DNA from: Nitrospirota bacterium
GTDB lineage: Bacteria; Nitrospirota; Leptospirillia; Leptospirillales; Leptospirillaceae
Assembly (NCBI GenBank): GCA_021806225.1
Contig: JAJZXW010000033.1
Span: 1 to 64,000 of the forward strand
Reading direction: 5' to 3'
Length of the DNA: 64,000 bases
Position 1 is the stretch's first letter, and each line of letters starts with the position of its first letter. This document shows positions 1 through 64,000 of the stretch, piece by piece. Position numbers and translations under genes: made by a program. The notes beneath the pieces are model-generated. The model saw nothing but the letters and a program-made list of their open reading frames with translations, ran no database searches and had not been told where the DNA came from.

Positions 1-34
1 CGAAAAATATTCTCGGGGCTGGGCAAGCCCGTAG

Positions 35-1042
35 CGCCTGTTCGGAGGCGAAAACCTCCGAGTCGGCGGCCTGACCTTTCAGGCCCGCCGATCCATCCCC
101 GTTTTCAGTCCGGGGAGTTGGCAGGAAGGAATCCCCTTCGTTCACGGAGGGGAGGACGTCAACCGGATGATTGGAATTCATGCCCTGAGGCAGGCGCGGA
201 TTCTTCGGGAGCGGCTGCTCCGGTCGGGACGCTTCCTGAGGGTTTCGATCAATATCGGCGCCAGCCATTTCCTTCATGAGGAATTCCTGTCCAATGTGGA
301 GGAATCGGTCGGTGGGGCCGGAGGGGAGGGGCTGGTCCTTGAGGTCACGGAAAGCGCCGCCCTTGAGGACATGCATCGGACGACTCGCCTGGTGGAGGAA
401 TTGAAACGCCGCGGATTCGGGGCATCCCTCGACGACTTCGGAACGGGATACTCTTCCCTCCATTATGCGGCCGATCTCTCGATGACGGAGATCAAGCTCG
501 ATTCCTATTTTCTCCGACGCTTCCGGAGCTACACCAATGCCTTCGCCGTTGTGGGCTCGACCCTTTTGCTGGCCGATCTTTCGGGAAGCCGTCTTGTGGG
601 AGAAGGTCTCGAATTTCCCGAGGACCTCGCGCTCTGGCTTCGCATGGGAGGCCGTCTGATCCAGGGGTATCTTCTCGCCAGACCCATGCCGGAGGAGGAG
701 CTTCTTTCCTGGCTCGGCCGTCCCCTGCCACCGGAGCTCGCGACTGCCTCCCCGGTCTATCCGGTCGAAGATCTTCCCTTTCTCGAATACGCCTTCCGCC
801 CCTCCTCTTCCTACGAGGAAATGGACCACCGCCAGGCCGACTGTCCGCTGGACCTCTGGTTCGCCCAGCGCGGTGTTCTTTACTGTCACCTTCCTTCCTG
901 GAGCGAGGCCAGGGACTCCCATAGACAGATGCACATTTCGGGGGCACTCTCCCTCAATGTCACAGAGAGGTTCGTGCGGGCGATCGGAAACCTTCGGGAC
1001 GAGATGGACGCCTACCGGCTCACGTTCGGTCCTTCTGCCTGA
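35..1042 (+). CDS. EAL-domain c-di-GMP phosphodiesterase-like protein with CZB-like C-terminal domain; N-terminus missing or frameshifted (in-frame TAG at 32-34)
   Basis: Motifs LEVTESAAL, SLDDFGTGYSSL, EIKLD, VGEGLE, QGYLLARPMP; C-terminus ADCPLDLWF...LPSWSEARDSHRQMH. Confidence 0.7.
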   Translation, partial: RLFGGENLRVGGLTFQARRSIPVFSPGSWQEGIPFVHGGEDVNRMIGIHALRQARILRERLLRSGRFLRVSINIGASHFLHEEFLSNVEESVGGAGGEGLVLEVTESAALEDMHRTTRLVEELKRRGFGASLDDFGTGYSSLHYAADLSMTEIKLDSYFLRRFRSYTNAFAVVGSTLLLADLSGSRLVGEGLEFPEDLALWLRMGGRLIQGYLLARPMPEEELLSWLGRPLPPELATASPVYPVEDLPFLEYAFRPSSSYEEMDHRQADCPLDLWFAQRGVLYCHLPSWSEARDSHRQMHISGALSLNVTERFVRAIGNLRDEMDAYRLTFGPSA

Positions 1043-1087
1043 CCCTTTCTTGCAGACGCATCGCCCTCAGGTCTTTTTCCTGGCCGT

Positions 1088-1819
1088 TTACCGCGACAGG
1101 TAGCCGTAGAACATCTCGCTCCGGATGCGCGACTCCTCCACCAGGAACTGCCCAAGGAGAGTCTGGTGAAAGGCGTCGACCATGGCGGGCGGTCCGGACA
1201 GATAGAGGAGGGAGTCCTCCCCCGCCATCTCAAGAATCCGGGAAAGGCCCTCATTGATCCGCTCCTGACGGGAGCCTCCGACCGGGAGGCCTTCCTTGGT
1301 CAGGACAGGGACCCATGCGACGACTTCCTCCCGCACCCACTCCTGACATTCCGAAAGAAACGGCGTCTCGTCCACTGTCCGGTTTACCGTCATGAGAAAG
1401 ATCCTGAAAGGCGATTCCTTTCGCTTCTTGAGGCTTCGGACCATGCTCCGAAAGGGGGTGATCCCGATGCCACCCGCCAGAAAGACCAGATTCTTCGGTC
1501 CTTCTCCCCGCGGAAGAATGAAGTCCCCGCTTGCCTCCTCGATCAGGAAGGTCTGGCCGGGACGAGCGCCCTTCAGCGCTTTCTTGAAGGGCGAGCCCGG
1601 AGTCAGTCGTGTGGCGATTGAAACGGTAGGGAGCTCCTCCGGGGCGCTGCAGAGGGAGAAGGTCCGGCTCCGGTCGTCCAGGGGGTGGTCGGGAGGGAAA
1701 GAGAAAAGGGATGCTTGGCCGGCTTCGAAGGTGAAGGCGGAGTCTGATATCTCGAACTCGGCCCAAAGAGTCCCGGCGGCAACCGGAACAGTTCGGAGGA
1801 GGCGGGCGGAAAACTCCAT
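1088..1819 (-). CDS. FAD/NAD(P)-binding (ferredoxin reductase-like) oxidoreductase
   Basis: FNR-type motifs RTFSLCSAPEE, LVFLAGGIGITPFRSM, LYLSGPPAMVDAF. Confidence 0.85.
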   Translation of the reverse strand: MEFSARLLRTVPVAAGTLWAEFEISDSAFTFEAGQASLFSFPPDHPLDDRSRTFSLCSAPEELPTVSIATRLTPGSPFKKALKGARPGQTFLIEEASGDFILPRGEGPKNLVFLAGGIGITPFRSMVRSLKKRKESPFRIFLMTVNRTVDETPFLSECQEWVREEVVAWVPVLTKEGLPVGGSRQERINEGLSRILEMAGEDSLLYLSGPPAMVDAFHQTLLGQFLVEESRIRSEMFYGYLSR

Positions 1820-1829
1820 AAGGGTCCTT

Positions 1830-4553
1830 TCAGTCGTCGGTCCAGGAATGGATCTGCCCGGCCGGATGAGTGAAGTGCTTCCCGAAGAGGGCTTCCAATG
1901 CCGTCGGAGGGAGAGGCCGGCTGGAGAAAAAGCCCTGGATCCGGTCGCACTGGTGCTTTTCCAGATAATCCCACTCCTCGGCGCTCTCCACGCCTTCGGC
2001 CGTGGTGGTAAAGTCCAGGCGCTTGCCCAGACCGATGATCGTCCGGACGAGTTCGGAGCGTTTGAGGTCGGAGAAAAGGTTGGTGACGAGCGAGCGGTCG
2101 ATCTTGACCTCGGCGATGGGATAGGTGGTGAGGTAGGAAAGTGCCGTAGCCCCGGTTCCGAAGTCGTCGATGGAGATCCGGATGGCCTGGCGGTGAAGCG
2201 ATTCTACCACCGAAAAGAAATTCTCGGAATCCTTGATCACCTCCGACTCGGTGATCTCGAGGAGGAGGACCTCCGGGGGAACCCCCACCTTGTCGAGGAT
2301 GGAGAGCACTTCCTCGACGAATCCCTCCCGGACGAAGTGCTGATAGGAGATGTTGACCGATACGGATATCCGGTTACCGTCGGTCCTCCATCGCTTGGCC
2401 TGTTCCATGGCCATCCGGAGCACGGTATTGCCGATCGGGACGATGAGCCCTGTCCGCTCGGCCAGGGGAATGAAGTCGGCCGGAGAGACGCGTCCGGCGT
2501 CGGGGGACTCCCATCGCACCAGGGCTTCCGCGCCGACGACCTTGCCCGACTGGGTCTCGATCTGGGGCTGATATTCGAGAAAAAATTCCCCCCGAAGAAG
2601 CGCCTGTTTGAGGGCCTGCTCGAGCTGGAGATCACGGAGGGAGGACGAGGACATGGCCTCCTCGAAGAAGCGGATGCGGTTCCTTCCCGCTTCCTTGGCC
2701 CGGTTGAGGGCAATGTCCGAATTTTTGACCAGATCTTCGGGGGATTCGCCGTCCCGGGGGAAAAGGGCCACTCCCATGCTCGCGGTCAGGGCGATCTCCT
2801 GTCCTGCCACCTCGAAGGGGTTGTCCAGACTCCTGAGCAGACGGTCGCAAAAGAGGGAGACATCCTTCTCCGTCGGGCATTCGGTCAGCATTACGAGAAA
2901 TTCGTCTCCCCCGATACGGGCCAGGGTGTCGTTTGGTGACAGGAGCCCGGAGAAGCGCCGGGAAAGGGCCTGGAGAAGCTCGTTTCCCGCCCCGTGGCCC
3001 AAAGAGTCGTTGATCCGCTTAAAAAGGTCGATGTCGACCATCCCGATGGCCAGGATGCGGCGATTGTTTCTGGCCCAGGGGAGAAGGGTGGCCAGGCGGT
3101 CCTGGAAAAGGCTCTGGTTCGGGAGATGGGTGAGGGTGTCCCGGTATGTCAGGTTCCAGATCATCTCCTGGGCCCGCCGCCGCTCGGTGTTTTCCTGAAA
3201 GACCATGACCACCCCGGTGAGAAGTCCGTCCCGGCTGTGGATGGGGGCCGCCGAATCGGAGATCGAGGTGATGCGTCCGCTCCGGCTGATCAGGGCGGTG
3301 TGGTTTGCAAGCCCCACAACGATGTCGTTCTTCAGGACCCGGTCGATCGGAACCTCCACTCGTTCCCCGGTCTTTTCGTTGAGGATCCGGAAGATCTCGT
3401 AGACGGGGCGTCCCAGGGCTTCCTCGACCCCGTATCCCGTGAGGCGTTCGGCGACCTGGTTGATGAAGGTGACCGTTCCGGAGACGTCGGTGGCGATGAC
3501 GCCGTCCCCGATGGATGCAAGCGTCGTCCGGAGCCACTCCCCCTGAGCTTCGAGCGCCAGTTCTGCGTTCTTGAGGCGCGAGACGTCGCTCCCTTTCCAT
3601 TCGAGGTACCGGGATCGCCGGCCGATCCGGGTCGGGGTCATCTGGGCCATGAGCCAGGTCAGGGCGGGAAGGGACGGATCGCGGAAGGGAAGGAGATGCT
3701 GGCGGGGTGCACCGGGGTCCGCGAGGAAGGCCTCCCATTCAAGGGCGGCCTCTCCGAGGGACGGACTTTCCCGGAGGAGGTCCGCCAGGGGGATCGCATC
3801 GCATCCGGAGTGGTTCCTGCAAAAGAGATCCCGGAAGCGGCGGTTCGCAAAAAGAATTCTCCCCCGAAGATCGGTCAGGACGATCATCTCCTCCGAGTCT
3901 TCCGCGGCGAAGTCGAGCAGGACCTGGTGGGTGTGGCGCCGGGAGGTCGAGAAAAACAGGATCGCGCCGGCGTAAAGAACGGTCAGGAAACCCTGGAGAA
4001 GGATGAGAATCGAGCGGGTCCGGTAAAGGGAGGCCAGACGAAGAGTCTCCCTCCGGAGCTGTTTGTCTATTTCGTAGGAGAAGGAAACGATCCGGAAGCT
4101 CAGTCGGCGGTAGTCCCTGGAAAGAGGATCCGATAGAGAAGGGGGCCTTCCGGAAAAATTTCGGGTCAGACTGAAGAAATAGCGGTCGCATCCCCGAGCG
4201 ACATCGGTGAGGGAGCGTCGCATTTCCAGAGAAAGGAACGGTCTTCTGCGGTCCAGATCGGAGAGGACCGCCCGGGCCTGGAGGGACAATCCCAATACGT
4301 AGCGTTCGGATTCTGGCTCTTTTTTCAGGATGGCGGCCAGGAAGGCCGCATGAATGGCCCGGTCGAGGGAGGTCATGTCGAATCCCAGGGCTTCTGTGGC
4401 GTGGACCGCCTCCGCGACCCTTTTTTCGGCCATGTGGTTCCGGGCAAAGAAGAGGAACAGCGGAGCGGAAACGCCCAGGAAAAGGAGCGTCGCCAGCAGC
4501 ACGGGAAGCGCGAGGAGGAGCTCCCGCCATGATCGGGGGAAGGAATGTGTCAT
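1830..4553 (-). CDS. Membrane-anchored PAS-GGDEF-EAL diguanylate cyclase/phosphodiesterase
   Basis: N-terminal TM segments, PAS (TLASIGDGVIATDVSGTVTFINQVAERLTGY), GGDEF (ARIGGDEFLVML), EAL (GAEALVRWESP, DDFGTGATAL). Confidence 0.93.
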   Translation of the reverse strand: MTHSFPRSWRELLLALPVLLATLLFLGVSAPLFLFFARNHMAEKRVAEAVHATEALGFDMTSLDRAIHAAFLAAILKKEPESERYVLGLSLQARAVLSDLDRRRPFLSLEMRRSLTDVARGCDRYFFSLTRNFSGRPPSLSDPLSRDYRRLSFRIVSFSYEIDKQLRRETLRLASLYRTRSILILLQGFLTVLYAGAILFFSTSRRHTHQVLLDFAAEDSEEMIVLTDLRGRILFANRRFRDLFCRNHSGCDAIPLADLLRESPSLGEAALEWEAFLADPGAPRQHLLPFRDPSLPALTWLMAQMTPTRIGRRSRYLEWKGSDVSRLKNAELALEAQGEWLRTTLASIGDGVIATDVSGTVTFINQVAERLTGYGVEEALGRPVYEIFRILNEKTGERVEVPIDRVLKNDIVVGLANHTALISRSGRITSISDSAAPIHSRDGLLTGVVMVFQENTERRRAQEMIWNLTYRDTLTHLPNQSLFQDRLATLLPWARNNRRILAIGMVDIDLFKRINDSLGHGAGNELLQALSRRFSGLLSPNDTLARIGGDEFLVMLTECPTEKDVSLFCDRLLRSLDNPFEVAGQEIALTASMGVALFPRDGESPEDLVKNSDIALNRAKEAGRNRIRFFEEAMSSSSLRDLQLEQALKQALLRGEFFLEYQPQIETQSGKVVGAEALVRWESPDAGRVSPADFIPLAERTGLIVPIGNTVLRMAMEQAKRWRTDGNRISVSVNISYQHFVREGFVEEVLSILDKVGVPPEVLLLEITESEVIKDSENFFSVVESLHRQAIRISIDDFGTGATALSYLTTYPIAEVKIDRSLVTNLFSDLKRSELVRTIIGLGKRLDFTTTAEGVESAEEWDYLEKHQCDRIQGFFSSRPLPPTALEALFGKHFTHPAGQIHSWTDD

Positions 4554-4789
4554 GGGCGTTCCTTGCCGGACGGACCCGCGTGGATCGGGAATGATTTTTC
4601 CAGGTCGATGCCGCTGGAATATGAGAAAACCATAAGCTTAATTTTTGTCAATGTCAAGGATCCCTTATGGACCAAATATTTTGTCGTTTGCAGAGCCGGT
4701 CCCTTGACCGACTCCGATGAGGGGGGTATGGTTATAAGAATCGTTCCTCATTCTTTTGGGTCCTGACGGAGGTTGGTCGGTCGGGGACG

Positions 4790-6283
4790 GTGCTTACGCT
4801 TCCCGACAGGGTTGCAGAAGGGAGCGATGCTGTGAAGGTTCTTCTGGTCTCGGCCAACCGCGAACACTTTCCTGATCCTGTTTTTCCCCTGGGGGCGGCC
4901 TACGCGGCGGCTGCGATCCGGAGTGTCGGCCATCGGGTCGTTGCCCTGGACCTCGCCTTCCTGACCGATCCCGAAAAAGCCCTGAGAGAGTCGATCCTGA
5001 GGGAAAAGGCCGACATACTCGCCTTCTCCCTCAGGAACCTCGACAATGCGGCCTATCCCCTGACGCGATTCTATCTCCCGGACTATCGGGCTCTCCTCAG
5101 GATCGCCCGTGAAACGATCGTCCAGACCGCACGTCCGAAGATTCCCGTCGTGGTGGGGGGATCGGCTGTCGGGCTCATGCCCGTCCCCCTTGTGAAGAGC
5201 CTCGAGGCCGACTACGGGGTGGCAGGTGAGTCGGAGGAGGCTTTCCCGGCGCTCCTCGAAGCCATCGAAAAGGGATGCGACCCTTTGGGAATCCCGGGTA
5301 TCGTCGGGGCAAAGGAGAGCGGGGGAGCGGTCACTCCTCTTCCTTTTCCGGATTCCCCTGTCACTCCCGTTGTGGAAGGAGGGATCTGGACCCGTCTTCG
5401 TCCGGCCCGGGACCTCTTTGACCTTCCGCGCTACATGAGGGTGGGGGGGATGGCCAATATCCAGACCAAGAGGGGATGCGTCTTCCGGTGCCGCTATTGC
5501 ACCTATCCCCTTCTCGAGGGACGGGAGCACCGTCTCCGGGATCCCGAGGCCGTCGCGGACGAAATCGAGGAGCTTGTCGAGCGGGACAGGGTGCGTTCGT
5601 TTTTTTTCGTCGACAGCGTCTTCAATCTGCCTGCCTCCCATGCGGAGGGAGTCTCCCGGGCCCTGATCCGCCGGAAAATCCGGATACGCTGGTCGGCCTA
5701 TGCCTCCCCCGCGGGACTCACCCGGGGCCTTCTGGAGACGATGGCGGCGGCAGGATGCGACGGTCTCGAGGTGGGAAGCGATTCCGCGGACGGAACAACT
5801 CTTGAGACCCTGGGAAAGGGTTTTTCCGTCGATCGGATCCTCGAAGTGGCCGAGGACTGTCGCAAGGTCGGGATACCTCTCTGCCACAGCCTTATCTTCG
5901 GGGGGCCGGGAGAGACGCCCGAAACGGTCCGACGCACCTGCCAGCTGATCGACGGAACGCGTCCGATGGCGGTGGTGGCCATGGCCGGGGTCCGTCTCTA
6001 TCCCGGCACGCCTCTGGGAGACTGGGCCCTCTCCTCGGGTCTGGTGAAATCGGAGGAAGATTTCCTGGAGCCCCGATTTTTCATCGACCCGGCGGTTCGG
6101 TCTTTCCTGATCCCCTATCTCGAGGCCTTTTCCGCCGCCCGGGGAAACTGGATCCTTCCGGGGGTGGTGCCCCCCCTGGCCCCCATCACCCAACGGATCA
6201 TCCGGTTCATGGGGTACAGGAAGCCCCTTTGGCATCTTTTGAAATACGGAGTGTTCAAGAACCGGGTCTATCGGGACCGGTGA
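4790..6283 (+). CDS. B12-binding-domain radical SAM protein
   Basis: N-terminal cobalamin-binding-like fold (FPLGAAYAAAAIRSVGHRV), CxxxCxxC motif KRGCVFRCRYCTYP. Confidence 0.85.
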   Translation: MLTLPDRVAEGSDAVKVLLVSANREHFPDPVFPLGAAYAAAAIRSVGHRVVALDLAFLTDPEKALRESILREKADILAFSLRNLDNAAYPLTRFYLPDYRALLRIARETIVQTARPKIPVVVGGSAVGLMPVPLVKSLEADYGVAGESEEAFPALLEAIEKGCDPLGIPGIVGAKESGGAVTPLPFPDSPVTPVVEGGIWTRLRPARDLFDLPRYMRVGGMANIQTKRGCVFRCRYCTYPLLEGREHRLRDPEAVADEIEELVERDRVRSFFFVDSVFNLPASHAEGVSRALIRRKIRIRWSAYASPAGLTRGLLETMAAAGCDGLEVGSDSADGTTLETLGKGFSVDRILEVAEDCRKVGIPLCHSLIFGGPGETPETVRRTCQLIDGTRPMAVVAMAGVRLYPGTPLGDWALSSGLVKSEEDFLEPRFFIDPAVRSFLIPYLEAFSAARGNWILPGVVPPLAPITQRIIRFMGYRKPLWHLLKYGVFKNRVYRDR

Positions 6284-6383
6284 CAGGATCCTGCCGCCGA
6301 AAAGCGAACCATCGGCGCCGTGATCCCCTGACGAGGAGGGACGATCCGAAGGGATACGCCCATCAAGAACGAAGGAGTCGCTC

Positions 6384-7046
6384 ATGGAAGACACCGCAAA
6401 ACAGGCTGCCGCGACATTGCTGCAGGTTTACGCCGACATCGACCTCCTGGCGCTCGAACTCTGCAGCGACCGCCTCCCCTTTGCCCCCACGGCCGAGGCC
6501 CGAAAGGAACTGATGCGCCAGATCGGGGAGGAGGTCATCCATTTTTCCCTGCAGGAACGGACGCTGGAGCGGCTCGGTCGGCCGTTCCTGCCCGTCATTG
6601 ACCTTTCTCGGCGAGAGGAGATCAAGGCCTGGTTTTCCGGTCTCGGCTGGTACGAATTTCTGGCGGGCCTCCAGCTGGGGATCGAGGGGATCGGGATTGC
6701 GGTCGTGGAACGGGTGTCTGAGCAGGCGGGCCCCCTCGTCAGGGAGTCCCTCCGGATTCCGATCGCCGACGAACTTCGTCAGTCTTCTTTCGGGGTCCAG
6801 GAGTGGCAGGCCCTGATCTCCCGCTCCACGCCCGTCGAACGGGAGGATTTGCGTCGCCGCATTCTTGGGATTTTCGAACAGGTCTACCTTCTGGCTGAAA
6901 AGTCCCTGCCCGTGCCCTTCGAAGAATGCTGGAACAGTCTGGGGCTCACCAAGGAGGATCTTTGGGAAACCGTCCGGGGGCGGACCCGAGGCATTCTCGC
7001 CAAGGTGGGGTTCGATCCCGGCCTACCCGCCTCCTTCGTGGCGTAG
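6384..7046 (+). CDS. Hypothetical protein, possibly ferritin-like/diiron carboxylate superfamily
   Basis: 220 aa ORF; EEVIHF (ExxH) and ADELRQSSFG resembling the DExRHxxFG motif. Confidence 0.6.
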   Translation: MEDTAKQAAATLLQVYADIDLLALELCSDRLPFAPTAEARKELMRQIGEEVIHFSLQERTLERLGRPFLPVIDLSRREEIKAWFSGLGWYEFLAGLQLGIEGIGIAVVERVSEQAGPLVRESLRIPIADELRQSSFGVQEWQALISRSTPVEREDLRRRILGIFEQVYLLAEKSLPVPFEECWNSLGLTKEDLWETVRGRTRGILAKVGFDPGLPASFVA

Positions 7047-7107
7047 ATCCGGGTTCAGCGGGAGCGATGGAATCGACGCTTCCGAGATTCTCCACACTCA
7101 ATTTCCC

Positions 7108-7135
7108 AAAGGGGCGCTCGGGCGCCCTTTTTTTT
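7108..7135 (+). terminator. Rho-independent terminator after the 6384-7046 CDS
   Basis: AAAGGGGCGC TCG GGCGCCC TTTTTTTT. Confidence 0.8.
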
Positions 7136-7172
7136 GGGGAGGAATGGGGGTTCCGCCACCCTGTCGGGGACG

Positions 7173-8453
7173 TCAGCGGAGAAGGAGGGAGTAAAGAAGG
7201 GAGAGAAGGAATGCCGTCAGGAGCCAGAGAAAGGCGGGAAGGACGTTCCGGTTTCTGGCAAGTGAGAGGGCATACAGCCCGTTGACCAGGTTGTTGCTTC
7301 CGGAGGCGAGGATGATCGCCCCTTCCAGGGCCCCTTTGGGGACATGGAAGTTCCCGGCAAGGAGAGAGAGGATGAAAGGGGTGATGTCGGTAAAGCCTAC
7401 GGCGATGGAAAGGAGGGGAAGCGCTTCTGCCCCGAAACGGCCGAGAATCAGATGGGTGATCGCCGCGAAGAAGACGAAGGCGCCGGCGAAAAGGACCGCT
7501 GTCCGGACTTCGAGAGGATGTGTGGCCTTCACGGTGGGGGGAAGGGCCTCCGCGGGTGGCTTCAGGAATCGACTGAAGGTGCGGGTTCCCCATGCCGCTC
7601 CCAGGGAAAGGAGCAACAGGCCCCCGTAGGGCAGAAGAAGAGGAAGGGAGACAGTGCCGGGTCCCAGGGCCAGGACGAGAATGGCCATACGGATATACAT
7701 CATGGTCGAGGCCAGGATGATTGCCGAGGAGGTGAGGGGATCGGACTGGTCCCGGTCCTTCCTCGCCAGGACGATGGTGGCGACGGTGCTCGAGTAGAGG
7801 CCACCGAGGGTCCCGGTCAGGAGAATCCCCCGGTGAGGGAAAAAGTAGGTGCGTGCCAGGTAGGAGAGGTAGGAAATCCCCGACACCATGACCACCGCCA
7901 GCCACACCTGGGTGTAGGTGACGGGGATGGCCTCTCCGATCGGACGCTCCGGCAGGAAGGGGAGAATGATGCCGGCCATGATGAGGAACTTGGCCAGGGT
8001 GACGACCTCGGTCGCGGTCACGGCGTCGGAAAATTTCCGGATGCCGTGGCTCTCTCCCAGGATGAGAAGGATGACCACCACATAGACCATGATGAACCAG
8101 AGGGGCTCCCGAAGGGCGATGGGTCCCATGGCGTAGGTGAGGATGGCCATCATCGGAGGAATGAGGGACGGATTCTTTTCCTGGCGGGAGCGGTAGTGGA
8201 CCAGGAGAAAGGCGGAAAGCGCCAGAAAGCCTGCGATATAGAGCATCCCCGATGGGTCGAGGATCGAGAAGACGAAGCCGGCGATGCCGGAGAGGGTGAG
8301 CGTCCGGGTGGTCCCGAAACCCAGGTCCTCTTCGTTCGTTCGACGGTAGCTGTGGAGCTCGAGGCCGATGACGAAACTGAAGAGGACGGTCAGGATGAAG
8401 GTCAGAAAGAGGGGAGGGAGAATGGAAGTGATTGTCACAGGAGACTCGCCCAT
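7173..8453 (-). CDS. MgtC/SapB family, DUF4010-type membrane protein
   Basis: Polytopic membrane protein; N-terminal IGLELHSYR...FGTTRTLTLSGIAGF typical of MgtC/DUF4010. Confidence 0.8.
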   Translation of the reverse strand: MGESPVTITSILPPLFLTFILTVLFSFVIGLELHSYRRTNEEDLGFGTTRTLTLSGIAGFVFSILDPSGMLYIAGFLALSAFLLVHYRSRQEKNPSLIPPMMAILTYAMGPIALREPLWFIMVYVVVILLILGESHGIRKFSDAVTATEVVTLAKFLIMAGIILPFLPERPIGEAIPVTYTQVWLAVVMVSGISYLSYLARTYFFPHRGILLTGTLGGLYSSTVATIVLARKDRDQSDPLTSSAIILASTMMYIRMAILVLALGPGTVSLPLLLPYGGLLLLSLGAAWGTRTFSRFLKPPAEALPPTVKATHPLEVRTAVLFAGAFVFFAAITHLILGRFGAEALPLLSIAVGFTDITPFILSLLAGNFHVPKGALEGAIILASGSNNLVNGLYALSLARNRNVLPAFLWLLTAFLLSLLYSLLLR

Positions 8454-10225
8454 TCGCCCTGAAAGACGTCGGTCCGGGTGATTCCGCCCACCAGACACCG
8501 GTTCCTTTCATTGTCGATGACCGGCAGAAACTCGAAGTCCTTCTCGTTCATCTTCCCGATGGCGTTCAGGATCGGTTCTTCGGCCGTGACCGTCACGACG
8601 TTGGTGACCATGGCTTGTCCCACGGTTGTTGTTCCCCATGTCTCCGGAGGAAAGCGGTCCAGATCGTAGAGGGAAAAGATCCCGACGAGATGGGGCCCGC
8701 CCGGGACCTCTTCCGTAACCGGATAGATCCGGTGCAGATGACGGAATATGAAATGTTCCCTGAACTCGAGAAGGGTGATCTCCGGAGAGACGCTGACCAC
8801 ATTCCGGATCATGGCGTTTCGGACGGGAAGGTGGAAGCGGTTGGAGAGATGAATGTCCTCCCTGTCCCTCTGATGGGTGGAGATGGATGTAGAGCCGCTG
8901 ACGACATAGCTCACCACCGTGCCGATCAGCCCCGGAATCAGGTAGCCCGAGCTGTGCGTCGCTTCGGCGATGAAGACCACCGCGGCGAGCGGAGTCTTGT
9001 AGCCGGCCGCGAGGAAGGCCGACATCCCCATGACCACACCGAAGTCGTAGGGTTCGAGTCCGGCCACCTGGGCCACGACGCTCCCTGTCGCGGCCCCCAG
9101 GCAAAGGAGGGGAAAGAAGGATCCTCCGATCCCACCGGCCGAGAAGGTGAAAATCACCGCCACCGCCTTCAGGAAAAAGAGAACGACCGCCATTTCGATA
9201 GGGGTGTTCCCTGTCAGGAGATGCTGGATGAAGATGTATCCTGGCCCAAGGGGAAGGGCCTCCCCGTAGGCCCGGGTCGAGATGAATCCGGTCAGACCCA
9301 GAACGAGCGCCGCCAGGATCGGTCTCGGTCCAAGGCGACCCTTCTCCTGAGAGAACCATTTCTTGGTGGTCCGGTAGATCCGGATGAAAAGGGTCGTCAG
9401 AAGACCGCAGACCAGCCCGATGACCAGAACTGAGAGAAAATCCTTGAAGTGGAACTGCGCCTTCGCGGCCAGTGAAAAGAGGGGCGATGTGCCGGCAAGG
9501 CTCACCATGACGATGTAGGAGCTGACGCTCGATATCAGGGTCGGAACCAGGGCGTTGGGGGCAATGTCGGAACGGTAGGGAACCTGAAGGACGAAGATGG
9601 CGCCTGTGAAGGGGGCCTTGAACATGGCGGAAAGCCCGGCGGCCGCCCCGGCGAGAAGCATCACCCGTTGCTCCTCGTAGGGAAGACGAAGCCAGCCGAA
9701 TGTCCGGTCGACAAGGGAGCTCACCACCCCGCCGATATAGGTCGAGGCACCTTCGAGGCCGGCCGATCCCCCGAAACCCAGGGTCGCGATGTAGGCGGGA
9801 ATTTTGTAGAGGGCGTTCCGAAGGGGAACCTTTCCACGGAACTCGTGATAACTCTTGATGATCTCCTCGGTGCCCCCCACGTTGTCGACCCGGCCGGTCG
9901 TGAGGACGAAACGGGCCACGAGCACCCCGATCATGGGGATGAGGATGACGATGAGGTGGTTCTTGAAGGCGGTGTTGTACAGGGTGAGAAAGAGGAGACG
10001 ATAGACGACCCGCTCGATCAGATAGACGAAAAAACCTGTGACGGAGCCGATCAGGACAGAGAGAAAGATGGTACGCCAGAAGGTGTTCAGACGGCCGATG
10101 GTCCCGAGGATCAGCCGTGCCTGAAGCTTGATGCGGCGTCTAATCTGCACGTGCGAAGTCCGTCCGCTGAGATGTCGATCTGTTCCGGCAGGCTCTCCCC
10201 GGATCGGCGCAGGCGTCCATACCAC
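8435..10225 (-). CDS. ClC-family chloride channel/antiporter with C-terminal CBS domains
   Basis: GFGGSAGLEGASTYIGG, GSFFPLLCLGAATGS, MGMSAFLAAGYKTPLAA; CBS pair at the C-terminus. Confidence 0.92.
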   Translation of the reverse strand: MVWTPAPIRGEPAGTDRHLSGRTSHVQIRRRIKLQARLILGTIGRLNTFWRTIFLSVLIGSVTGFFVYLIERVVYRLLFLTLYNTAFKNHLIVILIPMIGVLVARFVLTTGRVDNVGGTEEIIKSYHEFRGKVPLRNALYKIPAYIATLGFGGSAGLEGASTYIGGVVSSLVDRTFGWLRLPYEEQRVMLLAGAAAGLSAMFKAPFTGAIFVLQVPYRSDIAPNALVPTLISSVSSYIVMVSLAGTSPLFSLAAKAQFHFKDFLSVLVIGLVCGLLTTLFIRIYRTTKKWFSQEKGRLGPRPILAALVLGLTGFISTRAYGEALPLGPGYIFIQHLLTGNTPIEMAVVLFFLKAVAVIFTFSAGGIGGSFFPLLCLGAATGSVVAQVAGLEPYDFGVVMGMSAFLAAGYKTPLAAVVFIAEATHSSGYLIPGLIGTVVSYVVSGSTSISTHQRDREDIHLSNRFHLPVRNAMIRNVVSVSPEITLLEFREHFIFRHLHRIYPVTEEVPGGPHLVGIFSLYDLDRFPPETWGTTTVGQAMVTNVVTVTAEEPILNAIGKMNEKDFEFLPVIDNERNRCLVGGITRTDVFQGEWASLL

Positions 10226-10273
10226 AAGAATACCTGCAAACGCGTGGAAATAGCAAAAAAGGCCGCCGGGGAG

Positions 10274-11560
10274 CTATTCCGGAAAAAGCCCGGTGAGAAT
10301 GGCCCGAAGCTTGTCCCAAGGGGTGAGGGGCATGATCCGGCTCCCCCCGATGGTCGTCACGATCTTTTTCTCGAGGGCGGGCGTCCGGCCGATTCCCCGG
10401 AAGGCGGCTTTCCGGGCGCGGACGACGAGCGGATTTCCCGAGTTCCAGACGCGGGTCATCTCGTCGGCCAGCCTGTGCAGAGCCCTTGTCACGGGGATCC
10501 TCGCCATTTCGTAAGGGAGAAGTGCTTCCCGGCGGACCAGCGGAGCCGAGAGGAGAGCCTTTGAAAGGACAGGGGCGAGGATCCTGGCATCCTCCATGGC
10601 CTGGTTCCGTCCCTGGGCCACGTGAGGGTTCATGGCGTGCGCGGCATCCCCCATCAGAACAATCCCGTCGTCGGACCAGCGTTCGAGATCGATTTTCCAG
10701 ACCGATAGCTCCATGAAGCGGGCGGGATCGTCGAGTCCGTTTCGGATGGCAATTGCGGCGAAACCCGGGACCTGGCGGTCGAGGTGGCGGAGAACGGATG
10801 CGGTTCCCCCCGCGAAGAATTTCTCCCGATCCCTGTCTGGAAGAAGAACGAGAAAGAAGCGGCGACGCTCAGAGACCGAAAAGAAAAAAAAGATCGACCG
10901 GGGACCCAGGAAATATCGTCCGGAGGTGTCGGCAACGGCAGGAGGAAGGCTCTCGAGAGCTTCCGGGAGGAAGAGCGAGCCCCCCAGATAGGAGTCCCGG
11001 TAGGGAACGGCTGTCCCGGGAATTTTCGCGATCTCGCGGACCCGGGAGTGGCGACCGTCGTCTCCGACGAGGATCCGGGCGAGTACGCTCCGGATTTGGC
11101 CGTCCCGCTCGTAGGTTGCGGTGACCCCGGACGAGTCGACGGAGAAATCCCTGAAGTCCGATGCGTGGCGGATGACTACATGGGAGTGGGAGGACAGGTT
11201 TTGCGCGAGGAGTTGATCCATCAGGTGAGGTTCGATGGCCAGGGCGTAGGGAAAGGGACCTGTACCGGCCTGGTAGGAGGAACGCATGAGGAGGTGGCCT
11301 TCCTCATCGAGGAAGTCGAAGCTCCGGTAGTCTGTGTGGGGGAGTTTTTTGAGGTCGTCGAGCAGAGACAACTCCTCAAGAATCGACAACCCGATGGGCT
11401 GGACGAGTTCCCCCCGGTGGACCGGATCGAAGCCGGGACGGCGATCGAGGATCAGGATCCTAAAGCCGAGTGGAGCGAGATAGTTGGCCAGGGTCAGGGC
11501 CCCGATTCCCGCGCCCGAGATGACGATGTCAAAGGCTTCCGTACGATGGTCACCCGTCAT
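10274..11560 (-). CDS. FAD-dependent aromatic/quinone-type monooxygenase
   Basis: GxGxxG (ISGAGIGALTLANYL), DG motif (VGDDGRHSRVRE), GDAAHAMNPHVAQGRNQAMEDA. Confidence 0.9.
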   Translation of the reverse strand: MTGDHRTEAFDIVISGAGIGALTLANYLAPLGFRILILDRRPGFDPVHRGELVQPIGLSILEELSLLDDLKKLPHTDYRSFDFLDEEGHLLMRSSYQAGTGPFPYALAIEPHLMDQLLAQNLSSHSHVVIRHASDFRDFSVDSSGVTATYERDGQIRSVLARILVGDDGRHSRVREIAKIPGTAVPYRDSYLGGSLFLPEALESLPPAVADTSGRYFLGPRSIFFFFSVSERRRFFLVLLPDRDREKFFAGGTASVLRHLDRQVPGFAAIAIRNGLDDPARFMELSVWKIDLERWSDDGIVLMGDAAHAMNPHVAQGRNQAMEDARILAPVLSKALLSAPLVRREALLPYEMARIPVTRALHRLADEMTRVWNSGNPLVVRARKAAFRGIGRTPALEKKIVTTIGGSRIMPLTPWDKLRAILTGLFPE

Positions 11561-13202
11561 AGAAATCTTCTCCGGGATGAGGTGGTCTGGAGGGATAATA
11601 GACCCGGGCCAGATCACGGGCCAATTTGCCTGCGCATTCCTGCCATGCCGACAATGTCGCTCTTTTTTGGGAAAATCCCCTGCTTGTGATGGTCACCTTT
11701 TTTCTCCAGAGAATTCCTCCCCGGTTGATCAGTGTTTCCTGCAGGGTCATCCGGGTCGTGGCGATGGCAAAATCTCCCCGGGCCCGTAGTGATTCCTTTT
11801 GAGAGAGAAGGTCGATCCGCAGGAGGGCCCGGTATCTGGAGAGGAGCGGGGGAGGGGGGGCTCCGGGACAGCTCTGGTCACCTCCGGAGAAGGTGCAGAG
11901 GGTGAGGTCCTTTTTTCGGGCTTGCGTCATGAAAATGGTCCGGATCGCCTGCCCCTGGTGAAGAGGCCCAGGTCCGTTGATTGTCAGGAGGAGAGGGTGC
12001 AGAGCTCTTCTGTGATAAAAACGGAAGTGGACATCCAGCAATGTATTTTTAAGGATTTTCCGGAAATGGGGACGGTCGAGGGGTGTTCCGGGGAGCGCCC
12101 GGTAGAATCCCTCCAGGAAGCCGTGATGGCCAGGGACATGGATGCGGGAGAGGGAGCAATCTCCTGTTCCCCCGGGGCCGGTCGGCTGGCATTCAAGCTC
12201 AAGCGGAGGATGGAGCCGGTAGGGGGATTGTCTGAAAAGAGCCGCCTCCCAGCGGAGCGTCGTCAGGGAAAGAATGGGCCGGTTGTTTCCGATAAGCCAG
12301 GACGGCTCTGGGAAGACAAGGTGCTCCGGCTTCGGGAAGGGACGAAGGGAGGGAACGAAGATGAGTCCGGAGAGCCCGGAAGGATGGGGTCCGATCTGAA
12401 CGGAGGTTCTTTCCGTCATATGGGCCGGGGGGACAAGTGTAGCGCTCAGGGAAAGCTCTGGCGTGGTGGGGTCCAGGGAGAGACGGAGAGCCCGGAGGCT
12501 CTTCCTCCAGAGCGCTTCGACGGAAGTCCCTTCCCGGAGGATCTTTCTGCGGGTCGCAGGAGAAAACGAATGGAGTGAGTGGATCGATCGGTCGGCATTC
12601 AGGGCCCTTCGCATTGCGGCCAGAAATCGGGAGCCATCTTTTTGAAGGAGGAAGCTCCGAGCTTTTTCGTGTTCGGATTCCATCCTTAAGGCGGCCCTTT
12701 GGTCGGATCGGGCGAGTGATCCGAGGAGAGACTGTTCGTAACTCCTGGGCACTTTCAGGAGAAGATAAAGGGAGGTGCGGTGGAGGTAGGGCCGGTCCTG
12801 ACTCTCCTTGTAAGTGCGGATCCACCTGTCGGCTATGGAGGGGGCGTCATTCTTTGGCCCCAGACGAAACCATTTCCGCTTCTCGGGACCGGTCAGGAGA
12901 TAGCCTTCCTTTGCCAGGGTTTTGGAAAATTGATCAAAAGCCCGTGAAAGGGCCTTAGATCGGGCAACTGAGGGGGTGGACGCTTTCCTGGCATCGCCCG
13001 AGAACCAGAGAGCTTCCGGGGAGGCGGCCGGCGGATGGTCCACGAAGAGAGGTCTTCGCTGCGGATCCTGGTCGACAAGGAGGTCGGGGGAGGGGGCGGA
13101 AAAAGACGGAAAAAAAGTGCAGGAGCAGAAAAGGAAAAAGAAAAGAGGCGCAAGATGTAAGGGTTTCTGTTTCTCAGAATCCCTGGAGTGGTCCCTGACC
13201 AA
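11550..13202 (-). CDS. Exported hypothetical protein/putative lipoprotein (TTG start proposed at 13202)
   Basis: Signal peptide-like LHLAPLFFFLFCSC; the longer listed ORF overlaps zwf, so the start is re-assigned just after the zwf stop. Confidence 0.65.
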   Translation of the reverse strand: MVRDHSRDSEKQKPLHLAPLFFFLFCSCTFFPSFSAPSPDLLVDQDPQRRPLFVDHPPAASPEALWFSGDARKASTPSVARSKALSRAFDQFSKTLAKEGYLLTGPEKRKWFRLGPKNDAPSIADRWIRTYKESQDRPYLHRTSLYLLLKVPRSYEQSLLGSLARSDQRAALRMESEHEKARSFLLQKDGSRFLAAMRRALNADRSIHSLHSFSPATRRKILREGTSVEALWRKSLRALRLSLDPTTPELSLSATLVPPAHMTERTSVQIGPHPSGLSGLIFVPSLRPFPKPEHLVFPEPSWLIGNNRPILSLTTLRWEAALFRQSPYRLHPPLELECQPTGPGGTGDCSLSRIHVPGHHGFLEGFYRALPGTPLDRPHFRKILKNTLLDVHFRFYHRRALHPLLLTINGPGPLHQGQAIRTIFMTQARKKDLTLCTFSGGDQSCPGAPPPPLLSRYRALLRIDLLSQKESLRARGDFAIATTRMTLQETLINRGGILWRKKVTITSRGFSQKRATLSAWQECAGKLARDLARVYYPSRPPHPGEDFYDG

Positions 13203-13213
13203 GGGGCGTATTC

Positions 13214-14767
13214 TCAGACGGATGTGGTTTCGCCGATCCGGTCCTGCTCCTCGGGACCGTCGGTTCCGGCGGTATAGAACCGGAGGGGAGATTTCTTCGA
13301 AAGGTCCCCGAGAAAGGGGGCCATGAAGTTCCATGAGTTCTCCACTTCGTCGTTTCGCGCGAAGAGGGTGGAGTCTCCGATGATGGCGTCGTGGAGGAGA
13401 CGTTCGTAAGCCTCCGGAGACTTTGCACGATAAGCCTGCTGGTAGGAAAAGTCCATCTCCACCGGGTCGATCACAAAGGAGCTGCCGGGCCGCTTGATCC
13501 CGAACCGGAGGGAGATCCCCTCGTTTGGCTGGATCCGGATGATCAGTTCGTTGGGGATGGTCCCGGGCGTTCCTGCCAGGCGGAAAAGGGCGAAGGGAAA
13601 GTCTTTGAAAACGATCCGGATCAGGGTTTCCCTTCGGGACATGCGTTTCCCGGCTGTCAGGAAGAAGGGGACTCCGGCCCACCGCCAGTTCTGGACCTCG
13701 ACCCTCATCCGGACAAAGGTGGGGGTTTCCGAGAGGGGAGGAATCTTGGGCTCGTTCCGGTAGCCCGGGACGGGAACGCCGTCGACCTCTCCAACGGTGT
13801 ACTGGCCCCGGACGATCGTCCGGGGAATGTCCTCTGTCCGGATCGGTTTGAGGGAGCGAAGAACCTTGACCTTTTCGTCCCGGATGGATTCGGCCTCGAA
13901 GGCGACGGGGGGGTCCATGGCCGTGAGGGTCATCAGCTGGAAGAGGTGGTTCTGTACCATGTCCCGGAGGATGCCGGCCTCCTCGAAATAGCCCCCGCGC
14001 CCCTCGACACCGACCGCTTCATGGACGGATATGTGGACGCTCCGGACAAAGATGTTGTTCCAGAGGTTCCCGAAAACTGGATTCGAGAGGCGGAAGACGA
14101 CTATGTTCTGAACCGTCTCTTTGCCAAGATAATGGTCGATGCGAAAGACCTGGGTCTCGGAGAAGACCTGGAGAACTTCCCTGTTCAGGTCCCGGGCCGA
14201 GGCGAGGTCCCGTCCGAAGGGCTTTTCGACGATGATGCGGGTAAAGGGTGCGGGTTTCTCCGTGGCTCCGTCGTTGATCTTCGAGAGTCCGAAGCTCCCC
14301 AGATTCCGGATGATGGGAACGAAGTAGCTGGGCTGTGTGGCCAGATAATACAGGACATTCCCTCCGGTGGGATTGCGGAATTCGTCGGAAAGAAGTGTTG
14401 TTCGGATGGCGGTGTATCCGTTTGGGTCATCGAAGGTCATGGGGTGGTAAAAGATCTTTTTCTCGAATTCGGTATAGAGCTCGAGATGGTTGGAGCTTCG
14501 GGAAAAGGTCTGGACCGATGCCCGGAGCTCTCCCCGAAACTCCTCGTGGGTCTTTGGACTTCGGGCGACGCCTAGGATTCTCGTTTCCGGATGGAGGAGC
14601 CCGTCGACCATCAGGTCGAAAAGAGCCGGCACGAGCTTGCGATGGGTCAGATCTCCCGAGGCTCCGAAGATGACGATCGTCAACGGAGGTGTCTCCATGG
14701 TTGGCGGATTGGGCTGAACTTCTCCCATGCCCGCTCCCTGAAAGGGAGACTGGAGGATGCTGGTCAA
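13214..14767 (-). CDS. zwf: Glucose-6-phosphate 1-dehydrogenase
   Basis: VIFGASGDLTHRKLVPALF, RIDHYLGKETVQNI, family-wide similarity. Confidence 0.97.
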   Translation of the reverse strand: MTSILQSPFQGAGMGEVQPNPPTMETPPLTIVIFGASGDLTHRKLVPALFDLMVDGLLHPETRILGVARSPKTHEEFRGELRASVQTFSRSSNHLELYTEFEKKIFYHPMTFDDPNGYTAIRTTLLSDEFRNPTGGNVLYYLATQPSYFVPIIRNLGSFGLSKINDGATEKPAPFTRIIVEKPFGRDLASARDLNREVLQVFSETQVFRIDHYLGKETVQNIVVFRLSNPVFGNLWNNIFVRSVHISVHEAVGVEGRGGYFEEAGILRDMVQNHLFQLMTLTAMDPPVAFEAESIRDEKVKVLRSLKPIRTEDIPRTIVRGQYTVGEVDGVPVPGYRNEPKIPPLSETPTFVRMRVEVQNWRWAGVPFFLTAGKRMSRRETLIRIVFKDFPFALFRLAGTPGTIPNELIIRIQPNEGISLRFGIKRPGSSFVIDPVEMDFSYQQAYRAKSPEAYERLLHDAIIGDSTLFARNDEVENSWNFMAPFLGDLSKKSPLRFYTAGTDGPEEQDRIGETTSV

Positions 14768-14849
14768 GGGTCATCCTTTCCTTTTCGACGGACCGTGGAT
14801 AAGACGCCGCGGCTCCTCCTCAAGCAGGAAGAAGCCATGACACGGAGGG

Positions 14850-16028
14850 TCAGACCTTCCGGATGGCGGCGATTTTTTTCTCGGTGCTCTCCCGAAGGCT
14901 TTCAAAGGATTTGTTGAAGGCTTCGACCCCTTCCCTGATCAGCTGGTTGTAGGCAGACTCGAGGGAAATGCCGAGTGTCTGGAGCTGTTCAAGGACCGTG
15001 TAGGGATTCGGCAGGGACTTGTCCTTCTTGTAACGGTCGATGGTCCGCACCGCTTTGCCATGGTCGGCGAAGGCCCGGAGAGTCTCGGCGGGAACGGTGT
15101 TGACCGTGTCGGGGCCGATCAGCTCCTGGACATAGAGGATGTCGGAGTATTTCGGATTTTTGGTTCCGGTCGATGCCCAGAGGGGACGCTGGACTTTGGC
15201 GCCTTTTTCCGCGAGACCCCTGAAGGAAGGGCTCCCGAAGAGCTCCCCGAAAATGTCATGAATGATCTGCGTATTGGCAATGCCCGCTTTTCCCGCGAGT
15301 TCGCCGGCCTTCCGGACCATTGTCGGGTCGGAGGAGGTGGCCGCGATCTCTGCAAGGAGCCGGTCGACGAGGGTATCGAGACGGCTGATGAACAGGCTCG
15401 CCACACTGTGAATCCGGGAGGGGTTGCGGCCATTCGCAACATATTCCCGGAGGCCGTCGATGTAGGCGTTGGCAGCCTGCCTGTACGCGTCCGGAGAAAA
15501 AAGAAGGGTCACGTTGATGGAGATTCCTTCCGAGATTAACTGGCGAATGGCGGGAATGCCTTCCGGGGTTCCGGGGATCTTCACGAGGAGATTGGGGCGA
15601 TCCACCATCTGGTGGAGTTTTCGGGCCTCCTCGACCGATTCCTTCGTGTCATGGGCGAGGAGAGGGTTGACCTCAATCGAGACATAGCCGTCTCCAAAGC
15701 GGGAGTCGTCGTAGACGGGGCGGAAAAAGTCGCACGCTCGCCGGACGTCCTCGACCATCAGAAAACGGATGATGTCGGTCGCGCTGTGGTTTTCCCGGGC
15801 GAGGCGGGCGATCTCGGCGTCGTAGTCCATCGATCCGTTGATGGCCTTCTCGAAGATGGTCGGATTGGAGGTGATGCCCCGTATCCCGACAGAACAGATC
15901 AGTTCGGTCAGCTCGCCCGAATCCATGAGGTGACGGCTGATGGTGTCGAGCCAAATGCTTTGACCTTCTTTCAGAAGGTCAGCCACCGATCCTTTCGGGG
16001 CGATGGGAGGACGTTGTCCGGTCGTCAT
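14850..16028 (-). CDS. tal: Transaldolase
   Basis: GIRGITSNPTIFEKAI, NLLVKIPGTPEGIPAIRQLISEGISINVTLLFS, RPLWASTGTKNP. Confidence 0.96.
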   Translation of the reverse strand: MTTGQRPPIAPKGSVADLLKEGQSIWLDTISRHLMDSGELTELICSVGIRGITSNPTIFEKAINGSMDYDAEIARLARENHSATDIIRFLMVEDVRRACDFFRPVYDDSRFGDGYVSIEVNPLLAHDTKESVEEARKLHQMVDRPNLLVKIPGTPEGIPAIRQLISEGISINVTLLFSPDAYRQAANAYIDGLREYVANGRNPSRIHSVASLFISRLDTLVDRLLAEIAATSSDPTMVRKAGELAGKAGIANTQIIHDIFGELFGSPSFRGLAEKGAKVQRPLWASTGTKNPKYSDILYVQELIGPDTVNTVPAETLRAFADHGKAVRTIDRYKKDKSLPNPYTVLEQLQTLGISLESAYNQLIREGVEAFNKSFESLRESTEKKIAAIRKV

Positions 16029-16072
16029 CGAAGACTCCTTTTTAAGACGTGCCCATTCCTGCGGCCATCGGA

Positions 16073-18127
16073 TTATGCAAGGCCAAGTTCTGGCCATTCC
16101 GTGCGCATGCGGTCCATAATTTTCTCAGCGGTGAATCCAAACTCTTCCATCAGGCGGCCATAGGGGGCGGAGGCTCCGAAGTGGTCAAGGCCGACGGCGA
16201 TCCCTCGGGACCCGATATATTTCCAGGCTCCCAGAGTGCTTCCAGCCTCCGCGAAAAGGCGCAGGGGAGTCTCCCCCAGGACGGCGTTGCGGTAGTCCGC
16301 GGGCTGCCGGTCGAACAGGGTCGTCGAAGGCAGACTGACGAGGCGTGTCGAAATCCCCTTTGCGGTGAGAGCCTCCTGGACCTTCCAGAGGAGGGAGACC
16401 TCGCTTCCGGTTCCGATCAGGGTCACCCGCGGAGGGGTCTGGGAATCCCGAAGGACGTATCCGCCACGGGGAACACCTGAGCTGATGGCTTCGAAGGGAG
16501 CGTCGAGGATCGGAAGAGACTGGCGGGAAAGAACGAGGGCGACCGGCATTTCGTCCTGGGCCGTGATCCAGTCCATGGCGGTCAGTGTTTCGTTGGCATC
16601 GGCGGGGCGAATCACCGCCATGCCGGGAAGGGCGCGGAGAGCGTTCAGATGCTCGACCGGCTGGTGCGTGGGGCCGTCCTCTCCCAGGCCGATGCTGTCG
16701 TGGGTCAGGACGTAGAGGACCGGGATCCCCATCAGGGCCGAGAGCCGCATCGCCCCCTTCATGTAATCGGAGAAAACGAGAAATGTTCCCCCATATGGAC
16801 GAACGGCCCGGGTGAGTGCCATTCCGTTCATGATCGATCCCATGGCATGTTCCCGAACCCCGAAATGGAGATTCCGTCCTCCAGGCGTCCTGAGCTGGCA
16901 GTCTGGCTCACCCTTGATCAGTGTGTTGTTCGAGGGGGCGAGGTCTGCGGAGCCTCCCCAGAGAAAGGGCTGCATTCGGGCTGCCTCCTGCAGGACTGTC
17001 CCGAAGGCCTGCCGGGTTGCCATGGGTTTCTCGGAGGAGGAGAAGGGGGCGAGGCGTCTGGAGAGACCTGAAGGATGGATTCCCTTCATGACGGCCTCGA
17101 AGGTTGCGGCTTCCTCGGGGTGGGAGACGCGGTATCGCGAAAAGAGTTCCTGCCACTCCTTTTCCTGGACGGATCCCCTGGCCGAAATCCCTGAAAAGAG
17201 CTCCCGGACGTCGTCCGGAACCAGAAAGTCCGGGGATGTGGGCCATCCGAGGTGCTCCTTCGTCCGGAGAACCTCCTCCGCACCGAGAGGAGAGCCGTGG
17301 ACGTGGGCGGTGTCCTGGAATGTCGGACTTCCGAAGCCGATATGGGTGCGGATCGCAATCATCTTGGGGGCGTCTTTTTCCTGAGGGAGCTGAAGGGAGA
17401 GATCGGTGGCCCAGTCGAGGGCCTGGCGGACCTGTTTCGTGTCGTTTCCGTCCGAGATTTCGCGGACCGCCCAGCCCAGCGCCCGGAAGCGGGCGGGGGT
17501 GTCCTCGGTAAAGGCCAGGTCGGTGCTCCCGTCGATCGAAATGTGGTTCCTGTCGTAAAGACAGATCAGGTTCGAAAGACCCTGGTGTCCGGCAAAGGAG
17601 GCCGCCTCGTTCGAGATTCCTTCCATCATGTCTCCGTCGCCGGCGGTTACGAAAACGCGGGGGGAGAGGACCGTCACCCCGGGCCGGTTGAACTTGACGC
17701 CAAGATACCGGAGGGCCAGGGCCATGCCCACCGCAGTTCCGAAGCCCTGCCCGAGGGGGCCTGTGGTCGTCTCCACTCCGACCGTGTGACGGTACTCCGG
17801 ATGTCCGGGGGTCTTGCTTCCCCATTGGCGGAAAGACTTCAGATCGTCGATGGTCAGCCCGTATCCCGTGAGGCAGAGCAGGGAGTAGAGAAGGGCCGAG
17901 GCGTGTCCACCCGAGAGGACGAACCGGTCCCGATTCGGCCAGTCGGGATTGCGCGGATTGGCACGGAGATACTCCCTCCAGAGAACAAAGGCGGGGGCCG
18001 CAAATCCCATGGGCGTCCCCGGGTGGCCTGAATTGGCTTTCTGGACGATGTCGACGGCGAGCATCCGGAGAGTGTTGATGGCTTTCAGTTCCATCTCCGG
18101 AGAAAGGGACGGGGGGGCGGGGACCAT
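16073..18127 (-). CDS. tkt: Transketolase
   Basis: NSGHPGTPMGFAAPAFVLW, GDGDMMEGISNEAASFAGH, GLGEDGPTHQPVEHL. Confidence 0.97.
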   Translation of the reverse strand: MVPAPPSLSPEMELKAINTLRMLAVDIVQKANSGHPGTPMGFAAPAFVLWREYLRANPRNPDWPNRDRFVLSGGHASALLYSLLCLTGYGLTIDDLKSFRQWGSKTPGHPEYRHTVGVETTTGPLGQGFGTAVGMALALRYLGVKFNRPGVTVLSPRVFVTAGDGDMMEGISNEAASFAGHQGLSNLICLYDRNHISIDGSTDLAFTEDTPARFRALGWAVREISDGNDTKQVRQALDWATDLSLQLPQEKDAPKMIAIRTHIGFGSPTFQDTAHVHGSPLGAEEVLRTKEHLGWPTSPDFLVPDDVRELFSGISARGSVQEKEWQELFSRYRVSHPEEAATFEAVMKGIHPSGLSRRLAPFSSSEKPMATRQAFGTVLQEAARMQPFLWGGSADLAPSNNTLIKGEPDCQLRTPGGRNLHFGVREHAMGSIMNGMALTRAVRPYGGTFLVFSDYMKGAMRLSALMGIPVLYVLTHDSIGLGEDGPTHQPVEHLNALRALPGMAVIRPADANETLTAMDWITAQDEMPVALVLSRQSLPILDAPFEAISSGVPRGGYVLRDSQTPPRVTLIGTGSEVSLLWKVQEALTAKGISTRLVSLPSTTLFDRQPADYRNAVLGETPLRLFAEAGSTLGAWKYIGSRGIAVGLDHFGASAPYGRLMEEFGFTAEKIMDRMRTEWPELGLA

Positions 18128-18413
18128 GGGAGTTCTCCTAAAAGGTCTTAATGTTTCTCGTGGGACGGCACCTGGCACCTTTGGGTGAGGCCACGTGGAG
18201 CGACACTGGGGAGCTTGAGCCGTTCGGGATTCCTATAACCGGTACTATTGCTTATTTTGCTCCGGAAATCAAGGGAGTTTATTTTTAATGTTTTATAAAT
18301 GTTATTGTGTGTCAATAATTTGTGAAAGTATAGCTTGACCTTTTTTAAGGCATTTGCTAATAGAAAAGGATTGTGGTTCGAATCAAAATTTTTTCGGGGT
18401 GACGAGCATCCTT

Positions 18414-20501
18414 ATGGATATGACGGAATCGGGAGAGACAGGGCCGGAGGGAGCGGGCCGGGCAACCACACGAACGTGGGTGAGGGAGGCCGAACGCTCA
18501 GGAACGGCTCTCCGCGAGATGTTAGATCATCGCCGGGACGAGCTGGGACAGGCGATATCGCAAGCGATTTCCTGGTTGGTCTCCGCCCAGAACGAGAACG
18601 GATACTGGGTGGCTCCGCTTGAAGCCGATGCGACCATTCCGTCCGAATACCTTTTCCTTCATGAGTTTGTCGGCCGTCCGATGGATTCCGACCGGCGCCG
18701 CAAAATCGTCTCGGCGATCCTCTCCCTCCAGGGAAAGGAGGGGGGCTGGTCGCTTTTCAAGGAGGGTGACCCGGACATCAGCGCCACCGTCAAGGCTTAT
18801 CTGGCTCTCAAACTCTCAGGAGTCTCACCCGACGACCCGGTTCTTGTCCGGGCCCGTGACTGGGTTCTCTCTCAGGGCGGAGCGGGGCGGGTCAATGTCT
18901 TCACCCGAATCGCCCTGGCCATGTTCGGGCAGTACGACTGGGAAAAGGTTCCGGCGCTTCCGGCCGAGATGGTTCTCCTCCCGTCGTGGTTCCCCATCTC
19001 GATCTATTCTGTCTCCTACTGGTCGCGATCGGTTATCGTTCCGCTACTTTTTATTTATCATTTCCGTCCCCTCGTCACCCTTTCCCCCGAGAGAGGAATC
19101 CGGGAGCTCTTTGATCCGTCCCATCCGGATGGGGAGAGATTCTTGCCGTCGAAGAAGACTTTTTCCGCCAGGAATTTTTTCCTGAGGCTCGACACTCTCC
19201 TGCGATTCTGGAATCGCCATCCGATCCCCTTTCTCAGAAAAAAGGCCCTGAAGGCCGCCATGGAATGGATGATGCCGCGCCTTGCGGGGGAGGGCGGTCT
19301 CGGAGCCATTTATCCGGCAATGGCGAACAGCGCCGTTGCACTGCATCTTTCGGGATACAGCCTTTCCCACCCTCTCATGAAGCGGGTCCTTTCCTCGATC
19401 GATGACCTCGTTCTGTCAGAGGGGGACAGGCTCCTCGTCCAACCGTGTGTTTCTCCGATATGGGATACGGCCCTGGCATTAGGCGCGCTCGTCGAGGCCG
19501 GTCTGTCCCCCGAATCTCCGGCGGTGGACAGGGCCATGGAGTGGTTTGCCTCGCGGGAAGTCCATGTTGCGGGTGATTGGACGGAGCGCGTTCCCGACTG
19601 TGAGCCGGGAGGCTGGGCCTTTCAGTTTGAAAACGAATATTATCCGGATGTCGACGATACGGCCATGGTGCTTATGGGGATGGCCAAGATATTTCCCTAT
19701 CGTCCGGACCTGGCCTCCCGCATGGAGGGGGTTTTCAGCCGGGCCTGCCGATGGGTTGTGGCCATGCAGGGAACGGACGGGGGATGGGCGGCCTTCGACA
19801 AGGACAACGACATGGTGTTCCTGAACAATATCCCCTTTGCCGACCATGGGGCCCTCCTTGATCCAAGCACGGCGGACTTGACGGGACGGGTCCTGGAACT
19901 TCTCGGATCCTTGGGATACGGTCCCGATTTTCCTCCCGCCGCGCGTGCCCTCCGCTATCTCCGGCGGGAGCAGGAAGAGGACGGTTCCTGGTTCGGGCGG
20001 TGGGGGGTCAACTATATCTACGGGACATGGTCGGTCATCGCCGGGCTCAAGAGTGTCGGGGTCGGCATGGATGAGCCCTGGGTCGTCCGGGCCATGGCCT
20101 ATCTGCTCGACCGTCAGAATCCAGACGGAGGCTGGGGAGAGGATTGTCTTTCCTATGCGACCGCAGAATTCTCGGGACGGGGGGGCTCGACTCCCTCCCA
20201 GACCGCCTGGGCCCTCATCTCCCTTCTTCATGGAGGATATTGCGACCACCCTTCCGTCGAAAAAGGGATTCTCTACCTGCTCTCACGGATAGGTAAGGAC
20301 GGGACATGGGAGGAGGAGCTCTTCACGGGAACGGGATTCCCCCGGGTCTTCTACCTTCGCTATCATATGTATCGCCATTATTTTCCCCTTTGGGCCCTTT
20401 CCCTCTACCGCAACCTGAAGAAAAACGGAAAAGCTCTGGGCCATGAGCGGGTGGCCTCCTGGAAGCTCTCCCCATACGCACCCATTCGAAACAGTGCCTG
20501 A
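18414..20501 (+). CDS. shc: Squalene-hopene cyclase
   Basis: DxDD motif (PDVDDTAM), QW repeats (GGWAAFDKDND, GSWFGRWGVNYIYGTW). Confidence 0.97.
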   Translation: MDMTESGETGPEGAGRATTRTWVREAERSGTALREMLDHRRDELGQAISQAISWLVSAQNENGYWVAPLEADATIPSEYLFLHEFVGRPMDSDRRRKIVSAILSLQGKEGGWSLFKEGDPDISATVKAYLALKLSGVSPDDPVLVRARDWVLSQGGAGRVNVFTRIALAMFGQYDWEKVPALPAEMVLLPSWFPISIYSVSYWSRSVIVPLLFIYHFRPLVTLSPERGIRELFDPSHPDGERFLPSKKTFSARNFFLRLDTLLRFWNRHPIPFLRKKALKAAMEWMMPRLAGEGGLGAIYPAMANSAVALHLSGYSLSHPLMKRVLSSIDDLVLSEGDRLLVQPCVSPIWDTALALGALVEAGLSPESPAVDRAMEWFASREVHVAGDWTERVPDCEPGGWAFQFENEYYPDVDDTAMVLMGMAKIFPYRPDLASRMEGVFSRACRWVVAMQGTDGGWAAFDKDNDMVFLNNIPFADHGALLDPSTADLTGRVLELLGSLGYGPDFPPAARALRYLRREQEEDGSWFGRWGVNYIYGTWSVIAGLKSVGVGMDEPWVVRAMAYLLDRQNPDGGWGEDCLSYATAEFSGRGGSTPSQTAWALISLLHGGYCDHPSVEKGILYLLSRIGKDGTWEEELFTGTGFPRVFYLRYHMYRHYFPLWALSLYRNLKKNGKALGHERVASWKLSPYAPIRNSA

Positions 20502-21270
20502 GATCCCCGGCCTCTCCTTTCGTCGCCTGCTAGTCGTCACGGCGCTCAGGGATGAGGCGTTGGCATTCAGCCGGGGAGGCGGCTCCCTTTGCCGACCGAT
20601 GTCCCTCCTTCAGGCCGAGAGGGATCTTCGGGATCAGGATCCGGCCAGACGGGTCTTCATCCCTGTCGTCTACCTCGGACCGGGCACGCGGGGTGTCGAG
20701 AATCTGGAAAGACTTCTCGCCGTGGCTGAGATGGGCCCGATTCTTTTTTGCGGATTCGCGGGAGGGCTTTCTCCGGAGGTCATTGCCGGGGAAATCCTTG
20801 TTGCCAGAGGAGTCCTGAGGCCAGGGGAGAGCCCCAATCCCGTTCCGGTTCCGGACCTCCTGTCATCCCGCTATCGCGAAGGGATAGTTGTGACCGTCGA
20901 CCGCCCCGTCTCGACGCCCCATGAAAAGGCCTGCCTTCGCGAGAAGACCGGGGGGGATGTCGTGGACATGGAAAGTGCGGGCTGGCTGTCCCTCGCCGCA
21001 AGCCGCGGCATTCCGGCCTGGGCGGTCAGGGTTGTATCGGATGCATGGGAGGAGACGCTTCCTCCCGAAGCGATGTCCTTTGTGGACTTCTGGGGGGAGA
21101 CATCGACCGCCGGAATCTTGCGTTCCATCCTCTTCCGACCTGCGATTCTTATTTCCATTGCCCGACTTTTGCCGGGGATCCTCAGGGCCCAGGCAGGGCT
21201 CCGTGAACTGGGAAAAAGGGTCTCTTGCGAATACGGTCCCGGAATCCTTCCGGACAGGGGGCTTCGGTGA
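20494..21270 (+). CDS. hpnG: Hopanoid-associated phosphorylase (nucleoside phosphorylase superfamily), HpnG-like
   Basis: VTALRDEALAF, DMESAGWLSLAASRGIPAWAVRVVSD; GTG start overlaps the shc stop. Confidence 0.8.
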   Translation: MPEIPGLSFRRLLVVTALRDEALAFSRGGGSLCRPMSLLQAERDLRDQDPARRVFIPVVYLGPGTRGVENLERLLAVAEMGPILFCGFAGGLSPEVIAGEILVARGVLRPGESPNPVPVPDLLSSRYREGIVVTVDRPVSTPHEKACLREKTGGDVVDMESAGWLSLAASRGIPAWAVRVVSDAWEETLPPEAMSFVDFWGETSTAGILRSILFRPAILISIARLLPGILRAQAGLRELGKRVSCEYGPGILPDRGLR

Positions 21271-22631
21271 GCCCCAGTTTGAACCGAAGAGCCTTCTGGC
21301 GGGGTGAGCGACTCGGGTTGATGCTGGCGCTCGGTTCGCTGTTCCTTCCTGTAGCCTTGCCAGCCTGGGGTGGGCCTGTCACCCCCGGGATCCCGCCAGC
21401 TCCGGTCGCAACCTCTCTCGGACCCCAGGGACTCCCCTTTCCCACCCTTCCCATTGGGTCTCCCCCCCCCTTCAGCTACAGCACCCCGTTCGACAATACC
21501 GTCGTTGTTCCCCTTCCGGCGATAGGAGATTCCTACAATGCGGGGGTAACCTACGGCACGATCGTTCCGATCCTCTATGCGAAGCCTTCCGGGCGGATCA
21601 CCTCGATCTTTGCTCCGTCCGTCATGTACAACTCCTACATGGGGCTGGAGTCGGGTTTCCGGTATTACCGGTATTACAAGGGCAATCTCAAGCGGTGGCA
21701 TGTGATCGCCATCCAGTCGAACTCCATCATGAATTTCTACGAGTTCCACTACCGGGATCTCTCTATGGACAATGGCCGCTACATCGTCGACATAAGGGTG
21801 AAGGACTTCAAGAATCCAACGGCTCGGTTCTACGGGATCGGACCGACCTCCTCCTTCTCGGACCAGTCGAATTTTACCCTTGCCACCACCTCGGTTCACG
21901 GGACCTTTGGGGAAAACTTCGACGACCAGAAAATCCGGGTCTGGTTCATGGAGCGCTACCGGAGCTATGGCGCCTCTCCGGGCCAGGTTCCGGAAATGCC
22001 CTACACGGGGCTTCTCTTTCCGGATGCGCCGGGATTTGCGACCGGGGCCCAGATCCTGACCCATCGGGTCAATGCCACTTACGATACCCGTGACAATCAT
22101 CTGATTCCGTCTTCCGGGACCTATGCCAGGATTTTCGCGGAGCTCGACAACAACATGACTCCGGGGCAGGGGAGCATCTTCGACCGGTTTGACGCCGAGT
22201 ACAAGTTCTGGCTGACCCACGGAAGAAACGACCAGGATATCCTTGCGATCCGGGCCATGATCAACTTGATGAACGGGCCGAACATCCCTTTTTACGCCAT
22301 GAGCATGTTGGGAGGCGCCTATACGCTCGAAGGATTCGGGACCGGCCGCTTCTATGATTACGACGCCTCCCTGTTCAATATCGAAGAGCGGATCGCCGCT
22401 TTCGACATGAATCTCTTCAACGTGGAGTCCGAGTGGCAGATCGCCCCGTTTCTGGGGATCGGGGAAGTTTTCAGGGACGCTAGCCAGGTCACCCAATGGG
22501 GAAACTACGCCGTCAATCCGGGAGTCGGCTTCCGGGCCCTGGTCAAACCCAATGTCGTGGGGCGTCTCGACATCGGCTATTCGACCGAGGCTGGGGCCGT
22601 CACATATGTTGGGATCGGTTTCCCTTTTTGA
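21267..22631 (+). CDS. Outer-membrane Omp85/BamA-type surface antigen
   Basis: Signal peptide; beta-barrel pattern with HRVNATYDTRDNHLIPSSGTYARIFAEL and a C-terminal aromatic residue (VGIGFPF). Confidence 0.8.
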   Translation: MSPSLNRRAFWRGERLGLMLALGSLFLPVALPAWGGPVTPGIPPAPVATSLGPQGLPFPTLPIGSPPPFSYSTPFDNTVVVPLPAIGDSYNAGVTYGTIVPILYAKPSGRITSIFAPSVMYNSYMGLESGFRYYRYYKGNLKRWHVIAIQSNSIMNFYEFHYRDLSMDNGRYIVDIRVKDFKNPTARFYGIGPTSSFSDQSNFTLATTSVHGTFGENFDDQKIRVWFMERYRSYGASPGQVPEMPYTGLLFPDAPGFATGAQILTHRVNATYDTRDNHLIPSSGTYARIFAELDNNMTPGQGSIFDRFDAEYKFWLTHGRNDQDILAIRAMINLMNGPNIPFYAMSMLGGAYTLEGFGTGRFYDYDASLFNIEERIAAFDMNLFNVESEWQIAPFLGIGEVFRDASQVTQWGNYAVNPGVGFRALVKPNVVGRLDIGYSTEAGAVTYVGIGFPF

Positions 22632-23445
22632 CCAGACGGAGATACCGATCTCGGGCTTCGATGACCGTTGACCGATCTGGCTTTCCCTCGGCATGAAGGA
22701 AGGTCGATGGCTGGCGGTCCGAAAAAAAACATAAGGGGATGGATGCGGGGAGGATAAGAAGATCGATGGGGGCTCCGACCACCATTTCGGCCAGAAGATC
22801 CACCGAGCTGATTTGTCGATGCCAGTGCAGGGCGCTGGCCGGGCGGTTGAAAAGACATCGCAGAAGCCCTCCCCGGACAGCGTCTCCCCGATGCTCAAGA
22901 TCGCCGGAGGGGGAGGGGACATAACGTCTTATACGATATCCGGTTTCCCTGAAAAAGCCGGTGTATCGGGTGACGTGCAGTGCTCCTTTTTTGTCGAACC
23001 AGGCGACTTCGTTTTCTCTGTAAAGATGGTGGCCGAGGGTGAACCGTGGATCGTTCCACTCGAAGCCCATGGTCCGGAGGACCCGGACCATCCGGGGGTG
23101 TTCCGGGCCTCCCTGGGGGAGGGTCTCGGGAAGACGGATCAGGGCCCTGTCCAAAACGGTCTGATCGGAAATCGGGACGGGTGCGCTTTGGCAGGAGGAG
23201 AGCAGAAGAATCGCCAGCCCTGCCAACGCCGACAGGCGCCTTCTGCCGGAATCAGCGTCCCGGGGAATCCGGGCCGGCGTCGGGGGAATGAACTTGTCGG
23301 AAATCGGGTCGATGGGAGGCGGCCTCCGAAGTTCGTTTGAGCTTTTCCGGAGGTGTGTCAGAGTCACTTCCGTGGATGCGCTGTCTGACATCCTGCCATC
23401 GGAGGCAGGACCTGTCAACAAGGAATTGCCTGTCAGGAAAGCCAA
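22600..23445 (-). CDS. Putative lipoprotein, hypothetical
   Basis: Lipobox-like LAGLAILLLSSC; start uncertain. Confidence 0.55.
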   Translation of the reverse strand: MAFLTGNSLLTGPASDGRMSDSASTEVTLTHLRKSSNELRRPPPIDPISDKFIPPTPARIPRDADSGRRRLSALAGLAILLLSSCQSAPVPISDQTVLDRALIRLPETLPQGGPEHPRMVRVLRTMGFEWNDPRFTLGHHLYRENEVAWFDKKGALHVTRYTGFFRETGYRIRRYVPSPSGDLEHRGDAVRGGLLRCLFNRPASALHWHRQISSVDLLAEMVVGAPIDLLILPASIPLCFFSDRQPSTFLHAEGKPDRSTVIEARDRYLRLVKKGNRSQHM

Positions 23446-23623
23446 AGGGTTCCGGTCGGAACCGCTGATCCCGACGGAAATGGGGCCTTCATGTTGCCCC
23501 GCAGGGCTCCAGCCCGCTTCGTTCAGACGCGTCCTCTGGGGTGCTCTCCGTCAGGATTCATCATCCGATTTTTCGAGGATCGGTCCATGGACAATTCTGT
23601 CAGGTTCATGGCATGATTGGATC

Positions 23624-24670
23624 ATGAGTCTTCCATCTTCCCGATCCCTCTCGCTTGTGACGGGAGCCACGGGTTTCGTCGGCTCCTGGGTGGCATCCCT
23701 TCTTGTCGAAAATGGGGATCGGATCCGCTGTCTGCGACGCAAGGGGTCTGCAACCTCCAACCTGCCACCGGAGGGCCATGCGGTCTCCTGGACCGAAGGC
23801 GACCTGCTCGACCCTCCCTCGCTCGATCGGGCCCTGGAGGGTGTCTCCACGCTCTACCATGTTGCGGCGGATTACCGACTCTGGTCTCCGAAGCGGGGGG
23901 AGATCCTTCATTCCAACGTCTCGGGGACCAGGAACATTCTCGAGGCCGCGATTCGGGCCGGCGTGTCTCGCGTCGTCTATTGCAGCAGTGTTGCCGCCCT
24001 CGGGGCACGCACCGACGGAATTCCGATCGACGAAGCCATGGCTGTCGATAGACAATCCCTCGTGGGTGAGTATAAAATTTCCAAGTATGAAGCCGAACAG
24101 GTGGCCCTCAGTTACGCGGACCGCCTTTCGCTTGTGGTCGTGAATCCGTCGGCGCCGATCGGCGGCCGGGACATCAAGCCCACACCGACGGGTCGGATTG
24201 TTCTCGACTACCTCAAGGGGCGCATGAAGGCCTCCATACACACCGGACTCAATGTGGTCCATGTCAGGGATGTGGCGATGGGCCACCTTTTGGCCGCGCG
24301 CCATGGCACCCGGGGTGAAAAATACATCTTGGCCGGACGGAACATGACGCTTCTCGAGGTCTTCCGGACATTGGAGGCAGTGACAGGCATTCCTGCCCCC
24401 ACGGTTGTCGTTCCCCGGGGCGTCGTTCTTCCGCTGGCCTTTCTGTCTGAGGGCTTATCGCGTCTGACCGGCCGGGAGCCCATGATTCCCCTCGAGGGGG
24501 TTCGCATGGCGAAAAAACTCATGTATTATGATGGAAGTCGGGCCGTGCGCGAGTTGGGACTCGTCACGACCCCGGTGGAGGAGGCCTTCCGGGATGCCGT
24601 TCGTTATTACGCCTCCTCCGGATACCTGGACACCGCTTTGTCCGAAAGGCTTCTTGGCCGTATTGCCTGA
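23624..24670 (+). CDS. hpnA: Hopanoid-associated NAD-dependent epimerase/dehydratase (HpnA)
   Basis: VTGATGFVGSWVASLL, YHVAADYRLW, YKISKYEAEQVAL; context. Confidence 0.92.
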   Translation: MSLPSSRSLSLVTGATGFVGSWVASLLVENGDRIRCLRRKGSATSNLPPEGHAVSWTEGDLLDPPSLDRALEGVSTLYHVAADYRLWSPKRGEILHSNVSGTRNILEAAIRAGVSRVVYCSSVAALGARTDGIPIDEAMAVDRQSLVGEYKISKYEAEQVALSYADRLSLVVVNPSAPIGGRDIKPTPTGRIVLDYLKGRMKASIHTGLNVVHVRDVAMGHLLAARHGTRGEKYILAGRNMTLLEVFRTLEAVTGIPAPTVVVPRGVVLPLAFLSEGLSRLTGREPMIPLEGVRMAKKLMYYDGSRAVRELGLVTTPVEEAFRDAVRYYASSGYLDTALSERLLGRIA

Positions 24671-24755
24671 ACTTCCGGAGCATCCGGCGTTTTGCCGGTG
24701 CTGTCTTTATCCGTAACGCCTTGTCTCTTTGTTAAAATATGATATGGAGGATCGA

Positions 24756-25664
24756 ATGGAAATATTTCTGACGGAATACGCAGGAGTGTGCGTCGGTGTG
24801 AAAAGGGCGATCAAGATGGCGCATCGGACCGCGGAGGAATCGGCCGGTCCCATCTTCGTTCTGCACGAGATCGTTCACAATACCCATGTTGTCAACGATC
24901 TGGCCAACCGGGGCGTCCATTCCGTGGAGGATGTTTCTGAGGTTCAGGGGGGGACGCTGATCATCAGCGCCCATGGAGTTTCCCCGAGCGTCATCCATGA
25001 GGCGAAATCCCGGAATCTCGACGTGGTGGACACCACCTGTCCCCTTGTCTCGAAGATCCACCGGATCGTCAAGGCTCTGGCGGACAAGAACTATACCATC
25101 CTTCTCCTAGGCGAGAAGAGCCACGACGAGGTGATGGGGGTTCAGGGCCATGCGGAGAACCATATTCATATTTTTCACCGCAAGGAGGAGATCCCGGGAC
25201 TTCCCCTGACCGATGGGCCTGTGGCGCTCGTTTCCCAGACGACCCAGTCGATCAAGTATTTCGACGAGATCCTCGAGCTTCTTCTCAAGCGGTATCCCCA
25301 GCTCGAAGTCCACAACACGATCTGCGACGCCACTGAGAAGCGCCAGACTTCGGCTTTGGCCATCGCGGGAAACATGGATGTCATGATTACGGTCGGCTCA
25401 ATGAGTTCAGCCAACTCCCGCCGCCTGCAGGAAGTTGCCGGAGGACTCTGCAAAGCGTCCTATCTTGTTGATCAGGCCGCTGAAGTCCAGGACGGTTGGT
25501 TTTTGGGAGGCGAGCGGGTCGGCGTGACCGCCGGGGCCTCCACTCCCGACTACCTGATCGAGGATGTCATTCAGAAGCTCAAGGAAATTTCCGTAAACAA
25601 AGGATATTCTCCATCGGTCATCCGGAACGAGTCTGCCGAGGAAGAGTTCATCGAGGTTCACTGA
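24756..25664 (+). CDS. ispH: 4-hydroxy-3-methylbut-2-enyl diphosphate reductase
   Basis: CVGVKRAIKMA, HEIVHNTHVVNDL, SAHGVSPSV, DTTCPLVSKIH, GVTAGASTPDYLI. Confidence 0.97.
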   Translation: MEIFLTEYAGVCVGVKRAIKMAHRTAEESAGPIFVLHEIVHNTHVVNDLANRGVHSVEDVSEVQGGTLIISAHGVSPSVIHEAKSRNLDVVDTTCPLVSKIHRIVKALADKNYTILLLGEKSHDEVMGVQGHAENHIHIFHRKEEIPGLPLTDGPVALVSQTTQSIKYFDEILELLLKRYPQLEVHNTICDATEKRQTSALAIAGNMDVMITVGSMSSANSRRLQEVAGGLCKASYLVDQAAEVQDGWFLGGERVGVTAGASTPDYLIEDVIQKLKEISVNKGYSPSVIRNESAEEEFIEVH

Positions 25665-25747
25665 CAATTTGACGGACGGATCTCCTGCTTAGATCGGATA
25701 ACGCCGTACGACAGCGGTTCGGACGGCCCTTGTCTTGAAAGGACGCC

Positions 25748-27190
25748 ATGGCGACGAAACGGACACTCTTTCTGAATCCCCCCTCTTTTGACGACTTCGA
25801 TGGAGGGGCGGGCGCGAGATACCAGGCGACCCGCGAGGTGCGTTCCTTCTGGTACCCTACCTGGCTGACATATCCGGCCGGCATGCTTGAAAATTCACTC
25901 GTCGTGGATGCCCCCGCCCAGAACATGGGCCGGGAGGAGACGCTCGGTCTCGCCAGATCTTTCGATATGGTCGTTCTGTATACCAGCACTCCCTCGCTCA
26001 AAAACGACATCGCCACCGCCCGCGGTCTCAAGGAGCGCAATCCCTCCATGCTTGTGGGATTCGTCGGCCCCCATCCCTCCGTCCTGCCTGAGCTGACGCT
26101 CAAGACCGACCCCGTGATCGACTTCGTCGTACGGGAAGAATTCGACTATGTCATTCCGGAGATAGCGAACGGAGCCCGTCTCGAGGACGTGGCTGGAATT
26201 CATTTTCGCAAGGACGGAGCCATTATCGGGAACCCGGATCGCCCGGTTATCGAGGATCTCGACGCCCTGCCCTTCGCCTCGAAGGTTTATGCGAGAGATC
26301 TGAAGATCGGCGACTATGAAATCCCCTGGATGAAGTTCCCCTACATCTCGATCTACACAGGGCGGGGTTGCGGGAGCAAATGCACCTTCTGTCTCTGGCC
26401 CCAGACCTTTTCGGGAAACGTCTATCGCGTCCGCTCTGTCGAGAATGTCCTGGAGGAGGTGGCCTACATCAAGAAGACCTTTCCCGGCATCAAGGAGCTC
26501 TTTTTCGATGACGACACCCTGACCGAATATCGGGACAGAACGCGAGAGCTGGCCCGTGGGCTCAAGTCCTTCAATCTGTCCTGGGGATGCAACTCGAAAG
26601 CCAATGTGGATTACGAGACCCTCCGCATCATGCGCGACTCGGGATGCCGGGTCATGGTTGTCGGGTACGAATCAGGAAACCAGCAGATCCTGAACAATGT
26701 CAAGAAGGGCATCCGCGTGGAACAGGCTGAAAAGTTCACGCAGGACGCCCACCAGTTGGGGATGACCATCCACGGGACATTTATGGTCGGCCTTCCCGGT
26801 GAAAGCACGGAGACGGTCGACGAAACCATCGCCTTCGCCAGCCGTCTCAATATCGAAACCCTTCAGGTCTCCCTGGCCTCTCCCTATCCCGGGACTCATT
26901 TTTACGAATATGCCAAGGAAAACGGGTACCTCGTCGATGCCGACATGGTGTCGGACGATGGTTTGCAGGCGGTTAACATCGCCTATCCCGAGATTTCGTC
27001 GCGGGAGATCTTCATGGCGGTTCCGAAATTCTACCGGCAATATTATTTCCGTCCGCGCTATGTCCTGAAGGTTTTGCGGCGGGCCCTCTTCAGTTATACC
27101 GAACTCAAGAAGACCGCCCGGGAGGCCCGGGAGTTCTTCCGTTTCATGGCTAAGCGGCGGGCCTCTGAAAAGGCCCACCAGACCATATGA
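25748..27190 (+). CDS. hpnJ: Hopanoid biosynthesis-associated radical SAM protein HpnJ
   Basis: Cobalamin-binding-like N-terminus, GRGCGSKCTFCLWPQTFSG; context. Confidence 0.93.
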   Translation: MATKRTLFLNPPSFDDFDGGAGARYQATREVRSFWYPTWLTYPAGMLENSLVVDAPAQNMGREETLGLARSFDMVVLYTSTPSLKNDIATARGLKERNPSMLVGFVGPHPSVLPELTLKTDPVIDFVVREEFDYVIPEIANGARLEDVAGIHFRKDGAIIGNPDRPVIEDLDALPFASKVYARDLKIGDYEIPWMKFPYISIYTGRGCGSKCTFCLWPQTFSGNVYRVRSVENVLEEVAYIKKTFPGIKELFFDDDTLTEYRDRTRELARGLKSFNLSWGCNSKANVDYETLRIMRDSGCRVMVVGYESGNQQILNNVKKGIRVEQAEKFTQDAHQLGMTIHGTFMVGLPGESTETVDETIAFASRLNIETLQVSLASPYPGTHFYEYAKENGYLVDADMVSDDGLQAVNIAYPEISSREIFMAVPKFYRQYYFRPRYVLKVLRRALFSYTELKKTAREAREFFRFMAKRRASEKAHQTI

Positions 27191-27206
27191 ACTCTTTCGG
27201 CTATCG

Positions 27207-28421
27207 ATGAATTCCGTCGGCATTCTCTCCATTGCCGGTGGTGTATCCCTCTGTATCGCTGCTACCGGCGTCTTTTTTGATGGCCTTTCCCTCTATGGAG
27301 CGGACCGTCTTCTGCGAAGCCGGAGGGAGGCATGGCTCCCCGACGGGGTACTCCCTCCGGTCCTGATGATCAAGCCCGTCCGGGGCCTCGACCATGGGGC
27401 CCGGGAAAACTACCTGTCCTTCATCAACCAGCGATACCCGAAATTCCGGGTCATCTTCACCGTAGACTCTCCCGATGATCCCGCCGTCTCCCTGATTCGG
27501 GAGCTTGAAGCCCTTCACCCCGAAAAGGTTTCTCTTGCCATCGTAGCGGAACGCTCTGGCGCGAACAAAAAAATGAACAAGGTCGCGGCTGTCGCCAGGG
27601 ACGTCACCGATCCCTTCATTCTATTGAACGACAGCGACATCCGGGTCGGCCCGGACTACCTTCGGGAGATTGTCCTGCCCATCCTGTCCGACCCCGATGT
27701 CGGCGCCGTGACCTGTCTTCAGCGGGGAACTCACGAGGGGGGATTTTCCTCAAGGGTGTCTGCCATGCTCCTGAACAGCGAAATGATTCCCCAGGGGCTT
27801 GTAGCCTATGTCCTGATGCCTCTGACCTATCTCTATGGCCCGACCATGCTCTTCCGGGGGGAGGCGATCCGCGCCATCGGCGGTTTTGATGTCATGAAGG
27901 ACTATCTGGCAGACGACTATCACCTCGGCCGACTGATCCACGAAAAAGGTTATCGCATCGTTCTGTCGCCGACACTGATCGATGCACATGTCCAGGACGA
28001 GCCACTGTCGGCGATTTTTTCCCATGAAATCCGGTGGGCACGAACCTATTCCAGCCTCAAGCCCCTCGGATACGGACTCTCCTTTTTCCTCAGACCCTTT
28101 CTTTTTGTCGTCCTGTCCATCGTGATGGGCATCCTCTCAGATCATCCGGCGGTCGCCATGGGAGCGCTCGGTCTTTACTTCCTCCATGTCGCACTGATCG
28201 CCTACCTGAGTCGCCAGTTTCTTGACCGACCGATGACCCACAAGGATGCGGGTGTCTGGTTCATGAGGGAGATTGTCTCCACCGTCGCCTATTTCGCGAG
28301 CTTCGGCCGGCGCATCATGTGGCGGGGGCATCGCTACCGGATCCTTCCGGGCGGGGCCCTGAAACCCCTCGATCTTCCTTCCTCCACGGGCGAATCCCTC
28401 TCGGGTCATCCCCAGCGCTGA
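27207..28421 (+). CDS. hpnI: Hopanoid biosynthesis-associated glycosyltransferase HpnI
   Basis: Family 2 glycosyltransferase: PVLMIKPVRGLD, FILLNDSDIRV, ADDYHLGRLI. Confidence 0.93.
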   Translation: MNSVGILSIAGGVSLCIAATGVFFDGLSLYGADRLLRSRREAWLPDGVLPPVLMIKPVRGLDHGARENYLSFINQRYPKFRVIFTVDSPDDPAVSLIRELEALHPEKVSLAIVAERSGANKKMNKVAAVARDVTDPFILLNDSDIRVGPDYLREIVLPILSDPDVGAVTCLQRGTHEGGFSSRVSAMLLNSEMIPQGLVAYVLMPLTYLYGPTMLFRGEAIRAIGGFDVMKDYLADDYHLGRLIHEKGYRIVLSPTLIDAHVQDEPLSAIFSHEIRWARTYSSLKPLGYGLSFFLRPFLFVVLSIVMGILSDHPAVAMGALGLYFLHVALIAYLSRQFLDRPMTHKDAGVWFMREIVSTVAYFASFGRRIMWRGHRYRILPGGALKPLDLPSSTGESLSGHPQR

Positions 28422-28792
28422 TGTTTTCCTATGGTGCACTGCTCCTTCTCTTTTTTCTGGCACTCCTCCTGGAAGACCTCGGATTCATCCTCCTCTCGCG
28501 GGGAATGAAGGCCACGAGAGCCGAAGAAGGAGTCGGCAGGATCCGGGCGATTCTCCGCCATCCCCAAGTGCTGTTGGGGGTCATTCTCCAGGCCCTCTAC
28601 TATATTCTTCTCCTGGGACTTCTTCGGGAATTGCCGGTGAGTCTTGTCGTTCCGATGACCGGATTCGGGTATGTGCTCACAGCCCTTCTCGCCCGCCTCT
28701 TTCTGCGGGAACAAGTCCCCCTGCTTCGATGGGGGGGAATCTCCCTGATCACGATCGGGGTGGCCCTCATTGCCCGTTCCGGAACCGGTTGA
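28421..28792 (+). CDS. Small EamA/DMT-type membrane protein
   Basis: Four predicted TM helices; PVSLVVPMTGFGYVLTALLARLFLREQVPLLRWGGI typical of EamA; ATG overlaps the hpnI stop. Confidence 0.75.
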   Translation: MFSYGALLLLFFLALLLEDLGFILLSRGMKATRAEEGVGRIRAILRHPQVLLGVILQALYYILLLGLLRELPVSLVVPMTGFGYVLTALLARLFLREQVPLLRWGGISLITIGVALIARSGTG

Positions 28793-28795
28793 ATC

Positions 28796-29557
28796 ATGAC
28801 GCTTCTTTTCTCGACCCTCCTGTTTCGATGGTATGTCTTTTTCTTCTGGGGGGTGGGGCTCTGGACCCTTGCGCGCATTGCAGGCTTTCCTGGAGCCCTT
28901 TTCCGCTTTCTCCTCGCATACGGGATCGCCTATTTCTGCGAATGGTCCTCCGCCCGTCCTGGAGGTTGGTTCCCCTTCGGCCATTACCGTTATCTGCCAA
29001 CGACCCTCACGAAGGAGGTCTGGGTGGGAATCCTCCCCCTGATGGATTCTCTTTCCTTTGCTTTCCTTGCGGTGGGAGCGCTGGGGTTGGCGGCCATGTA
29101 TGGTCATAGAACCCTGGAGGAGGCGTTTTCCTTGCCCTGGCAGGATTTTTGGAAGATCCTCGCCGGAGCGGTGGCTCTCTTCGTCATGATCGACATGGTG
29201 ATCGATCCCGTTGCCCTCCGGGGAGGCCGCTGGTTTCTGGGGCAGATCTACGACTATCCGGAAGGGGGGGCCTATTTCGGCGTCACCCTGTCGAATTTCG
29301 CGGGGTGGGCGGTGACCGGATTTTTCATCATGACCCTCTGGAAACTGCTTCCGTACAAGCCGAGAAAAGGCCCATCGAGCCAGCTGCCTGATCTCATCCT
29401 TCCGGTGTTTCTCTATGGGTCGGTCTATCTGTTCAATCTTTCTGTGGCGCTTTATCTGACGGAATGGGGAATCGCGGGAGCCGACCTCTTTCTCGGAGGA
29501 CTGCTCGCGACCCTCTTCCTGGCCCGGAAGAAGCGGCGCCCCCTCTCCGGACAATGA
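28796..29557 (+). CDS. Carotenoid biosynthesis protein, CruF-like (DUF422)
   Basis: Polytopic membrane protein; FLLAYGIAYFCEWSSARPGGWFPFGHYRY, DMVIDPVALRGGRWFW-type motif. Confidence 0.75.
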   Translation: MTLLFSTLLFRWYVFFFWGVGLWTLARIAGFPGALFRFLLAYGIAYFCEWSSARPGGWFPFGHYRYLPTTLTKEVWVGILPLMDSLSFAFLAVGALGLAAMYGHRTLEEAFSLPWQDFWKILAGAVALFVMIDMVIDPVALRGGRWFLGQIYDYPEGGAYFGVTLSNFAGWAVTGFFIMTLWKLLPYKPRKGPSSQLPDLILPVFLYGSVYLFNLSVALYLTEWGIAGADLFLGGLLATLFLARKKRRPLSGQ

Positions 29558-29665
29558 TCGGCCCGGGATGCAGGGGGCCGCGAAAGAGAGGGGGGGGGCG
29601 GACGACTCCCTCGGAAAGCCCCTCCTTTCGTTGACCCTTTTCCCGACACGCCGTATAATTTTCTT

Positions 29666-30499
29666 ATGGAAAAAATGACAGGATCCTCGGGGCACAAGGG
29701 TGGGGAGATCGCCGTGGTCCTGATCGGCCACGGAAGTCCCATGGAGGAGGGGAATCGCCATTTTCGGGAAACGGTGGGCAAGCTTCTTCCGAGACTTCCC
29801 CGCGATTGGACGGTCCGGGAGGCTTTCCTCGAACACGCCGAACCGGATGTTCAGACAGTTTTGCGGGAGCTTGCGGAGAAAAAGGCCGTCATCCATCTCT
29901 TCCCGTTTCTCCTTTTCGATGCAGGCCACTCGAAGGGGGATGTCTGGGGGTTCATGGGGGATTTGGCCCGGGAATTTCCCAATGTGACGGTCGTTCGGGA
30001 GTGGGCGATCGGAATCGATCAGGCCCCCGTTTCCGTTCTGCTGGAGCTTTTGCCTCCTGCCGATCCGGCGATCCGGGACCAGGTCGTGATCGTGGGGCGG
30101 GGAAGCCTCGACCCTGGGGCAAATGCCTCCCTTTACTACCAAGGGCGACGCCTCTGGGAGCGCCGGCGGGGAAGAGAGTTTATTTACTCCTTCATCGGGG
30201 TGACCGAGCCCCGGTACCGGTCCCTGATGGAGTCCCTCGATCCTGCTGGAATCGACAGACTGCTCGTCGTGCCCTACTTCCTCTTCGAGGGGGTCCTCAT
30301 GGAGCGCATCCGGGAAGGGATGAAGGAGTTTCTGGACCGTCATCCCCTTTCTCTCGGAGGAATGGTCACCCCTCCGTTCGGTGATCATCCCCATCTGCTC
30401 GACGCTATTGCCGGGCGGCTAGTCCGCCTGGCGAAGAACCGCCAGACTGTCATGCCCCGGTGGCTCGCCCTCGATCCGCCATTCTCCGCCACTCTCTAA
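29666..30499 (+). CDS. Sirohydrochlorin cobaltochelatase/ferrochelatase (CbiX/SirB family)
   Basis: VVLIGHGSPMEEGN, VIHLFPFLLFDAGHSKGDV, VVPYFLFEGVLMERI. Confidence 0.85.
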   Translation: MEKMTGSSGHKGGEIAVVLIGHGSPMEEGNRHFRETVGKLLPRLPRDWTVREAFLEHAEPDVQTVLRELAEKKAVIHLFPFLLFDAGHSKGDVWGFMGDLAREFPNVTVVREWAIGIDQAPVSVLLELLPPADPAIRDQVVIVGRGSLDPGANASLYYQGRRLWERRRGREFIYSFIGVTEPRYRSLMESLDPAGIDRLLVVPYFLFEGVLMERIREGMKEFLDRHPLSLGGMVTPPFGDHPHLLDAIAGRLVRLAKNRQTVMPRWLALDPPFSATL

Positions 30500-30513
30500 C
30501 TGGAAGGCCGTTC

Positions 30514-31557
30514 ATGGGTTCTGCACCCCTTACCAACGATCTCTTTCTTCGGGCCTGTCGCCGGGAAAGGCTGGACCGTCCTCCCATCTGGATCATGCGC
30601 CAGGCCGGGCGATACATGCCCGAATACCAGGAAATTCGGAAGAAGACCACATTCCTGGGGCTCTGCAAGACCCCGGAGCTCGCCGCGCAGGCCACGCTTC
30701 TCCCCATCGACCTGTTGGGGCTCGATGCGGCCATTCTGTTTTCGGACATTCTGATTCCGGTCGAGGCGATGGGCCTCGATCTCGAATTCACCGAGCACAA
30801 GGGGCCGCGGTTTTCCAATCCGGTCAGGACCGATGCCGACATCGAGCGACTGGTGGTTCCGGAGGCCCGGAAGGCAACCGGATTCGTGGCCGATGCGGTC
30901 CGTCTCATAAACCAGAGACTGGCAGGCCGCGTCCCGCTCCTGGGCTTTTCCGGATCTCCGTTTACCCTGGCCACCTACATGGTCGAGGGGGAGACTTCCA
31001 AGGAGTTCACGCGGGTTAAGCGGCTTATTTTCGGTAATCCTCGCGGATATAGAGCCTTGATGGAGAAGGTGACCCGTACCGTGATCGATTATCTCGAGAT
31101 GCAGATCGAGGCCGGGGTCCACGCCTACCAGCTCTTCGATACCTGGGCAGGATCCCTTTGCGCGGAACATTACCGTGAGTTTGCCCTTCCCTACACTCAG
31201 GAGGTGGTCCAGGCCCTCTCCCGCCATGGAATCCCCTCGATTCTCTACGTGAACGGAACCTGTGCCCTGCTCGACGAGATGAACAAGGCCGGGACCGATG
31301 TTTTATCCATCGACTGGCGGCTCCCCCTTGAACGGGCCATTCCCCGGGTGTCGAACGACAAGGCACTCCAGGGGAACCTCGATCCGGTGGTTCTCCTGAC
31401 GACCCGGGAAGCGCTCGAGTCGGAAGTGAAAAGAGTTCTGGCAGGTGTCGGAGGCCGACCCGGCTTCATCTTCAATCTTGGCCACGGGATCCTTCCTGAA
31501 ACACCGGTCGAGATGGCCCGCCATCTCGTGAAAATCGTCCAGAACGGAACCGCCTAG
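30514..31557 (+). CDS. hemE: Uroporphyrinogen decarboxylase
   Basis: RPPIWIMRQAGRYMPEY, GFSGSPFTLATYMVEG, GNLDP, FNLGHGI. Confidence 0.97.
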   Translation: MGSAPLTNDLFLRACRRERLDRPPIWIMRQAGRYMPEYQEIRKKTTFLGLCKTPELAAQATLLPIDLLGLDAAILFSDILIPVEAMGLDLEFTEHKGPRFSNPVRTDADIERLVVPEARKATGFVADAVRLINQRLAGRVPLLGFSGSPFTLATYMVEGETSKEFTRVKRLIFGNPRGYRALMEKVTRTVIDYLEMQIEAGVHAYQLFDTWAGSLCAEHYREFALPYTQEVVQALSRHGIPSILYVNGTCALLDEMNKAGTDVLSIDWRLPLERAIPRVSNDKALQGNLDPVVLLTTREALESEVKRVLAGVGGRPGFIFNLGHGILPETPVEMARHLVKIVQNGTA

Positions 31558-31564
31558 ACCCGAA

Positions 31565-32968
31565 ATGAAGGAGTCACTTTACCCCATGATGAACACTGCG
31601 GATATCGCCCTTCTCAAAAAATACGACCGGCCTGGCCCACGCTACACCAGCTATCCTACCGCTCCCGTCTGGACGGAGGAGTTCGGTGAGAAGGACGCGC
31701 GGGAGGAGCTTGCTCGATCCAATGACGCAAGGACTCCCCGGGATCTTTCGCTTTACTTTCATATCCCCTTTTGCGAGTCCCTCTGCTATTTTTGCGGGTG
31801 CAGCACGATCATTACACGTGATAAGGCCAAGGCAGAGGAATACAACGATTTCCTGGCCCGGGAAATGGCCGTGGTCTCGCCCCTGCTCGACCGGAACAGA
31901 AAGGTGGTCCAGCTCCATCTGGGAGGGGGGACCCCCTCGAGTCTCACACCCGCCCAGACGCGAACGCTCTTCCGGAACATCGATCAGCATTTTGCTGTGG
32001 ACTACAAGGATGGGGAGATTTCAGCCGAGATCGATCCCCGGGAGGCCTCCAACCACTATCTGGAGACCTTGAAGACGGTCGGCGTCAACCGGATCAGCAT
32101 GGGCGTCCAGGACTTCGATCCCGCCGTTCAGACGGCGGTCCACCGGGTCCAGCCTCTCGAAATGACAGAACGGGTTTTTCGAAAGTGCCGGGAGCTGGCC
32201 TTCCACAGCATCAACATAGATCTCATATACGGGCTTCCCTTTCAGACCGTGGAGAGTTTTTCGACCACACTGGATCAGATCATCGCCCTTTCCCCTGATC
32301 GGATTGCCGTCTTCAACTATGCCCATGTCCCCTGGCTGAAAAAACACATGGTCCTGATACGGGAGTCGACTCTCCCCCCTCCGGACGTGAAATTCGCCCT
32401 CATAAGCCTTATCGGGGAAAAACTCGAAAAGGCGGGATACCGTTTCATCGGGATGGACCACTTCGCGAAACCCGATGACGAACTCTTTCTGGCTCAGGTC
32501 GACAAGACCCTCTACCGGAATTTCCAGGGATACACCACCAAGAAAAACGCGGATCTTCTTGGGCTCGGTGTCACCGCCATCAGCATGTTCGACGAGGCCT
32601 ACTGGCAGAATGTGAAGGCCCTTCCGGACTATTCGGCCAGGACGCTCTCCGGTCGGCTCGGTGTCTTCCGGGGGGTGCGTCTTTCGAAGGACGACCGGAT
32701 GCGCAGGGAAATCATCTCCCGGATCATGTGCGACCTCGAAATCGACCGCAAAAAGGTCCTTTCTCCCTTCGGAGAGTCCTTTGACACCTATTTTGCGAAA
32801 GAGATCGGGGTTCTGGAAGGGTTTGTTCCGGACGGTCTTCTTGAAATCCTCCCCGATAGGATCCGGATTTCAGCGTTGGGGCGGATCTTCCTGAGAAATA
32901 TTGCCATGGTCTTCGATGCCTACCTGAAGGAAGCTCCCAAGGGACCTCTCTTTTCACGAACACTCTGA
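31565..32968 (+). CDS. hemN: Oxygen-independent coproporphyrinogen III oxidase
   Basis: GPRYTSYPTAPVW, YFHIPFCESLCYFCGCSTI, LHLGGGTPSSL. Confidence 0.97.
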   Translation: MKESLYPMMNTADIALLKKYDRPGPRYTSYPTAPVWTEEFGEKDAREELARSNDARTPRDLSLYFHIPFCESLCYFCGCSTIITRDKAKAEEYNDFLAREMAVVSPLLDRNRKVVQLHLGGGTPSSLTPAQTRTLFRNIDQHFAVDYKDGEISAEIDPREASNHYLETLKTVGVNRISMGVQDFDPAVQTAVHRVQPLEMTERVFRKCRELAFHSINIDLIYGLPFQTVESFSTTLDQIIALSPDRIAVFNYAHVPWLKKHMVLIRESTLPPPDVKFALISLIGEKLEKAGYRFIGMDHFAKPDDELFLAQVDKTLYRNFQGYTTKKNADLLGLGVTAISMFDEAYWQNVKALPDYSARTLSGRLGVFRGVRLSKDDRMRREIISRIMCDLEIDRKKVLSPFGESFDTYFAKEIGVLEGFVPDGLLEILPDRIRISALGRIFLRNIAMVFDAYLKEAPKGPLFSRTL

Positions 32969-33014
32969 CCATTTTTCCGCGATCGCCCTGGGGATTGCTC
33001 GGGGCGATCTCTTC

Positions 33015-33929
33015 CTAAAGCGATTTCCAGAGACTTTTCTGGCCGGTGGCCAGCCTTAAAACCTCCTCCATCCTGTCGACAGGAGCCTCCTTTCCGGTCC
33101 AGAGCCGGAAGGCCAGGGCCCCTTGGCAGAGAAGCATCCCCAGTCCGTTCTGGGAAGGAGCACCAAAGAGCGATCCCATTTCAAGAAAGGGGGTCCGCCC
33201 GCCTTCCTCCGGACCTGCTCCTGATGGCTTGGAAGGAACGTAGGAGAGATCGAAAAGGGTGGCATCGGAAAGGGAAAGCCCTTCCAGTGGCGGGAAGGGG
33301 ATCTCGTTTCCCGCGAAGGCCCTGAGGGAAAGGGTGTTGATCACAAGCGGGTTCTTGGCGTTCGAGATCCAGTCCCTCCAGGAGGTTTGATCAAGGGCAC
33401 ATGCGGTCCGGTCCGGTATCCCGGAAAGAATGGGAAGATTCAGGAGCGCTTCCCCCCGGGATCTGGTCCTGTTGACGAGGCAAATGGCCCTGAAAGGGCG
33501 ACGGGCGAGGGCCCAGAGGACCGCCCGTGCCGATCCCCCCGCTCCGAAGATCAGGACGTGTGAGGGAAAAGCGAGGCGGTTCTCTTCCAGAAATCGTTCG
33601 AGAGCCAGGAGAAACCCCGGGCCGTCGGTATTGTCTCCCAACCATTCTCCCCGGCGTGAGACGACAGTGTTGACCGCTCCGATTTCACGGGCAGTTTCGG
33701 AAAGTCCGTCAACCATTCCCGGAATGGCTTCCTTGTGGGGAAGGGTAATGTTGAATCCCGCGACCCCGAGGATCCGGAGGGCGGCCAGTGCTTGCGGCAG
33801 CTGCTCCGGGGAGATGTCGAAGGGGAGGTAGGCGGCGTCGAGTCCAGAGGCGTCGAAGGCTGCCTGCTGGAAGCGAGGCGAAAGGGAATGGGCCACGGGA
33901 TGGCCGATGATCGCGAAAAACTGTCTCAC
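33015..33929 (-). CDS. aroE: Shikimate dehydrogenase
   Basis: FAIIGHPVAHSLSPRFQQAAF, NITLPHKEAIPG, NTDGPGF, GAGGSARAVLWAL. Confidence 0.96.
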   Translation of the reverse strand: MRQFFAIIGHPVAHSLSPRFQQAAFDASGLDAAYLPFDISPEQLPQALAALRILGVAGFNITLPHKEAIPGMVDGLSETAREIGAVNTVVSRRGEWLGDNTDGPGFLLALERFLEENRLAFPSHVLIFGAGGSARAVLWALARRPFRAICLVNRTRSRGEALLNLPILSGIPDRTACALDQTSWRDWISNAKNPLVINTLSLRAFAGNEIPFPPLEGLSLSDATLFDLSYVPSKPSGAGPEEGGRTPFLEMGSLFGAPSQNGLGMLLCQGALAFRLWTGKEAPVDRMEEVLRLATGQKSLWKSL

Positions 33930-33947
33930 GGAAAGCTCCGCAGAGAG

Positions 33948-33978
33948 AACGGGCCTGGAAGTCCAGGCCCGTTTTTTT
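33948..33978 (+). terminator. Strong stem-loop with + strand T-run
   Basis: AACGGGCCTGGA AG TCCAGGCCCG TTTTTTT. Confidence 0.7.
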
Positions 33979-34005
33979 CAGGGTGATCCGGGAAGGCGCC
34001 GATAT

Positions 34006-34551
34006 TTACTGGATCCAGCGCTTGGCTTCGTTCCGGTAGGACGCTTCCGCTTTCTTGACTGCGTCGGCGTAATCGGCGGTCGCGTTGCGGAGGCCTTCCG
34101 TGTAGTTTCGCAGGGCTTCCGCCACTGTTCCCTGCCGGACGGCCCGGGCCCGGGCGATGGCGACAGCAAAGTCTTTTGCGGCTCCCTTGATCTTTTCCTT
34201 CAGGTTGGCATCGAACCCTGAGCTCTGGGCCACTTCCTCCTTCACGGTATTGATTTTAAGTGTCACATCCCGATTGGCCCGTTCGGTCTCCTTGTCGTAG
34301 GCGGCGTCAGCCTTTCTCTTGGCGAGATCGAAGGTCTTCCGGGCTTTGGAGATCGACTTGTGGTAGAGGGTCGAGGCGCGGGAGACGACAGCATCGTAGT
34401 GGCCCACGGCCCGGGTAACACGGGAGGTATCTGTCATGTCGGCGGCAAAGGTCCTGGAGTGCGGTGCGGAAATGACAATGAGGCCGGCAAGGGCCAGCGC
34501 AAACAGAGTCTTCGAGGCATAATTTCTGGAATGGACGGATCTGATTGTCAT
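34006..34551 (-). CDS. Exported helical hypothetical protein
   Basis: Signal peptide TLFALALAGLIVISAPHSRTFAA then Lys/Ala-rich helical sequence. Confidence 0.7.
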   Translation of the reverse strand: MTIRSVHSRNYASKTLFALALAGLIVISAPHSRTFAADMTDTSRVTRAVGHYDAVVSRASTLYHKSISKARKTFDLAKRKADAAYDKETERANRDVTLKINTVKEEVAQSSGFDANLKEKIKGAAKDFAVAIARARAVRQGTVAEALRNYTEGLRNATADYADAVKKAEASYRNEAKRWIQ

Positions 34552-34714
34552 AAGCCCCTCTTTTGAGAAAGGTGGTTGGGAACCGTTCCCCGCCATCCTA
34601 ACATAGACCTCCTCTTTTTGGGGAGAGGAAAGGCGGTCAGGCACGGACAGGAGTGATGGAAGGAACTTGAAGCCGTTCCCTGCGATGGGCCGTCTCCGGG
34701 GAGATCTTCATGTG

Positions 34715-35274
34715 TCACAATCTCCCACTGCAAACGAATTCCTGTTCTTCCATAGTCGTCGCGGGGGACTCTTTCGCCTCCCGTTGTTGGGGACGTGTCG
34801 CCAGACAGGGAAAAGGGGCGCATACAGGCACCACCTGTCCTTTTTTGCTCTTGACGGCACACATGCTCTGGTCGGGGTGAAAGGCCAAGCTGTCGGCCTT
34901 TGCCGGATCATTGGGAAAGATGATGATCCCCGGAGATCCGGAAAGGTCGATTTTTCGACTCTCGATCTCCCGGGTTCTCCGGATCATCTCCAGAATCTGC
35001 GACAACGATAGCTCCAGGCTCTCCTCCGACATGTCAGGAAGAGTGAGGACGAACGCCTCTCCGCCAGATCGTGCCACGGTGTCCGAATTGACGATTCCGA
35101 CGATGCTCGATCCTCGCTCCGCTGAAGGATGGCGCATGTCTTCTCGAAGAGTTCCCAAGGGAGGGAAGATGGGCCCCGACGATTCCTTTGTTTTCTGACG
35201 CCTTCCGGGGCCGATGGTTCGTCTGGTCGTCCCATGGCCGGGAACTTCTCACGGCAATCTTGCGCCGTGACCAT
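34715..35274 (-). pseudogene. Degenerate GGDEF (diguanylate cyclase) domain fragment
   Basis: DTVARSGGEAFVLTLPD resembles ARxGGDEFxxLLP; GIIIFPNDPAKADSLAFHPDQSMCAVKSKKG resembles GIALFPDDGxxxxxLLxxADxAMYxAKxxG. Confidence 0.65.
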
Positions 35275-35388
35275 TTTTTCTTTATCCTCGTATAGATTAT
35301 AGGAATGTCCCCTTAAGCTCCGAGTTCTCCTTCCTCATTTTTTGCCTGGAGGGCGGGGCCTCAAGCCACCCTCCCGATTGGAGCCGCC

Positions 35389-37671
35389 ATGACCGATCCA
35401 AAGAGTCTTCTCCGTGAGACCGCGGACAAGATCGGACTGATCGAGCAAGAGCTTCGGACCCTTCGGGAGTCGGCCCAGAGTGCGGCTGGAGCCGGGGAAG
35501 CGGTCCGTTCTCCTGCTTCGACAATTGTCTGCCCGCCCCCTTTCCCGGAGGGGAGACTTGGCCAGGATGGACGGGTGGGGGATCCCTATGGAACGGCCGC
35601 TTCCCAAGTGCTTCTTTCGGCGCGCCTTTCCATTCAGATTCTGAGCCAGAACGTCGTCGATCTTTTTTATTCGACGCTGATGACCCATCCGGACGCAAAA
35701 ATGGTGCTGGATCTTCTCTCCCTTCCCGAGATGGAACATCTCAGGGAAATGCAGATCCGCTATCTCTCCTCCATTCTCGCCCCGGGGCTTTCGAAGACTG
35801 AGCACGAAGTCCTGGCAAAGGAAACCGGTCTCCGTCATGCGATGATGGGGGTTTCCCCCGCCTCGCTTGCCGAGGCCGTTTCCATTTACCGTCACGCGAT
35901 CGATCGGACATTCGACACGGGAGATTCCAGTGCGACCCTGCTCGGAGAGGTGGTGATCGAGCGTCTCTCCAACGACCTTTCCTGGCAACTGGTGGCTTTT
36001 TCGACCATCGAGCAGGACAGGGCCCATATGACCCGGGAATTTCTTGAGATCTTCGCCGCGAGGTCGAACAGGGAAGATCTTCTCCAGGAGATGCTGGACA
36101 GGATCGTAAGGATTCCCGGAATTGCAGGTGCGTCGATCGCGAGCTTCCCGAACAGAGACCAGATCCAGTGCGAGATGGTGGCAGGAACGGTCTTGAACGG
36201 ACTGGAGTGCCTCAGGAATCACTTCCTGCAACCGGCAAATGAAAAAAACCTTGCCCGGAAAGCCTTTTTGGAAGAGCGCCCCGCTCTCGTCAACTCGATG
36301 AATTCGGAGGAGGTCTCTCAGGATGACCAGGCGGAATCACGGCTCCTGGCTATTCGCTCCATGGCCGCCTGGCCCATTCTCTCCCAGAACGGAGTCCCTG
36401 TCGCGATTCTCAATCTTTACAGCAAATGGCCGGGATTTTTTAGCTCCGACAGCCAGCGTCTCTTCTGGGATTTCTTGACCAGTTCCCTTGGAACGGCCCT
36501 CTTTTCCCTTCAGAAAAATTCTCCAACCCGGACCTTTCGCTCCATTTCCCTGACCGAAAACCAGAGGTTTCGTGCCCTTCTGAACGACGGCTCTCTCGAA
36601 ATGTGGTACCAGCCCGTCGTCCATCCCCTGACCCGCAAGATCGTCAAGTTCGAAGCCCTTGCGAGACTCCGGGACGGTGGGGAAGTGCTGGTCCCCGGAC
36701 GATTCCTTCCGGCATTGGGGTCGAACCTCCTTCTCCACTTGTTCGAACTGGGGCTTGATCGGGTTCGCCGGGATTTTGCGGACAATTCAAGTTTCGGGGG
36801 AGGGGTCGCTTCTCCCAGGGTTTCGCTCAATTTTCCCGTTGAAGGATTCTCGAACAAGGGGTTCATGGACAGGCTCATCAAGGCGGGCCACGGCAGATCT
36901 TCCGGCGATCCGGCTCTTGAGATCACCCTTGAGATCCTCGAAACGGGGTATCTCGATGAAGTGACCGCCCAGAAGAAAATCCATCTCCTCAAGGAGGCGG
37001 GATTCCAGATTGCAATCGACGATGTCGGAACGGGAGATTCTTCTCTCAGGCGCTTGATGTCCCTTCCCATTGACGAAATCAAGATCGACCAGTCCTTCGT
37101 GCGCTCACTGGAAAGAAAACCGGAGAACCTCGGGATCATCCTTTCCCTGGTCGATCTGGCGACCGGCCTCGGGCTCGACTATGTCCTTGAAGGGGTCGAA
37201 AATGCCAAGATTTTCGACATGCTCTCCATTGTCGGTCCGCGGGGGATGCTCCAGGGATACGCGATAGGGCGGCCCATGCCTCCGGAGGCCCTTCCTTCCT
37301 GGTGCGAATCCTGGAATGCCCCCCTGGACATCTTTCATCCGTGGTCACTGCAGGGATGGTTTGCCCAACACGAAATCCGCAATCGTTACATTGCTCTTTT
37401 CCTGTCACGGGGGGCCTGGGAGGTCCTTCTGGCCGAGAGCCTTTCGGACCCCGCCCGCTGTCCCCTAAGCGAGACTCTGAGCCGGCTCAGGATTTCCGAA
37501 AAGCTTCGAGGGAAAGTGGATGCGCTCCACCGGGAGTTCCACGGGCAAATCAGGCGATTAATGGAGGAGTCGCACATTTCCTCCACGGTTTTTCAGGACG
37601 CATTCCGGGAGATCCTTGCAGGATATCAGTCTTTGGTCGTCGGTCTTTTTCCGGAGTCTGATACTCCCTAG
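35389..37671 (+). CDS. Globin-coupled-sensor-like / GAF / EAL phosphodiesterase with CZB-like tail
   Basis: N-terminal VVDLFYSTLMTHPDAKMVL...GLRHAMMGVSPASLAEAVSIY; EAL motifs KFEALARL, AIDDVGTGDSSL, EIKIDQSFV, LEGVE. Confidence 0.8.
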   Translation: MTDPKSLLRETADKIGLIEQELRTLRESAQSAAGAGEAVRSPASTIVCPPPFPEGRLGQDGRVGDPYGTAASQVLLSARLSIQILSQNVVDLFYSTLMTHPDAKMVLDLLSLPEMEHLREMQIRYLSSILAPGLSKTEHEVLAKETGLRHAMMGVSPASLAEAVSIYRHAIDRTFDTGDSSATLLGEVVIERLSNDLSWQLVAFSTIEQDRAHMTREFLEIFAARSNREDLLQEMLDRIVRIPGIAGASIASFPNRDQIQCEMVAGTVLNGLECLRNHFLQPANEKNLARKAFLEERPALVNSMNSEEVSQDDQAESRLLAIRSMAAWPILSQNGVPVAILNLYSKWPGFFSSDSQRLFWDFLTSSLGTALFSLQKNSPTRTFRSISLTENQRFRALLNDGSLEMWYQPVVHPLTRKIVKFEALARLRDGGEVLVPGRFLPALGSNLLLHLFELGLDRVRRDFADNSSFGGGVASPRVSLNFPVEGFSNKGFMDRLIKAGHGRSSGDPALEITLEILETGYLDEVTAQKKIHLLKEAGFQIAIDDVGTGDSSLRRLMSLPIDEIKIDQSFVRSLERKPENLGIILSLVDLATGLGLDYVLEGVENAKIFDMLSIVGPRGMLQGYAIGRPMPPEALPSWCESWNAPLDIFHPWSLQGWFAQHEIRNRYIALFLSRGAWEVLLAESLSDPARCPLSETLSRLRISEKLRGKVDALHREFHGQIRRLMEESHISSTVFQDAFREILAGYQSLVVGLFPESDTP

Positions 37672-37731
37672 AAGTCTTCGCGGTTTTTCTTTTTATGGCC
37701 TTTTGCATAGACCCGACTCCTGGCTCCCTCC

Positions 37732-38775
37732 CACAATCTTGTCCGGGACGATGAGATCAAGGGATTGGTGGTAAAGGTCTATCCGACCGGGGCCACGACG
37801 TTCTTTCTCGACGTGCTGGTGGAGAAGCACCACGACATGTTCAAACTCGGGCAGTGGCCTGAGCCGAACATTGCCCAGATCCGGGAAAAGGCCAAGAAGA
37901 CGAGGGCCGACCTTGCCCAGGGGAAGAACCCCAAGGCCGAGAAGCGGGAAGGGATCACGGTCGAGGAATTTTTAGGGGTCTATATGGAGCGGCACGGCTC
38001 CCTCAAAAAGTCGAAGGCGAACGACCTGAACAGCTTCACCAAATACCTGACGCAGTGGGCGAGCCACCCGCTCCAGGAAATCACCCGGGAGAAGGCGGAG
38101 ACGCTTCACCAGACCGTCGGATAGGAGATGCCGACACAGGCGAACCGGGTCCAGGCCCTCCTGTCCACGATGTTCTCCAAGGCGATGCTCTGGGGCTACC
38201 ACAAAGGGGAGAACTCTTGCCGGGGAATCCGGAAATTCCGGAAGGTCAGCCGGGACCGATTCCTTTCAGGGGAAGAACTGGCCCGCTTCTTCGAAGCCCT
38301 GGACCTGACCGAGAATCCGGCCTTCAAGGACTTCATCCTCCTGTCGTTGTTCACCGGGGCCAAAAAGTCGAACGTCCTCTCCATGCGCTGGAAGGATGTC
38401 AACTTCGAGCGGTCCGTCTGGAAGATCCCCGTCGAACTCTCGAAGAACGGAGATCAGAGGCAGATCCCCCTCGCTCCGGACGTTCTGGACATTCTCCGGA
38501 AACCTCGGGCGGAAACCTCTTCCGCCTTCGTCCTTCCGGGACCGGGGGCGAAGGGCCATTACATGGAACCCAAGAGGGCCTGGAACACCCTTCTCGAACG
38601 GGCCAAACTGGAAGACCTCCGGATTCATGATCTGCGTCGGAGCATGGGGTCATGGATGACTATCGGTGGAACCTCCCTCCTCATTGTCGGGAAGGCCCTC
38701 GGGCACAAGACCAGTCAGGCAACTTCCATCTATGCCCGCCTGAATCTGGATCCTGTCCGGGCCGCGATGGATTAG
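37732..38775 (+). pseudogene. Tyrosine recombinase/integrase (P4-like), interrupted by in-frame TAG at 38122-38124
   Basis: LVVKVYPTGATTFFLDVLVE...; MPTQANRVQALLSTMFSKAM; HDLRRSMGSWMTIGGTSLLIVGKALGHKTSQATSIYARLNLDPVRAAMD in the same frame on both sides of the stop. Confidence 0.85.
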
Positions 38776-38831
38776 GCGGTCGAGGTGATGGCAAGGAACA
38801 GGAAGAAAACGCTTTAACGAATGGACAAGCA

Positions 38832-39031
38832 ATGTGGAATATTGAGTGGGAGCAGGAAACAGACGGGCGCTGGATTGCGGAGATTCCGGATATCTCGGGA
38901 GTCATGGCATATGGGAGGACAAAGGACGAAGCACTTCGAAACGTGGAAATTCTGGCGTTAAAATCCTGACCGAACGATTGGAGCGTGGAGAAGAGGTGCA
39001 GGGGATCCATGACCTTTTCCATGCCGTATGA
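38832..39031 (+). pseudogene. HicB-like antitoxin, frameshifted at an A-run (38960-38963)
   Basis: MWNIEWEQETDGRWIAEIPDISGVMAYGRTKDEALRNVEILALK then +1 frame ILTERLERGEEVQGIHDLFHA. Confidence 0.7.
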
Positions 39032-39034
39032 GCC

Positions 39035-39251
39035 AATGGCCGTCAAAAAAATCTTCAGAAGATCTTCACGCTTTGCAACGAATCGGCTGGATAGTGGTAC
39101 GACCGGATCACATCGCATTCTCAGACGCGAGGGATGGGTGGATTACGTCTTTCCTTTCCATGACGGAGAAGAGATAGGCCCCAGAATGATGGCCCGGATT
39201 GCGAAGAAAACGGGCCTAACCCCAGGAGACTTGAAGCGAAGTCACCCTTAA
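39035..39251 (+). pseudogene. HicA/YcfA-like toxin remnant, frameshifted
   Basis: SSEDLHALQRIGWIVVR in one frame, GSHRILRREGWVDYVFPFHDGEEIGPRMMARIAKKTGLTPGDLKR in another. Confidence 0.7.
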
Positions 39252-40165
39252 CGGCGCCTAGGCTGATCACCGAAGGCGGGGATTCTCCACCCGCTGGCCC
39301 CACCCATCCGGAGACGCAAGGAGAATGCGGACATGCGAAAAATCACTTTCACCGAGTCCCAACGGCTGGATATCCGCGACTGTCTTCCTGATGAGGAATC
39401 TCGCGCGGCTTATTGGGCCGATTTTGAATATCACTCCCGTTTGGGAAAAAATGCGGGCCTGGAATAAAAAACCTTTTGCGCAGGATGTTTCCGATAAAAT
39501 TGATGCCTGGAAGAGGTCACCGTTTCCCTGGAAATATCCCTTGCGGAGCTGGCCAGGACGCACCTGGAGGATGAATACGCGCCCTTTCCGATGAAAGAGG
39601 CGTAGAAGGAGATTGAGAAAGTAAAAGAAGCCGTCGGCAGGTTGTTTCCTCCTCATACGCGCAACACCCCTTACACTATGGCGGACGGGCGCGAAAAGAG
39701 GTTGGAGAAAACCCTCGTCAATACCGTTCTGGGTCTGTGGTGCCGACATTTTTCGGATCATCCCATTCCGAAAGACCCGAGACAGGGGCGATTAATTAAG
39801 CGGCGGACATGAAGAATAGCCCGCTCTGCGCCTCTGCGGGATCGTCATCGAAGCCGCAACCGGCAAATCTCAAAAGGACCTCCGGACGCTCTACAAGGCG
39901 GTATTGACTGAATGGGAAAGTCCGGTGCTCCTCTTTTTCCTCCCCGTGAGTGGGAAGAAGCGATATTTGGATCAAGAACCGAATACGCGAAAATCCCGAA
40001 CTCTTCCTTTTTCCCTCCCGAAGAAGCAATCCCTAGACCATCCTGAAAAACGCCCCACCTGAATTATTCTTTTGGAAACTGGTTGGGGCGTCTCTCCCCG
40101 TAAATCCCCGTGTATCCTGGAATCGTTGGCAAGATTCCATCAATTTTGAATGACCGGGGGCAAGC

Positions 40166-40297
40166 ATGAGCAAGGCGGAGATTCGGGAACTCGTCAGTTC
40201 CGAGGAGGCCTCTCGAATTTTGGGCGTAAAGGTTTGGAAGAGCCTGCTACATCTACCGGGGGCAGGTTCCGTCTCCCGAGTCTCCGGATTAACGTGA
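40166..40297 (+). pseudogene. Short HTH/excisionase-like remnant
   Basis: MSKAEIRELVSSEEASRILGVKVWK resembles the N-terminus of AlpA/excisionase-type HTH proteins, then lost. Confidence 0.45.
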
Positions 40298-40482
40298 CCG
40301 GCCAGCAACGACGGCCTTCCCGGAGAAAGGCGACCGAGGAAAATGAATAAGGATTTGGGAAGGGGCGTTAACGTGGGCAACCCAAGAAATGGGCCACGAA
40401 ACGAAGAGGTCTTACCCCTCGCCAGAAATGGAACACGATGGAAGAACCGGAAGGAACAAATTTTGTAAGTTATCATGAAAAA

Positions 40483-40558
40483 TGGTGGAGCTGACGGGGG
40501 TCGAACCCGTGACCTCAAGACTGCCAGTCTTGCGCGCTCCCAACTGCGCCACAGCCCC
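40483..40558 (-). tRNA. tRNA-Ala (anticodon GGC), CCA encoded
   Basis: Reverse complement GGGGCTGTGGCGCAGTTGGGAGCGCGCAAGACTGGCAGTCTTGAGGTCACGGGTTCGACCCCCGTCAGCTCCACCA folds as a cloverleaf. Confidence 0.96.
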
Positions 40559-40691
40559 ATCCGTTTGGATTCCGGCGAACACCGGTAGGACTCATCCTAA
40601 CAGATACCCCGATTCGATTCAAGAGATTCCCGAAGCGGTCAGAAAAAAACATTGACACCGACTCGAGGCCGCGCTAGTATTTGAATCAATA

Positions 40692-40750
40692 TCTCTGGTG
40701 GAGTGATTTGAGACTATTGCAACCACCTTAAAAAAAAGTGCTAAAAGTCC
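40692..40750 (+). ncRNA. SAM-II/SAM-V-like riboswitch aptamer upstream of metK
   Basis: GGTGG-AGTGATTTGAGACTATTGCAA-CCACC-TTAAAAAAAAGT-GCTAAAAG matches the core GAUUU..AUUGCAA..GCUAAAA. Confidence 0.8.
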
Positions 40751-40771
40751 AGGAATACTCGATTTTTCGAT

Positions 40772-40803
40772 AAACCCTGTGCTTATGCACCGGGTTTTTT
40801 TTT
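40772..40803 (+). terminator. Intrinsic terminator between riboswitch and metK
   Basis: AAACCC-T-GTGC-TTAT-GCAC-C-GGGTTTTTTTTT. Confidence 0.85.
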
Positions 40804-40825
40804 GTCTTCAATCCAGGAGGATTTG

Positions 40826-41983
40826 ATGGCCAAGAGCCACTACCTGTTCACGTCCGAATCCGTCACCGAAGGACATCCGGACAAGATGTGCGACCAGATT
40901 TCCGATGGCGTTCTCGATGCGATACTCTCCCAGGACCCCATGGGCCGGGTGGCCTGCGAGACTCTGACCACCACCGGTCTCGTCCTTTTGGCGGGAGAAA
41001 TCACGGCCCGCCACAACGTCCAGTTCGACGAAGTGGCCCGGGAAGTCATCAAGGATATCGGATATACGGACTCCGACACGGGGTTCGACTACAAAACCTG
41101 TGCTGTCATGACGACGATTCATTCCCAGTCTCCGGACATTTCGATGGGGGTCGATACCGGAGGGGCCGGTGATCAGGGGTTGATGTTCGGCATGGCCGTC
41201 GACGAGACCGAGGAACTTATGCCGATGCCGATCCTTCTGGCACATCGTCTCACGCGGCAGCTCTCCTACCTCAGAAAGTCCGGCGTCCTTCCCTACCTGC
41301 GTCCGGACGGAAAGGCCCAGGTGACGCTGGAATATGACGGAGACGCTCCGGTGGCGATCGACACCATCGTGGTCTCGACCCAGCATGCTCCAGAAATCAC
41401 CCAGGAACAGATATACAGCGATGTGATCGAAAAGGTGGTCCGTCCGGTTCTTCCGGAAAATCTCCTGGGAAGCCGCCCCGTGACATTCCATATCAACCCC
41501 ACCGGACGATTCGTGACCGGTGGACCGCATGGCGATGCCGGATTGACCGGGCGAAAGATCATCGTCGACACTTATGGTGGTGCCGGGCGCCATGGAGGGG
41601 GAGCTTTTTCCGGAAAGGATCCCACAAAGGTCGACCGGTCGGCCTGCTACATGGCGCGCTACGTCGCGAAAAATATCGTTGGAGCCGGGCTCGCCAAGCG
41701 GTGTGAAGTTCAGATCGCCTACGCCATCGGCGTTGCCGATCCTGTTTCGGTGCATGTGAATACCTACCAGACCTCGCCAGTCTCCGATCGACTGATCGAG
41801 ACAGTGGTCCGGGAGCTTTTTCCTCTGACCCCCAAGGGAATCATCGACCATCTGAAGCTTAGGCGCCCGATTTACCGCAAGACCGCCTCCTATGGCCACT
41901 TCGGCCGATCGGAGGAGGATTTTACCTGGGAGAAGCTCGACATGGCCGAAAGTCTCAGACGGGAAACGGAACGCTTGGGCTGA
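40826..41983 (+). CDS. metK: S-adenosylmethionine synthetase
   Basis: [52 protein letters not shown]. Confidence 0.98.
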
Positions 41984-42023
41984 GCACCAAAAAACAACAT
42001 TCATGAACAGACGGGAGCGTTGA

Positions 42024-43280
42024 ATGAAGTGTGACATCAAGGACAAGAAGCTGGCAGCCATGGGTGCTGCCCGGATCGAATGGGCCGGGCGGGACATGCC
42101 TGTGCTGGCGGATATTGCAAAGGATTTCGCGAAGTCGAAGCCCCTCAAGGGGGTCAAGGTGGCTGCCTGTCTTCATGTGACCAGCGAGACGGCCAACCTG
42201 ATGAAGACCCTCAAGGCGGGAGGAGCCGATGTCATGCTCTGCGCTTCCAATCCCCTTTCGACACAGGACGATGTCGCCGCCTCTCTCGTCGTCAATGACG
42301 GGATTCCCGTCTTTGCCATCAAGGGAGAAGACCACGAGACCTACTACAGCCACATCCGGGCGGTCCTCGAAGTAAAGCCCCAGATCACGATGGATGATGG
42401 AGCGGACCTTGTCTCCATGCTCCATTCCGATCTCAAGTCCCTTCTTCCCTACGTCATCGGCGGAACCGAGGAGACGACCACCGGCGTCATCCGTCTCAAA
42501 GCCATGGCAAAAAACAAGGTCCTCGGATACCCCATTGTTGCTGTCAACGACTCAGAAACGAAGCATCTTTTCGATAACCGCTACGGAACAGGACAGTCCA
42601 CACTCGATGGCATCATGCGCGCCACGAACCGCCTCTTCGCCGGCTCGACCGTCGTTGTCTGCGGATATGGATGGTGCGGCCGCGGAATTGCCCGGCGTGC
42701 TTCCGGAATGGGGGCCAAGGTCCTCGTGACCGAGGTCGACCCAATCAAGGGTCTCGAGGCGGCCATGGATGGATTCGGGGTGATGCCGATCCGGGAAGCG
42801 GCCAAGCTGGGAGACTTTTTCATCACAGTCACGGGGGATATCAATGTGATCGCCAAGGACGCCTTCAAGGTGATGAAGGACGGGGCCATCGTCTGCAACT
42901 CCGGCCACTTCAACGCCGAAATAGACATCCCGGCCCTCGAGAAACTGGCTGTCCGGAAGAATCCCCTCCGGAACTTCGTGGAAGAATACGTCATGAAGGA
43001 TGGCCGCCGGATCATGCTTCTGGGAGAGGGGCGTCTCATCAACCTCGCCTCCGCAGAAGGTCATCCCGCGCAGGTGATGGACATGAGCTTCGCGAACCAG
43101 GCTCTCGGGGCCGAGTTCATCGTCAAGCATGCCAAGACCCTTCCAAAGGATGTGCTGACGATTCCGAAGGAGGTCGATCATGAGATCGCCCGCAGGAAGC
43201 TTTCGGCACTCGGGATCGGCATCGACACCCTGACGCCAGAACAGGAGCGCTATCTGGCGTCCTGGGAGCAGGGAACCTAG
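42024..43280 (+). CDS. ahcY: Adenosylhomocysteinase
   Basis: [55 protein letters not shown]. Confidence 0.97.
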
Positions 43281-43288
43281 GAGTACTC

Positions 43289-43495
43289 ATGGAGATCAGC
43301 GTCAACGGAAAGACCGAAACGGTGGGCCCGGGGAGCACTGTCGTATCGGTGCTCAAGGCAAAGGAGCTGGACCCCGCCCTCGTGTCGGTGGAACATAATG
43401 GAAAAATTCTGGAAAAGTCCGATCTCGACGGGGCTGTCCTGTCAGAGGGGGATGAACTGGAGATTCTCTTTTTCATGGGAGGCGGCGCGGCCTGA
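43289..43495 (+). CDS. ThiS-like ubiquitin-fold sulfur carrier; C-terminus ...FFMGGGAA
   Basis: 68 aa MEISVNGKTETV...DELEILFFMGGGAA. Confidence 0.88.
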   Translation: MEISVNGKTETVGPGSTVVSVLKAKELDPALVSVEHNGKILEKSDLDGAVLSEGDELEILFFMGGGAA

Positions 43496-43532
43496 TCTTG
43501 GCGGCGTCACCTCTCCGTAAGGAACAGCCATC

Positions 43533-44477
43533 GTGACATCTCCACAATCGGGAGAGACTCCGGTCTCTCCCCTCCTGGAACTTATCGGGCGGACACCCCT
43601 CGTGCCTCTCTCGACAATCAGCTTCGATCTCGGCCGGACGATCCTGGTCAAGCTCGAATCGCGGAGTCTCGGGGGAAGCATCAAGGACAGGCCGGCCCTT
43701 TTTATGATCGACGATGCCCGTAAACGGGGGCTTCTCCGGCCCGGCGCCCGGATTGTCGAGGCGACAAGTGGTAATATGGGAATAGGTCTCGCCCAGATCG
43801 CGGTCCTCTTCCGTCATCCCGTCACCATCGTGATGCCTGAAGGAATGAGCCAGGAGCGGATCTCCCACCTGAAGGCTCTCGGGGCGGCTGTTGAGCTCAC
43901 TCCCTCGGGGGGCGGCATGCAGGCGGCCATCGATCGGGCGCAGGAGATCGTAAAAGGGGAGATTGGGGCGTTCATGCCTCGCCAGTTTGAAAACCCTGCC
44001 AACCCCGAATCGCACTACCGGACGACAGGTCCGGAAATCGTCGAAGCCCTGGGCTCTCTTCCGGATGGTTTCGTTGCAGGTGTCGGGACTGGCGGGACAA
44101 TTTCCGGAACCGGAGGATTCCTCCGGGAAAAGAACCCGGCGATACCGGTCTGGGCTCTGGAGCCTGAAGGCTCGGCGGTCCTTTCGGGGAACCCCCCCGG
44201 GCCACACCGGATCCAGGGGATAGGCGCCGGCTTCGTTCCGAAGATCCTCGACCGGTCGGTGATCACGAAAGTCCTGACGGTGAGCGACCGTCAGGCCATC
44301 GACATGGCGCATCGTCTCGCCCGGGAAGAGGGGATCATGGCCGGCATCTCTTCGGGGGCCAATGTCGTCGGTGCCATGGCCCTTGCCCGGACCCTTCCCG
44401 AAGGATCCCGGGTGGTGACGGTCGTGTGCGATGGATACGAACGCTACTTTTCGATCGAAAAATATCTCTCTCTTTAG
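43533..44477 (+). CDS. cysM: Cysteine synthase family PLP enzyme (CysM/CysK)
   Basis: LIGRTPLVPL, LGGSIKDRPALFMI, EATSGNMGIGLA, GTGGTISGTGGFL. Confidence 0.93.
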   Translation: MTSPQSGETPVSPLLELIGRTPLVPLSTISFDLGRTILVKLESRSLGGSIKDRPALFMIDDARKRGLLRPGARIVEATSGNMGIGLAQIAVLFRHPVTIVMPEGMSQERISHLKALGAAVELTPSGGGMQAAIDRAQEIVKGEIGAFMPRQFENPANPESHYRTTGPEIVEALGSLPDGFVAGVGTGGTISGTGGFLREKNPAIPVWALEPEGSAVLSGNPPGPHRIQGIGAGFVPKILDRSVITKVLTVSDRQAIDMAHRLAREEGIMAGISSGANVVGAMALARTLPEGSRVVTVVCDGYERYFSIEKYLSL

Positions 44478-44487
44478 GGGGCACTAT

Positions 44488-45297
44488 ATGGAATTGACCG
44501 AGGAACGGATCGAGCGCTATTCCCGTCATATTCTTCTGCCGGAGGTCGGAGGGAAGGGGCAGCAGCGGCTTCTTTCCTCGCGCGTTCTGATCATTGGGGC
44601 CGGCGGGCTGGGAAGTCCTGCCGCGCTCTACCTTGCGGCCGCAGGGGTCGGAACTATAGGCATCGTGGACATGGATGTGGTCGATCTCTCCAACCTTCAG
44701 CGGCAGATCATCCACACCACCGCGGATCTGGATCATCCCAAGGTCCAGTCGGCCGAGGAGAAAATCCGGGATCTTAACCCCGATGTCACCGTCCGGACAT
44801 ACCCGTATGCCCTCACCGCCGCCAATGCGCGCGAGATAGCGGGTGACTACGACGTCATTCTGGACGGAACCGACAACTTTCCTGCGAAGTTTCTGATCAA
44901 CGATCTGGCCGTCATCGCGAAAAAGCCCCTCGTTCACGGTGGAATCCTGCGTTTCGTGGGGCAGGTACTGACCATTCTTCCCGGGGAATCTGCCTGCTAC
45001 CGGTGTCTTTTTCGAGAGCCACCGCCTGCGGGGGCCGTTCCAACCTGTTCCGAGGCGGGAGTCCTGGGGGTCATCGCCGGAGTGATCGGAACCATCCAGG
45101 CCACAGAAGTCCTGAAAATCATTCTCGGGAAGGGCGACCTTCTGGAAAACCGGCTTCTCACCTACGACGCGCTGACGACGACCTTCCGGCCGGTTTCGGT
45201 TCGTCGAAGCCCCAAGTGCCCCGTATGCGGGGATCATCCTTCGATCACGGAGTTAATCGATTATGAACAGCCAGTCTGCACCACACCAGGAATCTGA
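44488..45297 (+). CDS. moeB: ThiF/MoeB E1-like adenylyltransferase, copy 1
   Basis: RYSRHILLPEVGGKGQQRL, IIGAGGLGSPAALYLAAAGVG, CYRC...CPVC. Confidence 0.95.
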   Translation: MELTEERIERYSRHILLPEVGGKGQQRLLSSRVLIIGAGGLGSPAALYLAAAGVGTIGIVDMDVVDLSNLQRQIIHTTADLDHPKVQSAEEKIRDLNPDVTVRTYPYALTAANAREIAGDYDVILDGTDNFPAKFLINDLAVIAKKPLVHGGILRFVGQVLTILPGESACYRCLFREPPPAGAVPTCSEAGVLGVIAGVIGTIQATEVLKIILGKGDLLENRLLTYDALTTTFRPVSVRRSPKCPVCGDHPSITELIDYEQPVCTTPGI

Positions 45298-46573
45298 ACA
45301 GACCCGGGGGGAGGGGGGCAACGCCTCCTCTCCGAAGGAGTCGAAGATAAAGGGACTGAAGTGTCGTGAATGCGGCCGTCTTTATCCGGCCGTGGCGATT
45401 CATATCTGCGAGTTTTGCTTTGGACCCCTCGAGGTTGATTACGACTATGCGGCGATCGGGAGGAGAATCACACGGCGCTCGATCGAGGAGGGGCCGAAAT
45501 CCCTCTGGCGCTACCACGAGCTCCTTCCGGTCACCGGAGCTCCCACCGTCGGTCTCCATGCCGGAATGACCCCGCTGATCCACGCCAAGCGGCTAGGCAG
45601 GCTCCTGGGGCTCGACAATCTTTATCTGAAAAACGACACAGTGAACCATCCCACACTCTCCTTCAAGGATCGTGTCGTGGCTGTCGCCATGACGCGCGCC
45701 CGGGAGCTGGGATTCGATACGGTCGCCTGCGCTTCGACCGGCAATCTCGCGAACTCCGTATCGGCCCATGCCGCGAGCGTCGGAATGAAGTGCTTCGTCT
45801 TCATCCCCCACGATCTCGAGGCGGGGAAGATTTTGGGAAATCTGATCTACAATCCTACGGTGGTGGCCGTCCGTGGGAACTACGACGATGTGAACCGCCT
45901 CTGTAGCGAAATCGGGGGAGAGTACCCCTGGGCTTTCGTCAACATAAACATCCGCCCCTACTACGCCGAGGGATCCAAATCGCTGGCCTTTGAAACGGCC
46001 GAGCAGCTCGGCTGGCGCATTCCCGACCAGGTGGTAGTTCCGATCGCCTCGGGCTCCCTTCTGACGAAGATCCGGAAAGGATTTCAGGAGTTCGAGAAGC
46101 TGGGGCTCGTCTCGACGAACGACCGCCTCAAGGTCAACGGAGCCCAGGCTGAAGGGTGCTCGCCGGTCTACCGGGCCTTCGTCTCGGGCAAAAACCACCT
46201 CATCCCGGTCAAGCCGAACACGATCGCCAAGTCCCTCGCCATTGGAAATCCCGCCGACGGCTTTTACTCTCTCGACGTGGTTTTCAAATCGGGGGGGGCG
46301 ATTGCCGCTGCGAGCGATCAGGAGATCGTCGAGGGGATGAAGCTTCTGGCCGAAACCGAAGGAATCTTCGCCGAGACGGCGGGGGGGGTGACCATCGCTT
46401 CCCTCAGAAAGCTGTGCGCGGAAGGGCGGATTGGCCGCAAGGACCTGACTGTCGCCTATATCACCGGGAACGGTCTCAAGACCATGGAAGCCCTGTCGGG
46501 AGCCCTGCCGGAACCGGTCGGCATCGATCCGACCCTGGCCTCCTTCAGGAAAACAGTCAATCCTACAAACTGA
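45263..46573 (+). CDS. thrC: Threonine synthase
   Basis: CRECGRLYP...CEFCFGPLEVDYDY, HPTLSFKDRVVAVAM, ACASTGNLANSVSAHAA. Confidence 0.93.
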   Translation: MNSQSAPHQESEQTRGEGGNASSPKESKIKGLKCRECGRLYPAVAIHICEFCFGPLEVDYDYAAIGRRITRRSIEEGPKSLWRYHELLPVTGAPTVGLHAGMTPLIHAKRLGRLLGLDNLYLKNDTVNHPTLSFKDRVVAVAMTRARELGFDTVACASTGNLANSVSAHAASVGMKCFVFIPHDLEAGKILGNLIYNPTVVAVRGNYDDVNRLCSEIGGEYPWAFVNINIRPYYAEGSKSLAFETAEQLGWRIPDQVVVPIASGSLLTKIRKGFQEFEKLGLVSTNDRLKVNGAQAEGCSPVYRAFVSGKNHLIPVKPNTIAKSLAIGNPADGFYSLDVVFKSGGAIAAASDQEIVEGMKLLAETEGIFAETAGGVTIASLRKLCAEGRIGRKDLTVAYITGNGLKTMEALSGALPEPVGIDPTLASFRKTVNPTN

Positions 46574-46595
46574 ATTTCGTAGAGAAAGGAAGATC

Positions 46596-46877
46596 ATGTC
46601 CGTTGTCGTTCGCATTCCCACGCCCCTCCGCAAGCTCACCGGCAACCAGAACGAGGTCCGGGAAGAGGGAGGAACGATCAGGGAGATCCTGAAGAATCTC
46701 GAGCTCCACTATCCGGGGATTGGAGAACGTCTGGCGGATGAGAGCGGGGAATTGCGCCGGTTCATCAATATCTACGTCAACGAGGAAGATATCCGATTCC
46801 GTGAGGGACTCGATACCTCCATCAAACCGGGAGACGAGGTTTCGATCATACCGGCCATCGCGGGAGGCTCGACATGA
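46596..46877 (+). CDS. MoaD/CysO-like sulfur carrier; C-terminus ...IIPAIAGGST
   Basis: MSVVVRIPTPLRKLTGNQNEV...FINIYVNEEDIRFREGLDTSIKPGDEVSIIPAIAGGST. Confidence 0.92.
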   Translation: MSVVVRIPTPLRKLTGNQNEVREEGGTIREILKNLELHYPGIGERLADESGELRRFINIYVNEEDIRFREGLDTSIKPGDEVSIIPAIAGGST

Positions 46878-47116
46878 CCCAGATGCGACTTCACCTGACC
46901 TTTCCTGAGGAGCGCGTCAGGGAGCCGGTCATCTATGAGATCTGCCGAAAGTTTCCCGTGGTGGTCAACATCCGGAGGGCTGACATCTCCCTCGACAGCG
47001 GATGGGTCGAGCTCGAGATGGACGGCGAGCTCGCGGACATCGAACGGACCGTTCTGTATCTGAGGGAACGGGGCGTTCATGTGGACCCTCTCGAAAAGAG
47101 CATTCTCGAGGGGTAG
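46874..47116 (+). CDS. NIL-domain protein
   Basis: 80 aa; LTFPEERVREPVIYEICRKFPVVVNIRRADI typical of the NIL domain. Confidence 0.88.
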   Translation: MTQMRLHLTFPEERVREPVIYEICRKFPVVVNIRRADISLDSGWVELEMDGELADIERTVLYLRERGVHVDPLEKSILEG

Positions 47117-47126
47117 GAGGGGTTCA

Positions 47127-47939
47127 ATGATATTTCGCGAAGATCAGATTTCTCGATATAGCCGGCACATCATCCTCAAGGAGGTGGGAGGGCGGGGTCA
47201 GGAGAAGCTCCTCTCCGCCCGTGTCCTGATCATCGGTGCCGGAGGACTGGGAAGCCCGGTCGCCATGTACCTGGCCGCCGCCGGGATCGGGACCATCGGT
47301 CTTGTGGATATGGACGTGGTGGACGTTTCCAATCTCCAGCGCCAGATCATGCATTCGCAGAAGACTGTCGGCATCCCGAAGGTCCTCTCCGGAGCCCGGA
47401 CCCTCGAGCGGATGAATCCTGATGTGACGGTCAATCCCATCCAGGACCGGCTGACAGCCGAGAACGCGATGGAGATGTTTTCCGATTATGACGTGATCGT
47501 CGACGGGTCCGACAACTTCGGGACCCGGTACATCGTCAACGATGCGGCCTTCTTCCTTCGCAAGACCCTCGTCTCCGGCTCCATCCTCCGCTTTGAGGGG
47601 CAGGTGACGGTCCTCGAGGGCCATACCGATGCCCCCTGCTATCGATGCCTCTATCCGGAAGCGCCTCCTCCGGGACTGGTTCCTTCCTGCTCGGAGGCGG
47701 GAGTTCTGGGAGTCCTGGCGGGAACGATCGGGACGCTCCAGGCGGCGGAGGTGGTAAAGAAGATTCTCGGGATCGGAGAGCTCCTGAAGGGACAGCTCCT
47801 TCTTTATGATGCGCTCTCCATGAGTTTCCGTAAGCTCCGGGTTCCCAAGGATCCGAAATGTCCTCTTTGCGGCCCTGCCCCGACCATCACCGCCGTTGCC
47901 GGCTCCTCAGAGTGGGTATGCCAGATTCCCGCCCCCTGA
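47127..47939 (+). CDS. moeB: ThiF/MoeB E1-like adenylyltransferase, copy 2
   Basis: RYSRHIILKEVGGRGQEKL, IIGAGGLGSPVAMYLAAAGIG, CYRC...CPLC. Confidence 0.95.
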   Translation: MIFREDQISRYSRHIILKEVGGRGQEKLLSARVLIIGAGGLGSPVAMYLAAAGIGTIGLVDMDVVDVSNLQRQIMHSQKTVGIPKVLSGARTLERMNPDVTVNPIQDRLTAENAMEMFSDYDVIVDGSDNFGTRYIVNDAAFFLRKTLVSGSILRFEGQVTVLEGHTDAPCYRCLYPEAPPPGLVPSCSEAGVLGVLAGTIGTLQAAEVVKKILGIGELLKGQLLLYDALSMSFRKLRVPKDPKCPLCGPAPTITAVAGSSEWVCQIPAP

Positions 47940-48364
47940 CCCGGGGCGTGTCCTTTCCGGAGGCCCTTGCGAGAGAGATTCTGGATCACTGCCTGTCCGT
48001 AAGACCGGAGGAAGGATGCGGCCTTGTCGCCGCGGACGGATCAGGAAGGCCGGTGGCCATTCTTCCCGTTGCCAATGCCCTTCACTCTCCGGTCAGATAC
48101 CAGATGGACACCCGCGAACAGTTCGATGCCATGAAGCGTCTCCGCCGGGAGGGCTGGTCTCTCTTTGCCATCTTCCATTCCCACCCCCATTCCGAGCCGT
48201 CGCCGTCCCCGACGGACATCCGGCTGGCCTTCTACCCCGATTGCTACTATCTCATCGCCGGTCTGGGCACCGATCAGCCTGTTCTCCGATGTTTTTCGAT
48301 CGTGGAGGGAGTGGTAACCGAGCATTCCCTGTCGATCGTAACGGAAGGTGGATCGCGGTCTTGA
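47918..48364 (+). CDS. JAMM/MPN+ metalloprotease (Mec/CysO peptidase-like)
   Basis: PEEGCGLVA and FHSHPHSEPSPSPTDI (JAMM motif). Confidence 0.9.
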   Translation: MPDSRPLTRGVSFPEALAREILDHCLSVRPEEGCGLVAADGSGRPVAILPVANALHSPVRYQMDTREQFDAMKRLRREGWSLFAIFHSHPHSEPSPSPTDIRLAFYPDCYYLIAGLGTDQPVLRCFSIVEGVVTEHSLSIVTEGGSRS

Positions 48365-48438
48365 TTGACCACCGGCCGTGACTGGAATATCCTTTTTCTG
48401 CTGAACGAGGGGGGATTTCCAATAAAGCCGGAGGACCC

Positions 48439-49125
48439 ATGCCCAAAAAGATACTTCTGATCGAGGACGACCCTGACATCGCCGGTCTCATTCTCCACTA
48501 CCTCAAGGCGGAGCATTTCGATGTGGAGCATGTCTCCGATGGGACCGCCGGTTTCGCAGCCGTCAGGCGGACTCGGCCCGACCTGGTCCTTCTCGACCTC
48601 ATGCTTCCGGGGCTCGATGGCTTGGCTGTGAACCGAATGATCAAACAGGATCCCAAGATCGCCGGGATCCCAGTGGTCATCGTCACCGCGAAGGGAGAGG
48701 AGACGGACCGGGTGGTGGGGCTCGAAATGGGGGCGGACGATTATGTGGTCAAGCCTTTTCATCCCAAGGAGCTGGTGGCCCGGGTCAAGGCGGTCCTGCG
48801 GCGGAGGGAGGCACTCGCCGCCCCTGCCGACAGGCTTTCGATCGGTCCCGTCTCCATCGATGCCGCTCGCCATGAAGCCCTGTTCGAAGGGGTTCCGGTC
48901 TCACTGACTGCCAAGGAGTTTGATCTTCTTTTCGCCCTCATGCGGCAGGCCGGCCGGGTCATGGACCGGAACGCCCTCCTTGACACTGTCTGGGGGGGGG
49001 ACTACGAGGGGACCGACCGGACGGTCGATGTCCATGTCAGGCGCCTTCGGAAAAAAATGGGGGCCACGGCCTCTTGGGTCGAAACGGTGAAGCAGATCGG
49101 ATACCGCTTCCGGGAAGAGGGATAG
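48439..49125 (+). CDS. OmpR/PhoB-family response regulator
   Basis: LLIEDDPDIAGLI, DLVLLDLMLPGLDG, winged-helix C-terminus DVHVRRLRKKMG. Confidence 0.95.
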   Translation: MPKKILLIEDDPDIAGLILHYLKAEHFDVEHVSDGTAGFAAVRRTRPDLVLLDLMLPGLDGLAVNRMIKQDPKIAGIPVVIVTAKGEETDRVVGLEMGADDYVVKPFHPKELVARVKAVLRRREALAAPADRLSIGPVSIDAARHEALFEGVPVSLTAKEFDLLFALMRQAGRVMDRNALLDTVWGGDYEGTDRTVDVHVRRLRKKMGATASWVETVKQIGYRFREEG

Positions 49126-49134
49126 GTCGTCGCG

Positions 49135-50499
49135 TTGAGCTTTCAAACTTTTGTTCTCGCGACGGGTGGCGCCTCCTTCCTGCTTGGTCTTCTTTTTGAG
49201 GCCCTGTCCGGCCAGACCTCCCTCCGCATTCTTCTCTTCGCAGTGGCGACGACCGTTCTGCTTTTTTCCGTTCGGACGATTCGGCGTACCATCGGCCGCC
49301 AGAGTGCCTCCGCTCTCCAAAACCCCCTCACCATCAAGGCCCAGGGGGTCTTCGACGATCTCTTTGACCCGATGCTCAACGGTCTCATCCGTCTTCTGAG
49401 GGATAAGAACGAAGTCACGGCGCGTCTTGCAGAGGTCGCAAGCCGATTCGATGGGGTTCTGGAGCATATGGTAGAAGGCGTTGCCGTCACATCTCCGAAT
49501 GCCCAGATTCTTCTTGTCAACGCCGCTTTTGGACGAATCCTGGAGGTTCCACCGACGGAGGCGGTAGGAAACCGCCTTGGGCTCGTAATCCGTGATGTGG
49601 CCATCCACCAGCTGGTGGAGGAGGTCTTCAGGACCCGGGCAAAGGTCGTTCGGGAAATCGAGGTTTCCGGAGGAGGAAAGAAAAAGACCCTGAATGTGGT
49701 GGCGACCGTTTCCGAAACGAGAGATGGCTCTGGCAAGAGCTATGGAATCTTTCTCTTCTACGACATGACCACCATCCGCGGTCTCGAGCGGATCCGCAAG
49801 GACTTCGTGGCCAATGTCTCACATGAAATCCGGACACCCCTGACTTCCATCCGGGGCTATGCCGAGGCGCTGACCGACGGAGCCCTTTCCGATCCCGAGC
49901 TTTCGCGGAAATTTCTCGGGATCATCTCCGATCAGGCCGATCGCCTCTCGCGTATGGTGAACGATCTCCTGGAGCTCTCCCGCCTTGAATCGGGAACGGT
50001 CGAATTGCGACTTGGCGAGATCGAACTCGGAGCCCAGACCGACCGGATGCAGGAGGTTTTTTCCTCCCGGCTCCGGGATCGGAGCATGCAATTGAGAGCC
50101 GATTTCCCCCGACCCTTTCGGTACGTCTCCGACGAGTCCCTGATCGAACTCGTCCTGACCAATCTTCTCGACAATGCCATCAAATACTCTTCCCCGGGCC
50201 GGGAGGTCCGGATTCTGGCCGAACAAAACGAGGGGATCGTGACGATCGGCGTGAGCGACAACGGGCCGGGGATTCCTCGCGAGGAACTGCCCCGTGTCTT
50301 CGAGCGTTTCTACCGGGTGGACCGCTCCCGGAGCTCCAACATTTCAGGAACGGGCCTCGGGCTGTCGATCGTCCGGCATGTGGCGACGATTTTGAAAGGG
50401 CGAGTCGAGATCAGGAGCGAGCCCGGCCAAGGGACGACCGTTTCCCTGCATCTACCCCAAAAAGTGGCCCGCGTCTCGGATTCCCCTCCGAATTCCTGA
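49135..50499 (+). CDS. PhoR-like PAS sensor histidine kinase
   Basis: H-box FVANVSHEIRTPLTSIRGY, NLLDNAIKYS, GVSDNGPGIP, GTGLGLSIV. Confidence 0.95.
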   Translation: MSFQTFVLATGGASFLLGLLFEALSGQTSLRILLFAVATTVLLFSVRTIRRTIGRQSASALQNPLTIKAQGVFDDLFDPMLNGLIRLLRDKNEVTARLAEVASRFDGVLEHMVEGVAVTSPNAQILLVNAAFGRILEVPPTEAVGNRLGLVIRDVAIHQLVEEVFRTRAKVVREIEVSGGGKKKTLNVVATVSETRDGSGKSYGIFLFYDMTTIRGLERIRKDFVANVSHEIRTPLTSIRGYAEALTDGALSDPELSRKFLGIISDQADRLSRMVNDLLELSRLESGTVELRLGEIELGAQTDRMQEVFSSRLRDRSMQLRADFPRPFRYVSDESLIELVLTNLLDNAIKYSSPGREVRILAEQNEGIVTIGVSDNGPGIPREELPRVFERFYRVDRSRSSNISGTGLGLSIVRHVATILKGRVEIRSEPGQGTTVSLHLPQKVARVSDSPPNS

Positions 50500-50683
50500 G
50501 GAGCGTCTCTTCACGAGCAATGACGCCCTGATCGAAGGCCAGGCAACGGTGACCGCCCTGTCTCAAACCATCAAAACCTGTCGGAATCAAGGTCGGGAAG
50601 CCTGTCAGGTTGCTGTTTCCCTTGCCATTTGTTACGGTGGGCCGGAGAAGACCGTTACTGACACACTTTGAAGGAGGTGTTCC

Positions 50684-51709
50684 ATGCGTCTGGGCATGAT
50701 CGGATTGGGAAGGATGGGAGCCAACATGGTCCGTCGCCTCAGCAGGGGAGGGATCGAGGTGGTTGCCTACAGCCACACGGCTTCGGCCGTCGAGGCCCTG
50801 AGTCGTGAGACGGGCTGCCTCGGAGCGATCTCTCTGGCCGACCTGCTCTCGAAGCTCCCGTCGCCCCGGATCGTCTGGCTCATGATTCCGGCAGGGGCGA
50901 CCGATGCGCAGATTCATGAGATCGTTCCTCTCCTGGCGAAGGGAGATATTCTTATCGATGGAGGAAACTCCTATTACCACGACGATATCAGGCGTGCCCG
51001 GGAACTCGCTCCAAAGGGTATCCATTATGTGGACGTGGGGACAAGCGGCGGTGTTTGGGGGCTTGAGCGGGGCTATTGCCAGATGATCGGTGGCGAGGCG
51101 GAGGTGGTGGCGTCCCTCGACCCGATCTTCCGGACGCTCGCTCCCGGACGGACGGCGGCGTCACCGACCCCCGAACGTGCGAATGCGGGTCGCAAGGGCA
51201 CGGCGGAGGAGGGCTATCTTCATTGCGGACCGGCCGGGGCGGGCCATTTCGTCAAGATGGTCCACAACGGGATCGAGTATGGGCTGATGGCCGCCTATGC
51301 CGAAGGATTCAATATTCTGAAAAACGCCAATATCGGAACGAGGTCCCATGAAGTCGACGCCGAAACGGCTCCGCTCCGTAATCCCGAGCAATACAGCTAC
51401 GACATGAAGATAGAGGATATCGCAGAGCTCTGGCGAAGAGGGAGCGTGGTGGCCTCCTGGCTGCTCGATCTGTCCGCCTCGGAGCTCGCCCGGGATCCTG
51501 ACCTGGGGGCCTTCCATGGCCGGGTCTCCGATTCGGGGGAGGGCCGCTGGACAGTTTCGGCGGCCATCGACGAAGGCGTTCCCGCCCCTGTACTGGCGAC
51601 CGCGCTCTTTTCGAGGTTTGCGTCCCAGGGAAAGTCCGACTTCGCCGACAAGATCCTTTCGGCCATGCGGCATGCATTCGGGGGCCATGTGGAAAAGTCC
51701 TCCTCCTGA
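50684..51709 (+). CDS. gnd: 6-phosphogluconate dehydrogenase, decarboxylating
   Basis: MIGLGRMGANMVRRL, DGGNSYYHDD, DVGTSGGVWGLERGYCQMIGG, VKMVHNGIEYG. Confidence 0.96.
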   Translation: MRLGMIGLGRMGANMVRRLSRGGIEVVAYSHTASAVEALSRETGCLGAISLADLLSKLPSPRIVWLMIPAGATDAQIHEIVPLLAKGDILIDGGNSYYHDDIRRARELAPKGIHYVDVGTSGGVWGLERGYCQMIGGEAEVVASLDPIFRTLAPGRTAASPTPERANAGRKGTAEEGYLHCGPAGAGHFVKMVHNGIEYGLMAAYAEGFNILKNANIGTRSHEVDAETAPLRNPEQYSYDMKIEDIAELWRRGSVVASWLLDLSASELARDPDLGAFHGRVSDSGEGRWTVSAAIDEGVPAPVLATALFSRFASQGKSDFADKILSAMRHAFGGHVEKSSS

Positions 51710-51850
51710 TTGCGCGATGAGGGGGAGGGAACTCCTTCCCCTCATCGCCTCACATTTTTTTGAACGATTTCCGGCTTTGAATCTTCTCCCTTTTTGCTCC
51801 TGATCCCTCAGAGCCCTCAAAAATCAACTTCCCCTCCTTTTGCCTCACTG

Positions 51851-51879
51851 TTGACAGATTTTTTTGTGTTCAATATTAT
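51851..51879 (+). promoter_or_regulatory. Sigma70-type promoter upstream of the duplicated genes
   Basis: TTGACA - 17 bp - TATTAT. Confidence 0.7.
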
Positions 51880-51952
51880 AGACACAACATTCTTTTTAAG
51901 TGACAAAAGTCTTGTTTTTTGGGGCAAGTCCAAATGTCAGGAAGGAGATATT

Positions 51953-52522
51953 GTGGCTAACCGTTTTCTGGAAATTGAGGATCGGGCATTTCTGACGCCC
52001 TCTGCCCCCATGGGAGGCGTGGTCCTGCCCGATTCCGGCCATGGCCTTGTGATGGGAAGGATCGTGGCGGAAGAGTCGGCCATTGAGGAGGCTGCCCGAA
52101 AGATTGCAGGGGCCAAAAACCCGACGATCTTTCCCGGACCTCTTGTTCTCTGGAAATCGACCCCGGAGTCCGTCCGGATGGCGGAGGCGGTATTGCGTCT
52201 GTCCCAGGCGGGATCCATGAAGATCATTCCCATGGCGGACTACCGACCAAAATATCCCAAAATTGATCCTGAAGAAGAGATCAATCCAAGTCATCCCAAC
52301 CTCACCATCTGGCACAACAAGATCGATGTATGCCTTTTTGTCGGTGTTCACTGCCATTATTCCAATATTGCCCTCAAGATCATCCGGGGCGGGACCAGCT
52401 GCTATACCATCGCCCTCTGCTCCTATGCCGGGGATGACGAAGCCCATCTGACGATCCGGGATCTGACTCCCGGGACGGTCGATCAAATCGCCGCTGCGGT
52501 GGCAAGGATGAGAAAAGGCTAG
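51953..52522 (+). CDS. CODH/ACS epsilon- or POR epsilon-subunit-like protein, copy 1
   Basis: GTG start with AGGAAGGAG; NLTIWHNKIDVCLFVGVHCHYSNIALKIIRGGTSCYTIALCSYAGDDEA. Confidence 0.6.
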   Translation: MANRFLEIEDRAFLTPSAPMGGVVLPDSGHGLVMGRIVAEESAIEEAARKIAGAKNPTIFPGPLVLWKSTPESVRMAEAVLRLSQAGSMKIIPMADYRPKYPKIDPEEEINPSHPNLTIWHNKIDVCLFVGVHCHYSNIALKIIRGGTSCYTIALCSYAGDDEAHLTIRDLTPGTVDQIAAAVARMRKG

Positions 52523-52574
52523 GGCTGTGTCGGGAATGTTCGTTATAGTGAGCACATGAAAAGAGGTTCGAGAG

Positions 52575-52904
52575 ATGGAAAACAGGGAAAAGGATGTCGC
52601 GGCGGTTCCTGATATTGATGCGGAGAAGATTTTTTCCGTATGGGTCGACGAGGGAGGACGCCCCCAGTTTTTCGATCAGCCGTTTTCCGACATTCCTCCT
52701 CGGTTTTTTGTGCATGTTGACGCTCAAAGAGCGCATTTGCCGAGCGATTATATCCTCGTCTCAACTCTCGAAGGCCTTTTTTTCGGCCAAGCTGGTGAGG
52801 ATCCTTCCTCCGTCCTCATTGGCGATCGTACCCTGCTCATCGAATCTCCGCTTCTTATTTTGGGAGTCGTGATCGCCGGCTTCGAGTGGTTCACCCTTCC
52901 CTGA
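52575..52904 (+). CDS. Hypothetical protein (109 aa)
   Basis: ORF between the paralogs, compact intergenic spacing. Confidence 0.55.
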   Translation: MENREKDVAAVPDIDAEKIFSVWVDEGGRPQFFDQPFSDIPPRFFVHVDAQRAHLPSDYILVSTLEGLFFGQAGEDPSSVLIGDRTLLIESPLLILGVVIAGFEWFTLP

Positions 52905-52952
52905 AACCAGTATTCGCTGTTCTTGCAAAGGACGGCCCAAGAAAGGATTGTC

Positions 52953-53534
52953 ATGTCTCACGGATTGCTGCCCCCCGGACCGGCCGGGCTTCTTCCTCCT
53001 TCCGCCACCGCAATGGGTCTCGAGCTTCCGGTCGAAGGGACCGGCGCCGTGGAGGGACGTATACTTCCCGAGGCCCTGGTTCTTGAGGAAACAGCCCGGA
53101 AGCTGGCCAATGCGAAAGTTCCCACATTTTTTCCAGGGCCCATGGTCCTCTGGGAGTTTTCGGAGGAGTCGCGTCGCGTGGCCGATGCCGTACTCGAGGT
53201 TGCCCAGTCTAATGGGATCCGGATCATTCCCATGCCGGACTACCGCCCAAAGTATCCAAAGATAGAACCTGAGTCGGAAATCAACCCAAACCATCCCAAT
53301 CTGACTATCTGGCACAACAAGATCGATGTATGCCTTTTTGTCGGTGTTCACTGCCACTATTCCAATATCGCCCTCAAAATCATCCGGGGCGGGACCAGCT
53401 GCTATACCATCGCCCTCTGCTCCTACGCCGGGGACGAGGAGGCGAATCTGACGGTTCGTGACCTTTCGGCCCCCAAAATCATCGAGATTGGGCGGCTCAT
53501 CCACAAGATGAAGACGAATTCCCGGAGAGGATAG
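52953..53534 (+). CDS. CODH/ACS epsilon- or POR epsilon-subunit-like protein, copy 2
   Basis: Paralog of 51953-52522; identical IWHNKIDVCLFVGVHCHYSNIALKIIRGGTSCYTIALCSYAGD block. Confidence 0.6.
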   Translation: MSHGLLPPGPAGLLPPSATAMGLELPVEGTGAVEGRILPEALVLEETARKLANAKVPTFFPGPMVLWEFSEESRRVADAVLEVAQSNGIRIIPMPDYRPKYPKIEPESEINPNHPNLTIWHNKIDVCLFVGVHCHYSNIALKIIRGGTSCYTIALCSYAGDEEANLTVRDLSAPKIIEIGRLIHKMKTNSRRG

Positions 53535-53566
53535 AGCCGACTCCGGACGGCTTGGCCATGAAGCGG

Positions 53567-53599
53567 GGGCCGGTCCCTTCCGGGATCGGCCCTATTTTT
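53567..53599 (+). terminator. Rho-independent terminator-like hairpin
   Basis: GGGCCGGTCCC TTCC GGGATCGGCCC TATTTTT. Confidence 0.7.
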
Positions 53600-53761
53600 G
53601 TGGGAGCTTCCGGCCAGGGGATCCTTCCTGTCATCAGGAGAAAACCGTTCGTTTTGAGGTATGATGGATCCGGCAGGTGAATTCCCGCGGTCTGGATGGC
53701 TTGAAGGGTCATCTTCGGACCCCGGGCAGAAGGAGGACTGGGACAGCGTCGGGAGAACGGC

Positions 53762-56700
53762 TTGGTCCATCTTTACGAAAGCCAGAGACTTGAGGTCCTG
53801 GGCGACATGTTTGTCGAGCGCCTGGCCGGCTGGGGACGGGATGGACTTCTCGACCCTTTTTGCCCCGAAACGGTCATTCCCCAGAATCCGGTCATCGGGC
53901 GCTGGCTTTCCTATCACCTGGCCAGTCGAACGGGCATCTCCGCGGGACTCTCTTTTCCGCTGGCCGGACGGTTCATCCGGTCGCTTCTGGACAGATCGTA
54001 CGGAGATCCTCTCCGTCCGACCCATTTTGAGAAGGGGAACCTCCTTCTCCGACTCTTCGAAATCCTTCCTGGTCTGATCGTTCGTCCCTCATTTCTGGAG
54101 GTGCGGGGGTTCCTGGGACGGGGGATGACCGACGAGCGCCTCTACGAGCTTTCTGCCGTTCTCGCCGACCTCTACGACCGGTCCATGATTTATCGCCCCG
54201 ATCTTCTTCTCGGATGGGAAGAGGGAAAGGATCCGGAGGGGTGGCCGGCTATCCTTTGGAGAGAACTCTCCGGGCCATCGCGTCCCCTTCACCGGGCCAG
54301 GATGATGGAGGCCTTTTTTCGGACGGGGGGCAAGGCCACCGCCCCCCATCTCCCCCGCCGGCTCTCCCTCTTCGGATTGACCGGAATGGCTCCCCGGGAC
54401 CTCCTTTTTTTCCGGACCCTGGGAGAGGCGGATCTTTGCGAGGTCCATCTCTATTTTCTGAATCCCTGCGAAGAATTCTGGGGGGATATCGTTCCCTCCC
54501 GGGTAAAGGAGCGGGCGTCATCGGAAAAAGGGGCCACCATGGAGACGGGAGCCCCCCTGCTCGCCTCCTGGGGGGAGCCATTCCGGAACATCCACCAGAG
54601 TCTCGCCGATCTCCCTCTCACGGATCGCCTCTTTCCCTCCTCGCCTTCCACCCTTCTCGGCTCTCTTCAGGAGGATCTCCGGACCCTCTCGGATCGGGGA
54701 GCCCGTGTTCGGGAAGGCTCCCTGGAGAAAGAGGTGGTCCCGCTGCAAGACCGCTCCCTCGAGGTGGTCTCCTGCCCGAGTCCGGTCCGGGAAATCGAGA
54801 TGCTGAAGGATCGCCTGTTCGCGCTCTTCTCGGAAATCCCCGGTCTTTCCCCCGAAGATGTGGTGGTCCTGGCTCCCGATATTGGACGGTATGCAGGAGT
54901 CATTCGATCGGTCTTTGGAGCGGAGGGAAGAGGGGATGCCGGAAAAGAGCGCGAACCGGAGATTCCCTTCGTCATCTCCGACCGGAAAGAGTTGCTCGAG
55001 GAGCCGGCGTTCGAGGCCCTTCTGCTCCTTCTGCGTCTTCCCCGGATGCGTCTGCCAGCCCCTCTGGCCTTTCGCCTCCTCTCTGTTCCCGTCCTCGCCG
55101 AAAAGTTCGGACTTGCCGGCATCCTCCCATCCAGACTCCAGGAGATTCTTCGGGAATCAGGGTTCCGCTGGGGGGTGAACGGATCGGACCGGCCCGCCCC
55201 CTATGCCGGTCGGAAGGAACAGAGCCTTCTGGAGGGACGCGACCGTATCCTTCTTGGGTACGCCTGCGGAGAGGAGCCGCTTCCGAAGGGCTTTCATTTA
55301 CCTCCACTCGCGCTCCCGGAGGATCAGGAGGGCGCGATCGCCGGAGGCATCGCCCGGTTCTCGGAGGCGCTCGACGATCTCCTCGCACGTCTTTCTGAGG
55401 CCCGCCCGGCGTCGCAGTGGCCCCCTCTGCTTCGGGACCTCATCGACGCCTTTTTCCTGCTCGATCCTACCAGAGCCGTGGATCGCGCGCTTGTCGCTCT
55501 GCCGGACCGGCTGGACCGGGATTTTTCAGAGGCCGGGTCATCCATGAGTCTTTCCTCCTCGGTCCTGTCCCGACATCTTGAGAGAATGGCCGGGACGGGC
55601 GACGGAAAGGACCGGTTCCTTGCCGGGGGGGTGACCTTTGGCCGCATGGTCCCTCTCCGCTCCATCCCCTTTCGCGTGGTCTGCCTGGTGGGAATGAACG
55701 ATGCCGACTTTCCCCGGCCAAGTTGGCCCCCGAGCTTCGACTGGCTGGCATCCCATCCCGAACCGGGCGACCGGTCCGCCCGGGAAGATGACAGGACTCT
55801 TTTCCTGGAGGCTCTCCTTTCGGCCCGGGACATCCTGTGGATCAGCTATGTGGGAATCGAGATCCGGGACGGAAGTCACCGGGAGCCTTCCGTCCTGGTC
55901 CGTCAATTGATGGACCAGATTGCCGAAGGGTTTGAAGGCGAGAATGGGCCGATCCTTTCCCAGATCTCTCTCGAGTCGCCGCTCGATCCGCTTTCTCCGG
56001 ACCATTACTCCCGCGAGGCGGATCCCCGCCTCCGAAGCTATTCCCGGGCCTGGCGTAGGGCTCTGGAAACCGCCCGAAGACGGTCCTCCGGGGATCCCGT
56101 CTTTTTCGATCCCGACCTCTCCTGGGGGGCCCCGATGCCGAAAGGAGATCAGGGTGGAGCAGAAGGGGTCGCAATCTCCGATCTTCGCAAATTCATTCGG
56201 GATCCTGCACGCCATTTTCTTGTATGCCAGATGGGTTTTCCTCCTTCGGAGCGAACCTTGCGGCTCGAGGAGGCAGAACCCTTCGTCTCCGATCCGAGCC
56301 GGTCGATCAGCGCTAGGCTTCGCGGTCCGGAGAGCACCCTTCCAGCCCTCCCCTGGCCGCCACTCAGAGAGCTCTTCTCCGGGCGGGTCGACGCGGAGAT
56401 TGACGGCTACAGGGGGGCTCTGGCGGAAAGGCTGGGAATCCGTCTTCCGGAAGGCTCCGCTCCCTTTCCCCGGGAGCGTCTCGACGGGATCTTTCACGGG
56501 GCCCGGATCGCCGGAACGGTCGAGGGGCTTGCCTTCAGGCCGGATGGCGATCGTCTCCTGATCGTCGAGAGGTGGCCGTGGGCCCCATTTCCCGGTGATT
56601 TTCTGGAGGCCTACCTGGTGCATCTTTTGTGCGTCCTGTTCCTTTCCGGTTACAAGGGTTGCGCCCTGACCGGAAAGGGAGGAAAGAAGGAGGCGGAAAA

Positions 56701-57115
56701 GGATCCGTCCAGAATTCCCCTTGCCATCTGGCGGTGGAGCGTGCCCACCCCGGCGGAAGCCGCCCGGCAATTTCTTCGCTGTCTTCGGGCCTACCGGAAG
56801 GGAATGTACGCCCCTCTTCCATTCGACCCGGAAGCCTCCCGGGTTTTTGTCGACACATGGCGCTCGAATGTCGGGCCGGTGGGGAGCCCGGCATGGCGGA
56901 TGGCATCCGACAAGGCCCGGGAGGTTCTGCATGCGTCCCGTGTTCCCTCCTACAATGTCCGGTCGACTTTTTTCGATCCGCGGTCGCGTTCCCCCTTCTG
57001 GGCCGCTCTGGCCTTCTCCGGCCGCGACCTTCCGGGGGAACCCCCCTTCGGTCTCTGGTCCCTGCGACTTTGGGAAGCGCCTCTCGCCACTCTTTCCGAA
57101 GAGGGGACCTCCTGA
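53762..57115 (+). CDS. recC: Exodeoxyribonuclease V gamma subunit
   Basis: Large protein with RecC-like features (CLVGMNDADFPR, LEVVSCPSPVREIEML) immediately upstream of recB. Confidence 0.9.
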   Translation: MVHLYESQRLEVLGDMFVERLAGWGRDGLLDPFCPETVIPQNPVIGRWLSYHLASRTGISAGLSFPLAGRFIRSLLDRSYGDPLRPTHFEKGNLLLRLFEILPGLIVRPSFLEVRGFLGRGMTDERLYELSAVLADLYDRSMIYRPDLLLGWEEGKDPEGWPAILWRELSGPSRPLHRARMMEAFFRTGGKATAPHLPRRLSLFGLTGMAPRDLLFFRTLGEADLCEVHLYFLNPCEEFWGDIVPSRVKERASSEKGATMETGAPLLASWGEPFRNIHQSLADLPLTDRLFPSSPSTLLGSLQEDLRTLSDRGARVREGSLEKEVVPLQDRSLEVVSCPSPVREIEMLKDRLFALFSEIPGLSPEDVVVLAPDIGRYAGVIRSVFGAEGRGDAGKEREPEIPFVISDRKELLEEPAFEALLLLLRLPRMRLPAPLAFRLLSVPVLAEKFGLAGILPSRLQEILRESGFRWGVNGSDRPAPYAGRKEQSLLEGRDRILLGYACGEEPLPKGFHLPPLALPEDQEGAIAGGIARFSEALDDLLARLSEARPASQWPPLLRDLIDAFFLLDPTRAVDRALVALPDRLDRDFSEAGSSMSLSSSVLSRHLERMAGTGDGKDRFLAGGVTFGRMVPLRSIPFRVVCLVGMNDADFPRPSWPPSFDWLASHPEPGDRSAREDDRTLFLEALLSARDILWISYVGIEIRDGSHREPSVLVRQLMDQIAEGFEGENGPILSQISLESPLDPLSPDHYSREADPRLRSYSRAWRRALETARRRSSGDPVFFDPDLSWGAPMPKGDQGGAEGVAISDLRKFIRDPARHFLVCQMGFPPSERTLRLEEAEPFVSDPSRSISARLRGPESTLPALPWPPLRELFSGRVDAEIDGYRGALAERLGIRLPEGSAPFPRERLDGIFHGARIAGTVEGLAFRPDGDRLLIVERWPWAPFPGDFLEAYLVHLLCVLFLSGYKGCALTGKGGKKEAEKDPSRIPLAIWRWSVPTPAEAARQFLRCLRAYRKGMYAPLPFDPEASRVFVDTWRSNVGPVGSPAWRMASDKAREVLHASRVPSYNVRSTFFDPRSRSPFWAALAFSGRDLPGEPPFGLWSLRLWEAPLATLSEEGTS

Positions 57116-60100
57116 TGGCCGAAAACCCGCTTTTCGAGTTGCCGCTCTCGGGGCTCCGTCTGATCGAGGCCTCCGCCGGAACCGGAAAGACGACGGCGCT
57201 GACCGTTCTTTTTCTGAGAGCCATCCTGGAGGGATTTCCGGTAGAACGGATCCTCGTGGTCACCTTTACCGAATCGGCCGCAGAAGAGGTCCGGGGCCGG
57301 ATCCACGACCTGCTTGTGGCCGCTCGCAGAAAGGCCCTGGGGGAGAATCCCAAAGGGAAGCATGCCCCCTTTCTGGAGCGGATCCGGCCAGACCACGCGA
57401 CTCCTCTCGCCCGGGCCCTCTCCGACTTCGACCGGGCCACGATGACCACCATCCATGCCTTCTGCCGCCGACTGCTCCGGGAATACGCCTTCGAATTCCA
57501 GTCGCCATTCTCTCTCGAACTCGACGAAAATCCCGGAGAGGCAAAACTTCCCGCCCTGCGTGAAACATGGCGGCGACGGGTCTACCCCGAAAGGCCCGAA
57601 ATCGCTCTTCTGGTCGCCTCCGTTTTTCCGGGTGGGCCGGCGGACTTTCTCTCCCTTGTTTCCGATGACGCTCTGTTCCGGGAGACGGAGTGTGCGCTCT
57701 CCGGTGGTCTCGTGGAGGAGGACGCCTTCCCGGAGTTAAGGGAGGCCTATCTCCGGGACCTCGCCCTTTGTCGGGAGATCCCGGAGGACAACATGGAGAG
57801 GCTTGCCCGGCTGTGTTCCTCGGAAATCCCGGAGCAAGACGGGAAGAAGGGTAAGAAAGGGGCCAAAGGAGGCGACTTTCGCCTCCTCCTCCGCCGTCTC
57901 CGGGAGATTCAGGGAGGAAGCCCGGGTGTCCCGCCGGGGTTCAGCCCCCTGGACGGAGCGCTTCGGGCTGGGCTGGCCCGTATTCCCCAGCCCGAAATGC
58001 GCGACTTCGCACCCCTTCTGCGTATTCTGGAGGGGACGCAGGCTCTGGCGGAGGAGTTGCGTCGCTCCCTGAAAAAAAGCCTGCTCCGCTATCTTCGCTC
58101 CGAGGATCTCGACCTGAGGGAAGGCCGGGGGAGGGAGACCTTCGACGACATGATCCTCCGGGTCCTGGAAGGACTCCTCGCCGATGTCTCAGGGACGCTT
58201 TCCCGGAAGATCCGTGAAAGGTTCCCGGTAGCCTTCGTCGATGAATTCCAGGATACGGATCTGGCGCAGTTCCGCATCTTCGACCGGATCTACAGGCTCT
58301 CGCATCCTTTTTCCGAAGAGGAGGCGACCGGGACCGCCCTTTTTCTGGTGGGGGATCCGAAACAGTCGATCTACAGCTTCAGGGGGGCCGACATTTCGGC
58401 CTATCTCGAGGCCCGCATCCGGGCCCTTACGCTCCCGGGAGGCTCGCTCCTCGGGCTTTCCGTGAACTACCGGTCCGATCGCCGTCACGTGGAGGCTCTC
58501 AACAGGCTCTTCGGCCTTGTTCCGGACCCCTTCCTGAGCGGGGACGCGATCGCATACGAACCCGTCCATCCAAGCAGGGACGAACGCTCTGTTTTCCGGG
58601 ACCCTCTGGCCGAAAGCGCGGAGATTCCCGTCCCCCTTCTGATGGCAGGAGGGGTGGAAGGCGACCGCCTCGAGGATTACGCCCGGCGCTCCGCCCGCGA
58701 AATTTCGCGGCTCCTGTCGGGGGGGCCCACCATTTCAGGGCGACCGATTCGCGCGGAGGAGATTGCCCTCCTCGTCATGAAGCATTCCCACGGCAAAATT
58801 CTCCAGGACGCCCTCGACGAGAAAGGGATCCCCTCTGTCTCCTACGGATCCGGAAGCGTTCTGGAAACGGAGGAGGCCTTCGATCTCGAGATGCTTCTTC
58901 TGGCGCTCGCCTCTCCGGAGAACCGCCGTCAGGCCCGTATGGTTCTCGCCTCCCGTTTTTTCGGAATGACGGCGGCCGAGCTTCGGGTCCTCGAAGAGGC
59001 CCCGGACCTCTGGAACCGCCGCGTCGACCCGTTTTTCGAAGCCGCACGCCGATGGGAGAGCCGGGGGGCGATGGGAACCCTCAGAACCTTCTTTCTCGAT
59101 CACGGAATCTTTTCGAGACTGCTCTCCCAGCCGGGAGGGAAACGGCGCGTCACCCATCTTCTCCACCTTTTCGAGATTCTGGAGGCGCAGGGCCGGGACC
59201 GCCCCCCGCTCCTTCTTCTTGTGGACCGATACCTTTCGGCGCGCCGGGAGGCTCCCGGTAAAAAGGAGGACGGAAATGCCCCGCGCCTCGAGACCTGCGA
59301 TGGCCGTGTCCGGATCCTGACACTCCACAAGGCCAAGGGACTGGAGTTTCCGGTGGTGATTCTCCCTTTCGGCCTTCCGGGCCGCCAGGGACTGGATGAG
59401 GGAGAGGAGGCTTCGGGAGAGCTGGCGGAAGAAATGCGCCTGCTTTACGTTGCCCTGACGAGGGCCGTTCATCGGACTGTCCTGATGGTTCCCGCCCGGA
59501 CCTCCCGTCAGTCGGCAGTGGGCCACCTTTTCGGTCTGGGGCCGGGTCTCCGCAAAGGGAAGTCGGCCTTCCAGGGCGTCGTCCTTCAGATCGACCGCCT
59601 TGTCCGGGAGAATCCCGACCTCTTTGCCCTTCTCCCGGATGGCCCCGCCCCGCTGACTCCGGTCCGGCAACCTTCGGAGAGAGAGTCAGTGCTCGCGGCC
59701 CCCCCGCAATTTCCCTCCATTGCACCGGCGAAAAGGACGGAGAGTTTTTCCTCTCTGGTACGATCCTCCCTGGGGATTTTCGAGGAAAAGGAGGGAGAGC
59801 CTCGGGCTTCCGACGAGGGACGCTCGGAGCCGGAAGGGGAGGGGGAGGGGGCGGGGGAGGCGCCCCTTCCCGCCGGACCGCTCTTCGGCTCCTATTTTCA
59901 CCGGATCATGGAACGGCTTGCCAGGGACGAAGCCTCTTTTGACGGACCCCCGGGAGAGATTCCCGAAGGGCTTCTCGAGAGGGCTCTCGACGATCTCGAC
60001 CTTGCGAAGGACCCCTCCTGCCAGCGCTGGCCCTCGGCGGTCCGCCCGCTGGTCGAGCGGACCCTTTCGGCCGCTCTGGGGGAAAGGGCGGAAGGGGCTT

Positions 60101-60606
60101 TGACGGAAGAAGGGGACTTCATGACACTGGGGAGGATCCTGCGGGGGGAGCGTACGGTTGAGCAAGAATTTCTTCTTCCGGTTCGGGGCCTTGTGGCCGA
60201 ACGACTTCAGGCGTGTCTTATGCCCGATGGCCCGAAACTCTTCTTCGAACCCTTATCGGGATCACTGAAGGGATTCATCGATCTTGTCTTCCGGTATCGC
60301 GGCCGCTACTACCTCCTGGACTACAAGACCAACCTCCTTTCGGGAGTCTCTCCCTATGCCGGTGCGAGCCTGGCTCGTACGATGGCTGATCACCGTTACG
60401 ATTTCCAGGGCTATCTCTACATTCTGGCCCTCCATCGGCTCCTTTCATTTTGCCATCCGGGATACGACTACGAGCGGGACTTCGGAGGGGCGCTGTTCCT
60501 TTTCGTCCGGGGTGTTGGATTTACCGGCGAGGGGATTCATCGGCTTCGCCCCACGATCTCCGAGCTCGCCTCCTTCGATCGTCTTCTGTCGGGAGACAGA
60601 CCATGA
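57115..60606 (+). CDS. recB: Exodeoxyribonuclease V beta subunit
   Basis: IEASAGTGKTTALTVLFLR, VDEFQDTDLAQFRIF, GDPKQSIYSFRGADI, LLDYKTN nuclease motif. Confidence 0.96.
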   Translation: MAENPLFELPLSGLRLIEASAGTGKTTALTVLFLRAILEGFPVERILVVTFTESAAEEVRGRIHDLLVAARRKALGENPKGKHAPFLERIRPDHATPLARALSDFDRATMTTIHAFCRRLLREYAFEFQSPFSLELDENPGEAKLPALRETWRRRVYPERPEIALLVASVFPGGPADFLSLVSDDALFRETECALSGGLVEEDAFPELREAYLRDLALCREIPEDNMERLARLCSSEIPEQDGKKGKKGAKGGDFRLLLRRLREIQGGSPGVPPGFSPLDGALRAGLARIPQPEMRDFAPLLRILEGTQALAEELRRSLKKSLLRYLRSEDLDLREGRGRETFDDMILRVLEGLLADVSGTLSRKIRERFPVAFVDEFQDTDLAQFRIFDRIYRLSHPFSEEEATGTALFLVGDPKQSIYSFRGADISAYLEARIRALTLPGGSLLGLSVNYRSDRRHVEALNRLFGLVPDPFLSGDAIAYEPVHPSRDERSVFRDPLAESAEIPVPLLMAGGVEGDRLEDYARRSAREISRLLSGGPTISGRPIRAEEIALLVMKHSHGKILQDALDEKGIPSVSYGSGSVLETEEAFDLEMLLLALASPENRRQARMVLASRFFGMTAAELRVLEEAPDLWNRRVDPFFEAARRWESRGAMGTLRTFFLDHGIFSRLLSQPGGKRRVTHLLHLFEILEAQGRDRPPLLLLVDRYLSARREAPGKKEDGNAPRLETCDGRVRILTLHKAKGLEFPVVILPFGLPGRQGLDEGEEASGELAEEMRLLYVALTRAVHRTVLMVPARTSRQSAVGHLFGLGPGLRKGKSAFQGVVLQIDRLVRENPDLFALLPDGPAPLTPVRQPSERESVLAAPPQFPSIAPAKRTESFSSLVRSSLGIFEEKEGEPRASDEGRSEPEGEGEGAGEAPLPAGPLFGSYFHRIMERLARDEASFDGPPGEIPEGLLERALDDLDLAKDPSCQRWPSAVRPLVERTLSAALGERAEGALTEEGDFMTLGRILRGERTVEQEFLLPVRGLVAERLQACLMPDGPKLFFEPLSGSLKGFIDLVFRYRGRYYLLDYKTNLLSGVSPYAGASLARTMADHRYDFQGYLYILALHRLLSFCHPGYDYERDFGGALFLFVRGVGFTGEGIHRLRPTISELASFDRLLSGDRP

Positions 60607-62336
60607 GCGACGCCGTCCTTTTCCCGCTCATTCCTGAGCCCTGCCGTGGCTGGTTTTCGAAAGCCCGTGAAAAGGGACTCCTCGAGGATGTCGACCGGGC
60701 CCTGGCTGCGACCCTCGTTGGCCTTTCGGACCCTCTCCCATGGGAGGTCCTGGCTGTCTATGCCGTTGCGGCCGCTCTGACCAGTGCCGCCTCCCGGGAA
60801 GGCCATACCCTCCTCGACCTGAATGCCTCCCCTGACTCTCCCTATTTCGAGGAACTCCCCGACCTGTTGCCGGCCCCCTCGTTCTGGCCCGGCCTTCTCG
60901 CGGATGTGGCCGGAATCCCGGACCGGCCTGGCCCGATCATTCTCGACCGGGGCGGCCTTTACCTTTACCGCCACTATCGTGCTGAGATCAGGGTGGCCGA
61001 CCTCCTTGGACGTCGACTTCTTTTCGACCGCGAAAACGGCGGAGCCTCTCCGGAGGTGAAGTGGGACATTCTGGACAGTCTTTTTCCCCTTCAGGGGGCC
61101 CCGTCGGATCCCGCCAATGCCGGGCGTGCTGCCGCCTCGGCATCCCTGTCGCGTTCTCTTCTTCTCCTGACGGGGGGGCCGGGGACCGGAAAAACATGGA
61201 CGGCCGCCCGCATCCTGGCCCTTCATCGAATTCTCTCTCCCTCCGCCCGCATCGTCGCGGCGGCCCCGACCGGAAAGGCGGCCGCGCGGATGTCGGAGGC
61301 CCTGTCAGCCATGGAATTCCCAGGCCCCCCGCTGCCGACCATGACCCTGCACCGCCTGCTCGGAGCGGGGAGGCAGGGTTTTGCCCGGGGCCCGGGGAAT
61401 CTCCTCGACTGGGACCTTGTCCTGGTGGACGAGCTGTCGATGGTCGATCTTCCCCTCATGGACCGCCTTCTGGTCTCCCTCCCCGAGCGTTCCCGCCTCA
61501 TCCTGACGGGGGATCGCAACCAGCTGGCCTCTGTCGGGACGGGCTCGGTCATGGGGGATCTCTGCGGGGCTCTTGAGCGGGGGGGGCGAACGGCAAAGGA
61601 TGCCGGGGCCCTGACGGTTCTGACCCACAACTTCCGCCAGTCGGCCTCCCCGGGCCTCCGGTCCTTTGCCCAGGCCATTGCCTCCGGAAATTCCCGCAGG
61701 GCAGTTGACGAGCTCTGTGCGGGAGCTTCGGGTCTCTCCTTCCTTCCCGCGGAGCCGGGGTCCCGACTCCCGCTTGAGATCCTGCGGGAGGGATGGGACG
61801 GGCTTTCGCGCATGCCGCCTCCCTCGGGCGGCCCCCTTCCGATGGATTCCTTCATGGCTCTGACGGCCCTTCGTGAGGGGCCTGCCGGGAGCCGGACGGT
61901 CAACCGGGCGGTCCAGGGGATTTTTCGCCATGATCCCTCCGGGGTTTTGGGTTCCGCCCCGGTGATCGTTCTCGAGAACAGCTACGACACGGGCCTCATG
62001 AACGGGGATCTGGGGATTCTTTCCGGGTCCCGCCTTTTCGTCGGCAAGGAGCGCGGACTTGTGATCCTTCCGGAACGCCTCGCTCCCGATTGGGAGTTTT
62101 CCTATGCCCTGACCGTCCACAAGAGTCAGGGATCTGAATTCGACCATGTGCTTCTTCTGATCGGCGCGGTCGATCATCCACTCCTCACCCGCTCTCTTCT
62201 CTATACCGCGGCCACCCGCGCCCGCTTCCGTCTGACCGTATGGGGATCTCTCCCACTCCTGGAGCGGATGATCCGGAGGCAGTCATGGCGAACCTCAGCT
62301 TTGTCCGACCGCCTCTCAGCCCTTTTGAGCCCGTGA
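60603..62336 (+). CDS. recD: Exodeoxyribonuclease V alpha subunit
   Basis: LLTGGPGTGKTWTAARIL, VDELSMVDLPLMDRLL, ALTVHKSQGSEFDHV. Confidence 0.95.
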   Translation: MSDAVLFPLIPEPCRGWFSKAREKGLLEDVDRALAATLVGLSDPLPWEVLAVYAVAAALTSAASREGHTLLDLNASPDSPYFEELPDLLPAPSFWPGLLADVAGIPDRPGPIILDRGGLYLYRHYRAEIRVADLLGRRLLFDRENGGASPEVKWDILDSLFPLQGAPSDPANAGRAAASASLSRSLLLLTGGPGTGKTWTAARILALHRILSPSARIVAAAPTGKAAARMSEALSAMEFPGPPLPTMTLHRLLGAGRQGFARGPGNLLDWDLVLVDELSMVDLPLMDRLLVSLPERSRLILTGDRNQLASVGTGSVMGDLCGALERGGRTAKDAGALTVLTHNFRQSASPGLRSFAQAIASGNSRRAVDELCAGASGLSFLPAEPGSRLPLEILREGWDGLSRMPPPSGGPLPMDSFMALTALREGPAGSRTVNRAVQGIFRHDPSGVLGSAPVIVLENSYDTGLMNGDLGILSGSRLFVGKERGLVILPERLAPDWEFSYALTVHKSQGSEFDHVLLLIGAVDHPLLTRSLLYTAATRARFRLTVWGSLPLLERMIRRQSWRTSALSDRLSALLSP

Positions 62337-62659
62337 TGATTCCTTCCGGCGAACCTCCGGATTCCAAATCGGGCCATCATCGTTATTGCGGGAATGACTC
62401 CGTCAACGTCCAGAACCTCTGACAGACTTCTTTTGCATCTTGTCAGCCCAATGAACCGGGCTATCCCTTGAAGCGGCCGGAGAAGCTTCCTCGGGCGGCT
62501 TCCGAGGGCTCCTGTTCCCGTGCTCCCTGCAGAAAGCGGGTGGCATGATCGGGACGTTTCCTGTCTGTAAAGTGTTAAGTATTTGTGTAGGAAATGAATT
62601 TATAATTTTTCCATTTTTTAGGGATCGTCAGCTTCAAGTTTGTCGTCGATTGGTCCGAT

Positions 62660-62682
62660 GAAGAAGGTGCGGCCCCTTCTTC
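62660..62682. repeat. Perfect 8-bp inverted repeat
   Basis: GAAGAAGG TGCGGCC CCTTCTTC. Confidence 0.6.
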
Positions 62683-62786
62683 GCCCTGATCCGCCCGGAA
62701 GCCCGCCGTAAGCCTCCCAAAACCAAAAACAAAAATATATTCCATACTGATAGGCTATTTTTTAATTTAAAATCAAAAATACTTTG

Positions 62787-62836
62787 TTTACAATAACTAA
62801 TAATTATTATAATACAAATATTTTGTTTATTGTAAA
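62787..62836. repeat. 10-bp inverted repeat in AT-rich DNA enclosing the palindrome TAATAATTATTA
   Basis: TTTACAATAA (62787-62796) / TTATTGTAAA (62827-62836). Confidence 0.65.
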
Positions 62837-62852
62837 TATTTTAATTATATAT

Positions 62853-62887
62853 TTGACAAGCACCATATTAGTGTTAGAATGACACTA
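62853..62887 (+). promoter_or_regulatory. Promoter with operator-like inverted repeat over the -10; probably leaderless
   Basis: TTGACA-16 bp-TAGAAT; TAGTGT TAGAATG ACACTA; ATG 6 nt after the -10. Confidence 0.65.
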
Positions 62888-63072
62888 TGAAAAGGATGAC
62901 GCTGCGCATGAATGAAGCGCTATACAGAATCATAAAGGAACGGGCCACACGGGAGCACCGTTCGATTCACGCGGAGATTCTTGTCGTCCTTGAACGCTTC
63001 TTCGGCGGGGCCAGGGGAGCGGAGCTGGTCATGGAAGAAAAAGAAGAGAGATCCTCGCCGAGGGATCGCTGA
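62887..63072 (+). CDS. Arc/ribbon-helix-helix DNA-binding protein
   Basis: MKRMTLRMNEALYRIIKERATREHRSIHAEILVVLERFF. Confidence 0.8.
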   Translation: MKRMTLRMNEALYRIIKERATREHRSIHAEILVVLERFFGGARGAELVMEEKEERSSPRDR

Positions 63073-63131
63073 TCGGGAGATCCGGCGGAGGCCGGAATTA
63101 TAAACGGGTTGCATACTGAAAGGATTCCAAG

Positions 63132-63473
63132 ATGTTAGGTGACAAGGACATCAACAAGATCATCAACGCGGTAAAAGAGTACAACGACCTCCTCGAGAAG
63201 TCCTCTGTGGTCATGGACCGCCTGGCGGAGACCAAGAAACAGTGGGACATTCTTCTGACCGATCGGGACGCTCTCCGGGCCGAGTCGGAGAGGATGAACC
63301 GCTTTATCGCCCAGTTCAAGGAAGACTACCAGAATTTCCATGCGAGGGAATCCCAGTGGGTCAACTCGGTGGCCGACCTTCACACCAAGCTTCAGTTCAT
63401 GGTCGATGAACTCAACACCATCGTCAGCCATCACCGGAGAAATTCGGTCGAAGGCAGCGGTGTCATCAACTAA
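63132..63473 (+). CDS. Coiled-coil hypothetical protein
   Basis: 113 aa ORF, highly charged helical composition. Confidence 0.65.
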   Translation: MLGDKDINKIINAVKEYNDLLEKSSVVMDRLAETKKQWDILLTDRDALRAESERMNRFIAQFKEDYQNFHARESQWVNSVADLHTKLQFMVDELNTIVSHHRRNSVEGSGVIN

Positions 63474-63518
63474 CGCGGGATCGGTTGCCCCTAAAGGCAA
63501 CCACTAAGGAGCGACACC

Positions 63519-64000
63519 ATGAGACACAAGACCCTTTCCAGACCGATATTTCCGGATGACGAACTGATCCGCAAGACGGGCCACGAGGACGGACTGGCAG
63601 GTCTGCCCGCTGGAAGCAGCTACGAGGCAGGCCCTTTCGAGCGGTCGATCATCGCCGCCGGTGAGTCGAAGATCAGCGAGATTTACGCCCAGACGGCGCA
63701 GGAGCTCTATCGTCATGAAGGGCGATCCTCGAATCTGTCCAACGCCTACGAGTCCAACCAGTACCGCCTCAAGGAAGTGCTGCTTCGCTACAAGAACCGT
63801 AAGGAGATTGTAGGACGGGATGTGGTCATTCCGGTTCCCTACTTCATTCACTGGCTTGTGGTGATCCTGCTGGCGATTGGAGAGTTCCCCCTGAACGTCG
63901 TCGTCTTCCGGATGTTCGGAGAGCCGGAGCTGATGACTTACGTCATGAGCATGACCCTCTCTCTAACGCTTCCTCTGATCGGGGTCTTCCTTGGGCTTCA
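63519..64000 (+). CDS. Hypothetical membrane protein, truncated by window end
   Basis: Open frame MRHKTLSRPIFPDDELIRKTGHEDGL... with hydrophobic helices FIHWLVVILLAIGEFPLNVVVF and YVMSMTLSLTLPLIGVFLGL. Confidence 0.7.
   Translation, partial: MRHKTLSRPIFPDDELIRKTGHEDGLAGLPAGSSYEAGPFERSIIAAGESKISEIYAQTAQELYRHEGRSSNLSNAYESNQYRLKEVLLRYKNRKEIVGRDVVIPVPYFIHWLVVILLAIGEFPLNVVVFRMFGEPELMTYVMSMTLSLTLPLIGVFLGL

Follow-up and report, generated by a model that had tools for sequence, protein, structure and literature searches.

The SAM-II class of riboswitches was reported from alpha-proteobacteria, a few further cases coming from the Bacteroides group and from proteobacteria of other kinds; putative intrinsic terminators are present in many representatives (Corbino 2005; PMC1273637). 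A later survey found that, in alpha- and beta-proteobacteria, no class other than SAM-II is coupled to terminators in most cases (Barrick and Breaker 2007; PMC2258182), and the majority of SAM-II elements are transcriptional (Huang 2018; PMC6061858). Rfam covers the class with RF00521 (SAM_alpha, the metA element of Corbino 2005) and RF01726 ("SAM-II long loop", Weinberg 2010), a variant found in Bacteroidetes and marine sequences (PMC2864571). The crystal structure of SAM-V (RF01826) shows a ligand core common to, and superimposable on, that of SAM-II, whereas SAM-V acts on translation, with the Shine-Dalgarno sequence held in a 2-bp P2a (PMC6061858).

The element described here lies in the window, the whole 64,000-nucleotide stretch analysed, from a Nitrospirota metagenome-assembled genome of the Leptospirillum-type family. 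It shares with RF01726 the P1 stem, the loop core GAUUUGA..AUUGCAACC, the A-rich linker and GCUAAA, and differs in host phylum and in having GUGC where the model has AUGC before UAAA, a change in which the window G adds a fourth pair with the terminator GCAC. With RF00521 it shares the architecture and the order promoter-aptamer-terminator, although the genes behind it are metK-ahcY instead of metA. The SAM-II element of Sinorhizobium meliloti metZ also has a predicted SAM-induced Rho-independent terminator, in an alphaproteobacterium and with metZ as target; the comparison made here is one of mechanism (PMC9373788). Coupling to a terminator, which the sequence-only reading had regarded as unusual, is thus the usual arrangement of SAM-II in the published surveys (PMC1273637; PMC2258182; PMC6061858). 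Its point about lineage holds, as the surveys give Proteobacteria and Bacteroidetes, and no report joining SAM-II with Nitrospirae, Nitrospir- or Leptospirillum was found in the literature searched, which was covered in part. Automatic annotation may already carry Nitrospirota SAM-II, because the score of a closed Leptospirillum-type genome, 44.6 bits, is above the Rfam threshold. As a mechanism this is nothing out of the ordinary for SAM-II; the novelty lies in the lineage and in an expression platform worked out across it.

The aptamer and its ligand pocket

The features of the aptamer, all on the forward strand, are as follows.

40692-40754 (+): SAM-II aptamer, RF01726 match, 41.7 bits, full model 1-60
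40688-40764 (+): SAM_alpha (RF00521) match, 30.7 bits
40697-40701 (+): P1 5' strand, GGUGG
40705-40722 (+): conserved loop, GATTTGAGACTATTGCAA
40705-40720 (+): L1/P2b share of the ligand pocket, GAUUU and AUUGC
40712-40715 (+): P2a 5' strand of the pseudoknot, GACU, partner 40746-40749
40716-40720 (+): P2b 5' part, AUUGC, with GCUAAA at 40740-40745
40723-40727 (+): P1 3' strand, CCACC
40730-40737 (+): A-rich linker
40740-40747 (+): GCTAAAAG
40740-40749 (+): P2b/P2a 3' strand, GCUAAAAGUC

Across the whole 1.43-Mb assembly, RF01726 matches with E = 8.0e-7 and RF00521 with E = 2.7e-5, and each match is the only one in the genome. The curated Rfam cut-offs are 44 and 36 bits, so the window aptamer falls short by 2.3 and 5.3 bits, respectively. 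Because both scores lie below these cut-offs, a default Rfam scan misses the element (that of the window reported a tRNA only), and E-value mode is needed to detect it. Close homologues exceed the RF01726 cut-off, at 44.6-49.4 bits. Other low-E Rfam matches in the region, including AaHKsRNA20, PyrR and Leu_leader, are terminator look-alikes under cut-off and were set aside. On the genome-wide E-values and on conservation at 27 loci of the phylum, the window element is of the SAM-II class, real and far beyond chance. A chance resemblance, in which the leader is merely A-rich and followed by a terminator, could point to scores under the gathering cut-offs, but is hardly credible given the E-value of 8e-7, the agreement of a second family model and a core strictly kept at 27 loci with diverging flanks; it would hold only if all relatives were equally inert.

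The GGTGG/CCACC stem, its enclosed core, the A-rich linker, the T9 run and the Shine-Dalgarno sequence and ATG of metK are all where the sequence-only reading had placed them. Its assignment to a SAM-II/SAM-V-like pseudoknot aptamer stands for SAM-II and falls for SAM-V, and the covariance-model check that it proposed divides in the same manner, RF00521 being significant genome-wide though under its cut-off. The RF01826 model finds nothing in the region at E <= 10 and nothing in the genome, the genome search having been run without a positive control, and the element is therefore SAM-II and not SAM-V. The Shine-Dalgarno sequence, moreover, is not inside P2a, lying 66 nt beyond.

Within P1, GUGG/CCAC is present in all 27 loci, while the outer pair, G-C in the window, is replaced by C-G in L020-L022. 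The P2 pseudoknot of the window consists of GACU/AGUC, GC/GC and U.A-U, with a P2a register that we take to be that of the SAM-II crystal structure; relatives whose loop is 17 nt long have a weaker or displaced P2a. GATTT, TTGCA and GCTAA are unvaried (27/27 loci), and the sixth base of GCTAAA is A in 26 of the 27. The exception, L107 (1501-1562), is a SAM-II copy with GCTAAT, which may be impaired or altered since the changed base is the counterpart of an aminoacyl-contacting residue.

We mapped the pocket ourselves onto the SAM-V crystal structure (PMC6061858). By this analogy, U40708 and U40718 would be the counterparts of the sulfonium-facing uridines U9 and U20 of SAM-V, U40718:A40743.U40708 would form the triple around the sulfonium, U40742 would pair with the SAM adenine, and A40745 would contact the aminoacyl end. 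Every pocket base is present in the window copy. A SAM-V identity, or a specificity shifted to another ligand such as S-adenosylhomocysteine (SAH), appears very improbable: the nearly identical cores of SAM-V and SAM-II (PMC6061858) and the position of ahcY as second gene of the operon would suit it, whereas the missing SAM_V match, the retention of the U.A-U triple with the adenine- and aminoacyl-contacting bases, and the presence of metK behind 22 of the 27 copies speak against it.

Terminator, antiterminator and the proposed switch

The remaining features of the leader are listed below.

40652-40680 (+): sigma-70-like promoter, TTGACA-17-TAGTAT, 10/12 matches
40738-40741, 40745-40748 and 40750-40753 (+): predicted antiterminator 5' strand, GUGC, AAGU and CAGG (RNAfold)
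40759-40770 (+): predicted antiterminator inner hairpin, UCGA-UUUU-UCGA (RNAfold)
40776-40779, 40781-40784 and 40787-40790 (+): predicted antiterminator 3' strand, CCUG, GCUU and GCAC (RNAfold)
40772-40803 (+): intrinsic terminator, AAACCC-U-GUGC-UUAU-GCAC-C-GGGUUU and U tract, with the hairpin at 40772-40797
40815-40820 (+): Shine-Dalgarno sequence of metK, AGGAGG, outside the aptamer
40826 (+): metK ATG

Transcription is expected to start at about 40685-40690, just ahead of P1, and comparable promoter boxes lie 15-28 nt ahead of the aptamer core in 26 of the 27 loci, the weakest being that of L106. Further upstream, on the opposite strand, is a tRNA gene (40486-40558 (-), 65.1 bits), about 93 bases before the -35 box. 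A terminator does precede metK, with its nine-T run at 40795-40803, though the hairpin is not perfect as had been claimed, having a 1x1 mismatch (U40778.C40791). This mismatch is probably why a simple terminator scan reported no terminator at the region; the hairpin is revealed by RNAfold (-14.3 kcal/mol alone) and by conservation, with an equivalent hairpin and 6-9 T in all 27 loci.

The link between aptamer and terminator that the sequence-only reading lacked is predicted to be an antiterminator, in which 40738-40753 pairs with 40776-40790. As computed, it draws on the SAM pocket and the pseudoknot for 40740, 40741 and 40745-40748, and also on both arms of the terminator upper stem. Two simpler pairings were discarded: CAGG/CCUG alone is incomplete by RNAfold, and UCUGG (40694-40698) with CCAGG is seen in no fold. 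When the stretch from GCTAAA to the terminator 5' arm is folded separately, 26 of 26 loci give one hairpin type, AAGU-C-CAGG with CCUG-U-GCUU around an inner stem whose sequence differs between genera (UCGA/UCGA, CGAGA/UCUCG, UUUAC/GUAAA). Folds of the whole leader add two further pairings, one between GUGC (40738-40741, two of whose bases belong to P2b) and GCAC (40787-40790), the other between the A-run and the U-run. Divergent forms are AGU.C.CAGG/CCUG.U.GCU, AGC-CAGG (L105), GC-CGGG/CCCG (L020-L022) and AGC..GGG (L108). U40778 has no standard terminator partner in Leptospirillum-type metK copies, and the antiterminator pairs it with A40751.

In the free RNA of the window, terminator and antiterminator are calculated to lie 0.9 kcal/mol apart, and in most loci they are nearly equal in energy. 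With the P2 bases held unpaired and P1 formed, a state imposed as a stand-in for the SAM-bound aptamer in an energy model that leaves out the pseudoknot energy and SAM, the terminator is ahead by 8.2 kcal/mol. Taking all 27 loci, the two folds differ by 0-7.7 kcal/mol when free and by 6.6-15.7 kcal/mol when P2 is held, and in the held state the terminator wins at every locus; at L106 and L107 the terminator exceeds the antiterminator in stability by about 7.5 kcal/mol. Window transcripts with 3' ends from 40780 to 40794 have the antiterminator as their calculated fold of lowest energy, and the terminator takes over at 40796. Dinucleotide-preserving shuffles of the part of the platform that precedes the terminator arm, done at 11 loci, raised the free difference of the window from 0.9 to 8.8 +- 2.1 kcal/mol (P = 0.007); P was <= 0.053 in 8 of the 11, values that are not independent within the family, while f7 (P = 0.36) and L020 were without significance.

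Column analysis of a MAFFT alignment gives 82.5% pairing for the antiterminator helix, compared with <=56% for slid versions. Covariation is thin, with only one column pair changing on both sides (A-U to G-C, in three related f7 sequences), and most pair-change measures in this alignment are no higher than in shuffles, a weakness that partly reflects bulge variants misplaced by MAFFT. The antiterminator 3' strand is also constrained by the terminator.

We consider it very likely that the SAM-II riboswitch represses metK through transcription termination induced by SAM; probably it also acts in this way on the ahcY, sulfur-carrier, cysK and thrC genes further downstream. When SAM is absent, nascent 40738-40753 would leave the aptamer and pair with 40776-40790, and the antiterminator would form before the terminator 3' arm is complete, allowing the polymerase to pass. 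With SAM, 40740-40749 would be locked into P2b and P2a of the P2 triplex/pseudoknot, leaving only CAGG/CCUG of the antiterminator, and the hairpin at 40772-40797 with its U tract would halt transcription. Both elements of a transcriptional OFF switch, an intrinsic terminator and a mutually exclusive antiterminator, are present by calculation. From sequence, family score, conservation and these calculated exclusive pairings we infer SAM binding, termination, the direction of the switch and the extent of the operon. Alternatively, the terminator could be a constitutive attenuator outside the control of a genuine SAM-II aptamer, with any control being translational or through mRNA stability. Such a case has a precedent in S. 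meliloti metA, where no response of the terminator to the SAM-II riboswitch is predicted and translational or mRNA-stability control was proposed in part (PMC9373788), and the window terminator is stable by itself. We regard this as unlikely, however, as the Shine-Dalgarno sequence is outside the aptamer, and an antiterminator built from aptamer bases appears at 27 of 27 loci and is abolished by shuffling in most.

Distribution in Nitrospirota and the genes behind the switch

The genes downstream of the leader are arranged as follows.

40826-41983 (+): metK, methionine adenosyltransferase (TIGR01034, 580.6 bits, cut-off 309.4)
42024-43280 (+): ahcY, adenosylhomocysteinase (TIGR00936)
43289-48364 (+): thiS-like, cysK, MoeB/ThiF, thrC, SAMP/MoaD-like, second MoeB/ThiF and JAMM/desampylase-like protease genes

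The SAM-biosynthesis gene metK is thus immediately behind the aptamer and terminator. The genes at 43289-48364 probably continue the metK-ahcY operon, as judged from spacing, and make up an unusual sulfur-carrier set; this gene content suggests protein-thiocarboxylate-dependent synthesis of cysteine (or homocysteine) under SAM control. The thrC of the window is the sole thrC match in the incomplete genome. On the other side of the leader, two open reading frames (37765-38124 and 38128-38775, within 37765-38775 (+)) were judged by eye to be remnants of a phage-type tyrosine integrase.

A survey of 399 sampled genomes of the phylum with RF01726, under strict filters that may miss weak copies, gave matches in 25, of which 12 were over the cut-off. 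The same aptamer and intrinsic terminator occur at 27 loci in these 25 genomes, which belong to five families: the host's own (18 of 21 genomes), f7 (three, of one genus), f24 (two), f28 (one) and f43 (one). The switch is mostly before metK, which follows it in f1 (18 loci), f24, f28 and f43. In f7 it precedes a JAMM protease-cysK-thrC-TusA-like-SAMP-ThiF operon without metK, the genes being named by resemblance to those of the window; in L109 (G043:C60:36400-46400), for example, the aptamer is at about 150-220, ahead of these genes. This is the same module as follows metK-ahcY in the window, and it is hence tied to SAM-II twice. A second SAM-II copy, which has a terminator of its own, is present in two genomes of the host's genus (L023, 1501-1563 (-); L024, 755-817 (+)); behind it lies a small open reading frame of unknown function (MNGDEKEKIMGLTPDEITFYANLL...) and not metK.

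The window MetK is 92% identical to that of Nitrospirae bacterium UBA4572 and 79% identical to that of Nitrospirae DBS1-3.bin109, and both have upstream SAM-II matches over the cut-off (45.8 and 47.1 bits, respectively). Relatives above the RF01726 cut-off include L025 (MetK 92% identical, 45.8 bits) and L105 (49.4 bits), and relatives in f7 and f43 pass that of RF00521 (38.9 and 37.2 bits). The L027 metK, a near relative of the L105 metK that bears SAM-II, gave no RNA match in its upstream region, and the MetK tree gives no choice between one origin with losses and transfer.

These observations widen the range of SAM-II from the Proteobacteria and Bacteroidetes listed in the surveys to relatives of acidophilic iron oxidisers; of the Nitrospirota genomes in which it was found, about half are missed at the RF01726 cut-off. 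It seems reasonably likely that SAM-II is an established class in Nitrospirota, represented in five families or more and using one platform across the lineage: the 3' aptamer strand that contacts SAM doubles as the antiterminator strand and, through its GUGC, mimics the terminator arm. On this reading SAM-II would govern metK-ahcY and, independently of it, a cysteine/threonine operon with sulfur-carrier proteins. The result is a compact, testable model in which a pseudoknot aptamer would lend its own ligand-binding strand to the control of a terminator, and the putatively SAM-controlled metK and sulfur-carrier operons form a candidate regulon in Leptospirillum.
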